A stretch of 64,000 nt of DNA, taken from the NCBI RefSeq assembly GCF_949987535.1, contig NC_080075.1, positions 372,001 to 436,000 on the forward strand. The letters are read 5' to 3'. Below, piece by piece: positions 1 to 64,000 of the stretch. The translations under genes were made by a program, and so were the position numbers. Every line of letters begins with the position of its first letter. The first letter of the stretch is position 1. Source of the DNA: Balaenoptera acutorostrata (Eukaryota; Chordata; Mammalia; Artiodactyla; Balaenopteridae). The notes below the pieces were generated by a model. It ran no database searches and was not told where the DNA came from. It was given only the letters and a program-made list of their open reading frames with translations.

Positions 1-150
1 TTTATAAATTCTCTTCTGGCCAATGAAGACTCTCAGCTCTTCTTCTTCAACATATGCAGTGTCTCACCCTTCTGATTACTCTCTGCTCTATCCCAGGTCC
101 ACTCCCTTTCCTGATATTACATTCTTTCCCAATTTTGTATGTTGGTAAAA
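1..150. other. AT-rich sequence, nothing recognised
   Basis: I see no gene, RNA or clear repeat in this stretch before the antisense L1 begins. Confidence 0.5.
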
Positions 151-154
151 TCAA

Positions 155-1496
155 ATAACATAAAATATAACATGTTAATTACTATAAAGTGCACCGCTCA
201 GTGATATTAAATACATTCATATTATTGGGCGATCAACATCACCATTTATCTTTCTAATTCTTTTTTACGTTTTAAAACTGTAACTCTATGTCCTTTAAAC
301 ATAACTTTCCTTTTTGTTCCATAACCACCTGAAAAGCATCATTACCCTCCCAATTTCTATGGTTTTGACTACACTAAGTACCCCATATAATTGAAATTAG
401 TTGTATTGTTATGACTCACTAAAAGTCACAAAAATGGCATTTTGGGTAGCTAAATTTCCTCAAGATTCATCCATGTTGTAGCATATTCCTAGATCTTTTC
501 CTTCTTAACACTGAATAATATTGTATTATATGGGTATACCACACTTTGCTTATCCAGGAACTAGTGGATGAACACTTAGGTTGCTTTCATATTTTAGCTA
601 CTGTCATTATTACTGCTCTAAACACTGGAGTACAAATATTTCTTTAAGACCCTGATTTCAATACCTTTGGGTATACCTCATAGTAAAATTCCTGGATCAT
701 GTAGTAATTCTATTTTTCAATATCTGAAAAATTGCCATACTCTTTTGCAAAGCAGCTGTATCATTCTACATTCCCTCTGACATAGCACAATGGTTCCAAC
801 TCCCTCACATCCTCACCAATAGTTGTTTTCTGCTTGTGTATGTGTGTGTGTGCTTGTGTGTGTATGCATGCACACGAATATATAAACATGCATTTAGTGA
901 TATGGAGCATCTATTCAAGTGCTTAGTCATTTGTACATCTTTTTGAAGAACCATCTATTCAAGTCTTTTATCCATTTTTGAATCAGGGTGTTTGCTTTTT
1001 GCTCAGTTGTAGGAGTTCTCTGTATATTCTGAATAGAAATCTCTTGTCAGATAGATGGCTTTCAAATATTTTCTCCCATCTTGTGGGTTGCCATTTTATT
1101 CTGTTTACATGTCTTTGATACACATTTTTTTTAATTATGTACTGCAAATTGTTTATTTTTTTGTTAGCTGTACCTTTGTTGTTCCTTCGTTTCATATTGA
1201 GGAAAACGCTGCCAAATCCAATGTCATGAAGCTCTTGTCCTGTGTCTTCTTCTAAGACTTTTTATTTTATTAGGTCTCATATTTAGTTTCTTGATACGTT
1301 TTCATTAATTTTTGCATATGATGTTAGGTAAGAGTCCATCTTCCTTCTTTTGCATGTTGACCACAAGACTTCTCAGCACCATTTGTTGAAAATACTATCC
1401 TTTCTACTTTGAAAAGTCGTGGCAACTTGTCAAAAATCATTTGGCCATATATCAGGGTTTATTTCTGGGTGTTCTATTCTATTCTATTGGTCTTGA
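155..1496 (-). mobile_element. Old L1 LINE, 3' half, antisense
   Basis: The plus strand reads as the reverse complement of an L1 3' region. It contains the diagnostic phrases for the end of ORF2 and the 3' UTR, such as the segment around 440-600 (TTCATCCATGTTGTAGCAT, TGAATAATATTGTATTATA) and around 1070-1100 (TTTTCTCCCATCTTGTGGGTT). A minus-strand frame at 983-1195 still shows ORF2 C-terminal residues (WEKIFES...SDKRFLFRIYREL). The copy is heavily diverged and 5'-truncated. A TG-rich stretch lies at about 830-875. It is an old mammalian L1 (L1M type), inactive. Confidence 0.85.
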
Positions 1497-2300
1497 ATAA
1501 GGGAGAAAATAGTATAACCTATCCAGGTTGATGAAGAACATAAAGAAAGACCAGGACTGAGAATTAGGAGGGCAATATAAAACAGCAGGGAGTAAAAGAC
1601 AGTGAGAGAGAAGATCTTGTATTTGCGAGTTCATGGAAATAGGATCATGTTAAAACCACTAAACGCCTGACTTTGAACAATACGGTAAATGTGCCAGCAA
1701 GAAACATAACACTTACCCATCTCTGGGAAATATAGTATGGGCATAAAGATAAACTACACACAAATATATTAAAAAGGGAAGGGTTTTCATGGTGTGAGAA
1801 TATTGCGGGGTTTGAAATACAATTTACTTCTGTTCTACCATTGTCTCTAAATTTTATCAAAGTGTATATACAAGCAATTCCAATTCTGGTAATGTGCTTG
1901 ACAGGTTTATATATGAACTTCAGCAGACCAGTAAATGTACATTCATAGTGGGACTGTTCCCTAAACCAAAAAACAAAACACAAAAACTGCAAAGACTAGA
2001 GTTCACTTTGTCAACACACATACAGATGCAATGATGGTTAACGGTCCGAAAACAGAAGGTGAGCATGGGTGCAAGAGGTTAATCCCCAGGCTGGGGTGGG
2101 GTGCAGAGTTTGAGGGTAACACAGGTAGAAAAGGCTTTTGTCCTATCCTTGATTTTTGAGGTATGGAAATTCACAGGTCACTACCTTCATTTCAAACTGA
2201 ATGAATGCACTATTCAATTTTTTTAAACAGGCGAAGTAAACATGAGTGATAATAAATTTCAAACTGTCGCTAATCAAATAAGATACTAAGAAAACTTAAA
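1497..2300. other. Unassigned AT-rich sequence
   Basis: No coding exon, RNA gene or clear repeat is visible. The 115-codon minus-strand open frame at 1645-1992 has no recognisable domain and is probably fortuitous. Confidence 0.4.
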
Positions 2301-2579
2301 TAATATGATTTAAGAATGAAGTGGAGAGATTGTCCAACACGGTAGCATTCAAAGACCCAGAGCTTGATGCCTCTCATGGGCACACCAAAGTCACAACTGT
2401 TTACAGAACAGCTATTGATGAAAAAGGCCGGGACCTACCATAAAAGATGTTTTACAGCTAAAGATATAAGGAAGGCACCTCGACAAGACAGAAAGGAAGG
2501 GCAAAATCTCAATAGAGTCAAGACCCATACCACCAAGTGGGTGGCCCACAAATGGGAGAATAATTACAATTTCAGAGGT

Positions 2580-3960
2580 GCTCCCAGGTAGCAAGGGGTA
2601 TGAAGCCAACATCAGGCTCCCAAGCCCAGGGATCCTGTGCTGGAAAGAAGAGTCCCTAGAAACTTTGGCTTTGAAGACCAGTAGTGCTTATTTTCCAGAG
2701 AGCCAGAGGGTTGTGGGAAATAGAGACTCCACTCTTAAAAGATGCTCACAAAATCCCACATGATCCGAGAATCAGAACAGAAGCAGTCATTTGAAAGGAT
2801 CCCGGGTCACACCTACCTCCTGATCTTGGAGAGTCTCCCAGAGAGGCAAGAGGCAACTACAGCACAGCCTCAGGGACAGAGACACTGGCAGCAGTCATTC
2901 GGGGGAGCTCCTTCTACCTCATGGACACTGGTACCAGCAAGCATAATTTCAGAATCCTCCCTCTAGCTTATCGGCCTCAGGACCGAGCCCCACCCATTTC
3001 CACCAGACTATAGACACAAGTACTAGGATGCTGCAGGCCAAGCAACTAACTGAGCAGGGGCATAGCCCCATCCACCAGCAAACAGGCTGCCTTCAGATCC
3101 TCTCAGTGCACAGCTGCCCCTGGACATGGGTCCAGCCACCAAAAGCCCCAGGACCAGCCTCCACACCTCAGTGGACAGGCACCAGCCCCGGAGTCCCCGG
3201 CCCCTCCGACACGTGAGCCTGCTCTGGCCTTGGAGTCAGCCTCACCATCGGCAGGTGACAACTGCACAGGGACTGGATGGAGCTTGGACCTACCCAACAG
3301 CAAACCTGCTAGAGCATTGGGATCAGCCTCATACACCAAGAGGCACACACCAGCTCCAGGAATATCACAGCCCAGCAGCCTGTGTGACCAGAACACTCAC
3401 TTGCGGGCCAGAAGCAGCCATGGACTCAGCTGGGTCCTGCCCTGCCCATCAGAATGCCAACACAAGATTAGGGATACCCCAGACCCTGCAGAGAGCTGTG
3501 TCAGGAACAGTGATCCAACACCAACTCTGAGACTCCTGGGCCCTGCAGCCAGAACGCAGGACCTGTCTCTTCCTCCCAGTAGCCAGCATAGCCCCAGAAC
3601 CAGTGACTGGGCACTAGCCCTGATACCACCTGGACTGCAGTTCTACCCATAAGTGAACCAGCACCAGATTTGGTGTCCCCCAGAGCTGTGCAGCCAGCTG
3701 CCTTATGATTTAGTCTCACCAAGCAGCACAGACAGCCTCCATACAAGGCAGAGCCTGGCAAACAAGCAGTCTGGGGGCAGCCAAGCCTACCAGACCACCC
3801 ACAGTAGTCAGCCCGCCACAGCAGAAGAGCCCAAGCAGCCCACATAGGGGGTACACCTAGAATATATAGCTCTAGTGACCAGGGGAGAGGGGGCTGCTGG
3901 GACCCGTAGGACCTCTCCTACAAAAGGCCACTTCTCCAAGGTCAGGAAATGTAACGAACC
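2580..3960 (+). other. Probable L1 5' leader (5' UTR)
   Basis: A GC-richer stretch of short exon-like phrases (CCACCAGCAAACAGG, CAGCTGCCCCTGG, GGACAGGCACCAGCCCC) leads directly into the ORF1 remnant. Leaders of this type occur in old L1M elements. Several overlapping open frames of 60-140 codons on both strands have no protein character and should not be read as genes. Confidence 0.45.
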
Positions 3961-4026
3961 TACTACACACATAGCAATAAAAAAAGCCAGTTAAGAAAAA
4001 TGAGGTGACACAGAAACACGATCCAA

Positions 4027-4900
4027 ATGAAGGAACAAGATAAGAACTCAGAAGAAGACCTAAGTGAACTGGAGATAGCCAATCTACTCAAGAAAGAGTT
4101 CAAGGTAATGACTGTAAAGATGATCAAAGAACTCAGGAGAAGAATGGACGACTGGAGCAAGAAATTAGAAGTTTTTTAAAGAGTTAGACCATTAAAGAAC
4201 AACAAAACAGAGATGAGGAATACAATAACCAAAATGAAAAATACATTAAAGGAAACTACTGTAGACTAAATGATACAGAGGAATGAATCAGAAAACTGAA
4301 GGACAGAGTACTGGCAATCACTGAAGATGAACGGTAAAACAATAGATTAAAATGAAATGAGGAAAGTTGAACAGACTTGTGAAACAACATCAAGTGTACT
4401 AATATTTGCATTATACTGGTCCCAGAAGCAAAAAGGGAAGAGAAAGCAGTGTAGAACATACCTGAAGACATAAGAGCTGAAAACTTCCCTAACCTGGGGA
4501 AGAAAACAGACATCCAAGTCCAGTAAACACAGTAAGGCCAAAACAGGATCAACCCAAAGAGGACCACACCAAGACTCACTGTAATTCAAATGGCAAAAAA
4601 ATAAAGACAAAAAGACACTATTAAAAGGAGCAAAGGAAAAGCAACAAGTTACAAACATGGGAACTTGCATAAAGTTATCAGCTGACTTTTCAGGATAACC
4701 TCTGCATGCCAGAAGGGAGTGGCATGGTATATTTAAAGTCATGAAAGGGAAAAGCCTATAACCAAAAATACTCTACCCAGCAAGGCTCTCCTTCAGATCT
4801 GATGGTGAGATCTAAAGTTTTACAGAGAAGCAAAACTAAAAGGGCTCAGCATCGCCAAACCAGCTTTATGAGAAATATTAAAGGGGCTTTTCTAAGTGAA
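4027..4900 (+). pseudogene. L1 ORF1 remnant
   Basis: The segment aligns by eye along its length with the intact ORF1 at 38884-39774. It has the coiled-coil region first (GAACTCAGGAGAAGAATGG), then the ACATCAAGTGTACTAATATT region of the RNA-recognition domain, and finally the C-terminal CTCTACCCAGCAAGGCTCTCC region. Many stops and frameshifts break it. ORF1p is the nucleic-acid-binding chaperone of L1; this copy cannot encode it. Confidence 0.8.
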
Positions 4901-5204
4901 AAAGAAAAGGCCACGACTGAAACATAAAAATTAGGAAAGGAAACTTACTAAAGGAAAAACCTCATTGATTAAGGCAAATATTCAACAAAGGTAGTAAATC
5001 AACCATGTACGCAGCTAATAGGAAGGATGAAAGAAAACACTAATAAAATCATCATCTATATTCACAATAAGAAGTTAAGGGACACACAAAACAAGTAGAT
5101 GTAAAATATAAGGTCAAATTCAGTAACTGTGGGGGAGGAGAGTAACAATGCAGGCTTGGTAGTGTCCATGTGAAATTAAGAGCTCAGCAACTTAAATAAT
5201 CACA

Positions 5205-5205
<1 letters not shown>

Positions 5206-5242
<37 letters not shown>
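5206..5242. repeat. (CA)n microsatellite
   Basis: About 18 uninterrupted CA dinucleotides lie in the spacer between the ORF1 and ORF2 remnants of the old L1. Confidence 0.95.
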
Positions 5243-5245
<3 letters not shown>

Positions 5246-5339
5246 CTGAAAGAAATCCAAACATAATGTTAAAGATAGTCCTCACATCACAGATGAAGGG
5301 AATAAAAGGGGAAGAAAGGAACACTGAAAAAATTAAAGA

Positions 5340-6930
5340 GGGATTCTAAAAATACCCAAGACAAATGAAAATGAACACACAATGATCCAAAATCTATGGG
5401 ACACAGCCAACGCAGTTCACGGGGGGAAATTATAGTGATACAAGCTTATTCTTAGGAAACAAGAAAAATATCAAATAAATAACCTAACATTACACCTGAA
5501 GGAATTAGAAAAAGAAGAAAAAACAAAACTCAAAGCTGTCAGAAAGAAAAATTAAGAAAACTATACCATATGCAATCACATCAAAAAGAATAAGATACCT
5601 AGGAATAAACACACCTAAGCAGGTAAAAGACATGTGCCCAGAAATCTATCAGCCATTGGTGAAAGAAGTTGAAGGCAACACAAAAAGATGGAAAAACATA
5701 GCATGTGCATGGACTGGAAGAATTAATACTGTTAAAATAACCATACTACCAAAGACAATCTACAGATTTAATGCAGTCCCTATCAGAATACCAAAGCATT
5801 TGCACAGAACTTGAAAAAGTCATTTTAAAATTTGTATAGAAACACAAAGACCCCAAATAGCCAAACAATCTTGAGAAAGAACACAGCTGGAGGCATCACG
5901 CACCTTGACTTCAGACTATACTGCAAAGCGACAGTAATCAGAGAGAATCGTACTGGAGCAAAAACAGACACAAAGATCACTGGAAGAGAATAGAGATGCC
6001 AGAAGTAAGCCCACACACTTATATTTAATTGATTTATGACAAAGCAGGCAATATGGAGAATAAACTGTCTCTTCAATAAGTGGTACTAGGAAAACTGGTC
6101 AGCTACATGGAAAATAATAAAATTAGATTATTTTAGCACACCATATATAAAATAGATGCAAAACTGAATAAAGACCTAAATGTAGGACCAGAAACCATAA
6201 AACCCCTAGAGGAAAATATAGAACATTCTTCAACATAAATGATAGCAACAGTTTTAGGTTCAGTCTACTAAGGCAAATGAAACAAAAGCAAAAATAAACA
6301 AATGGGACTTCACTAAACTTAAAAGATTTTGCACAGCAAAGGAAACCAAAGAAAAAATGAAAAGACAACCTGCTGAAGGAGAGACAATATTTGCACATGA
6401 TAAGAGGTTAACACCAAAAAGATGACCAAGCAAGGGTTCACATCTAAACTACAGAAACAGCACATACAACTCAATATCAAAAAAACACCCAAAATCTTTT
6501 TTTAAAAAATGAGAAGACCTAAATAGACATTTTTCCAAGGAAAAACTACATATAGACAGCCAGAACTCACAAAGATGCTAAACATAGCTAATCGGCAGTA
6601 AAATGCAAATCAAAACTATGAGATATATCACCTCAGTCTTGTCAGAATGGCTGTCATCAAAAAGATCACCAATAACAAAGGTTAGTGAGGATGTGGAGAA
6701 AGGGAAACTCTTGTACACTCTTGATGTGAATGGAAAGTAGTGCAGCTACTGTGGAAAGCAGAATGGAGGTGCCACAAGAAACTAAAAGTAGAACGACCAT
6801 AATATCCAGCAATTTCACTGTCGGGTGTATCAGAAGGAAACAAAAACACTATTTCAAAAAAAAATAACTGCACACCAATGTTCATAACAGTGTTATTTGC
6901 CATAGCCAAGATATAGAGTCAAACTAAGTG
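5340..6930 (+). pseudogene. L1 ORF2 remnant with internal deletion
   Basis: The start resembles the stretch of ORF2 just after the endonuclease domain (GGGACACAGCCAACGCAG ... AACAAGAAAAATATC). It then jumps near 5550 to the region after the reverse transcriptase (GAATAAGATACCTAGGAATAAAC), so the core RT domain, including the FADD motif, is missing. A 60-codon piece at 5632-5814 still reads as ORF2 (WKNIACAWTGRINTVKITILPK). The C-terminal part continues with many stops to about 6930. Confidence 0.8.
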
Positions 6931-7053
6931 TTCATCAATAGGTTAGTGGATAAAAAGATTTTTTATGATGACTTCAGCAAAAAATGAAATTTTGCCATTT
7001 GCAAGAACATGGATGGACTTGGAGGGTATTATGCTTAGTAAAAATAAGCTGTA

Positions 7054-7125
7054 GAGAAAACAAGCATGGTATGTTATGAGAAAAAAAGCATGGTATGTTA
7101 TGAGAAAACAAGCATGGTATGTTAT
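7054..7125 (+). repeat. Three tandem 24-bp units in L1 3' region
   Basis: The unit GAGAAAACAAGCATGGTATG plus TTAT occurs three times head to tail (7054-7077, 7078-7101, 7102-7125). Only one base differs, in the middle copy. Confidence 0.9.
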
Positions 7126-7156
7126 CACTTACACATGGCATCTAAAAAATTGAATA

Positions 7157-7182
7157 CAACAACAACAACAACAACAACAAAA
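7157..7182 (+). repeat. (CAA)n microsatellite
   Basis: About eight CAA units lie near the end of the old L1. Confidence 0.9.
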
Positions 7183-7450
7183 AACAGACTCACAGATTAA
7201 AGAACAGACTAGTGGTTACCAGCAGGGAGACATAGGGTGGAGGAGCAAAATAGTGGGAGGAGGTTTTGAGGTACAATCCACTGTGTATAAAATCAATAAT
7301 CTACAGTGGTGTACTGTATAGCAGGGGGAATATAGCCACTCTTTTATAATAACTATAAATGGAGAAGAACCTAAACATTTATGAATCACTATGTTGTACC
7401 TCTGAAACTAATATAATAATGTAAATTAACTATAGATCAATAAAATATAA

Positions 7451-7838
7451 AGTAAGAAACAATAAAGGGGAGACAGATTATTAAATAGAAATCAATTAAA
7501 TAAACACAAGTTTTGGAAATCAAGGAATTAAAAAACAACACGTAAGACAACATTGGCATTTAAAGTGTACAATCTATTCATTTAAAAGAAATCATTTAAG
7601 TGGTAAAAAATGGTACCCATTCTCACAATTTTGTATATCTAGGATAAATTATTATCTACAAAAATGTTGCAAATATTCACTCAAAAAGAAAGAGAAAATT
7701 TGGATAAACCCATTTTAGTATACAAATTTAATATCAAAGTCTCTATGTAAAATTGATTTGAATAAGTTCTGCTAGCCATTTCTAGTTTCTTTGTGATGTA
7801 AAATCTTTTAAAGCATAAAAATCAGCCTTTCTACATTA
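7451..7838. other. AT-rich sequence, nothing recognised
   Basis: No gene or clear repeat family is visible between the L1 tail and the GC-rich patch. Confidence 0.5.
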
Positions 7839-8580
7839 TTCAGACAGGGGGTGCCGCAACTCCAGCCGGGACTCTGCACTTCCCCCTCCCTGATTCTCCA
7901 GAAGAGCAGGTGGCCCCCCTCTGAGGGCAGGGGCAAGACCACGGACCAAGTCCCCCTGCACTAAGGCGCTACTGGAAGCTCTTCCTGAACAGCAGTGCTG
8001 GCTTGGAGCGAACCCGTGCACCGCCAAAGTTGGTCTCGTCCTGCAGCTGAGGGATGCAGGCTTTAAGTCAGCTGCCTTGGCTTTAAATCAATCAGTCCCC
8101 CCTTTAAGTCAGGTGACCCGACTTTAAATCACTGTGTGCCCCTCAAGCCTGCAACTTCAAAAGTTGGGAACTTCACTTTGATTCCAGCACCTCACACAGC
8201 TGAATGCACACTGTAGTCACCCCCAAGCCTGGCTTAGAGGCAGGATATAAGGTAAGGGGATGGGCTGCACACGTGGTGAGGAAGGTGCACTTCATGTACC
8301 AGAAGGGTCCAGCTGCTCTGGGCACAGCAAGCAGTGCACGATGCAGCAGCTCCCTGGCCAAGCTGGTGATGCACAGGGGGAGCAGGCACACCCAGGCACG
8401 CAGAGGCTCCAGGCCGGGAGCTGGGGCACAGCCAGCCGGGAGGGTGTGGAAGCCGAGGATCTGAGCCTTCTTGAGAAAGGCAGACACAGAGGATGGATGA
8501 GAAACAAAGACCAGATGAAACATGGATTTGAAAAACACACCCTGCTCTTGAAATTGGGGTGGGGGGCACCCCAGATTTGA
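7839..8580. other. Unassigned GC-rich patch
   Basis: This 740-bp patch is GC-rich between AT-rich neighbours. Open frames of about 80-120 codons occur on both strands (for example minus 8173-8538). None shows a domain I recognise, and several overlap in different frames, as expected of GC-rich non-coding DNA. A decayed processed pseudogene or an LTR is possible. Confidence 0.35.
8061..8131 (+). repeat. Four CTTTAARTCA boxes spaced about 20 bp
   Basis: CTTTAAGTCA at 8061 and 8102 alternates with CTTTAAATCA at 8081 and 8122. The start-to-start spacing is 20, 21 and 20 bp. The sequence between boxes is less alike. It could be a short degenerate minisatellite or a phased cluster of binding sites. 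Confidence 0.85.
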
Positions 8581-8780
8581 GTCTTCTTACTCCCCAGTAC
8601 CTAGTGCTTTAGCATTTGCCCAATTACTTATAAAATGTGATGGATAATATCTAACCCATAGAATACTACATTTGGAGTGGTTTTGCGTGTTTATGTTTCT
8701 ATAGTGGAATTATCTTTTCTACAAGAAAAATGTACACAATCTGAAATAAATTAAAACCCCTCTTTAAAAAGTACTATATC

Positions 8781-9111
8781 GGACTTCCCTGGTGGCACAG
8801 TGGTTAAGAATCTGCCTGCCAAGGCAGGGGACATGGGTCGAGCCCTGGTCAGGGAAGATCCCACATGCCACGGAGCAGCTAAGCCCATGCGCCACAACTA
8901 CTGAGCCTGCAGGCCACAACTACTGAAGCCCGCGCGCCTAGAGCCGGTGCTCCACAACAAGCGCAGCAAGAGAAGCCACCGCAATGAGAAGCCCGCGCAC
9001 CACAACAACGAGTAGCCCCCACTTGCCGCAACTAGAGAAAGCCTGCGCATAGCAACGAAGACCCAACGCAGCCAAAAACTAATTAATTAATTAATTAATT
9101 AATTAACTATT
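8781..9111 (+). mobile_element. CHR-type tRNA-derived SINE, complete
   Basis: The head GGACTTCCCTGGTGGCACAG carries the pol III promoter region, and the box-B-like GGGTCGAGCCC follows. The body runs through GAAGACCCAACGCAGCCAAAA into an (AATT)n tail. A perfect 18-bp target-site duplication, TTTAAAAAGTACTATATC, lies at 8763-8780 and 9112-9129, so both ends are exact. Confidence 0.95.
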
Positions 9112-9224
9112 TTTAAAAAGTACTATATCCTGTACAGCTTCTCTGGGAAGAACAGAGAGATGGCGTAGGAGAGTGAGAAAGACCAATATTTAGTGCACAT
9201 CTCTCATGCAGGTGCTCTGCTGGC

Positions 9225-9375
9225 TCAAATAGACTTATCCCCACTTTACAAAGGAGGAAATAATCTCAGAGAGGTTTAGTAATTTTCCCAAAGCCAAACA
9301 GCTATGGAGTGGCAGAACCAAGATCTGAACCAAGTCTGTTACCTTCAAAGCCTAAGTCCTCATCACAACAAAACT
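9225..9375 (-). mobile_element. MIR SINE fragment, antisense
   Basis: The plus strand shows the reverse complement of the MIR core (TTATCCCCACTTTACAAAGG, then AGAGAGGTTTAGTAATTTTC). It is diverged, as expected of this ancient mammalian SINE. Confidence 0.8.
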
Positions 9376-9589
9376 CAATTAATATTTACATTTATCGAAT
9401 TACATTGCAACCTGGGGAGTTCTTGGCACAATCCTGAATAGGAGTGAGAAAGAAAGAAATAGCATTGCTCCTACAGTCAACCAAAATTCTTGGAGCAGCT
9501 GCTAGATGCCTGGCCCTTTTTGGGGTTCAGCAGTGATCAAGATAGGAAGAGTCCTGCTTTCATGAACCACGTAGTGGGGAGGAGAGACG

Positions 9590-9720
9590 GTGCAACTTGG
9601 GTGAGGGATTTCACCTTGTTGGGCCTCTGTTTTCTCATCTGGAAAATGGGATGGGTGTGCCTCATTTTCTGGGATTGTCCAGCCCTCACATTCTCTGATT
9701 CCATAATAAGTATTTGTTTT
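9590..9720 (+). mobile_element. MIR SINE fragment, sense
   Basis: GGGCCTCTGTTTTCTCATCT followed by GGAAAATGGGATGG is the MIR core in sense orientation. The segment just upstream (about 9490-9590) may belong to another ancient repeat; I could not assign it. Confidence 0.7.
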
Positions 9721-10795
9721 CCTGTTTCTCTAAAATTCATTCAGGTCGTGAGCTGTGATGAATGTTGTTAGCTGCTCCCCAAATCACTCTATTCCCACCC
9801 TTTTCCTGTGATCAGGTCTTTCCCGAAACATGACTCACAGTCAGTCAAGTCACAGAACCTAAGGGGCACCCAGCAGAAAAATTCCAACCCTTGCTTCCCA
9901 GGAGCTCTGCGGTCTACCTCAGGTAAACTTAATTCACCTGGCACAAGGTGGCCATCCCTGGTTTCACATCAACATGATCTCAGGCACAAACCTCCTTGTT
10001 TTTCCATCTTGTCTTTAAGTTACTTGTTGAAACAACTGCACAAATATGACAAAGATATAAAATCAGGCATCTTCTGCCCCCAGTGCCTACTAATAAATGA
10101 TTTTCTGCCACTTTAATGATAAAGATAGAACATTTCAACATTCTGCTGCCCTTATTATTTGTCATTTTTGTTGATATTTCTATTGAATACATCTTTCAAT
10201 ATTTTAACAGTGGAACATTTATTTAGGTTGTTCCAGATCCAGCCTTTAGTGGTAAATGTTTTGTTGTTATATTTCTATTATGTTTCCTTTAAAAATCATT
10301 ACCCTATTTAAATGGATTAAGTCAATTCTATAGGCATTTATCTTATGATATTGATGAAATTGATACAGAGGGCAGTAGTACAAGTTGATTGAACTTGAGA
10401 ACCTGTATTAGCACAGTTAAGTATACATATTATCTATATGTAAACCAAAGTACATGCCGAGTGAGATTCTCCGACTCTTTTTCACTGTCTGCCCCTCAAG
10501 CCTGTGAGAAATGGAATATTTCTTGCCATATCAGTAAAAAAAAAGGATGTCACAGTCTTCAGCACTTGCAGCCCTCCAATGTGAGCCGGCGGGCCCTGAG
10601 GCACTCAGGATATGCAAATACAGAATGCAGGCTCCAGAGCGCTGAGGTGCATATCAAAGGAAGGATTTCAGTGAGCCCAGACTCTTGCATCTTCCCATAC
10701 AAAGAAAAGCGCCGCATTCCTCACCTTGGGAGAGCTGGTTTTCCTTAGTTAACAATCACCTTTTGATGTTCCCCATTACCTGCGCCAGTCCCCTG
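9721..10795. other. Unassigned sequence
   Basis: No gene or repeat can be supported. Short open frames (9808-10116, 10389-10748) have no recognisable domains. Confidence 0.4.
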
Positions 10796-10799
10796 CCCT

Positions 10800-11010
10800 G
10801 TCCCCTCCCCCCGGTACTTTAGCTCAGGGAGGAAGGAGCGCAGAGGGACTCGGCTGAATAAGGGGCCTGCGCGCCTCGGGAGGAGTTTTCAGCCGCTTTC
10901 CCCGCAGTCGGGAGGAGGGGCGCTGACGCTGCAGCGTTGGGGTCCTGGAGGGGCGGTCCGGCCTGGGGGCCCCGCCCACTGTGGCCGCAGCCCAGGCCTT
11001 TTTCCTGGAA
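10800..11010. promoter_or_regulatory. Small CpG-rich block, candidate promoter
   Basis: About 200 bp is dense in CpG (GCGCGCCTCGG, GGGGCGCTGACGCTGCAGCG) and holds GC boxes (GGGGCGG, CCCCGCCC). It sits about 700 bp upstream of the KRAB-A exon, a usual distance for the promoter of a KRAB zinc-finger gene. It could be the remnant promoter of that locus. Promoter function is inferred only. Confidence 0.45.
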
Positions 11011-11544
11011 TCCTACACCAAAAAAGTTAGAAAGATACACGGTCTATAGTAAATATTCACAAATGATTGTTGCTGCTGTGCTCACTATTCTATTAAAGGT
11101 GTAAAATCCATAAAACACTTTAAGTTCAAAATTAAATATGAATTTTTACCTTTCTAATTATGTCTCTGCTATTCACAATTGTGGTTAATGAATCAGAGAC
11201 TGTGGCATCACTAGTTAAAAATGAGCTTGTTAAAAAAATAGAACTCAGGCCCACCGGACCTACTGAATCACAATCTGCACTTTTACCATCTCCTCAGTGT
11301 ACTTGTGTACCCATGAATAGTTGAAAGGTACATTTCTACCTCGACATGTCTTTTCTGTCTGAGAAATACACACATTTTATCCAGTTTGATATAAATAAAA
11401 CACTCAAAAATGCATATGCCTGTGTTGAAACCATCATTTTATCATTTCTTTTCCAGATAAGTTTAGTCTCTATACTGGTTTTGTGGATCACATGCCATAC
11501 TCTTTTCTTGTAGTTAGAAATACAGTAGAGAAAGTTACTTTGTA

Positions 11545-11550
<6 letters not shown>

Positions 11551-11589
<39 letters not shown>
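11551..11589. repeat. (AT)n microsatellite
   Basis: About 19 AT dinucleotides follow a short A run. Confidence 0.95.
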
Positions 11590-11590
<1 letters not shown>

Positions 11591-11711
11591 TAGTGGATAA
11601 TTGAAGACACTCTTCTAAACTAAAACCAGTTCTCTTAACTTGCTGTTTTCTTCTTGGGTCACATTATGAACTCTTCCCGTGGCCACATGGCATGTGTACT
11701 TTTAATTTCAG

Positions 11712-11933
<222 letters not shown>

Positions 11934-12173
11934 TAGGGTTTCAGATTGCAACGTTTCAGGAAAGATTAGGAGTTTGTGGGTATAATTTATCTTATTCTTT
12001 TAAAATTGCAGCCTCCCTTTTAATATACTTTGTAACTGCTTGGGATGTGTCTATATGAACTGTGCACTATATGCTTCTGTTATAGTCCTTACAATATTTT
12101 ATTGTCTTATTCTCTAACAATTTTCCATGGATACTTTAGGCTTAAGGTATATTAAAAGGGAGACTGCGATTCT

Positions 12174-12348
12174 GGGACTTCCTTGGTGATGCAATGGTTA
12201 AGAATTCGCCTGCCAATGCAGGGGACTCGGTTCGATCCCCAGTCTGGGAAGATCTCACGTGCCACGGAGCAACTAAGCCGGTGGGTCACAACTACTGAGC
12301 CTGCGCGCCACAACTACTGAAGCCGGTGCGCCTTGAGCCCGTGCGCCA
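12174..12348 (+). mobile_element. CHR-type SINE, 3'-truncated
   Basis: The head GGGACTTCCTTGGTGATGCA and the box-B region (GGTTCGATCCC) are present, but the body stops at GTGCGCCA. The 3' half and tail are missing. Mitochondrial sequence starts about 10 bp further on. Confidence 0.9.
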
Positions 12349-12358
12349 TTTATTTTTT

Positions 12359-12762
12359 GGAGAATAAAACCACTTCTGAGTGATTAAAATTTAGACCAGC
12401 TAGTCAAAATGCTTTATCACCTGTTCTTCTAAAACACTGATCAACGGAACAAGTTATACTAGGGATAACAGTGTAATTGTATTCTGGAGTTCATATCGGC
12501 AACATGGTTTATGACCTTGATGCTGGATCAGGACATGTCAATGGTATAACTGCTATTAATTGTCTGTTTGTTCAACGATTAAAGTCTCACGTGATCTGAG
12601 TTCAGACTGGAGTCATCCTGGTTGGTTTCTGTCTATTGCAGATTTCTTCCAGTATAAAAGGACAAGAGCAATACGGCTTACTTTACAAAATGTCTTCAAA
12701 CTAAATGATGATATAATCTACATTCAATTAATTTATACATACCCTACTGTAGAACAGGGTTT
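12359..12762 (+). pseudogene. MT-RNR2: NUMT: 16S rRNA, 3' end
   Basis: It contains the conserved peptidyl-transferase region (ACTAGGGATAACAG, GGATCAGGACAT, TTGTTCAACGATTAAAGTC, GTGATCTGAGTTCAGAC). Only about the last quarter of the gene is present. Confidence 0.95.
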
Positions 12763-12837
12763 GTTACGGTGGCAGAGCCCGGTAATTATGTAAAACTGAA
12801 ACCTTTATCTGCACTTGTTCAAGTCCTCTTCCTAAGA
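12763..12837 (+). pseudogene. MT-TL1: NUMT: tRNA-Leu(UUR)
   Basis: GTTACGGTGGCAGAGCCCGG opens the tRNA as in mammalian mtDNA, directly after 16S. Base changes disrupt the acceptor stem. Confidence 0.9.
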
Positions 12838-12839
12838 AT

Positions 12840-13781
12840 ATGTTTATAATCAACATTCTTTCACAAATTACCCAATTTAATTCACTATAGCAGTCCTCAT
12901 ATTAACTAAATGGAAAATCCTAGGCTATATACAAATCCAGATAGAGCCAAAAATCATCAGGCTCCATGGATTATTACAACCCATTGCTGAGGCATTCAAA
13001 TTACTTATTAAAGAACCACTATGTCCATCAACATCATCAATTTATATATTATTGCCCCAATGCTAGCCTTAACCCTGGCTCTCACAACATGAATTCCTCT
13101 TCCCATATCTTATCCACTAATTAATATAAATGTAGGCATATTATTTATATTAGCCATATCACACCTAGCCATCTATTCTGTCCTCAGATCTGGATGAGCT
13201 TCAGATTCAAAATACTCACTCACTGGAGCTCTAGGGACAGTAGCACAGACAATCTCATATGAAGTAATGTAGCAGTTATTCTATTCTCAGTCTTACTGAT
13301 AAATGGATCATTTACACTTTCAACAGTAATTATTACACAAGAACACCTATGACTAATTTTCTCCTGACCCCTACCCAGAATTTGATTATCTCCACAGTAG
13401 CAGAAATCCAATGAAGCCCCACTTGATTTAAGAGAAGTAGAATCAAAACCTGTATATGTCTTCAATGTAGAAAATGTAGCAGGCCCATTCACCCCGTCCC
13501 TCCTAGAGAATATGTCAATTTCCCTATAATAAACATTTCCACAACATTCTATTTTTAGGAGCATTTGACAATCCCTACGTGCCAGAATTATATACAGCCC
13601 AAGTCATCATTAAAACACATCTAACAATCTCCTTTCTATGAATTTGAGCATCCTACCCACAATTTTGATACAATCAATGTATACATCTCTTATAAAAAGT
13701 TTTTTTACTACTAACATTAACCCTATGTATATGAGAGTTTTCACTACCTGTCATGATACCAGGCAACCCACCACAAACTTA
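12840..13781 (+). pseudogene. MT-ND1: NUMT: ND1
   Basis: The frame begins ATGTTTATAATCAACATTC and recognisable ND1 continues to about 13781 (for example AAAATCCTAGGCTATATAC, GAACCACTATG). It lies between tRNA-Leu and tRNA-Ile. Indels and stops break it under the mitochondrial code. Confidence 0.93.
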
Positions 13782-13850
13782 AGAAATATGTCTGACAAAA
13801 GAGTTACTTTGATAGAGTAAATCATAGAGGTTTCAATGCTCTTATTCCTG
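13782..13850 (+). pseudogene. MT-TI: NUMT: tRNA-Ile
   Basis: AGAAATATGTCTGACAAAAG and the GATAGAGTAAATCATAGAGG region match mammalian mitochondrial tRNA-Ile. Confidence 0.9.
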
Positions 13851-13917
13851 GAATTGAATTCTTCCTAAGAATTTTACATTCTCCATGCTACCACATTACA
13901 CCACATGCTATATAGTA
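13848..13917 (-). pseudogene. MT-TQ: NUMT: tRNA-Gln
   Basis: This is the minus-strand member of the Ile-Gln-Met cluster. It is diverged (CCTAAGAATTTTACATTC on the plus strand). Confidence 0.8.
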
Positions 13918-13978
13918 AGGTTCTCTAAGTAAGCTTCAGGCCCACACCCCCAAAATGTTTTTGTATATCCTTCCTGTG
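13914..13978 (+). pseudogene. MT-TM: NUMT: tRNA-Met
   Basis: AGTAAGGTTCTCTAAGTAAG through GGCCCACACCCCCAAAATGT is a tRNA-Met with several changes. Confidence 0.88.
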
Positions 13979-14981
13979 TTAATAAACTCTCATTGTTTTT
14001 ACTATCATTCTACTGACCATTATCTCAGGAAATATAATTGTATAACAAGCTCACACTGGTTAATGGTATCCCCATTCTAATAAAAAACATGAAACCATAA
14101 GCTACAGAAGCATCCAACAAATATTTCCTAAAACAATCCACCACATCAATACTACTTATAATGGCTATTATCATTAATCTAATATACTGTGGTCAAAGAG
14201 CACAATGAATAACAAAAATCTTTAATCCAGCAGCATCCACCCTCATGACAATCGCCCTTGTCACAAAAGTAGGACTTTCCCCATTTCACTTCTGAGTGCC
14301 TGAAGTCACACAAGACATCCCATGAACAGCAGACCTGATGCTATTAACGTGACAAAACTGCACCCCTATCAGTTTTATACCACATGTCACCATCCATCAA
14401 CCTAAATATACTATTAATCATAGTGATATGATAAATCATAGCTGGAGGCTGAGGCAGACTTCGCCATACTCACCTGGAAAATGTTACACCCTCCTCATCA
14501 ATTGCCCATATAGGATGAATAACAGCTATTATAATGTATATTGATTATAACAATCCTAAACATACTAATTTATATCATAACAACACTATCTTCTTCTTAT
14601 TTATGCCCAGATCATGTACTACAAGAGTATCATTATCACACACATGAGATAAAACACCTCCCATCACAATCCTTTTCCTCACCATTATAGTATCATTAGG
14701 ACATCGCCCATCACTATCAGGGTTGTTACCCAAATGAATAATTATCCACGAGATAACAAAAATGACATCATTCTCCCAACACTAATAGCCATCATAGCAG
14801 TCCTCAGCATATATTTCTACTTGCAGCTAACATACTCCACATCACTAACTATATTCCCTTCATTAAACAACACAAACACAAAACAATTTGAACATACAAA
14901 GAAATAACCTTCCTATCATTACCAATCATAATACCCACACGATTACTACACACAACACCCATTCTATCGGTGCTGGACTAG
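13979..14981 (+). pseudogene. MT-ND2: NUMT: ND2
   Basis: ND2 runs from TTAATAAACTCTC to the TAG at 14979-14981. Recognisable pieces include CCATTTCACTTCTGAGTGCC and CCCAAATGAATAATTATCC. Indels break the frame. It is about the normal length of roughly 1.04 kb. Confidence 0.92.
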
Positions 14982-15049
14982 GAATTTAGGTTAGTTCAGA
15001 CCAAGAGCTTTCAAAACCCTAAACAAGGAAAATTTACTTAATTCTTAAA
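14982..15049 (+). pseudogene. MT-TW: NUMT: tRNA-Trp
   Basis: GGAATTTAGGTTAGTTCAGA and CCAAGAGCTTTCAAA are typical of tRNA-Trp. Confidence 0.92.
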
Positions 15050-15119
15050 AATAAGAATTGCAAGACTTTATCCTACATCAATTGAATGTAAAGCAAACAT
15101 TGTAATGAAGCCAAATCTT
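15050..15119 (-). pseudogene. MT-TA: NUMT: tRNA-Ala
   Basis: ATTGCAAGACTTTATCCTAC and ATCAATTGAATGTAAA on the plus strand mark the reverse-strand tRNA-Ala. Confidence 0.9.
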
Positions 15120-15194
15120 TACGAGATTGATGAGTTTTAACCCCAGGAAACTTTAGTTAACAGGCAAATCCTCTAGTCAACTGGCTTCAGTCTA
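15120..15194 (-). pseudogene. MT-TN: NUMT: tRNA-Asn
   Basis: AAACTTTAGTTAACAGGCAA and CAACTGGCTTCAGTCTAC mark the reverse-strand tRNA-Asn. Confidence 0.92.
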
Positions 15195-15236
15195 CTTCTC
15201 CTTCATTTGAGAAAGAAAAAAAGGGAAAAAAGGCAG
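15195..15236. pseudogene. NUMT: decayed light-strand origin (OL)
   Basis: This lies between tRNA-Asn and tRNA-Cys, where mammals keep the OL stem-loop. Here CTTCTCC and AGGCAGGAAAA no longer form a perfect GC stem, and the loop is expanded A-rich sequence. Confidence 0.7.
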
Positions 15237-15242
15237 GAAAAT

Positions 15243-15306
15243 CACCGGCAGAATTGAAGCTGCTTCTCTGAAGTTACAATTCAATTTGTTGATTCACCAC
15301 AGGGTT
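15243..15306 (-). pseudogene. MT-TC: NUMT: tRNA-Cys
   Basis: GGCAGAATTGAAGCTGCTTC on the plus strand is the reverse-strand tRNA-Cys. Confidence 0.92.
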
Positions 15307-15373
15307 TGCCAGAAAGAGGGCTCAATCTCTGTCTTTAGATTTACAGTCTAATGCTAACTCAGTCATTTTACCT
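15306..15373 (-). pseudogene. MT-TY: NUMT: tRNA-Tyr
   Basis: TCTGTCTTTAGATTTACAGT and CTAATGC on the plus strand mark the reverse-strand tRNA-Tyr next to COX1. Confidence 0.92.
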
Positions 15374-16348
15374 CTGTTCATACACTGCTGATTATTTTCA
15401 ACAAATCACAAAGTTATCGGCATTTTATATTTTCTATTTGGCGCTTGAGCTGGAGTAGCAGGCAGCACCTTAAGTATATTAATCCAGGCTGAGCTATGCT
15501 GACCTGGAGTGCTACTTGGAGATGCCCAAATCTGTAAGGTAGTCATAACAGTCCCTGCACTTGTAATAATTTTCTTTATAGTTGTACCCATTATGATTGC
15601 AGGCTTTGAAAACTGACTTGGGCCACTAATAACTCGGACACCTGAAGTAGCATTTCCCCAAATAAATCATCTAAACTTTTGACTACTTCCCCCATCATTC
15701 TTACTCCTACTCATATCACCAATAGTAGAAGCTGGTTCTGGTACCAGTGGAACCGCATATTCAGCTCTAGCCTGCAATCTGGCCCATGCAGGAGCCTCTG
15801 TTGACCTAATTGTTTTCTCCTTACATTTAGCAGGTGCCTCTTCAAATCTTGGTATTATTACTTTTATTACTATAGTCTTTAATACAAAACCAGCAGTCAT
15901 ATCCCAATACCAAACACCATTATTTGTTTAATCTTCCCCAACTATAGCCATATTACCATAATTACCAATCTCAGTCTGAGCAGCCAGAATTGCCATACTG
16001 TTAAGAGATAGAAATCTAAACACTACTTTCTTTGACCCTGCAGGAGGAGACCGAATCCTATACCAACACCTATTTTGATTCTTTGCTCACCCTGAAGTCT
16101 GTATTCATGGCCTACCAGGGTTTGTTATAAACTCACATATCATTACATACGATTTAGGACAAAAAGTGCCTTTCAGCTATCTGGGAATAGTATGAGTCAT
16201 GTCCACTGGCTTTTTAGGAGTTCTCTTGTGGGCCCATCATATGTTTACCATAGGGATAGCTGTCGACTCAGGAGCATACTTTGCAGCAGCTACCGTAATT
16301 ACTTCTATCCCTACAGGAGTAAAAGTATCTAGCTGATTAGCAACTCTT
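15374..16348 (+). pseudogene. MT-CO1: NUMT: COX1, 5' part
   Basis: COX1 coding sequence begins at 15374, but the start codon is CTG rather than ATG. The text is easily recognised (TTTATAGTTGTACCCATTAT, CCATGCAGGAGCCTC, GACCCTGCAGGAGGAGACC). The copper-centre region TTTGCTCACCCTGAAGTC differs from the functional gene. The reading is interrupted at 16348 by a SINE and resumes at 16700. Confidence 0.95.
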
Positions 16349-16683
16349 TATTTAATTCTTCTTTTTCTTTTCTTTTTTTTTTTTTGGCTGCGTTGGGTCT
16401 TGGTTGCTGCACGTGGGCTTTCTCTGGTTGCGGTGAGCGGCAGCTACTCTTCGTTGCGGTGCGCGGCCTTTTCATTGCAGTGGCTTCTCTTGCTGCAGAG
16501 CACGGCCTCTAGGCGCGTGGGCTTCAGTAGTTGTGGCTTGCGGGCTCTAGAGGGCAGGCTCAGTAGTTGTGGCGCACGGGCTTTTTGCTCCGCGGCATGT
16601 GGAATCTTCCCAGACGAGTGTTCGAACCCGTGTCCCCTGCATTGGCAGGCGAATTCTTAACCACTGCATCACCAGGGAAGTCC
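16349..16683 (-). mobile_element. CHR-type SINE inside the NUMT COX1
   Basis: On the plus strand this is the reverse complement of the family: a poly-T start, then GGCTGCGTTGGGTCTTGGTT, and finally CCAGGGAAGTCC. The target duplication CTGATTAGCAACTCTT (16333-16348) and CTGGTTAGCAACTGTT (16684-16699) is COX1 sequence with two mismatches. The SINE therefore inserted after the mitochondrial DNA was already nuclear. Confidence 0.96.
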
Positions 16684-16699
16684 CTGGTTAGCAACTGTT

Positions 16700-17257
16700 C
16701 ACGGAGGTAATATTATATGACCTCCCACTATATTATGAGTTTTAGGCTTTAGTTTTTCTTTTTACAGTAGGTGGTTTGACAGGAATCATCTTAGCCAGCT
16801 CACCCCCAGGCATTGTCCTCCAGGATACATACTATGTAGTAGCACACTTCCATGACCTAATGTCCATGGGAGCTGTCTTCACTATTATAGGAGGCTTCCT
16901 ACACTGATTCCCACTATTCTCAGGTTATACAGTTAACTCAGCATGAGCAAAAATTCACTTCACAAGTATATCTGTAGTAGTAAATACGACTTCCTGCAGC
17001 ACTTTCTTGGCCTCTCAGGGATGTCACTACGTTAGTCTGAGTACCCTGAGGCTCACATAACATGAAATATTTTGTCTTCAGGCTCATTCACCTCAGTAGC
17101 AGCAGTAATGCTAATAATCTTCATACTTTGAAAAGCATTTGCGTCTAAACAAGAAGTCTTAGCAGTGGAAACTGTTACTCCTAACCTAGAATGGTTACAC
17201 GAATGTCCTTCACCATATCCTATGTTTCAAGATCCTACCTATGTAAATGTAAAATAA
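16700..17257 (+). pseudogene. MT-CO1: NUMT: COX1, 3' part
   Basis: COX1 resumes at CACGGAGGTAATATTATATG and ends with TAA at 17255-17257 before tRNA-Ser. With the SINE and one duplication removed, the two parts total about 1.53 kb, close to full length. Confidence 0.95.
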
Positions 17258-17326
17258 GGAAGGACTCAAGTCCTTTTCAACCAGTTTCAAGCCAACACCA
17301 TAACAATTATGTCTTTCTCAATAAAT
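17258..17326 (-). pseudogene. MT-TS1: NUMT: tRNA-Ser(UCN)
   Basis: GAAGGACTCAAGTCCTTTTC and CAAGCCAACACCATAAC mark the reverse-strand tRNA-Ser. Confidence 0.9.
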
Positions 17327-17394
17327 GAGATAAAAGTAAAAAGTGATGTCGCTTTGTCAAAGTTAAATCATAGGCTAAAATCCTGTATATCACT
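17327..17394 (+). pseudogene. MT-TD: NUMT: tRNA-Asp
   Basis: CTTTGTCAAAGTTAAATCAT is the tRNA-Asp anticodon region, in the position between tRNA-Ser and COX2. Confidence 0.88.
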
Positions 17395-17965
17395 AAGGCA
17401 TATCAATTTCATCTAGGCTCTCAAGATACAACATCACCGATTATGGAAGAGCTTTTACATTTTCATCATCACACATTAATAGTGATTTTTAAAATAAGTT
17501 CTCTAGCCCTCTATATCATTTCCCTAATATTGACATCTAAACTAACTCACATGCATACAATAGATGCACAGGTAGAGAAAGTGTGAACAATTTACTAGCC
17601 ATTATTGTAATCTTAATTGCCCTATCATCATTGTGAATCCTTTACATGATACATGAAATCATTAACTCTTCCCAAACCATAAAAAACTATGGGTCAGTAA
17701 TGATACTGAAGCTACAAATACACAGATGATGAAGATTTAAATGTTGACTCCTCTGTAATCCCCACATCAGAGCTAAAACCAGGAGAATAATGACTAATAG
17801 AAGTCAACAACCGAGTAGTTAAGAGATAGTCATTGAATATTAGTTTCATCTGAAATTGTTGTACACTCCGGAGTTGTTTCTTCTCAGGCCTAAAAAGAGC
17901 TGCTATCCCAGGACGCCTAACTTAAAGAATCCTAATACCAACAGGACCAGGCCTATGTTGTGGAC
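17395..17965 (+). pseudogene. MT-CO2: NUMT: COX2, 3'-truncated
   Basis: The segment starts with AAG where ATG is expected (AAGGCATATC). It continues through CATTTTCATCATCACACATT and GGGTCAGTAATGATACTGAA to CCAGGCCTATGTTGTGG. The last roughly 110 bp of the gene, including part of the CuA site, are missing. The NUMT ends here. Confidence 0.92.
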
Positions 17966-18690
17966 AAGAGAGCTCATTTTCCTGAGTTCAAAGACAGGAC
18001 AGAGGGATATGGCTGAGATATGGGGTGAATCTGGAGCCCATGGGGATGCACTCTCCAAGCTCCAGGATAGGAATGGGGCTTCGAGGGTCCCAGGCCACCC
18101 ACCACACCCTCCCAAGCAGGATCTGGGCAACATTCCCTGTCAGTGATGAGGCAGCCCTAGCACTTGTCACGCCCCGATGTTGTGTCCTATGTGGGCCCCA
18201 TGCTCTTGGGACCACACCCCACACTCTTCAGGTCCATGCTACAGGGTCCTTCGTGCCTCAGGAGTAGAGACCACCCAGCAAGCAGTTCCCTCCCCCACCA
18301 GCAGGAGGAGGGGAGGAGAGCAGAGGCACCAGGGGAATCTCACTCAGACAACAACACCCCAGGGGGGCCAGCGGGGACAGTGATGATGCAGATGAGGCAC
18401 AGAGCAAGAGATGGGACCAGAGGACCCAAAAGGCAGCTGGTCAGGTCCTGGCTCACCTGCACCCCGGACACCTTTGTCCCGCATACACCCCCTTCCTCAT
18501 ACACCCTCTCCTTAAATGCAGATTCTTCAGATGCAAACAGGCAGAGCTTCAGACTGAAAGTCAGCTCTTCCAAAATGACCCGTCAGCAAACACTGTAGGA
18601 TTCCACCCCCGTGGGGGCCCTGGAGTCGACAACTCAGGCACTGAAGTGGATATCGGTGCCAGGGGCAGTGGGAGGGAATGGGGAGTGAGA
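17966..18690. other. Unassigned GC-rich sequence
   Basis: This is the first part of the GC-rich central region. Overlapping open frames on both strands (for example plus 18164-18598) have no domains. No splice-bounded coding exon stands out. Confidence 0.4.
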
Positions 18691-18870
18691 CTTTCATGGT
18701 TGTGGAATTTTGGTTTTGCAAGATGAAAAGTTCTAGGGATGGTGGTGATGGCTCCACGAGAAAGTGAATATATCTGATGCCTCAGAAACGTGCACTTAAA
18801 ATGGTGATGATGGTAAAGGGTATGTGACGTGTGTTTTATCTCACTTAAAATAAATTCTTAAAATAATGTC
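18690..18870 (+). mobile_element. L1 3'-end fragment, sense
   Basis: GTTTTGCAAGATGAAAAGTT and GTGCACTTAAAATGGTGATG are the end of an old L1 3' UTR. A closely similar, longer copy lies at 21885-22350. Confidence 0.75.
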
Positions 18871-19342
18871 TTGTTAATTGAGATTCCATTTCGACTCCCC
18901 TTCATCACAAATGTCGGAGGCCCAGACACAGTCCCCTACCTTAGGGGCCATCACGGTACCCTCATAGAGCACGTGGGAGACCATTCTTGGGGGGGGGGGG
19001 GCTAGTCTGTGCTCACCTGACCTCTGTCCAGGGGGACCCAGGCGGTGGTGACCCCCATAGATTAGACATATGATATGCTATAATATTAATATGATACCAC
19101 CAAGTGTTGTCACTCACCGGAACACAGAGCAGCAACCCACTCAAACATGCCTGACCTCATATGATTGTGACAAGATTAAGAGAAGAAAACGAACCACAGG
19201 TTAATCAGGGCAACACCCTTAATGCAGAGGTTGGAAATCTCAAAGGGGACAGGACACACTGCAGGCAAAGAGCGCATATGCGATCTCCCCATACATGTGA
19301 TCCTGACCCATGCAGGTATGGTGAGACCCACACAGTCCCCGC
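18871..19342. other. Unassigned sequence with poly-G run
   Basis: A run of about 13 G lies near 18988-19000. Nothing else is recognised. Confidence 0.4.
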
Positions 19343-19480
19343 ACCCTATACCTGGGGTCACACATCCACACCCACCAGGGTGACCCACCTCCCCAGACTC
19401 CTCCACCTGGGTCACATGTCCACAGTCCCAGGGTGACCTCACCTCCCCAGACCCTGCACCTGGGGTCACACGTCCCCTTG
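19343..19480. repeat. Degenerate minisatellite, about 55-57 bp unit
   Basis: A unit opening with ACCTGGGGTCACAC and ending in CACCTCCCCAGAC recurs with starts near 19348, 19405 and 19457, giving about 2.5 copies. It keeps both strands open and creates apparent ORFs. Confidence 0.75.
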
Positions 19481-20189
19481 GTCAGGACACCATGGCTCTG
19501 CAGGGGGCTCCCCCAATGTGGAAACAAGCTGGGTCCCTGGGACCTCCTGGGATGGGAAAAAGTGTCAGGTGGGCCTCCTTTCCCCACACTTGTCCCAGAG
19601 GAGTCCTCCTCTTCTCACTTTGGTTCTGTGTGATTTTAACTGTTTTTAAAGCTTTCATACTAGAGTTGAACACACGACCCTGGTGCTGGCATGCTCAGTC
19701 CTTTCTCGTCTCACTTACATGTTGAGAAAACTCACAGGACAGCAGGGCTGAAAGCCGAGGGGCAGCTCTGGACTCTGCTGAGTAGGGACGGTAGACTGGA
19801 GGGAGAGCTCAGCAGCAGCCTCAGCTGTCACCCATCGGCCTTTTGCCCGATCTGCGTGCCCTGCAATCAATTCACCAGCTAAACCTGCCTCCCTACGCAC
19901 CATGCACGTGCTGGTGAATTGGAATTATTGCCCGGTAGTCCTCCTGAGGATTCTCCATGAGCCCCAGGGAAGGTGAACCTTGCAGGGATTATGACTAAGG
20001 CCCCGACCATAGCACTGACCCTTGGGAGGACCAGGTCACCACACTCAGAAGAGAGGCTGTTACGTAGACGAACCCACCTCAGCTCCAGACCCCAGACATC
20101 TAAGCACTGACATTCAGATGCAGGCACAGAGCTTCCCAGTACTGAGGCCAGGCCGGGTCTCTACCCAGGTCCCCATAGTCCCAGCGTAC
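19481..20189. other. Unassigned GC-rich sequence
   Basis: No gene or repeat family can be supported. Confidence 0.4.
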
Positions 20190-20316
20190 ACAGAACATGG
20201 TCAGGTCTAAATCTTCTTATTATAGACAACACATGGTCAGCTCTAAGCATAATCAGTAGACAGGACATGCAGAGGTCTAAATCTACCATGTAGACAGAAC
20301 TTGATCATGTTTAAAC
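20190..20316. repeat. Minisatellite, about 35 bp unit
   Basis: Variants of a unit with ACATGGTCAGGTCTAAATC near its start and TAGAC at its end occur about 3.5 times in a row, with clear decay between copies. Confidence 0.75.
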
Positions 20317-20714
20317 TAGCTTAGGGCTGATCTCATAGGAGGTACAGGTCACACACATGGGTCTCTCATCTTTGGACACCCACATCAGGAAACTGAACAA
20401 AATCGTTGTCATTAAACATTTCAACAGGCAAAACAGAAACGTTCCCAATTTCTCTGGCCACGTGATGGTCAGGATCCACGGGCGAGCCACGAACTTCTTA
20501 GAGTGCAGCCCAGTCTGCTGCCAGGACAGACAAGAAGTGGCCTGATTCCAGCCTGGCAGGCTTCCAGAAGGAGGCGGCCACACTGGAAGCCCAGGCAGGA
20601 GAGTCCTGCATGGTCTGGGCCGGGAGATCCGGTCTGTCCATTCCGCTGGCCGATTACGGGCGGGGCGCTCAGGGCCGCTGAGAGCCCTGCACTCAGGTCC
20701 TGCTTCCCTGCAGC
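20317..20714. other. Unassigned sequence
   Basis: Nothing recognised. Confidence 0.4.
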
Positions 20715-20734
20715 GTGTGCATGTGCCTGTGCGT

Positions 20735-20770
<36 letters not shown>
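20715..20770. repeat. (GT)n microsatellite
   Basis: A TGTGCG-type lead-in is followed by about 13 uninterrupted GT units. Confidence 0.95.
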
Positions 20771-21517
20771 AGAGGGGGCGGTGGCTGACGGCTCCCATGC
20801 CTTCCGTCCCGGGCACCGCGCTGTCTTCGAGGGGAGGCACGGGGAGAGGTAGGGGCACAGAAGCCGTTGGAGAGGAGAACCCCCCGCGGAACTCCTTGCA
20901 CACGGGCTTGCCCCACCCGGGGACCCGCCTGCCCATCATGGGCCCCATGCCAGCCCCCAACCCCCCACCCCCGAGGGCAGGGCGCCTGCTCTTTCAACAG
21001 CGCAGGGTCTCACATGAAGGAGACCTAGTGGGGACTGTCCACCCCCCCTCCAGTCCTGATGCTCTGTTTGGGGAGAATGAACCCCCTTGACTGGGCGATG
21101 GGACCCTGTGAGGAAAGAGGTGGCGGCCCCATCCAAGTCGGGGCCTGGCTGAGAGATGGGAACACAGGAGCCAAGTGCAGGGCCTGGAGGCCAGGCCAAC
21201 AGGAGGGGCACCCCCAGCCTTGGCCGGGCTCTCCAACGGTGACATTGTTGCTTTAGGGGACCTGGGGCAGGCGACTGAATGTAATGGGAGTCTAAACTGG
21301 ACCCTGAATGGGGCTTAAAGAAGGTGTGAAGGATGTTACTGAGACAGTGACAGTCATTGGAGGACAGACTCTGTGTCAGAACATCCTGCTCCATCCATTT
21401 AAATCCCTGAGATCTGTGACCTTTACGTGGCTACGCAGGATTGTTGGAGCAGCTGCGTGCGGATATATCTGGGGCACAATTCAGTCTGCAGCCAACTTGC
21501 AAGTGGTTCCAGCAAAC
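20771..21517. other. Unassigned GC-rich sequence
   Basis: GC-rich with overlapping open frames on both strands; none looks like a protein. Confidence 0.4.
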
Positions 21518-21715
21518 ACACAGGTGTGCGCACGGGCAGGCACAGCACACACACAAACATATGCACATGCACAGCACAAATATATTCACACACTAGCATG
21601 TGAACACACATGCACATGCCCAGGCACACACTAACGTGTGCAAGTGCACATACCTATGCACATGCACAGCACATGTATGCAAACAGGCACCTGCCCACGC
21701 ATAGCACACACACAG
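21518..21715. repeat. Degenerate CA/TGCACA-rich tract
   Basis: About 200 bp is built of imperfect GCACA, CACATGCACA and CACACA elements, a decayed simple-sequence region. Confidence 0.8.
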
Positions 21716-21884
21716 GGAATGAAGTGAATACCATAAAGCTTTAATTCCTGAACACAAGTGAAGCTCACATGTGTTCTTACCTTTTTCTTAGCTTTGATGT
21801 TTTTCAAAATAAAAAGTTACTGGCAAATGACTTTTGATTCATAGGACTTTCTGAAGTTATTCCACAAATATCGTTAAGACATGA

Positions 21885-22350
21885 GAAATGAATGTAGATG
21901 TTACATGTGTCCATTGACAGATGAATGGAGAAGCAAAACACGTTCCATCCATACAAGGGAATGTTATTCGGCCTAAACAGAAGGCAGTTCTGACGCAGGC
22001 TGCAGCAGGGATGACCCTTGAGGGCATTATGCTCAGTGATGTAAGCCAGACACGAAAGGACAAACAGTGCTTGATTCACTCATACAAGGCCCCCAGAGCC
22101 GTCAGAACCATAGAGACAGAAAGCAGGATCGTGGGTGCCGGGACTGAGGGAGGGAAAATGGGGGGGGGGGTGAGTGTTTAATGGGGACTGTTTCAGTTTT
22201 GCAAGATGAAAAAGTTCTGGAGGAGGATGGCGGTCAGGGTTGTACAACAGTGCGAATTACTTCATTACCCTGAACTGTGCACTTAAAAATGGTTAAGATG
22301 GTAAATTTTATGTTATGTGTATTTGACTGCAATTTTTAAAACTTTTTAAA
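21885..22350 (+). mobile_element. Old L1 3' end, sense
   Basis: The order is that of an L1M 3' end: GTCCATTGACAGATGAATGG, GTGATGTAAGCCAGACACG, a short G run near 22160, and ACTTAAAAATGGTTAAGATG with GTAAATTTTATGTTATG. Confidence 0.85.
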
Positions 22351-23090
22351 AAACAACAAGAAATAGTCCATGAATACCACAAGATGCACAACTTCACTAA
22401 CAACCGAGGGATTAAAGCCATAAGAAAAATACTGTGCATACACCTACCAGAATGGCAGACATGAAAGACATAGTATCAAATATCAGCAGGATGTGGAGCA
22501 ATGGAAAGCCTGGTACGCAGCGGGGGATGCAACCACTTCTGAAACCATCGGGCCTCAGATAGCGAAGTCTGTGCACACAGACCCACAGTGCTCCTCCCAG
22601 CTGAACACAAACCCACCAGCCCTGCACCAGGACACACGGACATGGACTCGCAGCCACGGGAGCCAAACCTGAAAGAACCTGAGGGCCATCACAAGCGGAT
22701 GCAGAAATGAACCCTGTACGCTCCTATGAAGGAGTATTCCACAGCAATGGAGCACATTTTGTTTAAAGGTAGTAAAACTATAAAAATTATTAATAAAAAA
22801 TACTACATTCACAAGATGAAAGAATCTCATGGACACAAGGCTGAGCCAACAAGAGCAATAAAGCAGCATGCATGGTACACGCATTTACCGACTTTGGAAC
22901 TAGGCAAAGTTGGGCTGCGTTATTTAGGGATGCGAGCCTGGGCGTAAACTATGAGGACAAGTCACTGACACAAAATCAGGAGAACAGCTACCTCACGGCG
23001 GGGAGGACGCTGTGACGAGGGAAGGGCACTCCTGGGTGTCCACTCGTCATGTTCTGTTTCATGATCTTTATGATTATTCTTTACATATGT
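22351..23090 (+). mobile_element. Second old L1-like fragment, sense
   Basis: CTACCAGAATGGCAGACATG, GGAGTATTCCACAGCAATGG and AGATGAAAGAATCTCATGGA follow the order of an L1 ORF2 end and 3' UTR, but the copy is strongly diverged. It lies directly behind another L1 3' end, so it is a separate element. Confidence 0.55.
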
Positions 23091-23309
23091 ATAACCTAAT
23101 CCTTAATATGTATTTACAGCTTATCATTTTTGTTTATTAAAAAGGGGGTCTCCCCAACAAAGTAGAAGGAGGCCTGCTTCTCCCAGGGAAGCAAAGGAAT
23201 AGTTTCTAGCAATGAAATCTCGATACCATAGCTACTTCAACCATCAAGCCTGACAACAACTCCCGTGAGCGGGGCAGCGGGGCCGCGACACTCAGAAGGA
23301 GGCTCTGGG

Positions 23310-23616
23310 GGCTTCCCTGGTGGCGCAGTGGTTGAGAATCTGCCTGCCAACGCAGGAGACACGGGTTCGTGCCCTGGTCTGGGAGGATCCCACATGCCGC
23401 GGAGCAACTGGGCCCGTGAGCCGCAATTACTGAGCCTGTGCATCTGGAGCCTGTGCTCCGCAACAAGAGAGGCCGCGATAGTGAGAGGCCCGCGCACCGC
23501 GATGAAGAGTGGCCCCCGCTTGCCACAACTAGAGAAAGCCCTCGCACAGAAACGAAGACCCAACACAGCCATAAATAAATAAAAATTTAAAAAAAAATTA
23601 TAAAAAAAAAAAAAAA
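23310..23616 (+). mobile_element. CHR-type SINE, complete
   Basis: The copy runs from GGCTTCCCTGGTGGCGCAG to an A-rich tail. It is flanked by the perfect 16-bp duplication AGAAGGAGGCTCTGGG at 23294-23309 and 23617-23632. It shares the CGATAGTGAGAGGCC variant with the copy at 42678. Confidence 0.96.
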
Positions 23617-23632
23617 AGAAGGAGGCTCTGGG

Positions 23633-24039
23633 ACCTCAGTCCGGGGTCACTGCCTCTGAGGAGCCCACGGCAGCTGGTCAAAGTTCTCAGTCGTTCCGTG
23701 CGTGACCCTTTTGCCCTGGTTGCTCTGGCACAGCTCGGCCGGCACCAGCGCTGGGAGAGAAAGAAGAAACGTGCAGAAGAGGGAACCGGGCTTCAAGCTG
23801 ACCCACCTCCTTCTACGGAGATGATGCCACAGTCCCTAAGAGAGCACAGCAAGGCCACAGAATCCAGCCTCTGTGCCTGAGGCCTGGCCACACTAGCACC
23901 CCACGCTTCTGATGCCACAGGGAGAATTTCACAAGGTGCCCTCAGACCACCTGGTTGGACACATGGGGCTTTCAGACGCGCAGGTCCTGTCCGACCCCGC
24001 ACCTCTGGTGTCAGATTCTGGAGGTGGGCCTGGAAGCCT
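23633..24039. other. Unassigned sequence
   Basis: Nothing recognised. Confidence 0.4.
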
Positions 24040-24400
24040 CCAGGTTTTCACATTTGATAACAGCGTTATTGACATTGCATTTCTGTACCACGCAGTTAGT
24101 TAACCCATTTTAAGTATTAAGCACAGGGTTGTGCAGCCACCGCACGTGCATTTGACAACATTTCCATCATCTCCCCAGAACCCCACTCTTCAGAGGTCCC
24201 CCCTCATTTCCCACAGCCCCGGCATCCCCAGTCCACTTCCTGTCTCTGTGGGCTTGCCTGTTCTGGATGTCTCATGTAAGTGGGATCCACTAATTGTCCT
24301 TTTGTGTCTGGCTTCTCTCACTGAGCATCATGTTTTCGAGGTTCATCCACATCATAGCCTGTGTCAGTGCTTCACTCCTTTTCCATGGCTGAGTCACCCC
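24040..24400 (-). mobile_element. Old L1 3' end, antisense
   Basis: Reverse-complement L1 3' phrases are visible: GTTGTGCAGCCACCGCACG, GTCCTTTTGTGTCTGGCTTC, GAGGTTCATCCACATCATAG. Confidence 0.85.
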
Positions 24401-24859
24401 TACCCTCTCTGCTTTTAACTCTATAATTAATTGTGTCTCCCTGCCTACACCACACAGGGCTGATGAGACTTTCACCTTCCATCATTCTTGGGCTGTAAGC
24501 TGAACTTTTAACCAACACCAAGCGGTCCTGTGAAGAGGCTGAAAGCCCAGCCCCACACGGTGCACAGTTGCCCTGTGTGACGACAGCCCAGGAGGAAGGG
24601 TGAGATGGGCCTGCATGTTTACAGGACCAGCGTCCTACGGTCTCATGGGAAACCAACTCGCTGGTCAGTCTCCCGTGAGAGCTGCTCCCCACCGTGCCAA
24701 GCACGCAAGACAGACTGGTCAGGGACTGCGGTGCTGCCTTCAGTTCAGGCCCGCTCATGATAACTGTCTAGTTGGCAAGTGCAGAGGCTCCAGGGGAGGG
24801 TTCTTTCTGCTTCTTCCAGCTTCTTGAGGCTCCAGGCATCCCTGGGCGTGTTGCTTCAT
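24401..24859. other. Unassigned sequence
   Basis: No gene or repeat is supported. Confidence 0.4.
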
Positions 24860-25090
24860 CCCTCCCACCTCTGCCTTCATCTTCACGTGGCTTCCCCTCT
24901 GTGTCTATGTCTCCGCTCATCTTATAAGGACACAGTAGGATTGGGGCCACCCTAAGGCCCGTGTCTTACCTACTTACACAACAAGGCCCTACTTCCAAAT
25001 GAGGTCATGTCCTGAGGCCCTGGGGTCAGGACATGGATGTCTCTTTCCCTGGGGGGTACACAATCCCCCTTCTCTCTGAGATAACAGATA
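24860..25090 (-). mobile_element. MaLR-type LTR fragment, antisense
   Basis: CATCTTATAAGGACACAGTA, GGGGCCACCCTAAGGCC and CTTCCAAATGAGGTCATGTC are reverse-complement features of MST/MLT1-class (ERVL-MaLR) LTRs. Confidence 0.65.
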
Positions 25091-25384
25091 ATGTTGCCCA
25101 GAAAACAAGCCAGGCCCTTACCTAAGCCAGCCCCTCGAAGAGGTCTGAGCCCGCCTGGTCTCTTGGAAACTGACTGGGCAGGAGAGCGCGGCTCAGGACC
25201 CGAGTGTGAAGGACACCAGGAAGCCCCCGTGCGAGGCTCCCCTTCGCGGCGGCAGCCCTGGACCAGCTGATGAGGTGCAGCAGGGCGACCCCGAGCTCCT
25301 TAGAGGACTCGACCCACGTGGACTGGGGGCGACAGGCAGCAGTGAGCGGGTGTGTGATGAAGTGTGTGTGACGGGCCTGCAGTG
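25091..25384. other. Unassigned GC-rich sequence
   Basis: Nothing recognised. A degenerate half unit of the following minisatellite may begin near 25330. Confidence 0.4.
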
Positions 25385-25490
25385 AGCAGGTGAGCACATC
25401 TGTGTGTGTGACGTCAGGCACACCTGATGGGTCAGCAGTGAGCACATCTGTGTGTGTGTGACGTCAGGCACACGTGATGGGTCAGCAGCG
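25385..25490. repeat. Minisatellite with two CRE octamers
   Basis: Two units of about 50 bp each contain GTGAGCACATCTGTGTGTG followed by TGACGTCAGGCACAC and TGATGGGTCAGCAG. Each unit holds the palindromic cAMP-response-element octamer TGACGTCA (25409-25416 and 25459-25466). Confidence 0.85.
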
Positions 25491-26224
25491 AGCACACATG
25501 TCTGAGAGATCGGGTGCGGTACCCACACACGGGATCAGGTCCACGTGGCATCTTGGCGGGCAGGACACCACAGGGCTGTGGTGCTGCCACGGGCTCGAGC
25601 CACCGACCCTGCCCGGCGTGGAGTGTCCCTCCCCCACCACGTGCCCCAGCAGCTCCCACGTCCGCAACTGCGCAGTGGCTGCACCTGCGCAGAGTACGTC
25701 CCCTGGGCAAGTACTTCTTAAAGAGGGTCACCTCCGTGCTGACGGCGACCTTCCTCTCCTGCTGCTTCAGTGGGGGCGCCCCCGCCAGTGGCAGCTTGCA
25801 CCAAGGCATCCGGCCGCAGAGGGCTGGTCCCTGCACCTGGACCAAAGAGAAGGACTTGAGGGGCTGCACTTTCTCCCACCAGGGGCCCCATATCCAGGGG
25901 GGCCAGCGCGGGCATGTCAGACACACAGGACCGGACATTCTGGTTCATCTTCCCCCAACACGGTGGGTGAAAGGAGAGCCACGTGGGACCTCAGACCACG
26001 TAGGGCAAGGCGCGTGTCGAGGACCATCTCACCACTGTCGATTGGCCCATTCAGTTTGCCCTCCTGTGAAATGCTGTTCATGACCGGCTTTTCTCTACAC
26101 GAAGGCTGGAAAGAGCTGCTTGTATTTAAAAAGTGACCCATTTGTGTGAATTTTACGAAGGGGTACATGCAACCAAGCACACAGCTTGGTAGGAGGTTAC
26201 TGCTATTCAGGAGGGACACATACC
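25491..26224. other. Unassigned GC-rich sequence
   Basis: The overlapping long open frames (plus 25474-26136 and 25514-26083, minus 25432-25938) are mutual shadows in GC-rich DNA. No domain is recognised in any of them. Confidence 0.4.
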
Positions 26225-26740
26225 TTAATGGTTCTAGTGCTTTTCTAAATGTGGGAAGAGGCAAGAATCCAGGTTCATAAAAATTTTCTCCTGAAAATAT
26301 CGAACTCTCTGAGGGCCAGTTCTGGCCCAGAGCACAAAGTTCCTCATCCTGATCTTCGCCCTGAATTCCTTTCAGGGTGTCCTGTAAGTCAGCGACTGTG
26401 GTGGTTGATGACTTAATTCTTGTAGAACTGAATCATGGGCAACTTTCTTTATGTTACAATCCCCTCTCTTTTGGTCTTAATTTTGACCAAGGTTTAGGAG
26501 GCATTTCATGACCAATTTATCCCACGGCGCTAGGAATACTCATTCCCAGTTCAGGCGAGGATTTCCTTGATAAGCCACTCAATGTGCTGTTACTGGACTA
26601 GGCCCTGTTAATAGTAGCCCAAAGCCTCTGGGTCGCCTGTCCTCCTAGTCTGTTATGGTCCAGGAAATGTTTCCCTCTTGTAGCGTCTTCCCATATCTAG
26701 AGTTATACTATTACAATCACTGATCATATAGAACTATGTA
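26225..26740 (-). mobile_element. Probable ERV-derived fragment (paralogue of 37285-37720)
   Basis: It shares a colinear series of phrases with 37285-37720: GGCAAGAATCC, TTTTGACCAA, CATTT..TGACCAATTT, CAGGCGAGGATTTC, GGACTAGGCCCTGTT and TTCCCATATCTAG. The two copies are therefore one dispersed family. I think it is the reverse strand of an artiodactyl endogenous retrovirus, because the second copy leads into LTR-like DNA. No protein is encoded. Confidence 0.5.
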
Positions 26741-27439
26741 TTTGACAATTGTTTTAGGCACTGTCCTGTGCCTGCCCGCCCTTCCTGGGAAGGACCTGCT
26801 CGTGATTTTCTGAGCTGAGAATCTGACTCTCTTCTGCTTTACACACAAGTTATTGCTATATGGTTGTAAGATATACTGAATTTTGCAGGAATAGAACAAC
26901 GATGTGATTCTAGGAAAGCTTGTTCTCACAGTTATTCAGAACTTTACCAAGAACTCTCTGACATTTTGGAAAATCAAATCTCCTCGTAAAGTGGCTCAGA
27001 GTTTCTGAATTGCCAGTAAATGAACCAGGATTGCTGTCACCACAGTTATTCCAATTCTATACAACAATGCCTATTTGTCCTCATTTAAAAACATTAGGTA
27101 TAAAGTTTGAATCGAGTTGAGTGTTACCTGCCTTTTCTTAAATCTAAATTGAAGAAAAATTTAAGCAAACATCTGATTACTTAGTGTAGTTGAAGCCAAG
27201 CATTCACCTATTAAATTATGTATTATTTCAATAAAACGTGTTTATCTTTAATTCTCTTTATTGTAACTAGAGCTGCATACACACATATACATAATTATAC
27301 TTAAATTATATGTGTAGAGAGATTATCTTATCTTTGCCTCTGATTTCAGAAAGTGAGGGGAGCGTTACAACGTACCTGGTATAAAAGGGGTGAGGGTCTG
27401 ATGGGTTGACAGAACACCCATGACATAGCATTTCATTCC
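26741..27439. other. Unassigned AT-rich sequence
   Basis: It may continue the ERV-like fragment, but I could not match it to the second copy. Confidence 0.35.
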
Positions 27440-27879
27440 AACTAAGGTGCTAGAATCCCAAAGACAGACAATAAAAAAGGGAAGAAATTGGAACCTTCAA
27501 ACAGCGCTGGTGGGAATGTGAAGTGGTGCCACCGTTTTGGAAGACAGTCTGGCGGTTCCTCAAAATGTCAAACATGGAGTCACTACAAGACCCAGCAATT
27601 CCACTCCTACGTATAAACCCAAGAGAAAGGAAAACACAGGTCCACACAAACACTTGTACATGCATGTTCAGAGCAGCATGATTCACAACAGCCAAAATGT
27701 GGAAACCACCCAAATGACCATCAACAGGTAAACAGAGAACAGATACACACAATGTGGTCCATCCACACAGTAGAATATTACTCAGCCATGAAAAGGAGTG
27801 AAGCACTGACACTCACTACAGTGTTGACAAACCTTGAGAACACAATGCTCAGTGAGAGAAGCCAGACACAGAAGGACAC
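27440..27879 (+). mobile_element. Old L1 3' end, sense, left part
   Basis: GCTGGTGGGAATGTGAAGTG, ACCCAGCAATTCCACTCCTA and CAGTAGAATATTACTCAGCC are end-of-ORF2 L1 sequence. The element is cut by an LTR and resumes at 28235. Confidence 0.9.
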
Positions 27880-28234
27880 TGTCTTCGTCTGCTTGGGCTG
27901 CCATAACAAACTACCAGGCTGGGGTATTCAACAACAGAAATGTATTTCCTACCATTCTGGAGGACAGAAGTCAGAGATCAGGGTGCCACTACGGTCAGGT
28001 TCTGGTGAGGCTCTCTTCTTGGTTGTACATGGCATCTTCGCCCTGTGTCCCCACATGGAGAAGATGTGAGGGAGCTCTCTGAGGTCTCTTTTATAAGGCC
28101 ACTAATCCCACAATAGGGGCTCCACCTTCATGACCTAATCACTTCCCAAAGGCACGACCTCCTAATACCATCACCTTGGGGGTAAGGATTTCAACATGTG
28201 AATTTTGGAGGGACACAAACATTCAGCCAAGAAC
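27880..28234 (-). mobile_element. MaLR-type LTR, antisense, nested in L1
   Basis: The plus strand reads GTCTGCTTGGGCTGCCATAA, TTCTGGAGGACAGAAG and TGGAGGGACACAAACATTCA, a complete reverse-complement MST/MLT1-class LTR. L1 sequence flanks both sides and is continuous when the LTR is removed, so the LTR is the younger insertion. Confidence 0.85.
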
Positions 28235-28480
28235 AACCACAAACCGTATGATTCCATTTATATGAAAAGTCCAGAAGAGGCAAATCCACAGAGACAGGAG
28301 GGGGTTAGTGGTGCCAAGGGCTAGGGGAGGGGGAGGGGTGTCTCTTTTTGAGGGGATGAGAATGTTTTAGAACCAGAGGGAGGTGGTGCTGGCTCAACAT
28401 TGTGAATGTGATAAATACCACTGAGTTGTTCAATTTAATGGTAAATGGTGAATTTTATGTTGCATATATTTTAATCACAA
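28235..28480 (+). mobile_element. Old L1 3' end, sense, right part
   Basis: CGTATGATTCCATTTATATG continues the L1 from 27879. It ends at GGTAAATGGTGAATTTTATG and TATTTTAATCACAACTAAAA. Confidence 0.9.
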
Positions 28481-29333
28481 CTAAAAAAAATTATTCGTCA
28501 CATCTACAACTTGACACCTCAGGGAATTTCCATTTCTGCCAAGAGACCCTGTCTGCTTGCCCAGGTGATTCCTGGGACCCCGGGCGACCTCGAGGGGGCC
28601 GTGGAGTGTAAATGAGGGCATGAACAACCCCTCACAGGGACAGTCAGGGATTTATCATCGCACTGTGAACAGCCCCATAGGGCCGGTGGCCGGGTACTGC
28701 CTCACTGCAGCCCTGGACACCGGGGCCGGGGCCTGCTCCCTCGCGCCCCAAGGCTGGGACCTGCCAGGTGAAGCCAACGGCGCTGCAGTCAGTCCTCGGG
28801 AGCTGCAGGAGCACGGGCCCAGCCACAGAGCAAGGCCGGAGCATTTCCAGCTACCTGAACACCCACATGTTAGAAACAGGATTTTCCCGTAACGCACAGG
28901 GGACCTGAAAGTGTGTTTTCTCAGGTAAACTGATAACACCGCCCCCTCCATGTGTGGACGCCGCCCTTACAGCGGCAGAGTTGAACCCTCACCCCTCCCC
29001 CACCAGAATTGACCTCCAAGGCCTCCTGGGGGTCCTCCCCAAACCCGGAGGATGTGTTCTGCCTGAAGCTCCTGACACAATACACTCCCACTCAGGATGG
29101 CCTGCAGAGGTCACGCAGAGTTCGGGCCCCATGCAGCAGGACGGGACCCTGGACACAGACGTGTCCACCCTGCACAGAGGGGTCCCTACGAACAAGTGTC
29201 AGGTCATTTCTTAGGGCCACGCCCCTGTCCCGCTCGAGGTGCAAAGCCCACCCCACTGCCCGGCCCGCATCCCTTTCTCTGGGGCACCTGCGGGACTCAA
29301 GCCCGCACCTTCCCCAGCCCTGCCTCCCCGCCA
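28481..29333. other. Unassigned GC-rich sequence
   Basis: Several overlapping open frames occur on both strands, none with a domain. Confidence 0.4.
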
Positions 29334-29800
29334 TGTAAGGCTGTCAGCATAACTGATGCCATCCTGGGCTCGTCCTTCCGCTGACCCGACCCAGGACTGT
29401 GCTGTGTGGTCAATCACTTCTCTGTCCTCAAGGCCTTTCTAGTTAATAGAGGCTGTTTAGTAATTATCAGGACCAGGTGGTCTCTATGCCTTGTTAGTCC
29501 CCAAACAAGGAAGACCTTCGCTGTTGTGTTCCCGGCGCCCATGAGGCCAGTTACCCGTCATGAACCTTGACTTAGGAATGTACATCCTGTTTCCAAGCAC
29601 CGCCCCCATGTTAACCATAAATTGTCCCGGTGACCCCTTGGCCATGCAGAGCGCAGCTGCACATGTTTCCGACCGTTGTCCCCCAATCCCGATCCCACCC
29701 TATGAGTAAACTACCCAATAATAAACTGATCCATTAATTACCTGGAGCTGCCTGCCTCAGTTTTCAGTCTCACGATGCCCTGTCAGTTCGGTGGGCACTT
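29334..29800 (+). mobile_element. Putative ERV LTR, sense
   Basis: The block opens with TGTAAGGCTGTCAGCATAAC. It has a TATA-like CATAAATTG near 29620 and an AATAAA signal near 29720, followed by CTGCCTGCCTCAGTTTTCAG. This spacing is that of a U3-R-U5 unit. The family is unknown and the ends are not fixed by a target duplication. Confidence 0.45.
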
Positions 29801-29844
29801 CTCGTTCCCTCCATCTGCTAACACCTCACCTACTACTGTGGGTT

Positions 29845-30265
29845 CAATAGTGTCCCCCTCCCCAAATTTATATCCATTCTGACCCCAGAATCAGGCCTTG
29901 TTTCTGGAACAAGGTGTCTGCAGATGTGGTTAAGATGAGGTCTTATTTCTGGAACAGGGTGTCTGCAGATGTGGTTAAGATGAGGTCAGGCTGGATCAGG
30001 GAGACCCCTAAGTCCAGCAGCTGGTGTCCTTATAAGAAGAGGGAAATCTAGACACAGACACAGAGGAGAAGCCACGTGACAAGGAGGCAGAGGTGGGTGT
30101 GATGCAGCCCCAAGTCCAGGGGCGCCAAGGATTTCTGGAGACCAGAGAAGCCAGGAGAGGCCAGGGCAGATTCCCTTAAGTTCCAGAAGGAACCAACACA
30201 CCTTCATTGTGTATTTCCAGTGTCCAGAGCTGCGAGAGAGAAATCTCTGCTGTTGTGACACCCCC
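29845..30265 (+). mobile_element. MaLR-type LTR, sense
   Basis: GGGTTCAATAGTGTCCCCC, GGTGTCCTTATAAGAAGAGG and CCAGAGCTGCGAGAGAGAAA are sense landmarks of MST/MLT1-class LTRs. A 45-bp tandem duplication lies inside it. Confidence 0.8.
29897..29986 (+). repeat. 45-bp tandem duplication in the LTR
   Basis: The unit beginning CTTGTTTCTGGAACAAGGTG and ending TTAAGATGAGGT repeats at 29942-29986 with two or three differences. Confidence 0.9.
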
Positions 30266-32478
30266 GGCTCATGGCATGTTGTCACGGTCGCCCCAGGATC
30301 CCCACACCTGCCAGATGATGAGACACGAGGCATCGGAGGAAAGAGCCCCTCGGTGTCTGGACGAGCATCTCTACACACACGTCTGGGTGCTGAAGATGGA
30401 GGACACGCAGCCGCCTCCCCACCCGAGCCGGGCGTCGGGCTGCCCTGCTGTCCCGCTTGCTCCTGTCCTATGTCCAGTGGATGACCAGCCTCTGCTGATG
30501 CAGGCGCCCCACCGCTGTCCTGCGACCTCCCCACGCACATCCCACCCACAGGCCGTGCTCCGGCCCTGGCCGCTCAGCAGCCTCAGCTTGGCTGCAATGA
30601 CAGGTCAGGGGACCCGCTGGCCCCTCCCAGCCCAGGGGCGGTGCCCGAAGCAGGAGGCCCTGGGCAGCCGCCCTCCGTCCCGGACGAGGTGAGGCCTGGA
30701 GCAGGCACCTCGAGCTCCTCAGGGCCCTGGATGCAGCCCCACGTGCCGCCAGCCCCACACACTCCCCGGCAGGCTGGAGGCTCCGTGTCCCCAGGCACAA
30801 GACACTTCTCGAAGGTGGCCCTGGGGTGTGTCTTCAAACCGCTCCACGTTTGGCCCAACCTGGCATGGAGCCCGCGGCCGGCCGCCTTCGTAGGAGCAGA
30901 CAGAGGGCAACCCTGAGGCCCCCGTGCCTCTGCCCCTAAGTGACCCTGCCCGTCGCAGACCAGGCCGCCCGCCTCTGACCGCCGCGTCCCCCCGCCAGCT
31001 CCGGCCCGGCCCTCTAGAGACTCCTCACTCCCTGGAGGGCAGGGCTGACTGCCCCTCGGCCGCCCTCCCTGAGTCAGGACACCGCTTCCTCCGTGAGGCT
31101 CCCGGATTCCGGCCTGGGGCCCCGCCCCCCCCCACGCCCCCACGAGCTGTGTCAACCACCAGGATTGTCACCTCAAGAGACCCCGGAAGACAGACTCCCC
31201 GGGACGCTAGAATGGGATTTTGTATGCAGATGGGCCACCGCAGAGCTGCCCGGGGTGAGACGAGGTCACTGGCCTGTGTGCGGGCGTCCTCATGGGGGGC
31301 ATTTGGACCCAGACACACGGGGGGGAAGGCGATGTGACGGCAGAGACAGAGACGGGGCTGGCAGTGGCCTGGGACCGACCGACCCCAGAACCCACGGAGG
31401 AGCGGGCCCCAGCACCTTGACCTCGGGCTCCAGGCCTGAAAGGATGCGTCCCCTGTCCCAACCCCGCCCCCCGTCTGGCGTTCTGTGCCGGGGCGGCAGG
31501 AATCCCACACCCGGCCTGCGGGGGGGCGGCGCTGTGCTTGCTGACACCCAGGACCGTCACCGGTCGCCTCCCCTCTGGGCATGACGCCCACTCCTCCTCA
31601 GGGAGGACCCAGGGCCCAGGACCCCCGTCCCACACGTCCCTGTCACGGCGACCTCCCCCCTCCCCCAGCCACCCCTGGGGCATCTCAGGCCCCAGAAAGG
31701 AGCCGCAGCGGCGTGGTGACCTCGGCGAGTGGCCGCAGGCCACCGCACCGATCCCCAGACCTGAGTGTGGCCATCTGAGAAGGGACCCACCAGCCCCCCG
31801 ACCCAGGCGCCCCGTTTCACAGGGCAGGTCCTCGTGCCGAGTCCCTGGAGGGGGCTGTTGAGCAGGGGTGACTGAGGCCTGTGAACATGTGGGCCGGAGA
31901 GGTCCTCCCCAGGAGCCCAGGCGCAGTGAGCCCAGGACGTGTCCATCCCTCCCCTGCTGTACCCCACGGAGTGAGGAGAAAGCCCCAGTGACCCCCAAGA
32001 AGAGACAAGACACCCAGAGGACTACACCATCCACAGACCGGGGACTGAGTGTCCCCCTCATTCCCTGAGAGTGAACGATGTCTTCTCCGCGGCCGCCAGA
32101 CTGGCCCATGTGCTCCAAACACCAGCTTCAGTGAACCAGCCGGACAGAAAACCCCCTTCCAGGGTCCCCTGTGTTAATAGACCCAGCCTGCGGGGGAGGG
32201 GGCCGGCCCGAGCGAGGATGCACGTGCTCCAGCGCCGGACACTCACTGCCCGTCCCCCTGACCCTCCCCCTGTCCCTCTCCTGCTCCCTGTGGCCTCACC
32301 CCCTCAGGAACCCTCCTCTCCAGGCTCCGAGCACCCACATTTCCCACCTCCACCCCATCACTCTCCACTTCAATTTGCCTGTTTCCCCGCCAGGTGAAGA
32401 GGAGGGCAAACGTCCCGCACTGGTGTTTTCAGCAGTGTAGACGGGGCTTCCTTTCTCTTCCCAGCTGGGGTCTGGCCG
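30266..32478. other. Unassigned GC-rich sequence
   Basis: Open frames of up to 303 codons (minus 31207-32118) overlap others on both strands. Composition is Gly/Arg/Pro-rich and no fold or motif is visible, so I treat them as GC-driven artefacts. Confidence 0.4.
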
Positions 32479-32632
32479 GACACCAGGTGCCTTCCAGCAG
32501 TGCGGGGCTAGGCGCCGCCCTGCACGGAGCAGCCCTGATCCCACGCCTACAGCGCCGTCTGCTGGACACCAGGTGGTTTCCAGCCCAACAGGGAGCAGCC
32601 CTGATAACCGCACCTACAGCGCCGCCTGCTGG
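32479..32632. repeat. Tandem duplication with CTCF-like motifs
   Basis: A segment opening GACACCAGGTG and closing CAGCGCCGTCTGCTGG is followed by a shortened second copy closing CAGCGCCGCCTGCTGG. The closing motifs lie at 32550-32565 and 32617-32632. They resemble the reverse of the CTCF core (AGCGCCCCCTGCTGG) with one or two changes. GGAGCAGCCCTGAT is also duplicated. Confidence 0.65.
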
Positions 32633-34619
32633 TCTCTCCGTCCTCCCATCCGGCACAGTCTTCACCTTCCCCGGTGCCTCGGATGGTCCGTCTCCTCACT
32701 GTCTGAAGATCAGCCCCTCCTCCCCACCGCCATCACCCCCAGCTCCACAACCCTCGTCCAGCCTCAGGGATGACCCAGGACTCTCGCTGGGCTCCCCTGC
32801 CTGCCCACCCTTGGTCGCTGTCCTCAATCCCCCTGTGCAGACGGGTGAGGATCCCCTCCAGATGCTCCCAAACGCTTCACGCCTACATCCTCCCCGGGGT
32901 CGGCACCGTGTCCTGTTGGGATGGTCCACCGTCACCAAGCCCCCAACTCCATGGCGAGGGCAGGCATCAGGCCTGCTACATGCACTGCTGTGCGTCCTGC
33001 TGTATACACAGGCATGACCCTGCCCCAGGGTGCAGGAAAGGCTGCCCTACGGTGGGATGTGGGGAGACGACTGACCACAGGGTGGACGTCAGGTCTCAGC
33101 TCACCAGGCAAGGGCAGCCGGGTTCTCACTCCTCGGACCCTTTCTCACCCAGCCTGTGACCGGCTTTGTTCCCACCCCTGTTGTCCCTCCATTGGCCTCG
33201 CTCTTGCGAGCAGAGCAGGACAGTGTGGTCAGCGGTCACAGGCTGAGGCACACAGACACTGGCTGACCAGCGTGCACCCATGCTGACCACACGGAAAGGG
33301 CACTCCACCAGGGCCCGTGCGGTGTGGGTTCACCTGCCCACAGAGAGGCCAGGCCTCTGCTCCTGACTCCGGGAGGTCACCTTGAGTCTGATGGGAGTGT
33401 CTGCTCCATGGGCCTCGCTCCAGGCTGGTCTGTGCTAAACGGCGTGATGCACGGTGGGGTTTCCTAAGTCCCCCTCGGGGGCTGGAGGCCAAGGTCAGGC
33501 ACATGGTGGTCCCCACGCTGACATGACAGACCCCAATAAACCCTGCACCTCAGGAGTCAGGTGGTCTTCCCTGGGCTGCCACAGCTGAGGACGCTAGACC
33601 CTGCTCCTCACCTCTGTCCTCGCTGATTTTAATCTGCATCCTTCACCGTAATAAACCCAGATTGTAACAGCTTTAGGGAGTTCTGGGAGCCTCCAAGAAA
33701 AAAGGAGCCGGGGAAGGGGTCTCTGGGTCCCCGACTCTGCAGGTGGGGTCAGAAGTCGGTGGGGAGGATCTTGGGGCCCTGGAATCTGAAGGGCCCCTCT
33801 ACCAGGGGAGGGGTAGGAGACCCCGGGTGGAAGGTAAGCTGAGTCCAAGGCCCTCCTGGGTAGGAGGCATCCTAGCCCCGGGGATCCTGAAGAGGCCAGC
33901 TCCCTCCTCCCCTCAGCCCCCAGGCCTGGTCCCTGCTCTTGAGAAATTCCCTAGGGTGGGGTCCTGGTGCTGGAGGTGCCCCGATGCTGTGGCCTCCTGA
34001 GCCTCCAGGGAGGATAACGGGAGTGGGGGAAGACTTGTTCACAGAAAGGGAGCTTCTGCCGGAACAAAGCCTGGGTCTGCTGCCCCCGACCCCAGGTGCA
34101 CTGGGGCAGGAACGTGAGAGCGAGACTCCGTCCCCTCCCGAGACACCCAGGACACATGGGCGCTGGGCGCTGGACTCCCACACAATATTAAAATCTCCCT
34201 CGCAGGCCTGTTGGGTGAGAGACACCACTTAAAGACTATTAACGGGGCCAGGGGGGCCCAGGGGGTGAGGCTGATGTGGGGAGAGTTGGAAAATCACCCA
34301 AGGATGTGCTGTCCCTGCAGGGACCCCCCCCAGGTGAGCCCAGGTGTGGAGGTGGACCCCTCAAGTCAGAGCCCTCATGGCTCAGACACCCATATTCTGG
34401 GCATTTGGGAGACCAATACCCAAGCATCCCCAGTACTTGCGTGCACCTGCTGCAGTTAGGGCCTGCCCTGTCTTCTTCATGGCCAAGTTCTCACCCCTCC
34501 CAGAAGGCCTCTTGGGGGCTAATGGGATGGGGGTTCCATGGCAGGAGCAGGGGTTCACGACTGGATGGGGGTGTGCACAGCAGGGCCGGAGGGTCTGTGG
34601 TGGGCTGGAGGGCGCCCAC
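32633..34619. other. Unassigned GC-rich sequence
   Basis: No gene or repeat can be supported. Confidence 0.4.
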
Positions 34620-34789
34620 CCATCTTGCCGGTCCACACGTCATGGTCGGAGGCCTGCACACAGTGCACCAGGCTGTGGATGTGGTAGAAGGTGCAGTGGT
34701 CCAGGGACCGGTCCAGCCCATGCCGGTGTCTGACCACAGAGCGGTGGCCGTGCTCCCACACTCCCAGGTAGGACACGTCAGCATGGCCT
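34620..34789 (-). CDS. Candidate orphan coding exon, unidentified
   Basis: On the minus strand, a pyrimidine-rich GACCTCCTGGTCATTCCAG precedes 170 bp. The segment is open for 56 codons and ends at ATGG followed by GTGGGC, a possible donor. The frame contains SYLGVWEHGHRSVVRHRHG, followed by HCTFYHIHSLVHCV and DHDVWTGKM. That is less proline/arginine-biased than chance frames nearby. I do not recognise the family, and I see no partner exon. It could be an exon of a gene extending elsewhere, a pseudogene remnant or chance. Confidence 0.25.
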
Positions 34790-34944
34790 CTGGAATGACC
34801 AGGAGGTCAGCCAGCAGCGCCCCCCACCCAACCTCACTAAGTTACCACAAGAAACAAAAGACACCTCTGTGCAGAAAGACAGAGCATCACCAGCCTGATG
34901 GTGTCCTGAGGAAGGCTGGCTGGCATCTGGGAACTGACTGCTAT

Positions 34945-35386
34945 AGTGGGTTGAATGGGGGGCCCCCAAAAGTTATGTCCACGTCATGCCCCCCAGAATC
35001 TGAGGATGGAACCTTATTTGGAAGTAGGGTCTTTGCAGGTGTAATTAGTTATGGATCTGGAGATGAGGTCATCCTGGATCAAGGTGGCCGTAAATCAATG
35101 ACAGTGTCCTTCTAAGAGACCAGAGAAGAGACAGACACAGAGGAGACAGCAGGTGAAGACGGAGGCAGAGATGGGAGAGATGTGGTCACAAGCCCAGGGA
35201 TGCCTGGAGCCCCCAGAAGCTAGAAGAGGCAGGAAGGACCCTCCCCTGGAGCCTCCAGAGGGAAGGTGGCCCTGGGACACCTTGATCTCAGACGTCTGGT
35301 CTCCAGGGCTGAGAGAGGACAGGTTTCTGTCGCTCTGAGCCTCGGTTTGTGGTCGTTTATCACAGCTACCCCGGGAAGCTAATGCA
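34945..35386 (+). mobile_element. MaLR-type LTR, sense
   Basis: It opens TGCTATAGTGGGTTGAATGG. ACCTTATTTGGAAGTAGGGT and GGTGAAGACGGAGGCAGAG follow, and it ends CCCCGGGAAGCTAATGCAG. These are the landmarks of an MST/MLT1-class LTR in order. Confidence 0.85.
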
Positions 35387-36097
35387 GCTGGTGAGCAGCT
35401 CCCTGCCCTGATCTAAACCCTCCCTCCTCCCGTTAGGGGCAGCCCCCTGCGCCTGTGCTGTTTGCACAAACCATGTGGCTCATGCTGAGCCCCGGCTCCC
35501 CTTCTGGGCACTGGCATTTTGGAGGGTGAGGGCAGACAACACCACGTGACCAGCCCCCAGCCGGGTGCCAAGTGTCTAATGAGCCTCCCTGGGGGGACGG
35601 GGGTGGGGGTAACTGTCATGGTTCTGCCCTTCGTCGCTGGGGGAAGAGACACCCTAGAGACCCTCGAGGGAAGGAGGGGGCATGAAGGGTCTTGAGGTGA
35701 CCGGAGCAGGGGCCCTCCCTCCCGTGCATCCCTACTGCGTGCTGTGACCCATCTCAGCTATGAGCACACAAGCCACAAGCCTGTGCTGGGTCCTGTGAGC
35801 CTCCCAGCCAGTCCCTGAAGGTGAGGGCGGCCCTGCAAACCCCAGCCCTCTCCTCCACATCTAGTAGGTGGAAGACCCACTTCTCCTTGCCATTCCAGAA
35901 GCAGTTCTGGGGCTGTCCTTGGAAGGCTTCTGGGGTTATGCGGGCTGAGCCCCTGTTGCTAAGCCCCCACTTCCCCACAAGAACGTCCAGAGCAAGCAGT
36001 TTGTCCTGTTGCCCGAATGCCCCCCTCCACCAATATTCTCAGGAAACAATCAGAGAGGACGCTCATTCACACGCCCCTCCCAGCACACAGGGCTCTC
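35387..36097. other. Unassigned GC-rich sequence
   Basis: No feature supported. Confidence 0.4.
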
Positions 36098-36295
36098 CTG
36101 GGCAGGCCCCTCCCAGGGCATGGGACCCACCTGGGCAGGCCCCTCCCAGGGCATGGGACCCACCTGGGCAGGCCCCTCCCAGGGTATGGAGGACACCTGG
36201 GAAGGCACCCAGCAGGCCACGGGGCTCATGTGGGCAGGTTCCTCCCAGGGCACAGGGCCCATCTGGGCAGGCACCCCTACAGGGCTGGGCACACA
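36098..36295. repeat. 33-bp minisatellite, six copies
   Basis: Units start with CTGGGCAGGCCCCTCCCAGG or a variant at 36098, 36131, 36164, 36197, 36230 and 36263, exactly 33 bp apart with no indels. The first three are nearly identical; the rest are diverged. As 33 is a multiple of three, several frames stay open and read 11-residue repeats. Confidence 0.95.
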
Positions 36296-37284
36296 GGAAC
36301 CGTGCACATAGCCCTCATTGCAGAGCACCCCCAGCCCACCTGTTGGTCAGAGCTGACCCTGAGCACCTCAGAGCAGGGCTTGAACTAACAAACAGCAGCT
36401 CCGACAGGTCTGTGACCCTGGGCTTCACTCATGTGGCCTCCCTCCACCGGGTCTTCCAGAGGGTTCCGCTGCACCTGGGGAACTGGGCTCCTGTCTCCAC
36501 CCACCACCCCTCTTCTCCCTGACTCCTGGGTTCTTCTCAGTAGGAGAGGGTCTTCTTGAAATTGTCTCCCACTCTTGAACCAGATAAAATGTTTAGAAAA
36601 CAAGCCAGAGCTGCAGCCCCTTGTCTATCCTGACCCTCAGGACCCTACACCTGTTCCTTGGACCTGGCCAGTGCAGCAAGGCCCATTTTCTGCAACTATG
36701 AGCCCCTGAGGGGCGAGGACTGGCTGACCTGGGCAGCCTGACCTGGGCGGCCAGCCTTCCCCAGGCGTGCCTGGGTTGAGCTCTGTAGAGACACCCCTCC
36801 AGGCAGCAAGAGCCCCTGCAGCTGTGCCTAAGGCCATACTCTCTGCCCCATCAGCCGCCACAAGGCTGGGCTTGTGGAAGGGAGTGAGGGCCCACGGCCT
36901 TGTGGGTAGCCCGGTCTGAGTGGGGCTCTGCTGGACCTTCCACTGGAGTTGCCGGGCTGCTACCTGCTAAGGAAGAGGATGTGTCGCCCATACCTGCCGT
37001 TGGAAGTTCTCCCCAGGCAGAGGTGAGGAAGGAAAAAGGCAGTGGGGGCCAGGAGAGGAGGGGTAACCCAGGTAGGGAAATGGAAGGCTTCCAGAAGAGC
37101 ATCTGGGGCCAGGACCACCCTGTACGGCCTGCGAGACCCTACTCAGCAAGCATGCTGTCACTGGCGTGGCTGCAAGCCCTTTCCTCCAGCCGGTAAGGTC
37201 CTTGCACATATTTAGGCTTGCTTCCCTGGGAAGGGTGGATAAAGTTCAGGAGCAGCTGGCTGGGGGTCAGCTAAGGCTAAGTTA
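36296..37284. other. Unassigned GC-rich sequence
   Basis: No gene or repeat can be supported. GC content falls sharply after about 37250. Confidence 0.4.
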
Positions 37285-38351
37285 GGAATGCAGTTAAGGA
37301 ATTTAGCATTTTTTTATGTATGGAAAGATGCAAGAATCTGGGCTCACCGAAATCATTTTTTTGATATGTACCACAGCTATCTGGGGCCTGTATCCTATAT
37401 TTGCATATCCTGAGTTTCCTCAGAGCTCACTGGCTCATGTTGGAGGGCTGCAATCACTGATGACTGATCCTCTCCTCCTGGTCAGGAATTTGACCAATAT
37501 TAGGGAGACATTTTGTGATCAAATTTTGTCCCATGGTGCTGGGAGGCTCATACCAGGTCAGGCGAAATTTCTCAATATGCCACTCCAGGTGCTAATTTTC
37601 GGATTAGGCCCTATTGATAATTAAAGATTCTCTGGATCCTCTGTCTAATTATGATCCAGTCCACATTTTCCCTTGTTGCTCCTTCCCATACCTAGAATCA
37701 CATTATTACGATTATTTTATGTTATAAAAGTGATCTACTTCCTTAAGATTTTCAGCCACAGAAGTTTTGCTGGAGGCCCGGTTACACACTGGGTACTGCA
37801 AGAGACAACAATCTTATAAAATACACAGGATATAAGTAATGCAGCTGGTAACACTGACAAAGACATAGTGCAGCAGCAAGACACAAAGCACAAATAATTT
37901 GGAAATAAAAACAAATGAAAACAATGATTAGCATAATATCAAGTCCACAGGAGAGCCAGCTGGAGACGACAAATTCTGACAGGATCAGGTAGAGAGAAAA
38001 AGATAAATGTTTCGTCTTTGTTTACAAAGTCACACTTTATCAACTTGTTGTAGGTCATAGCATAAGAGAAAATGTTTTTCCGAAAAACAAACATTAAAGC
38101 CAGTATATTTCCCAAAGTCATAAAGTTATAAATCACATTTACCAGTTTTTTCAGTCCCATGTCATTAATTCCTGTTGATCTGGATCAAATAATCAGGTTT
38201 CCCATTAGTTTTATCATTTGTTACCCAATCCAGTGATATTATGTAAAGGCTATGAGAAACTTATATTTGTTTAAAAGTTCCTTTTTATTAGTCATCTTGA
38301 AAATCTTCATTTTGTAAAGGCATCAGGACAAGACTTAAAATAGCACGGTTA
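37285..38351 (-). mobile_element. Probable ERV-derived sequence, left part
   Basis: The first 430 bp are homologous to 26225-26740. The rest (CTGGGTACTGCAAGAGACAA, CAGGAGAGCCAGCTGGAGAC) looks like reverse-strand ERV sequence I associate with artiodactyl genomes, but it encodes nothing now. It stops at AAAATAGCACGGTTA (38337-38351). A near-identical AAAATAGCATGGTTA stands at 48205, on the far side of the L1 block, where the remnant appears to continue. Confidence 0.5.
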
Positions 38352-38883
38352 GTGTGGTGAGGGCCTGCACTACACTGAGTACTCACTGTCCCCCACCAAG
38401 CGGTCGGATGCCAACATTGACCAGGCACTGGTGTCAGGCCTGAGCCTCTGAGGTGGAAGAGCCAAGTTCTGGCCCACCAGAGACGTCCCAGCCCCACATA
38501 ATAACAATTGGCGAGAGCTCTCCCAAAGATCTCTGTCTCAACGCTAAGAGCCAGCTCCACCCAACGGCCAGCAAGCTCCAGTGTTGCACACCCCATGCCA
38601 AACAACTAGCAAGACAGGAACACAGCCCCACCCATTAGCAGAGAGGCTGCCTAAAATCATACTAAGTTCACAGACACCCCAAAACACACCACTGGATGTG
38701 GCCCTGCCCACCAGAAACACAAGATCCAGCCCCACCCACCAGAACACAGGCACCAGTCCCCTCCACCAGGAAGCCTACACAGGCCACTCACCCACTCGGG
38801 GAAGGCACCAAAAACAAAAACAACGGGAACTACAAACCTGCAGCCTGCAAAAAGGAGACCCCAAACACAGTAAGTTAAACAAA
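38352..38883 (+). other. L1 5' UTR, truncated
   Basis: From about 38424 the sequence matches the end of the 5' UTR of the L1 at 60657 (GTGTCAGGCCTGAGCCTCTG, CATGCCAAACAACTAGCAAG). The first 70 bp do not match and may be a variant leader. An open frame runs through from 38581, but the real ORF1 start is the ATG at 38884. Confidence 0.7.
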
Positions 38884-39774
38884 ATGAGAAGACAGAGAAA
38901 TATGCAGCAGATGAAGGAGCAGGGTCAAAACCCACCAGACCAAACAAATGAAGAGGAAATAGGCAGTCTACCTGAAAAAGAATTCAGAGTAATGATAGTA
39001 AAGATGATCCAAAATCTTAGAAATAGAATGAAGGAAATACAAGAAACGTTTAAAAAGGACCTAGAAGAACTAAAGAGCAAACAAACAATGATGAACAACA
39101 CAATAAATGGAATTAAATATTCTCTAGAAGGAAACAATAGCAGAATAACTGAGGCAGAACACACAAATGACCTGGAAGATAAAATAGTGGGAATAACAAC
39201 CACAGAGCAGAATAAAGGAAAAAGAATGAAAAGAATTGAGGACAGTCTCAGAGACTTCTGGGACAACATTAAATGCACCAACATTCAAATTATAGGGGTC
39301 CCAGAAGAAGAAGAGACAAATAAAGGGTCTGACAAAATATTTGAAGAGATTATAGTTGAAAACTTCCCTAACATGGGCAAGGAAATAGTAAATCAAGTCC
39401 AGGAAGCGCAGAGAGTCCCATACAGGATAAATCCAAAGAGAAACCCGCCAAGACACATATTAATCGAACTATCAAAAATTAAATACAAAGAAAAAATATT
39501 AAAAGCAGCAAGGGAAAAACAACAAATATCATACAAGGGAATCCCCATAAGGTTAACAGCTGATCTTTCAGCAGAAACTCTGCAAGCCAGAAGGGACTGG
39601 CAGGACATATTTAAAGTGATGAAAGGAAAATACCTACAACCAAGATTACTCTATCCAGCAAGGATCTCATTCAGATTCAATGGAGAAATTAAAACTTTTA
39701 CAGACAGGCAAAAGTTAAGAGAATTCAGCATCACCAAACCAGCTTTACAACAAATGCTAAAGGAACTTCTCTAG
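38884..39774 (+). CDS. L1 ORF1 protein, intact frame, 296 codons
   Basis: The frame ATG 38884 to TAG 39774 is uninterrupted. ORF1p binds L1 RNA as a trimer and is needed for retrotransposition. Residues about 30-110 are charged and heptad-like (coiled coil, LRNRMKEIQETFKKDLEELK). The RNA-recognition region follows (IKCTNIQIIGVPEEE). The C-terminal domain is basic and aromatic (YPARISFRFNGEIKTFTDRQ). In the coiled coil it lacks two residues relative to the copy at 62814 (HTNDLED where that copy has EERISDLED). ORF2 downstream is broken, so the element is not autonomous. The start was chosen by comparison with the other copy and its MRRQRN opening. Confidence 0.85.
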   Translation: MRRQRNMQQMKEQGQNPPDQTNEEEIGSLPEKEFRVMIVKMIQNLRNRMKEIQETFKKDLEELKSKQTMMNNTINGIKYSLEGNNSRITEAEHTNDLEDKIVGITTTEQNKGKRMKRIEDSLRDFWDNIKCTNIQIIGVPEEEETNKGSDKIFEEIIVENFPNMGKEIVNQVQEAQRVPYRINPKRNPPRHILIELSKIKYKEKILKAAREKQQISYKGIPIRLTADLSAETLQARRDWQDIFKVMKGKYLQPRLLYPARISFRFNGEIKTFTDRQKLREFSITKPALQQMLKELL

Positions 39775-39832
39775 GCAGGAAACACAAGAGAAGAAAAAGA
39801 CCTACAAAAACAAACCCAGACCAATTAAGAAA

Positions 39833-42800
39833 ATGGTAATAGGAACATACATATCAATAGTTACCTTTAATGTAAATGGATTAAATGCTCCAACCTAAAG
39901 ACATAGACTGGCTGAATGGATCCAAAAATAAGACCAGTATATATGCTGTCCACAAGAGACCCACTTCAGACCTAGGGAAACATACAGACTGAAAGCGAGG
40001 GGATGGGAGAAGATATTGCATGCAAATGGAAATCAAAAGAAAGCTGGAGTAGCAATTTTCATATCAGACAAAATAGACTTTAAAATAAAGACTATTACAA
40101 GAGACAAAGAAGGACACTACATAATGATCAAGGGATAAAACCAAGAATAAGATATAACAATTGTAAATATTTATGCACCCAACATAGGAGCACCTCAATA
40201 CATAACGCAAATGCTAACAGCCATAAAAGGGGAAATTGACAGTAACACAATCATAGTAGGGGACTTTTAACACCCCACTTTCACCAATGGACAGATCATC
40301 CAAAATGAAAATAAATAAGGAAACGCAAGCTTTAAATGACACATTAAACAAGATAGATTTAATTGATATTTACAGGACATTCCATTCAAAACAACGGAAT
40401 CCACTTTCTTCTCAAGTGTTCATGGAACAATCTCCAGGATAGATCATATCTTGGGTCACAAATCAAGTCTTGGTAAATTTAAGAAAATTGAAATCATATC
40501 ATGTATCTTTCCTGACCACAAAGCTATAACACTAGATATCAATTACAGGAAAAAACTGTAAAAATACAAATACAAGGAGGCTAAACAATACGCTACTAAA
40601 TAACCAAGAGATCACTGAAGAAATCAAAGAGGAAATCAAAAAATACCTAGAAAAGAATGACAATGAAAACAATGACAACCCAAAACCTATGGGATGCAGT
40701 GAAAGCAATTCTAAGAGGGAAGTTTATAGCAATATAATCCTACTTCAAGAAACAAGAAAAATCTCAAATGAACAACCTAACCTTACACCTAAAGCAATTA
40801 GAGAAAGAAAGACAAAACCACCCCCCCAAAGTTAGCAGAAGGAAAGAAATCATAAAAATCAGATCAGAAATAAATGAAAAAGAAATGAAGAACACAACAG
40901 CAAAGATCAATAAAATTACAACCTGGTTCTTTGAGAAGATGAACAAAATTGATAAACCATTAGCCAGACTCATCAAGAAAAAAAGGGAGAAGACTCAGAT
41001 CAATGGAATTAGAAATGAAAAAGGAGAAGTAACAACTGACACTGCAGAAATACAAAGGATCATGAGAGATTACTGCAAACAATTATATGCCAATAAAATG
41101 GACAACCTGGAGAAATGCACAAATTCTTAGAAAAGCACACCTTCTGAGACTGAACCAGGAAGAAATAGAAAATATAAACAGACCAATCACAAGCACTGAA
41201 ATTGAAACTGTGATTAAAACTCTTCCAACAAACAAAAGCCCAGGACCAGATGGCTTCACAGGCGAATTCTGTCAAACAATTAGAGAAGACCTAACACCTA
41301 TCCTTCTCAAACTCTTCCAAAATATAGCAGAGGGAAGAACACGCCCAAACTCATTCTACGAGGCCACCCTCACCCTGATACCAAAACCAGACAAAGATGT
41401 CACAAAGAAAGAAAACTACAGGTCAATATCACTGATGAACATAGATGCAAAAATCCTCAACAAAATACTAGCAAACAGATTCCAACAGCACATTAAAAGG
41501 ATCATACAACATGATCAAGCAGGGTTTATCCCAGGAATGCAAGGATTCTTCAATATACACAAATCAATCAATGTGATACACCATATTAACAAATTGAAGG
41601 ATATTAACCATATGATAATCTCTATAGATGCAGAAAAAGCTTTTGACAAAATTCAACACCCATTATGATAAAAACCCTCCACAAAGTAGGCATAGAGGGA
41701 ACTTACCTCAACATAATAAAGGCTATATATGACAAACCCACAGCCAACATCGTCCTCAATGGTGAAAAAATGAAACCATTTCCACTAAGATCAGAAACAA
41801 GACAAGGTTGCCCACTCTCACCACTATTATTCAACATTGTTTTGGAAGTTTTAGCCACAGCAATCAGAGAAGAAAAAGAAATAAAAGGAATCCATACTGG
41901 ATAAGAAGAAGTAAAGCTGTCACTGTTTGCAGATGACATGATACTATGCAAAGAGAATCCTTAAGATGCTACCAGAAAACTACTACAACTAATCAACGAA
42001 TCTGGTAAAGTAGCAGGATACAAAATTAATGCACAGAAATCTCTTGCATTCCTATACACTAATGATGAAAAATCTGAAATAGAAATTAAGGAAACACTCC
42101 CATTTACCACTGCAACAAAAAGAATAAAATACCTAGGAATAAACCCACCTAAGGAGACAAAAGACCTATATGCAGAAAACTATAAGATACTGATGAAAGA
42201 AATTAAAGATGATACAAACAGATGGAGAGATATAGGATGTTCTTGGATTGGAAGAATCAACATAGTGAAAATGACTATACCACCCAAAGCAATCTACAGA
42301 TTCAGTGCAATCCCTATCAAACTACCAATGGCATTTTTCACAGAACTAGAACAAAAAAATTTCACAATTTGTATGGAAACACAAAAGACCCCGAATAACC
42401 AAAGAAATCTTGAGAAAGAAAAACGGAGCTGGAGGAATCAGGCTCCCTGACTTCAGAGTATACTACAAAGCTACAGTAATCAAGACGGTATGGTACTGGC
42501 ACAAAAACAGAAATATAGATCAATGGAACAGGATAGAAAGCCCAGAGAGAAACCCATGCACGTATGGTCACCTTATCTTTGATAATGGAGACAAGACTAT
42601 ACAATGGAGAAAAGACAGCCTCTTCAATAAGTGGTGCTGGGAACACTGGACAGCTAAATATAAAAGAGTGAAATTAGGGGCTTCCCTGGTGGCGCAGTGG
42701 TTGAGAATCTGCCTGCTACTGCAGGGGACACGGGTTCGAGCCCTGGTCTGGGAAGATCCCACATGCCACGGAGCAGCTGGGCCCGTGAGCCACAACTACT

Positions 42801-42963
42801 GAGCCTGCGCGTCTGGAGCCTGTGCCCCGCAACGGGAGGGGCCGCGATAGTGAAAGGCCCGCACACCGCGATGAAGAGCGGTCCCCGCACCGCGATGAGG
42901 AGTGGCCCCCACTTGCCGCAACTAGAGAAAACCCTCGCACGAACCGAAGACCCAACACAGTCA

Positions 42964-43010
<47 letters not shown>

Positions 43011-43990
43011 AAAGAGTGAAATTAGAACACTCTCTAACACCATACACAAAAATAAACTCAAAATGGATTAAAGACCTAAATGTAAAGCCAGACAATACAA
43101 AACTCTTAGAGGAAAACATAGGCAGAACACTCTATGACATGAATCACAGCAAGATCCTTTTTGACCCAGCTCCTAGAGAAATGGAAATAAAAACAAAAAT
43201 AAACAAATGGGACCTAATGAAACCTAAAAGCTTTTCCACAGCAAAGGAAACCATAAACAAGACCAAAAGACAACCCTCAGAATGGGAGAAAATATTTGCA
43301 AATGAAGCAACTGACAAAGGATTAATCTCCAAACTGCATGAGCAGCTCATGCAGCTCAATATCAAAAAAACAAGCAATCCAATCCAAAAACGGGCAGAGG
43401 ACCTAAATAGACATTTCTCCAAAGAAGATATACAGATTGCCAACAAACACATGAAAGGATGTTCAACATCACTAATCATTAGAGAAATGCAAATCAAAAC
43501 TACAGTGAGGTATCACCTCACACCAGTCAGAATGGCCATCATCAAAATATCTACAAACAATAAATGCTGGAGAGGCATTTATTGGAGAAAAGGGAACCCT
43601 CTTGCACTGTTGGTGGGAATGTGAATTGATACAGCCACTATGGAGAACAGTATGGAGGTTCCTGAAAAAACTAAAAATAGAACTACCATACGGCCCAGCA
43701 ATCCCACTACTGGGCATATACCCTGAGAAAACCATAATTCAAAAAGAATCATGCACCACAATGTTCATTGCAGCTCTATTTACAATAGCCAGGACACGGA
43801 AGCAACCTAAGTGTCCATCATCGGATGAATGGATAAAGAAGATGTGGCCCATATATACAATGGAATATTACTCAGCCATAAAAAGAAACGAAATTAAGTT
43901 ATTTGCAGTGAGGTGGATGGACCTAGAGTCTGTCCTACAGAGTGAAGTAAGTCAGAAAGAGAAAAACAAATACTCTATGCTAACACATAT
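39833..43990 (+). pseudogene. L1 ORF2 (endonuclease/reverse transcriptase), broken
   Basis: ORF2 starts at ATG 39833 and meets its first stop at codon 22 (39896-39898), inside the endonuclease domain. Identifiable regions include the endonuclease (CTGTCCACAAGAGACCCACT), the RT with [13 protein letters not shown] near 41800, and the LFADDM active-site motif (GCAGATGACATGATA) near 41925-41942. The C-terminal region follows to about 43990. Single-base stops, several of them AAA to TAA (for example 41902-41904), and frameshifts inactivate it. A SINE at 42678 also splits it. Confidence 0.9.
42678..43009 (+). mobile_element. CHR-type SINE in L1 ORF2
   Basis: It begins GGGCTTCCCTGGTGGCGCAG and ends in a long (AAAT)n tail. 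The perfect 16-bp duplication AAAAGAGTGAAATTAG at 42662-42677 and 43010-43025 is L1 ORF2 sequence. Confidence 0.97.
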
Positions 43991-44382
43991 ATATGGAATC
44001 TAAAAAAAAAAAACAAAACAGGTTATGAAGCACCTAGGGGCAGGACAGGAATAAAGATGCAGACCTACTAGAGAATGGACTTGAGGACATGGGGAGGGGG
44101 AAGAGTAAGCTGGGACAAAGTGAGAGAGTTGCATGGACATATATACATTACCAAACATAAAATCGATAGCTAATGAGAAGCAGCCGCATAACACAGGGAG
44201 ATCAGCTTGGTGCTTTGTGACCACCTGGAGGGGTGGGATAGGGAGGGTGAGAGGTAGGGAGACGCAAGAGGGAAGAGATATGGGGATATATGTATATGTA
44301 TAGCTGATTCACTTTGTTATAAAGCAGAAACTAACACACCATTGTAAAGCAATTATACTCCAATAAAGATGTTAAAAAAAAA
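43991..44382 (+). other. L1 3' UTR and first poly-A
   Basis: G-rich 3' UTR sequence leads to CACCATTGTAAAGCAATTAT, the polyadenylation signal AATAAAG and an A run at 44374-44382, a normal L1 end. Confidence 0.9.
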
Positions 44383-44441
44383 GGTTTTATTATATTTAAC
44401 AACTGATTTTCCTCTCAAAAACAAAAAACAAACAAACAAAA
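44383..44441 (+). other. Non-L1 spacer plus second A-rich tail
   Basis: About 34 bp (GGTTTTATTATATTTAACAA then CTGATTTTCCTCTC) match neither L1 copy. An A-rich stretch with C interruptions follows, before L1 ORF2 resumes. This is the pattern of a short 3' transduction. Confidence 0.5.
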
Positions 44442-45296
44442 AAATGAAAAAGAAATGAAGGACACAATAGCAAATATCAATAGAACTAAAAGCTGGTTCT
44501 TTGAGAAGATAAACAAAATTGATCAAACATTAGCCAGACTCATCAAGAAAAAAAGGGAGAAGACTCAAATCAACAGAATTAAAAATGAGAAGGGTGAAGT
44601 AACAACTGACACTGCAGAAATACAAAGGATCATGAGAGATTACTACAAGCAACTGTATGCCAATAAAATGGGCAACCTGGAGAAATGGACAAATTCTTAG
44701 AAAAGCACACCATCCGAGACTGAACCAGGAAGAAATAGAAAATATAAACAGACCAATCACAAGCACTGAAATTGAAACTGTGATTAACTCTTCCAACAAA
44801 CAAAAGCCCAGGACCAGATGGATTCACAGGCAAATTCTATCAAACATTTAGAGAAGAGCTAACACCTATCCTTCTCAAACTCTTCCAAAATATAGCAGAG
44901 AGAGGAACACTCCCAAACTCATTCTACAAGGCCCACCATCACCCTGATACCAAAACCAAAGATGTCACAAAAAAAGAAAACTACAGGCCAATATCACTGA
45001 TGAACATAGATGCAAAAATCCTCAACAAAATGCTAGCAAACAGAATCCAACAGCACATTAAAAGGATCATTCACCATGATCAAGTGGGGTTTATCCCAGG
45101 AATGCAAGAATTCTTCAATATGTTCAAATCAATCAATGTGATACACCATAATAACAAATTGAAGGATAAAAACCATATGAGAATCTCAATAGACTCAGAA
45201 AAACTTTTGACAAAATTCAACACCCATTTATGATAAAAGAAAAACTCTTCAGAAAGTAGGCATAGAGGGAACCTACCTCAACAAAGTAAAGGCCAT

Positions 45297-45652
45297 GGGA
45301 TTTCCCTGGTGGCGCAGTGGTTAAGAATCCACCTACCAATGCAGGGGACATGGGTTCGATCCCTGATCCAGAAGATCCCACATGCCATGGACAACTAAGC
45401 CTGTGCCACACAGCTACTAAGCCTGCGCTCTACAGCCTGTGAGCCACAACTACTAAAGCCCACGTTCCACAACTACTGAAGCCCACGCGCCTAGAGCCCG
45501 TGCTCCGCAACAAGAGAAACCACCGCAATGAGAAGCCCACGCACCATGACCAAGAGTAGCTCCTGCTCGCCATAACTAGAGAAAGCCTGTGCACAGCAAC
45601 GAAGACTCAACACAGCCAAAAATAAATAAATTTATTTTAAAAATAAAAAAAT
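45297..45652 (+). mobile_element. CHR-type SINE in second L1
   Basis: It begins GGGATTTCCCTGGTGGCGC. Flanks AAAGTAAAGGCCAT (left, 45283-45296) and AAATAAAGGCTAT (right, about 45653-45665) are an imperfect target duplication of ORF2 sequence. Confidence 0.93.
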
Positions 45653-47332
45653 AAAATAAAGGCTATATATGACAAACTCACAGCCAACATCATTCTCAAT
45701 GGTGAAAAACTGAAACCATTTCCTCTAAGATCAGGAACAAGACAAGGCTGCCCACTCTCACCACTATTATTCAACATTGTTTTGGAAGTTTTAGCCACAG
45801 CAATCAGAAAAAAAAAAAAAGGAAGCCAGATCAGAAAAGAAGAAGTAAACTGTCGCTGTTTGCAGATGACATGACACTATACATAGAGAATCCTAAAGAT
45901 GCTACCAGAAAACTACTAGAGCTAATCAATGAATTTGGTAAAGTAGCAGGATACAAAATTAATGCACAGAAATCTCTTGCATTCCTATACACTAATGTCA
46001 AAAAATCTGAAAGAGAAATTAAGGAAACACTCCATTTACCATTGCAACAAAAAGAATAAAATATCTAGGAATACACCTACCTAAGGAGACAAAAGACCCA
46101 TATGCGGAAAACTATAAGACACTGATGAAAGAAATTAAAGATGATAAAAACAGATGGAGAGATATACCAAGTCCTTGGACTGGAAGAATCAACATTGTGA
46201 AATTGACTATACTACCCAAAGCAATCTACAGATTCAGTGCAATCCCTATCAAACTACCAATGGCATTTTTCACAGAACTAGAACAAAAAATTTCACAATT
46301 TGTATGGAAACACAAAAGACCCCGAATAACCAAAGAAATCTTGAGAAATAAAAACGGAGCTGGAGGAATCAGGCTCCCTGACTTCAGACTATACTACAAA
46401 GTTACAGTAATCAAGACAGTATGGTACTGGCAAAAAACAGAAATATAGATTAATGGAACAGCATAGAAAACCCAGAGATAAACCCACGCACATTATGGTC
46501 ACCTTATCTTTGATAAAGGAGGCAAGAATATACAATGGAGAAAAGACAGTTTCTTCAATAAGTGGTGCTGGGAAAACTGGACAGCTAAATGTAAAAGAAT
46601 GAAATTAAAACACTTCCTAACACCATACACAAAAATAAAGTCGAAATGGATTAAATGCCTAAATGTAAGGCCAGACACTATAAAACTCTTAGAGGAATAC
46701 ATAGGCAGAACACTCTATGACATAAATCACAGCAAGATCCTTTTTGACCCACCTCCTAGAGAAATGGAAATAAAAACAAAAATAAACAAATGGGACCTAA
46801 TGAAACTTAAAAGCTTTTGCACAGCAAAGGAAACCATAAACAAGTCAAAAAGACAACCCTCAGAATGGGGGAAAATATTTGCAAACGAAGCAACTGACAA
46901 AGGATTAATCTCCAAAATATACAAGCAGCCCATGCAGCTCAATATCAAAAAAACAAACAAACCAATCCAAAAATGGGCAGTAGACCTAATAGACATTTCT
47001 CCAGAGAAGATATACAGATTGCCAACAAACACATGAAAGGATGCTCAACATCACTAATCATTAGAGAAATGCAAATCAAAACTACAATGAGGTATCACCT
47101 CACACCGGTCACAATGGCCATGATCAAAAAATCTACAAACAATAAATGCTGGAGAGGGTGTGGAGAAAAGTGAACCCTCTTGCACTGTTGGTGGGAATGT
47201 AAATTGATACAGCCACTATGGAGAACAGTATGGAGGTTCCTTAAAAAACTAAAAATAGAACTACCATATGACCCAGCAATCCCACCACTGTGCATATACC
47301 CTGGGAAAACCATAATTCAAAAATAGTCATGT

Positions 47333-47596
47333 GGGACTTCCCTGGTGGTGCAGTGGTTAAGAGTCCACCTGCTAATGCAGGGAACACGGGTTCGAGCCCT
47401 GGTCCGGGAGGATCCCACATGCCGCGGAGCAACTGAGCCCGTATGCCACAACTACTGAGCTTGTGCTCTGGAGCCCACGAGCCACAGCTACTGAAGCCCA
47501 TGCACCTAGAGCCTGTGCTCTGCAACAAGATAAAGCCCATGCACAACAATGAAGACCCAATGCAGCCAAAAATAAATAAATAAATTTATTTTTTTA
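47333..47596 (+). mobile_element. CHR-type SINE near the L1 ORF2 end
   Basis: It begins GGGACTTCCCTGGTGGTGC. The perfect 14-bp duplication AAAAATAGTCATGT lies at 47319-47332 and 47597-47610. The body is shorter than in other copies. Confidence 0.95.
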
Positions 47597-48204
47597 AAAA
47601 ATAGTCATGTACCACAATGTTCATTGCAGCACTATTTACAACAGCCAGGACATGGAAGCAACCTAAGTGTCCATCGACAGATGAATGGATAAAGAAGATG
47701 TGGCACATATATACAATGGAATATTACTCGGCCATAAAGAGAAACGAAATTGATTATTCGTAGTGAGGTGCATGGACCTAGAGTCTGTCATAGAGAGTGA
47801 AGTAAGTCAGAAAGAGAAAAACAAATACCGTATGCTAACACATATATATGGAATCTAAAAAAAAATGGTTCTGATGAACCTAGGCAGGACAGGAATAAAG
47901 ATGCAGACATAGAGAATGGACTTGAGGACATGGGGAGGGGGAAGGGTAAGCTGGGACGAAGTGAGAGAGTGGCATGGACATATATACACTATCAAATGTA
48001 AACTAGATAGCTAGTGGGAAGCAGCTGCATCGCACAGGGAGATCAGCTCAGTGCTCTGTGACCACCAGGAGGGGAGGGTTGGAGGGAGACGTAAGAGGGA
48101 GGGGATTTGGGGATATATGTATATGTATAGCTGATTCACTTTGTTATATAGCAGAAACTAACACAACATTGTAAAGCAATTATACTCCAGTAAAGATGTT
48201 TAAA

Positions 48205-48380
48205 AAAATAGCATGGTTAAAGATTTGAGTACAATGCAACTGGCAGGAAATTTGGATTTAACATTTTAGAATAACTAGTATTATGGTTGAGAACATATCA
48301 GGATTGGGGCCTTGCCCCAGTATTCCCTGACGGGGGCCGGCTAGCCACAAGCAGCAGGGCTCCTGGCTGGCTAAGCCAAA
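48205..48380 (-). mobile_element. Probable ERV-derived sequence, right part
   Basis: This appears to continue the sequence ending at 38351 and leads into an LTR. A retroviral gene is not recognisable. Confidence 0.4.
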
Positions 48381-48843
48381 TTTGTTACTGAGTCCAAGCT
48401 CACTCTGCTCGTCACACGACAGGCCAATGAATTGGAGACGAGGTGCTGAGGCAAGGAATAGGACTTTGTTCGGGAAAGCTGGCAGACCAAGAAGATGGCA
48501 GACTAGTGTCTCCAACAAAGGGTTTGGATGCCAGTTTCTTTTATAGCACAGAGGGGGGAGGAGATGAGGAAGTAAAGTAAAAAGGCCATAACATTTGCAA
48601 ATGTCCCCTGGAATGGCCAGCCTCCGGGAGGGAATGTGTTAATTTCTTCTTTCTTGCAGCCATCCGCAGGTGGACGGGGTCAGGATGTACAAAGGCACTT
48701 TGGTTTAACGTTCAGTCAGAGGGGCAGGGTTCCCCGAGGCAGGACATTCTGTATGATTATAATAACAAAAGCAATGAAGAGCAAAGTTTAAAGTCAAAGA
48801 AACAGATCAAACTTGGAGTCCGATTTAGCTCTTCCCTGTTACA
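48381..48843 (-). mobile_element. Probable ERV LTR, antisense
   Basis: The ends TGTTACTGAG (48381) and CCTGTTACA (to 48843) form an imperfect terminal inverted repeat, as LTRs have. Read on the minus strand, a TATA box (TATAAAAG, 48538-48545) is followed about 85 bp later by AACAAAGTCC and a U5-like stretch. No matching 4-6 bp target duplication was found, so the ends are tentative. Confidence 0.6.
48538..48545 (-). promoter_or_regulatory. TATA box of the ERV LTR
   Basis: TATAAAAG on the minus strand lies in the expected U3 position of the antisense LTR. Confidence 0.5.
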
Positions 48844-49000
48844 GGGACAGGGAGCTTTGTCAGGGCCTGATGGAGGAACGAGGCCCAAGACAGGGCTGTG
48901 GGTGTGGAGGGGAATTAGTGTGGGGACTGGCCATAGACTCTGGAGGAGGAGCTGACAGTCACTGGAGCACAAGGACAGTGGGACCCTGGAAGGCCCCAGT

Positions 49001-49420
49001 GTTACCGAACCAAACTTGGTTCCACGCACCCATGGGTGGTAAAGCCAGTCTACTGACACCGGCTGTGGTGAAGGAAAGCAAAGCATTAATTGTAAAAGCA
49101 CCAATACAAGGAGGACGGGTGGCCTGTGCTCTAAAATCCAAACTCCCTGAAGGGTTTCAGCAAAGCAATATTAAAGGCCAGGCGAGGGAAGGGGGCCGCA
49201 GGGTATGCGATCAGCTGGTGCACAGTTCTCTGGCTGATGGTGAGGTAACAGGGCGGTTAACATTATAAATTCTTAGGCATCAGTAGCTCTGGGGCTACGT
49301 GTTCATGATCATCAAGTAGTTAATTTCTTCCATTTGGTGGTGGTTTTAGTATTTGTAAAACAACTCGGGAAGTGTGCATCAGATACTATTATCTAGGTAC
49401 TTCAGAGAGGAGTTACAACA
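49001..49420 (-). mobile_element. Second putative ERV LTR, antisense
   Basis: TGTTACCGAACCAAACTTGG opens the plus-strand reading much like the U5 end of the neighbouring LTR. The block closes near GAGTTACAACA. The body (CTAGGTACTTCAGAG, GGGGCTACGTGTTCATG) differs from the first LTR, so it would be a separate subfamily. Confidence 0.45.
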
Positions 49421-50060
49421 AAAGATGTGAAGGAGGGGTCTGTCCCGGGAAGGCCCCAGAGGGTCCTGCTCGGTTACAGCAGGTGTCTGGGCTCAGCAAC
49501 CAGGGAAGGTGGGTACCTCCTGGGTGTGGGGAGCTGCAGGACCCCAGTCCTCTGAGGGGCCTGTTAGCCCCCAGGGTGAGATGGGGATGCAATGGCTGGA
49601 CAGAGGCGTCTGGCCTGGGAGAGGGGTCCGGGCTGGAAATGTCACGGGAATCATCGCAGGGAGGGAGAGGAAAGGCCAGGCGGAGGCAGGTAGGTCACAG
49701 CAGACTATGTGCAGGTGACTGCGGTCCTGATAGAAGCAACTCAGAACCAGAAAGGAGTGGCTGTCAGGGGCTCAGCTTCATTCTCTCGTTCCTTTATAAA
49801 ACTGCTATGACAGTTTGAAGCACCGCCAGGAGACTTCTGGGCCCAGCGCTGCCATGGCTTCATCAAAGGGGCCCTGGTGGAAAACAGAACCACTACAGGC
49901 CCCGCTCACATCCCCACTGGGAATGAATCCCATCAGGGCACCGGGGCTCACAGACTTCAGTGAACCCCTGCCCTCAGGACTGGTCTTCCTCCTTGCTCTC
50001 ATCTGCGGGTCAGAGGCCCAGGCACCCACATCCTGGCTCCACCCCCCTCCCCCTGGGACT
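49421..50060. other. Unassigned GC-rich sequence
   Basis: No gene or repeat can be supported. Open frames on both strands lack domains. Confidence 0.4.
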
Positions 50061-50480
50061 GAGTAGTATTCCATTTTATGTCTGTACAACATCTTCATTT
50101 TTCTGTCAATGGACAATTTGGTGGTTTCTCTGTCTTGGCTATTGTAAATAGTGCTGCCCTGAAAATAGGGGTGCACGTGTCCTTTCAAATTATGATTTTC
50201 TCCAGATCTAAGCCCAGGAGTGGGATTGCCAGATCCAACGGGAACTCGATGTTTTGGTTTTTAAGGACCTCCATACTGCTCTCCACAGTGGCTGCACAAA
50301 TTTACATCTCCCATCAACAGTGTAGGAGGATTCCCTTTTCCCCACGTCCTGTCCAGCATTTATTCTTTGTAGATTTTTCTTGGCGATGGCGATTCTGACC
50401 GGTGTGAGGTGATACCTCATTGTAGTTTTGATTTGCATTTCTTTAATAATTAGTGACGTTGGGTACCTTTCCATGAGCTT
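50061..50480 (-). mobile_element. L1 3' module, antisense (left arm)
   Basis: Reverse-complement L1 3' sequence (GAGTAGTATTCCATTTTATG, GACCGGTGTGAGGTGATACC) begins the left arm of the inverted array. Confidence 0.85.
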
Positions 50481-50985
50481 ATTTTTTATACAGTGTGAGT
50501 AAAATTTACCTCTTGCAATTGGCTTCTTGGAAGTTGGCCCAGTTTTGAATTCTTTTCCGATGATTTACCCCAGGGCCTTTCTTGAGGGCAGGTGACATTT
50601 AGAGCCCTGCAGGCCTAGTGAAGATTAAAAACAAAAAACAAAAAACAGTAAGTAAAGTTTAACTCGTGATATTTTCTTCCTGAAAATTTGCCCTCTTTTG
50701 AAATTTTTGTCGATTTCGGACCGTAGGACATTTTTTGTGGGCAGGTGTCATTTACAGCCCTTCAATCTTTGTGAATTATTAGTGACCATCAGCACCGGTT
50801 TTAAAGTTGTTGTTATGGGAAATGGCCACAAGGCAGCAGCATTTCTTCATGCCCAACTCCGGTTAGTTGGGCAACCAGAGCCTGAGCGAAAGTCCTCTTC
50901 CTGGGTTTTCAATTAGAGTGGAATGTGCCTGAAGAAACACCCAAGGCTTGTGTCTCATGACTTCTTCCCCCTAACCCTTTCTCCC
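50481..50985 (-). repeat. X module, antisense, one and a half copies
   Basis: A partial copy (50481-50620, with TTACCTCTTGCAATTGGCTTC) is followed by a fuller copy from about 50640 (GCAGGTGTCATTTACAGCCC, GGCCACAAGGCAGCAGCATT). The module matches the reverse complement of 56872-57204, 58459-58786 and 59701-60030. An open frame 50698-50916 is shared with the copy at 59686-59967. The origin of X is unknown to me. Confidence 0.8.
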
Positions 50986-51250
50986 CGGGACAAATCCCAA
51001 CTCCTGAAACACCACTCTGCTGAGGGTGCTGTCATCCGTAGGTGGGGCGACCCTGAGGAAGGAGGCTGGAGGTGGGAAACCCCCCACCAGGAGACACGGA
51101 GCCCAGGAAACTTTTCAAAGCTCTTCCAGACCCGAGGCTCCACCATCCTTTGGGTGCACGAGGCTGGCTTTCGCTGTAGGAGGGCCCGGCTGGATCTGGA
51201 GGTTGTGGGCTCACGCAGAGGGGAACAGGCACCCCAGGGGCTCGCTGGCT
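50986..51250. other. GC-rich flank of the VNTR
   Basis: Non-repetitive here; separates X from the VNTR. Confidence 0.5.
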
Positions 51251-51940
51251 GGCGCACCGGCATCCTCACTGGCGCACCGGCATCCTCACCGGCGCACCGG
51301 CATCCTCACCGGCTCACCGGCATCCTCACCGGCGCACCGGCATCCTCACCGGCTCACCGGCATCCTCACCGGCTCACCGGCATCCTCACCGGCGCACCGG
51401 CATCCTCACCGGCTCACCGGCATCCTCACCGGCTCACCGGCATCCTCACCGGCGCACCGGCATCCTCACCGGCTCACCGGCATCCTCACCGGCGCACCGG
51501 CATCCTCACCGGCTCACCGGCATCCTCACCGGCTCACCGGCATCCTCACCGGAGCACCGGCATCCTCACCGGCGCACCGGCATCCTCACCGGAGCACCGG
51601 CATCCTCACCGGCGCACCGGCATCCTCACCGGCTCACCGGCATCCTCACCGGCGCACCGGCATCCTCACCGGCTCACCGGCATCCTCACCGGCGCACCGG
51701 CATCCTCACCGGCTCACCGGCATCCTCACCGGCGCACCGGCATCCTCACCGGCGCACCGGCATCCTCACCGGCGCACCGGCATCCTCACCGGCGCACCGG
51801 CATCCTCACCGGCTCACCGGCATCCTCACCGGCGCACCGGCATCCTCACTGGCGCACCGGCATCCTCACTGGCGCACCGGCATCCTCACTGGCTCACCGG
51901 CATCCTCACTGGCGCACCGGCATCCTCACTGGCGCACTGG
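51251..51940 (+). repeat. 20-bp CpG-rich VNTR, 34.5 copies
   Basis: Half A (GGNNCACCGG) and half B (CATCCTCACY) alternate without any indel for 690 bp, giving 35 A halves and 34 B halves. The two variable bases of A are CG in 20 copies, CT in 13 and AG in 2. B ends in CACT only in the first copy and the last five; elsewhere it is CACC. Each CG-type unit carries three CpGs. Three units make 60 bp, so every forward frame can stay open; the long open frames through it (plus 50923-52017 and 51026-52156) are by-products, not genes. Confidence 0.98.
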
Positions 51941-52064
51941 CGCGTCCTCCCCAGCTCCCTCAGCCCCACGGCAGCCCAGCTTTGGGACACAAGCCCGCTC
52001 AGGCTCCAGGGATGTGACACCAGCCCAGGTCACCAAGGACTGAGGGGAATAGAGTCAGCATTTC
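51941..52064. other. Right flank of the VNTR
   Basis: Short GC-rich non-repetitive sequence. Confidence 0.5.
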
Positions 52065-53612
52065 TTTTTTTTTTTCTTTTTAATGTTTATTTTGGATTGG
52101 AGTATATAGGTGATTTACAATGTTGTGTTTTTTTTTTAAGGTGTACAGCCTCTTGATTCACTTATACATAGACATATATGTGTTCTTTTTCAGGTTCTTT
52201 TCCCATATTGCTTATAACAGAGTGTTGAGTAGGGTACCTTGTGCTATGCAGTGGGTCCTCGTTGACTATTTTATAAATAGTAGAGTGCATATGTTAATCT
52301 CAACCTGCTAATTTCTCCCTGCCCCCGACCTTTCCCTTTCGGTAACCATAAATTTCCTTTCTATGTCTGTGAGGTTGTCTCTGTTTTGTGAAGAAGTTCA
52401 TTTGTATCCATTTTTTTTTGTATCCATTTTTAGATTCCACCTAGAAGTGATATCATATGATACTTGTATCTCCCTGTTCTTACTTCACTTAGTATGATCA
52501 TCTCTACTTCCTTCCCTGTGGCTGGAAATGACATTATTTCATGCTTTTTTATGGCTGAGTAATATTCCATTGTGTTTATGTACCACATCTTCTTTATCCA
52601 TTCATCTGTCCTTCTACACGTAGGCTACTTTTGTGTCTTGGCTATTGTACCTAGTGCTGCCATGACCGTGGTGGTGCAGGTGTCTTTTAAAATTTTGGTT
52701 TTCTCTGAATCTATGCTCAGGCAAGGTTTTGATGGGTCACATGGTACTTCTATGTTTAGTTTTTTAAAGAACCTCCATACTGTTCTCCATAGTGGATGCA
52801 CCGATTTACATTCCCACCAACAGTGCAGGAGGGTTCCCTTCTCTGCACACCCTCTCCAGCATCTATTTTGTAGATTTTTTGACGATGGGCATTTTGACCA
52901 GTGTGAGGTGATACCTCATTGGACTTTTGATTTGCATTCTATAATAATTAGTGATGCTGAGCATTTTTTCATGTGCTTTCTGGCCGTCTGTATGCCTTCT
53001 TTGGGGAAATGTCCATTTAGATCTTTGGCCCATTTTTTTATTGGATTGATTGTTTTTTTTTGATATTGAGCTGCTTGAGCTGTTTGTACGCTTTGGAGAT
53101 GAATTCCTTGTGGGTATCTGAGGGTTGTCTTTTTTTTCATTTATGATTTCCTTTGCTGTGCAAACGCTTTGAAGGTTAATTAGGTCCCATTTGTTTATTT
53201 TTGTTTTATTTTTCATTATTCTAAGAGGTGTATCATAAAAGAACTTGTTGAGATTTATGCCAAAGCGTGTTCTGCCTATATTTTCCTCAAGAGTTTTACA
53301 GTATCCATCCTTACATTTAGATCTTTAATCTATTTGGAGTTTATTTTTGTGTATGGTATTAGGGAGTATCTAATTTCATTCTCTTTTCAATTGTTTAAGG
53401 AACCTCCACACTGTCCCCCACAGTGGCTTTTACCATTTTACATACATTCCCAGCATCAGTGCAGGAGGGTTCCCTTTTCTCCACACTTTCTCCAGCATTT
53501 CTTGTTTGTAGACTTTCTGACAATGACCATTCTGACCGGTGTGAGGTGATACCTCATTGTAGTTTTGATTTTCCACTTCTCTAATATTTAGCGATGTTGA
53601 AATCTTTTCATG
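52065..53612 (-). mobile_element. L1 3' modules, antisense (left arm)
   Basis: A long reverse-complement L1 3' end (about 52065-53390) runs from the 3' UTR (GGAGTATATAGGTGATTTAC) back into ORF2. At about 53391-53612 a second reverse-complement piece repeats the CCTCCACACTGTCCCCCACA region. Two L1 pieces are therefore joined head to tail. Confidence 0.88.
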
Positions 53613-53868
53613 TGATTTTTCTTTTAAACAGTGTGAGTAAAAGTTACCTCTTGCAATTGGCTTCTTGAACATCTACCCTGTTTTGAATTCTTTTTTTTTT
53701 TTTAATTCTTTTTCGATGACCTACCCCAGGACATTTCTTGAGGGCAGGTGTTTTTTTACTTACAGCCCCGCAGGCCTTGTGAATTTTAAGTGCCCACAGC
53801 ACAGCTTTTAAAGTTGGTGTTATGGGATAACAGCCACTGGGCGGCAGCATTTCTTCAAGTCCAAATTT
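53613..53868 (-). repeat. X module, antisense, partial
   Basis: GTGTGAGTAAAAGTTACCTC, GAGGGCAGGTG and GGCGGCAGCATTTCTTCAAG match X. The outer end is missing and replaced by a T run. Confidence 0.82.
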
Positions 53869-53871
53869 TTT

Positions 53872-54647
53872 TTTTTTTGTAATTTCATTTGTATTTTATA
53901 TTGGAGTAGAGTTGATTTCCAATGTTGTGTTTGTTTTAGGTGTACAGAACCTTGATTTGGTTATACACAGACGTATATCTATTCTTTTTCAGGTTCTTTT
54001 CCCATATAGGTTATTATAGTGTTTTCAGTAGAGTTCCTTGTACTCTTCAGTAGGTCCTTTTTGATTATCTGTTTGATATATATTAGTGTGTATCTGTTAA
54101 TCCAAACCTCCTAATTTATCCCTCTCCCTACCTTTCCTTTTTGATAATCAGAAGTTGGTTTTCTAAGTCCGTGAGTCTGTATCTGTTTTGGAAATTATTT
54201 CATTTGTATGAATTTATAGATTCCACCTGTAAGCGACATCTTAGGGTATTTGTCTTTCTCCTTCTGACTTACTTAACTTACTATGATTATCTCTAGGTCC
54301 ATAGGTGACTGCAAGTGGCATTATTTCATTTTTGTCATGGCTGAGTCATATCCCAAGTGTACATGTATCACTCCTTCATCCATTCATCTGTCAATGGACA
54401 TTTAGTTTGCTTCCATGTCTTGGCTATTGTGAATAGTGCTGCAGTGCACGCTTGGGTGCACTTGTCTTTTTGAATTCTGGTTTTCAACACATATACTCTT
54501 AAAAGTGGGACTGCTGGCTCATATGGTAGCTCTGTTTTTACCTTTTAAAGGCACGTCCATAGTGTTCTCTATACTGGCTGTTACCAATTACATCCCACCA
54601 GTGCCACAGGAGGGCCCCCTTTTCTTAACCCCCATTCTAGCATTCAT
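53872..54647 (-). mobile_element. L1 3' module, antisense (left arm)
   Basis: TATTGGAGTAGAGTTGATTT opens a reverse-complement L1 3' end that continues to CATTCTAGCATTCATTG, where an LTR interrupts it. Confidence 0.88.
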
Positions 54648-55089
54648 TGCCTCTCACTCCCTAACCTTATTACTTCCCGGCGCTTACATTCTATACGCCC
54701 CTCGTAAGAAATCACCCCCGGTAGTTTTTGCATTTAAGAAACAAGGTCACTGGCCGATAAACCAGAGGCAAATGGACGCAGTTACCAGACTGCCAGACCC
54801 CAATTACTGGGCGGCCTGACGCCAGTTATGACTGTTTTGAAATAATGCAAAGGAAAGTAAGAATGCAAGACCTTCACTACTTTGATCCTTATACCCCGGA
54901 CTGCGAGAGCCCCACGTATAAAATCTTCCCTGATTCCCAAGGTGGGGGCACAGTTCTTGAGGCGCTAGCCGGCTGTGTCTTCCCTTCTGCCTGGAAGAAA
55001 AATAAAGCCATCTCTCTTTTCCTCCAAAGTCCCTGTCTCCGTATTTCTGTTCGGCGTCTGTGCACAGGGAAGCCGATATTTCGGCAACA
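54648..55089 (+). mobile_element. Probable ERV LTR, sense
   Basis: The segment has a TATA box (CGTATAAAATC, near 54919) and a poly-A signal (AAAAATAAAGCC) about 80 bp later. It ends TATTTCGGCAACA. This is the spacing of an ERV1-type LTR. No short target duplication is evident. Instead about 100 bp of L1 is repeated on both sides. Confidence 0.65.
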
Positions 55090-55304
55090 CTTCCATAATG
55101 TTCTCTATAGTGGCTGTTACCATTTACATTCCACCATCACCGCAAAAGGGTTTCCTTTACTCCATGCCCTCTACACCATTAACTCACTGTCGATTTTTGA
55201 TGATGGCCTTTCAGACCGGTGTAAGGTGATCCCTTGTGGTAGTTTTTGACTTGGATGTCTCTGCTAATTGCTAGGTTGAGCATGTTTCTATGGGCTGTTT
55301 TTCT
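55090..55304 (-). mobile_element. L1 3' module continued, antisense
   Basis: CCATAATGTTCTCTATAGTG repeats the L1 region already present at about 54552-54647, then continues to the X border. Confidence 0.82.
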
Positions 55305-55635
55305 TCATAAACAGTGTGAGGAGAATTTACCTGTTCAAATTGCCTTCTTGAAAGTCTGCCCTGTTTTCAATTATTTTTGAACACTACTCCTGGACATTTT
55401 TTGATGGCAGCTATCATTTAGAGCTCAGCAGTCCTTGTGAATATTAAGTGCCATAAGCAATCCTATTGAGGTTGCTTTTGTGGGAAAAGTCCACAAGGCG
55501 GCAGAATTTCCTCGGGCCCAACTCTGCTTACCCCGGGAACCAGAGCCTTAGGGGAAATCCTGTTTGGGGCTTGTAAATTAGAAAGGAATGTGCCAGAACA
55601 AACACCCAAATCTTGTGTCTCATTACCATTTTAAA
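55305..55635 (-). repeat. X module, antisense
   Basis: CAGTGTGAGGAGAATTTACC through CCACAAGGCGGCAGAATTTC to GTGTCTCATTACC, about 330 bp, is a complete X. Its distance to the next X on the left is 1692 bp, or 1250 bp once the LTR is subtracted. Confidence 0.85.
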
Positions 55636-55770
55636 AATTAGATTAATTTTTATTTTTTATTGGAGTAACATTGATATACAATGTTGTGTATGTTGTAGGT
55701 ATACAGAATCATTTTCAGTGATACATATAGACATATCTATGCATCTTCAGCGTCTTTACTCACACTTTTT
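55636..55770 (-). mobile_element. L1 3' terminus, antisense
   Basis: TTTTTATTGGAGTAACATTG and GTAGGTATACAGAATC are the last roughly 130 bp of the reverse-complement L1 3' UTR. The centre of the inverted arrangement follows. Confidence 0.8.
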
Positions 55771-55796
55771 TTTTAATTAAAAAGAAAAGGACAAAG

Positions 55797-55978
55797 GAAC
55801 TTCCCTGGTGGTCCAGTGGCTAAGACTCCATGCTCCCAATGCATGGGGCCCAGGTTTGATCCCTAGTCAGGGAACTAGATCCCACCTGCCACAACTAAGA
55901 GTTCACATGCCACAACTAAAGATTCTGCATGCCGCAACTAAGACCCAGCAAGCCAAACAAATAAATAAATATTAAAAG
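55797..55978 (+). mobile_element. tRNA-derived SINE, short variant
   Basis: GGAACTTCCCTGGTGGTCCA opens a shorter SINE with CAACTAAGAGTTCACATGCC in the body and an (AAAT)n tail. It differs from the other copies (GTCCAGTGGCTAAGACTCC), an older subfamily. A-rich flanks (AAAGAAAAGGACAAAG and AAAGAAAAAAGGACAG) suggest an imperfect target duplication. Confidence 0.9.
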
Positions 55979-55984
55979 AAAAAA

Positions 55985-56871
55985 GGACAGAAAAAATGGT
56001 CAACATCACAGATAATTAGAGACATGCAAATCCAAAAATAAAAGAGGTATCACCTCACACCAGGCAGAATGGTCATCAGCAAAAAGTCTAAAAACAATAA
56101 ATGCTGAAGAGGTTGTGGGGAAATGCGTACCGTCCTGTGCTGTCGGAGATATGTAAACTGGTAACAGCCACTAATGAGAACAGAATGGAGGTGCCTTTAA
56201 AAGGTAAAAACTGAGCTACCATATGATCCGCCAGACCCACTACTGGGCCTATAACCTGAGAAGATCAGAATCGAAAAGGCAGAGGCACCCAAATGTGCAC
56301 TGCAGTAACATTTACAACAGACAAGACTTGAAAGCCACCAAAATGTCCATCGACAACATGAATGGACAAAGGATAAGTGGAACATATACACAGTGGAGTA
56401 TCAGCCAGAAAAAAAATGAAACATTGCCTTTGGAGCACCATAGATGAGCCTAGAAATAATCATACTATGTGAAGTAAGTCAGAAGAGAAAGACAAACATC
56501 CTCTGATATCATTTACAGGTGTTATCTAGAAATTGATACCAATGAACAAATTTCCACAGAGGAAGACACTCACAGACTTAGAAGACAAACTTATGGTTAA
56601 CCAAAAGGAAAGGTGGGACAAATGGATAAATTAGGATACTGGAGTTAACATACATATACTAATACATGTAAAATATATAATCACCAAAGACCACCGTGTA
56701 CCAAGGAAGGTCTACTCAACACTGTGTAATAACCTACATGGGAACGGGCTCTGAAGATGAATAGATATATGTATATGTATAACGGAACAAGGTTCTGTAC
56801 ACCTAGAACAAACACAACGTTGTAATCAAATTTACTCTGATAGAAAATAAAAATTAAATTAAAAACAAACA
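55985..56871 (+). mobile_element. L1 3' module, sense (right arm)
   Basis: Starts AAAATGGTCAACATCACAGA within ORF2 and ends at the L1 3' end (TCAAATTTACTCTGATAG, AAATTAAATTAAAAAC). About 887 bp. Confidence 0.9.
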
Positions 56872-57204
56872 AGAAATAATGAGACATAAGCTTTTGGGGC
56901 TTTGTCCTGGCACATTCCACCCCAAATGACAACTTAGGAACACAACTTCCAGAAAGGCACTGTTGCCCTGATAACCAGAGTTGGGAATGCAGAAATCATG
57001 CCTCCTTGTGGCCGTATCCCGCAAAAGCATCTTTAAATCCAGTGCGAATGGTCACTAAATATTCACAAGGACTACAGGGCTGTAAATGACACCTACCCTC
57101 AGAAAATGTCCCAGGGTGGTGCATTGACAAAAATTTTCAAAACACGGCAAAATTTCAAGAAGATAATTTCAAGAGGTAAATTTTTCTCACTGTATTTTTT
57201 AAAG
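56872..57204 (+). repeat. X module, sense
   Basis: AGAAATAATGAGACATAAGC to TTTTTCTCACTGTATTTTTT; contains CCTTGTGGCCGTATCCCGC and GGGCTGTAAATGACACC. Confidence 0.9.
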
Positions 57205-57214
57205 AAAAAAAAGA

Positions 57215-58104
57215 GGACATGGAAAATTGCTCAACATCACGCATAATTAGAGATATGCAAATCTAAACTAGAAAAAAATATCACCTCACATAAGTCAGAG
57301 TGGACATCAGCAAAATGTCTACAAACAATAAATACAGAAGTGGTTTTGCAAAAATGCGTACACTTTATGCTGTTGGAGGGATGTAGACTGGTAATAGCCA
57401 CTAATGAGAACAGAACGGAGGAGCATTTAAAATATAAAAATTGAGCTACCATATGATCTGGCAGACATACTACTGGGCCTATCAACTGAGAAGACCAGAA
57501 TCAAAAAGACAAAGGCACCCAAGCATCCACTGCAGCAAGATATAGAATAACCAAGACATGGAAGCAACCAAAATGTCCATGGACACGTGAATGGACAAAG
57601 AGGAAATGGTACATGCACACAATGGAAAAAAGGATGAAACAATGGCCTTTGCAGCACTACTAATGAGCCTAGAGATAATCATACCATGTGAAATAAGTCA
57701 GAAAGAGAAAGACAAATATCCTATGACATCATTTGTAGGTGTTATCTAAAAATTGATACCAATGAACAATTTTCCACAGAGAAAGACACTCACAGACTTA
57801 CAAGACAAACTTATGGTTAACCAAAAGTAAAGTTGTGAGGAATGGATAGATTAGGATACTGAGGTTAACATACATATACTAATACATACTAATACATATA
57901 AAATATATAATCGCCAAAGGCCACTGTGTACCAAAGAAAGTGTACTCAACACACTGTAATAACCTACATGGGAACACAATCCCAGGATGAATAGATATAT
58001 GTGTATGTATAAAAGAACCAGATTCTGTATGCCTAGAACAAACACAACAATGTAATTAAATTCAGTCTAATAGAAAATAAAAAATAAATTAAAAAAACAA
58101 GTGA
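57215..58104 (+). mobile_element. L1 3' module, sense (right arm)
   Basis: GGACATGGAAAATTGCTCAA starts at the same L1 point as the other right-arm modules and ends in A-rich sequence at the SINE. About 890 bp. Confidence 0.9.
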
Positions 58105-58447
58105 GGGATTTCCCTGGTGGCACAGTGGTTAGGAATCCACCTGCCAATGCAGGGGACACAGGTTCGAGCCCTGGTCCGGGAAGATCCCACATGCCACAGA
58201 GCAACTACACCCATGCGCCACAATGACTGAGCCTGCACTCTGGAGCCCACGAGCCACAACTACTGAAGCCCGCACACCTAGAGCTGGTGCTCCACAACAA
58301 GAGAAGCCACAGCAATGAGAAGCCCGTGCACCACAACGAACAGTAGCCCCCGCTCACCACAACTAGAGAAAAGCCCGCACGCAGCAACAAAGACCCAACG
58401 CAGCCAAAAATAAATAAATAAATTAATTAATTAATTAATTTATAAGG
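58105..58447 (+). mobile_element. CHR-type SINE between L1 module and X
   Basis: GGGATTTCCCTGGTGGCACA to an (AATT)n tail. It separates the L1 end from X here; in the next unit the two are directly joined, so the SINE came later. Confidence 0.95.
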
Positions 58448-58458
58448 GAAAAAAGCGA

Positions 58459-58786
58459 GAAGTAATGAGACATAAGCTTTTGGGGTTTGTCCTGGCACAT
58501 TCCACTTTAATTGACAACCTAGGAACTCGACTTCCAGGAGGGCTCCGTTGCCCTAGTAACCAGATTTGGGAATGGAGAAATGCTGCCGCCTTGTGGCCGT
58601 TTCCTGCAACAGCAGCTTTAAACCCAGTGCTAATGGTCACTCAATATTCACAAGGACTACAGGGCTGTAAATGACACCTGCCCTCAAAAAATGTCCTGGC
58701 ATCGGGAATTGACATATTTCAAAACACGGCAGACTTTCAAGATGATAATTTCAAGAGGTAAATTTTTCTCACTGTATTTTTTAAAG
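58459..58786 (+). repeat. X module, sense
   Basis: AGAAGTAATGAGACATAAGC to TTCTCACTGTATTTTTTAAA. Contains CCGCCTTGTGGCCGTTTCCT. Confidence 0.9.
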
Positions 58787-58797
58787 AAAAATAAAAA

Positions 58798-59700
58798 GAC
58801 ATGGAAAATTGCTCAACAACACGCATAGTTAGAGACATGCAAATCTAAACTAGAAAAAATACACCTCACATCCGTCAGAGTGGCCATCAGCAAAAAGTAT
58901 ACAAACAATAAATACTAATGTGGTTTTGGAGAAATGAGTACCCTCCATGCTGTTGGAGGGATGTAGACTGGTAACAGCCACTAATGAGAAAAGAATGGAG
59001 GTGCCGTTAAAAGGTACAAATTGAGCTACATTTAATCTGGCCGACCTACTATGGGGCCAAGAAACTGAGAAGACCAGAGTCAAATAGACACAGGCACACA
59101 AGCGTCCACCACAGCAAGATATACAATAACCAAGACATGCAAGCAACCAAAATGTCCATTGACACATGAATGGACAAAGAAAGATGGTACATGTACATAA
59201 TGGAAAAATGGTACATTGTGGAATACTAGCCAGAAAAAAGAATGAAAAACTGCACTTTGCAGAACAATAGATGAGCCTATAGGTAATCATACTACTTGAA
59301 GTAAGCCAGAAAGAGAAAGAAAAATATCCTATGACATCATTTATAGGTGTTATCTAAAATTGATACCAATGAACTTATTATCACAGAGAAAGACACTCAC
59401 AGACTTAGAAGAAAAACTTACGGTTAACCAAAAGTAAAGGTGTGAGGAATGGATAAATTAGGATACTAGAATTAACATACATATACTAATACATGTAAAA
59501 TATGTAATCGCCAAAGACCATCGTGTACCAAACAAAGTGTACTCAACACCCTTTAATAACCTACAAGGGAACAAGATCTGAGGATGAATAGATATATGTG
59601 TATATATACATGAACCAGGTTCTGTACACCTAGAACCAACACAACATTGTAATCAAATTTACTCCGATAGAAAATACAAATTAAATTAAAAGAACAAACG
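58798..59700 (+). mobile_element. L1 3' module, sense (right arm)
   Basis: Starts GACATGGAAAATTGCTCAAC and ends TCAAATTTACTCCGATAG with an A-rich tail; about 903 bp. Confidence 0.9.
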
Positions 59701-60030
59701 AGAAATAATGAGGCATAAGCTTTTGGGGTTTGTCCTGGCACATTCCCCTCTAATTGACAACATAGGAACAGGACTTCCAGGAAGGCTCTGTTGCCCTACT
59801 AACCAGAGCTGGGAACATAGAAATCCTGCCGCTTTGTGGCCGTTTCCTGCAACAGCAGCTTTAAAACTAGTGCTAATGGTCACTAATAATTCACAAAGAT
59901 TGCAGGGCTGTAAATGACACCTGCCCACAAAATATGTCCTATGGTCTGAAATCGACAAAAATTTCAAAAGAGGGCAAATTTTCAGGAAGATAATATCACG
60001 AGTTAAACTTTACTCACTCTTTTTTATTAA
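59701..60030 (+). repeat. X module, sense
   Basis: AGAAATAATGAGGCATAAGC to ACTTTACTCACTCTTTTTTA. The minus-strand frame 59686-59967 is open for 93 codons and resembles the frame at 50698-50916. Confidence 0.9.
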
Positions 60031-60040
60031 TAAAAAAAAA

Positions 60041-60656
60041 GGACATGGAAAAATGGTGAACATCACAAATAGAGACATTCAAATCCAAACAACAGAGAGG
60101 TATCACATCCCACCAGGCAGCTTGGCCATCAGCAAAAAGTCTACAGAAAATAAATGCTGAAGTGGTTGTGGAGAAATGTGTACCCTCATATGCTGTTGGA
60201 GATATGTAAACAGGTAACGGCCACTAATGACCACAGAATGGAGGTGCCTTTAAAAGGTAAAAACTGAGATACCATATGATCTGCCAGACCCACTATAACT
60301 TGAGGATACCAGAATCGAAAAGGCAGAGGCACCCAAATCTGCACTGCAGCAATATGTACAACAGCCAAAACTTGGAAAGAACCAAAATGTCCACTGACAC
60401 ATGAATGGACAAAGAATAAGTGGCACATGTACACAGTGGAATATTAGCCTGAAAAGAGAATGAAACATTGCCCTTTGCAGCACCATAGATGAGCCTAGAG
60501 ATAATCATACTATGTGAGGTAAGTCAGAAAGAGAAAGACAAATATACTACGATATCATTTCTAGGTGTTATGTAAAAATTGGAACCAGTGAACATATTTC
60601 CACAGAGAAGACACTCACAGACTTAGAAGACAAACTTATGATTAAACAAAAGGAAA
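60041..60656 (+). mobile_element. L1 3' module, sense, interrupted
   Basis: The fourth right-arm module stops at CAAAAGGAAAGG, where the young L1 begins. In the other modules the same point continues into GGACAAATGG. Confidence 0.9.
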
Positions 60657-62813
60657 GGGGGGGATCTTCAAGATGGCAGAGCAGTAAAATGTGGAGATCA
60701 CCTTCCTCCCCACAAATACATCAGAAATACATCTACACGTGGAACAACTCCTACAGAATACCTACTGAACGCTGGCAGAAGACCTCAGACTTCCCAAAAG
60801 GCAAGAAACTCCCCACGAACCTGGGTAGGGCAAAAGAAAAAATAAAAAACAGAGACAAAAGAATAGGGACGGGACCTGCACCTCTGGGAGGGACCTGTGA
60901 AGGAGGAAAAGTTTCCACATACCAGGAAGCCCCTTCACTGGCAGAGACAGGGGTGTGGCGGGGTGGAAGCTTCGGAGCCACAGAGGAGAGCACAGCAACA
61001 GGGATGCAGAGGGCAAAGCGGAGAGATTCCCGCACAGAGGATCAGTGCCGACCAGCACTCACCAGCCCAAGAGGCTTGTATGCTCACCCGCCGGGGCGGG
61101 CGGGGAATGGGAGCTGAGGCTCGGGCTTCGGAGGATAGATCCCAGGGAGACGACTGGGGGTGGCTGCATGAACACAGCCTGAAGGGGTTAGCGCACCACA
61201 GCTATCCGGGAGGGAGTCCGGGAAAAAGTCTGGAACTGCCCAAGAGGCAAGAGATCATTGTTTCGGGGTGTGCGAGGAGAGGGGATTCAGAGCACCCCCT
61301 AAACGAGCTCCAGAGACAGGCGCAAGCCATGGCGATCAGCGCAGACCCCAGAGACGGGCAGGAGACGCTAAGGCTGCTGCCGCCGCCACCAAGAAGCCTG
61401 TGTGCAAGCACAGGTCACTCTCCACACCACCCCTCCTGGGAGCCTGTGCAGCCCACCACTGCCAGGGTCCCGTGATCCAGGGACAACTTCCTCGGGAGAA
61501 CACACGGCGCGCCTCAGGCTGCTGCAACGTCATGCCAGCCTCTGCCACCACAGGCTCGCCCCGCACTCCGTACCCCTCCCTCCCCCGGGCCTGAGTGAGC
61601 CACAGCCCCCGAATCAGCTGCTCCTTTAACCCCGTCCTGTCTGAGCGGGAACAGACGCCCTCAGGCAGCCTACACGCAGAGGCGGGTCCAAATCCAAAGC
61701 TGAACGCCAGGAGCTGTGCGAACAAAGAAGAGAAAGGGAAAACTCTTCCAGCAGCTTCAGGAGCAGCGGATTAAATCTCCACAATCAACTTGATGTACCC
61801 TGCATCTGTGGAATACCCGAATAGACAACAAATCATCCCAAAATTGAGGGGGTGGACTTTGGGAGCAACTGTAGACTTGGGGTTTGCTTTCTGCATCTAA
61901 CTTGTTTCTGGTTTTATGTTTATCTTAGTTTAGCATTTAGAGCTTATTATCATTGGTAGATTTGTTTACTGATTTGCTTGCTCTCTTCCTTTTTTTAAAT
62001 ATATATATATATTTTTTCTTTTTCTCTTTTTGTGAGTGTGTATGTGTATGCTTCTTTGTGTGACGTTTTCTGTATAGCTTTGCTTTTACCATTTGTCCTA
62101 GGGTTTTGTCTGTCTGTTTTTTGTTTTTTGGGGGGGTTTTTTGGTATAGTTTTTAGTGCTTGTTCTCACTAGTGGGTTTGTTTTTTGGTTTGGTTGCTCT
62201 CGTCTTTCTTTTTTTCTTTTTTTTAAATTACTTTTTAACTTTTTTTATTTTTAATAATTTTTTTATTTTAATAACTTTATTTTATTTTATTTATTTATTT
62301 TTTTTTCTCCCTTTTCTTCTGAGCCATGTGGCTGACAGGGTCATGGTGCTCGGACCAGGTGTCAGGCCTGTGCCTCTGAGGTGGGAGAGCAGAGTTCAGA
62401 ACATTGGTCCACCAGAGACCTCCTGGCTCCAAGTAATATCAAATGGTGAAAGCTCTCCCAGAGATCTCCATCTCAACACTAAGACCCAGCTCCACTCAAC
62501 AACCAGCAAGTTCCAGTGCTGGACACCCTATGCCAAACAACTAGCAAGACAGGAACACAACTCCACCCATTAGCTGCCTAAAATCATAATAGGTCACAGA
62601 CACCCCAAAACACACCACCGGACGTGGTCCTGCCCACCAGAAAGACAAGATCTAGCCTCATCCACCAGAATACAGGCACCAGTCCCCTCCACCAGGAAGC
62701 CTACACAACCCACTGAACCAACCTTAGCCACTGGGGGCAGACACCAAAAACAACGGGAACTACGAACCTGCAGCCTGTGAAAAGGAGACCCCAAACACAG
62801 TAAGTTAAGCAAA
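60657..62813 (+). promoter_or_regulatory. L1 5' UTR (internal promoter)
   Basis: About 2.15 kb. The first kilobase is CpG-rich (CACCCGCCGGGGCGGGCGGG near 61086). A YY1-like CAAGATGGC lies at 60669-60677, within 20 bp of the start, as in other mammalian L1s. A T-rich stretch at 61990-62310 precedes the ORF1-proximal part. Open frames here (for example plus 60897-61475) have no recognised product. Confidence 0.85.
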
Positions 62814-63716
62814 ATGAGAAGACAGAGAAACACAGAGCAGATGAAGGAGCAAGGTAAAAACCCACCAGACCAAACAAACGAAGAGGAAATAGGCAGTCTA
62901 CCTGAAAAAGAATTCAGAGTAATGATAGTAAAGATGATCCAAAGTCTTGGAAACAGAATGGAGAAAATACAAGAAACGTTTAACAAGGACCTAGAAGAAC
63001 TAAAGAGCAAACAAACAGTGATGAACAACACAATAAATGAAATTAAAAATTCTCTAGAAGAAATCAATAGCAGAACAACTGAGGCAGAAGAACGGATAAG
63101 TGACCTGGAAGATTAAATAGTGGAAATAACTACCGCAGAGCAGAATAAAGAAAAAAGAATGAAAAGAATTGAGGACTCCCAGAGTCTCAGAGACCTCTGG
63201 GACAACATTAAATGCACCAACATTCGAATTATAGGGGTCTCAGAAGAAGAAGAGAAAAAGAAAGGGACTGAGAAAATATTTGAAGAGATTATAGTTGAAA
63301 ATTTCCCTGATATGGGGAAGGAAATAGTCAATCAAGTCCAGGAAGTGCAGAGAGTCCCATACAGGACAAACCCAAGGAGAAACACGCCAAGACACATATT
63401 AATCAAACTATCAAAAATTAAATACAAAGAAAAAATATTAAAAGCAGCAAGGGAAAAGCAACAAATAACATACAAGAGAATCCCCATAAGGGTAACAGCT
63501 GATCTTTCAGCAGAAACTCGGCAAGCTAGAAGGGAGTGGCAGGACATATTTAAAGTGAGGAAAGGGAAAAACCTACAACCAAGAGAACTCTACCCAGCAA
63601 GGATCTCATTCAGATTCGATGGAGAAATTAAAAACTTTACAGACAAGCAAAAGCTAAGAGAATTCAGCACCACTAAACCAGCTCTACAACAAATGCTAAA
63701 GGAACTTCTCTAGGCA
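62814..63716 (+). pseudogene. L1 ORF1, one nonsense codon
   Basis: The frame opens at ATG 62814 (MRRQRN). It meets TAA at 63114-63116 (AAA to TAA after DLED, codon 101) and then continues in the same frame to TAG at 63714-63716. No frameshift is present. Coiled coil, RNA-recognition and C-terminal regions are all recognisable; ISFRFDGEIKNFTDKQ lies near the end. Otherwise full length, 300 codons. Confidence 0.92.
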
Positions 63717-63771
63717 GGAAACACAAGAGAAGGAAAAGACCTACAATAACAAACCCAAAACAACTAAGAAA

Positions 63772-64000
63772 ATGGTAATAAGAACATACATATTGATAAT
63801 TACATTAAATGTAAATGGATTAAATGCTCCTGCCAAAAGACATAGACTGGCTAAATGGATACAAAAACAAGACCCATATATACGCTGTCTACAAGAGACC
63901 CACTTCAGGCCTAGGGACACATACTGACTGAAAGTGAGGAGATGGAAAAAGATACTCCATGCAAATGGAAATCAAGAGAAAGCTGGAGTAGCAATTCTCA
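63772..64000 (+). pseudogene. L1 ORF2 start, broken and cut by window end
   Basis: ATG 63772 opens the endonuclease domain (TLNVNGLNAP, CLQETHFRPRDTY). A TGA at 63925-63927 (AGA in the copy near 39985) ends it at codon 52. The rest of ORF2 is outside the window. Confidence 0.88.

What the first reader, a model, noticed from the sequence alone, without database searches (positions are those of the whole stretch)
50061..60656. Inverted satellite-like array of L1-3' end plus X modules
L1 3' ends alternate with a roughly 330-bp non-L1 segment (X). On the right they are in sense with X starts at 56872, 58459 and 59701, a period of about 1.24-1.25 kb after removing one SINE. On the left they are antisense; two X copies are 1692 bp apart, or 1250 bp without an LTR. 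Both arms read outward from a centre near 55.77-55.98 kb. Independent L1 insertions would not give a fixed period with the same X at every junction, so tandem amplification plus inversion is implied. I recall that cetacean heterochromatic satellites have been described as L1-derived. This may be a dispersed or ancestral form of such a satellite; that link is unverified.
Basis: partly seen in the sequence, partly recalled or inferred. Interest (0 to 1): 0.75.

Follow-up and report, generated by a model that had tools for sequence, protein, structure and literature searches.

The report
Fossil cradle of whale satellite DNA
This stretch of a probable baleen-whale chromosome is a decayed, inverted array related to the main repetitive DNA of whale heterochromatin, and it may still carry a close relative of the jumping-gene copy from which that DNA arose, so the origin of a major whale satellite could be traced at a real place in the genome.

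Summary
The array is real. Seven X copies (three of them incomplete or mosaic) alternate with L1 3' ends on two arms reading outward from about 55.76-55.98 kb; the right period is 1.22-1.25 kb once one SINE is removed. The left '1250 without LTR' is a coincidence. X is not L1 sequence: 131 of 139 X copies examined in the same genome run into the start of the same L1 piece. X and a further segment Y are part of a 1,758-1,759-bp satellite, which I identify by length and L1 content as the common cetacean satellite (CCS), already known to be L1-derived. The window array is a diverged, mostly Y-less relative. Elsewhere the short form builds 4.4- and 5.3-kb higher-order repeats. The left end (50.06-53.87 kb) is a block shared with C21, C22 and C19, and by its two joints with C6 and C13; on C21 it closes both ends of a palindrome. 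It holds an L1 reaching further into ORF2 than satellite units do. Five copies of this L1 are sister to 22 other satellite L1 modules (support 88/83): a founder-like unit. Whether any of this is already in print outside the open library is unknown.

The parts
48700..50050 (+). Flanking duplicon, multi-copy; the array is joined at about 50046
   Evidence: 40 of 40 scored candidates (of 3143 first-look) match, the window itself and 39 others at 85-91%; 27 of 40 scored places stop at query 346-348 (window about 50046)
50057..50480 (-). Outermost L1 module (L1 profile positions 3-431), cut at the flank junction
50490..50626 (-). X, second half only (positions 187-323), read as the displaced original half
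50640..50965 (-). X, full length, mosaic: 50644-50789 is 139/146 identical to right-arm 59876-60021; the first half is mostly closest to the C22 paralogue
50967..51242 (-). Y, part next to X
51251..51957 (.). 20-bp minisatellite (34.5 copies) grown inside Y; absent from the C21, C22 and C19 paralogues
51958..52066 (-). Y, part next to the L1 3' end
   Evidence: matches 14 of 14 other Y stretches better than any of 300 shuffles (against the CCS only narrowly, 22.6 to 21.1 bits)
52069..52979 (-). L1 3' module of the founder-like unit, followed by Y then X
52980..53397 (-). ORF2 extension of that L1, absent from the other satellite units mapped
53380..53618 (-). L1 module positions 2-235, joined to the ORF2 extension
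53626..53866 (-). X positions 108-325
53873..54652 (-). L1 module positions 113-897
   Evidence: 89-90% to C22
54653..55087 (.).
55086..55296 (-). L1 module positions 4-216
55309..55626 (-). X, left-arm subfamily
55640..55757 (-). L1 module 3' end (positions 771-889), last antisense piece
55758..55975 (+). Turn: by eye about 25 bp of a sense X tail, then a tRNA-derived SINE with imperfect flanking repeats
55983..56867 (+). L1 module R0
56872..57198 (+). X R1
57212..58099 (+). L1 module R1
58104..58445 (+). SINE insertion between L1 R1 and X R2
   Evidence: repeat shared with other places in the window; SINE by recall
58458..58780 (+). X R2
58794..59696 (+). L1 module R2
59701..60025 (+). X R3
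60038..60660 (+). L1 module R3, cut at about position 647
60661..64000 (+). 5' part of a younger L1 that ends the array
   Evidence: L1 ORF1 domains PF02994 and PF17490 at 63117-63710

Best explanation
The locus is a decayed, interstitial member of the L1-derived satellite family to which the common cetacean satellite (CCS) belongs. Inferred history: (1) an L1 lay next to a non-L1 sequence Y-X; (2) the segment from a fixed point in ORF2 through the L1 3' end, Y and X was duplicated in tandem, making the X|L1 junction that the units share; (3) one lineage kept Y and became the 1.76-kb CCS, another lost Y and became 1.2-kb X-L1 units that expanded by unequal exchange into arrays and higher-order repeats; (4) an array became joined to the edge of a break within a duplicon that is common near contig ends, in an inverted arrangement that makes a palindromic cassette, and the cassette was copied to several chromosomes. 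The window holds the left end of such a cassette, including a founder-like unit, and lacks the right end. Shown here: shared junction, X and Y in the CCS-like satellite, higher-order repeats, the C21 palindrome, shared end blocks, uninterrupted copies of the joint site, the clade of satellite L1s. Inferred: order of events, the fold-back or recombination mechanism, and the founder status of the ORF2-extended L1.
For: X|L1 junction in 131 of 139 X copies. Nearly identical higher-order repeats of about 5.3 kb on C1342 and repeats of about 4.42 kb on C2 and C223. The 1,758-bp satellite contains L1, X and Y in the same order, 163 bits against a best of 29.7 in 300 shuffles. L1 tree rooted on dispersed L1s: all 90 X- or Y-linked modules in one clade of 95 rows (98*; the other 5 rows, labelled noXY, also lie inside arrays), and 27 rows at 99/98*. 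CCS-type X in one clade with six interstitial Y-X units (97*). C21 cassette with inverted 3.4-kb end blocks 91.9% identical and flank at both ends. Flank|L1 junction full length at 6 of 40 scored places (one is the window) plus a split copy on C19, while 27 of 40 match the flank only and stop at the joint; 7 of 7 other flank copies read were continuous through the site. Five ORF2-extended L1s form a clade (100/100) sister to 22 other satellite L1 modules (88/83).
Against: The sister position of the ORF2-extended L1 has only 88/83 support, on 33 rows that I chose by hand; (quick tree, approximate root) it is one branch of an unresolved base. The window's X are only 60-63% identical to the CCS X; the link leans on the order of parts and on intermediates of 72-78%. 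Form and tree do not always agree: 2 of 15 X that follow Y (win_50640, L018_349) fall outside the long clade and one short-type X (L017_3414) falls beside it. The 5' side of the founder-like L1 is itself a rearranged joint (L1 position 235), not plain flank. On C21 the far side of the cassette is an inverted flank, not the sequence that follows the flank elsewhere, so the joint is not a clean insertion. No target-site duplication of a founding insertion was found.
Confidence: 0.85

Rival explanations
1. Independent ordinary L1 insertions that happen to alternate with X.
For: L1 3' ends end in A-rich tails and many L1s lie nearby.
Against: The same L1 start next to the same X in 131 of 139 copies; arrays and higher-order repeats; satellite L1 modules in one clade apart from dispersed L1s.
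Confidence: 0.02
2. X plus L1 3' end is a composite retrotransposon spread by retrotransposition, and the arrays are nested insertions.
For: The unit begins at X and ends in an L1 3' end with an A-rich tail, as such an element would; X matches lie on many contigs.
Against: Units abut head to tail in phase in the four 10-kb stretches of C1342 that were read, with X matches at multiples of about 5.3 kb between 5 and 75 kb; end blocks carry the neighbouring flank with them, which is duplication of genomic DNA.
Confidence: 0.05
3. The ORF2-extended L1 is a later chimera (dispersed L1 recombined with a satellite unit), not a relic of the founder.
For: Its 5' end is a rearranged joint to another unit at position 235; the left part of the array is visibly mosaic.
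Against: Its whole 3' module is sister to the 22 other satellite modules in the tree (88/83), and grouping with two old dispersed L1s is rejected, p-AU 0.011; it is followed by Y as in the CCS.
Confidence: 0.3
4. The cassettes are an assembly artefact of collapsed or mis-joined repeats.
For: Palindromes and satellites are prone to misassembly; only one assembly was seen.
Against: Paralogues on C18, C21, C22 and C19 differ by about 7-22% and carry private insertions (minisatellite in the window, SINE on C19), which a collapse or a chimeric join would not make.
Confidence: 0.04

Closest known systems
Common cetacean satellite (CCS; Kapitonov, Holmquist and Jurka 1998 on its L1 origin, known here only through reviews; Widegren 1985 and Arnason 1992 by title)
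   Same: L1 3' end joined to X at the same point; X and Y in the same order; same genome
   Different: CCS unit 1,758-1,759 bp, nearly homogeneous, best matches on contigs numbered 90 and above; window units about 1.24 kb, most without Y, 12-19% different within the right arm and up to about 35% between arms, interstitial, inverted. That the baleen-whale CCS is about 1.75 kb is recalled, not read here
Baleen-whale terminal satellite (Adegoke 1993, by title; unit length recalled as 422 bp)
   Same: A satellite with 421-422-bp periodicity is on 2 of 5 sampled contigs of this genome
   Different: No X or L1-module match in those stretches
Great-ape subterminal caps, satellite plus segmental duplication (recalled, not tested)
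   Same: Satellite travelling with a duplicon found near chromosome ends
   Different: Different sequences; as far as I recall no palindromic L1-derived core

Membership tests
Common cetacean satellite | Monomer contains an L1 3' end | tested here: met
Common cetacean satellite | Non-L1 part X present and joined to L1 at the same point | tested here: met
   (the defining feature itself comes from the 1,758-bp satellite of this genome, not from a published record)
Common cetacean satellite | Y present in the unit | tested here: not met
   Only the unit at 50640-52979 has Y; X at 55309, 56872 and 59701 follow an L1 end, X at 58458 a SINE
Common cetacean satellite | Unit length about 1.58 (killer whale, by title) to 1.76 kb | tested here: not met
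   1.22-1.25 kb in the right arm
Common cetacean satellite | Long homogeneous heterochromatic array | tested here: not met
   L1 modules K2P 0.13-0.22 within the right arm; chromatin state not testable
Common cetacean satellite | Sequence match to a deposited CCS record | not testable with these tools
   No eukaryote database; the 1,758-bp satellite was identified by length and L1 content
Ordinary L1 insertions | Own 5' cut point, tail and target-site duplication for each copy | tested here: not met
   Common start; no target-site duplication seen at the places examined (by eye, 69)

The most novel reading that the evidence does not exclude
The end blocks preserve the birth structure of the common cetacean satellite: the original, longer L1 with its Y-X neighbour and the first tandem copy, sealed in palindromic cassettes that were copied among chromosomes. 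The satellite's founder would then still be readable at known places in a whale genome.
Probability: 0.45. Interest if true: 0.75.

Novelty: new variant of a known kind. Interest (0 to 1): 0.6.

Why it matters
How a transposon becomes a chromosome-scale satellite is usually inferred from finished arrays. Here a founder-like unit, two divergent satellite lineages (with and without Y), higher-order repeats and uninterrupted copies of the joint site lie in one genome, so steps of satellite birth and spread can be ordered and dated. It also defines the non-L1 parts X and Y of the whale satellite and gives probes for them.

Tried and rejected
Rejected: X as L1 3' UTR (none of 8 other L1 3' pieces in the window has it); X as a known RNA family (three matches at E up to 0.1, none in X or Y: a tRNA match above its gathering score and a miRNA family below it in the central SINE, and a miRNA family far below its gathering score in L1); LTR insertion explaining the left period (no clean target-site duplication by eye, overlapping L1 pieces); the 60661 L1 as a simple insertion into the array (no matching repeat beyond it and no array resuming); inverted duplication of one array.

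Led nowhere: genome-wide counts by pattern (not completed); Pfam on flank frames (0 families for 2 of 2; 3 of 4 L1 frames also had none). Literature for X, Y or a 1.2-kb form: searches; of nine papers I saw passages only (PMC9659126, PMC6947457, PMC8909793, PMC10815390, PMC10919930, PMC5751776, PMC7763226, PMC5615363, PMC3975639), of the rest the listing. Kapitonov 1998, Arnason 1992 and Widegren 1985 are not held and were not read, so I cannot say that they do not describe parts of this.

Limits: first-look candidate numbers (4056 for X, 3143 for the flank, 8954 for the flank joint, 9444 for the inner joint, 715 for the CCS) are not confirmed copies; 40 per search are scored. Loci were chosen from the best X matches, so the 139 X copies (in 20 of 25 fetched stretches and the window) are not a random sample and many are near-identical repeats. 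The 8 of 139 that do not run into the L start: 4 have no L within 150 bases, 3 lack the X 3' end, 1 meets L internally. Rows dropped: one search dropped repeat copies (L010-L012; L009 beyond 5,290; L026 and L027 beyond 4,500) and incomplete X outside the window, leaving 95; one search likewise, plus L030 and L033 beyond 2,500, L031 and short L pieces, leaving 103; one search used 33 hand-picked rows.
Full report
What is there. Right arm (+): L 55983-56867, X 56872-57198, L 57212-58099, SINE 58104-58445, X 58458-58780, L 58794-59696, X 59701-60025, L 60038-60660. The period is 1.22-1.25 kb after removal of the SINE. Left arm (-), going outward from the turn: L tail 55757-55640, X 55626-55309, L 55296-55086, LTR-like piece, L 54652-53873, X 53866-53626, L 53618-53380, ORF2 piece 53397-52980, L 52979-52069, Y (52066-51958 and 51242-50967, parted by a 20-bp minisatellite), X 50965-50640, half X 50626-50490, L 50480-50057, flank. 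The array stops at 60660 against the 5' end of a younger L1. In C18:436001-456000 no X, Y or flank match was found.

Corrections to the observation. The left spacing of 1683 bp (about 1250 without the LTR-like piece) looks like a unit length but is an accident: L pieces overlap by about 100 bp across the LTR-like piece and the X at 53866 lacks its first 108 bp. The arms are not mirror images. The innermost left X (55309) clusters with seven X from one arm of the C22, C6, C13 and C19 loci (98*), the three right-arm X with the short-form clade (100*), two partial left X form a deeper pair (88, not starred), and the left X that follows Y groups with right-arm X R3 because half of it was copied from there.

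X is a real unit partner of L1. None of 8 other L1 3' pieces in the window has an X. In the same genome (G000, 2.77 Gb; the window is C18:372001-436000) X gave 43 matches from 40 scored of 4056 first-look candidates. In 25 fetched stretches plus the window there are 139 X copies: 131 run into the L start (profile position 50 or less, at most 112 bases away), 100 are preceded directly by an L 3' end (short form), 15 by Y (long form), 16 by something else, 8 are partial. These loci were chosen for X and many copies are near-identical repeats, so this is not a random sample. C1342 carries four X-L units as a higher-order repeat of about 5.3 kb (5,293-5,309 bp), one unit with an insertion of about 370 bp that looks like a SINE; C2 and C223 carry one of about 4.42 kb.

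Link to the cetacean satellite. Five further contigs were sampled for 5 kb each: two hold a satellite with period 421-422 and its multiples, two hold one of 1,758-1,759 bp, one neither. The printed part of one of the former (L032) has TTAGGG-like runs; PMC3975639 (passages) says such repeats are a primordial component of cetacean repetitive DNA, and Adegoke 1993 (title only) describes a terminal satellite of all whalebone whales. That, the cetacean type of the SINEs (recalled) and the 1,758-bp unit are my grounds for calling this a baleen whale. The 1,758-bp unit contains an antisense L1 3' end, a 72-bp palindrome, then X and Y in the order seen at window 50.66-51.23 kb (163 bits, best of 300 dinucleotide shuffles 29.7). 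The 40 scored matches of 715 first-look candidates lie on 33 contigs numbered 90 and above, at 96-100% identity, none on C1-C28. I identify it as the common cetacean satellite: that this satellite's monomer resembles the L1 3' end is stated in PMC9659126 (passages), citing Kapitonov 1998, which is not held; the length of about 1.75 kb in baleen whales is recalled. The window's X are 60-63% identical to the CCS X, but six interstitial Y-X units at L018, L016, L015 and L019 are 72-78% and group with it (97*). Two of 15 X that follow Y fall outside the long side of the tree (L018_349, win_50640) and one short-type X (L017_3414) falls on it.

One origin. In the tree of 103 L rows (quick method, approximate root) all 90 X- or Y-linked modules fall in one clade of 95 rows (98*); the other five rows, labelled noXY, also lie inside arrays by position. 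So the L1 of short and long forms goes back to one L1 lineage. In 33 hand-picked rows the split of satellite from dispersed L1 has 99/98*.

The cassette. The window's left end is shared. Window 49013-50628 matches C22 at 91.4% and 51909-54652 at 88.9%. C21:39919001-39935000 is a whole cassette: flank, L(431-3), X, Y, L, ORF2 piece, L(235-2), X(108-), an array, then the same blocks in reverse order and opposite orientation to an inverted flank; the two end blocks, 3.4 kb with some flank, are 91.9% identical. C19 carries the sense-oriented end block, with a SINE in Y. The flank|L junction is full length at 6 of 40 scored places (the window, C21 twice, C6, C13, C22) and split on C19; 27 of the 40 match the flank only and stop at the joint, 6 match L1 only. 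Seven other flank copies were fetched, five from those 27 and two, and 7 of 7 read straight through the site into the same following sequence. I take this as the site before the joint was made; but on C21 the far side of the cassette is an inverted flank, not that following sequence, so it is a breakpoint rather than a clean insertion. The inner joint (ORF2 piece, L 235, X) recurs on C6, C22, C21 twice, C13 and C25 (76%), and with an insertion on C19. C6 and C13 end blocks themselves were not read. The flank is multi-copy (40 of 40 scored, the 39 others at 85-91%); at least 12 of the 39 lie within 0.55 Mb of an end of a large contig, and several near X arrays.

A founder-like unit. The L1 at 52069-53397 reaches at least 418 bp further into ORF2 than the other satellite units mapped, and is followed by Y, X and then the X|L junction: what the first unit of a tandem duplication should look like. 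Its five copies read (window, C22, C21 twice, C19) form a clade (100/100) that is sister to 22 other satellite modules (88/83); grouping it with two old dispersed L1s is rejected (p-AU 0.0108). Since these blocks and the CCS both have Y, loss of Y in the short form is the simpler direction. Against it: moderate support, hand-picked rows, and a rearranged 5' joint.

Exchange between arms. X at 50640-50965 is a mosaic: 50644-50789 is 139/146 identical to 59876-60021 on the other arm, while the first half is mostly nearest the C22 paralogue, and what I read as the displaced second half survives at 50490-50626. So the inverted arms appear to have exchanged sequence. The minisatellite 51251-51957 grew inside Y in this copy: both its flanks align with Y of other loci, the L1-side flank beating all 300 shuffles against 14 of 14 Y stretches, though against the CCS only narrowly, and C21, C22 and C19 lack it.

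Mechanism, shown and inferred. Shown: common junctions, order of parts, higher-order repeats, palindromic cassette on C21, uninterrupted sites, clades. Inferred: tandem duplication at birth, later loss of Y, inversion by fold-back or recombination, copying of the cassette as duplicated genomic DNA. No function is claimed; the array in the window looks like a decayed relic.

Novelty. That the CCS derives from L1 is known. The short form, its higher-order repeats, X and Y as shared parts, the palindromic cassette and the founder candidate were not seen in the listings and passages of my searches, but the key older papers are not held.

Noticed in passing
window 48700-50050: The unique-looking left flank is a multi-copy duplicon; at least 12 of 39 other scored copies lie within 0.55 Mb of an end of a large contig.
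   Followed up: partly
window 51251-51957: A 20-bp minisatellite (34.5 copies) has expanded inside segment Y; paralogues on C21, C22 and C19 lack it.
   Followed up: yes
L033:1-1758 (C1200), unit positions 1190-1261: A 72-bp near-perfect palindrome sits inside the L1 part of the 1,758-bp satellite; it looks like a mariner-type miniature element (recalled).
   Followed up: no
C27:27616406-27750622: Flank copies and X arrays on C27 are arranged symmetrically around about 27.684 Mb: possibly a palindrome of about 130 kb.
   Followed up: no
L029 and L032 (C240, C960): Satellite with 421-422-bp periodicity on 2 of 5 sampled contigs, with TTAGGG-like runs in the printed part of L032.
   Followed up: partly
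window 60661-64000 and L013: Overlapping L1-type segments follow the array; no target-site duplication matching the 5' side was found.
   Followed up: partly
L014:3381-3847 (C18, about 449.4-449.8 kb): A diverged (about 75%), inverted copy of the sequence that follows the flank at uninterrupted sites lies some 17 kb beyond the array end.
   Followed up: no
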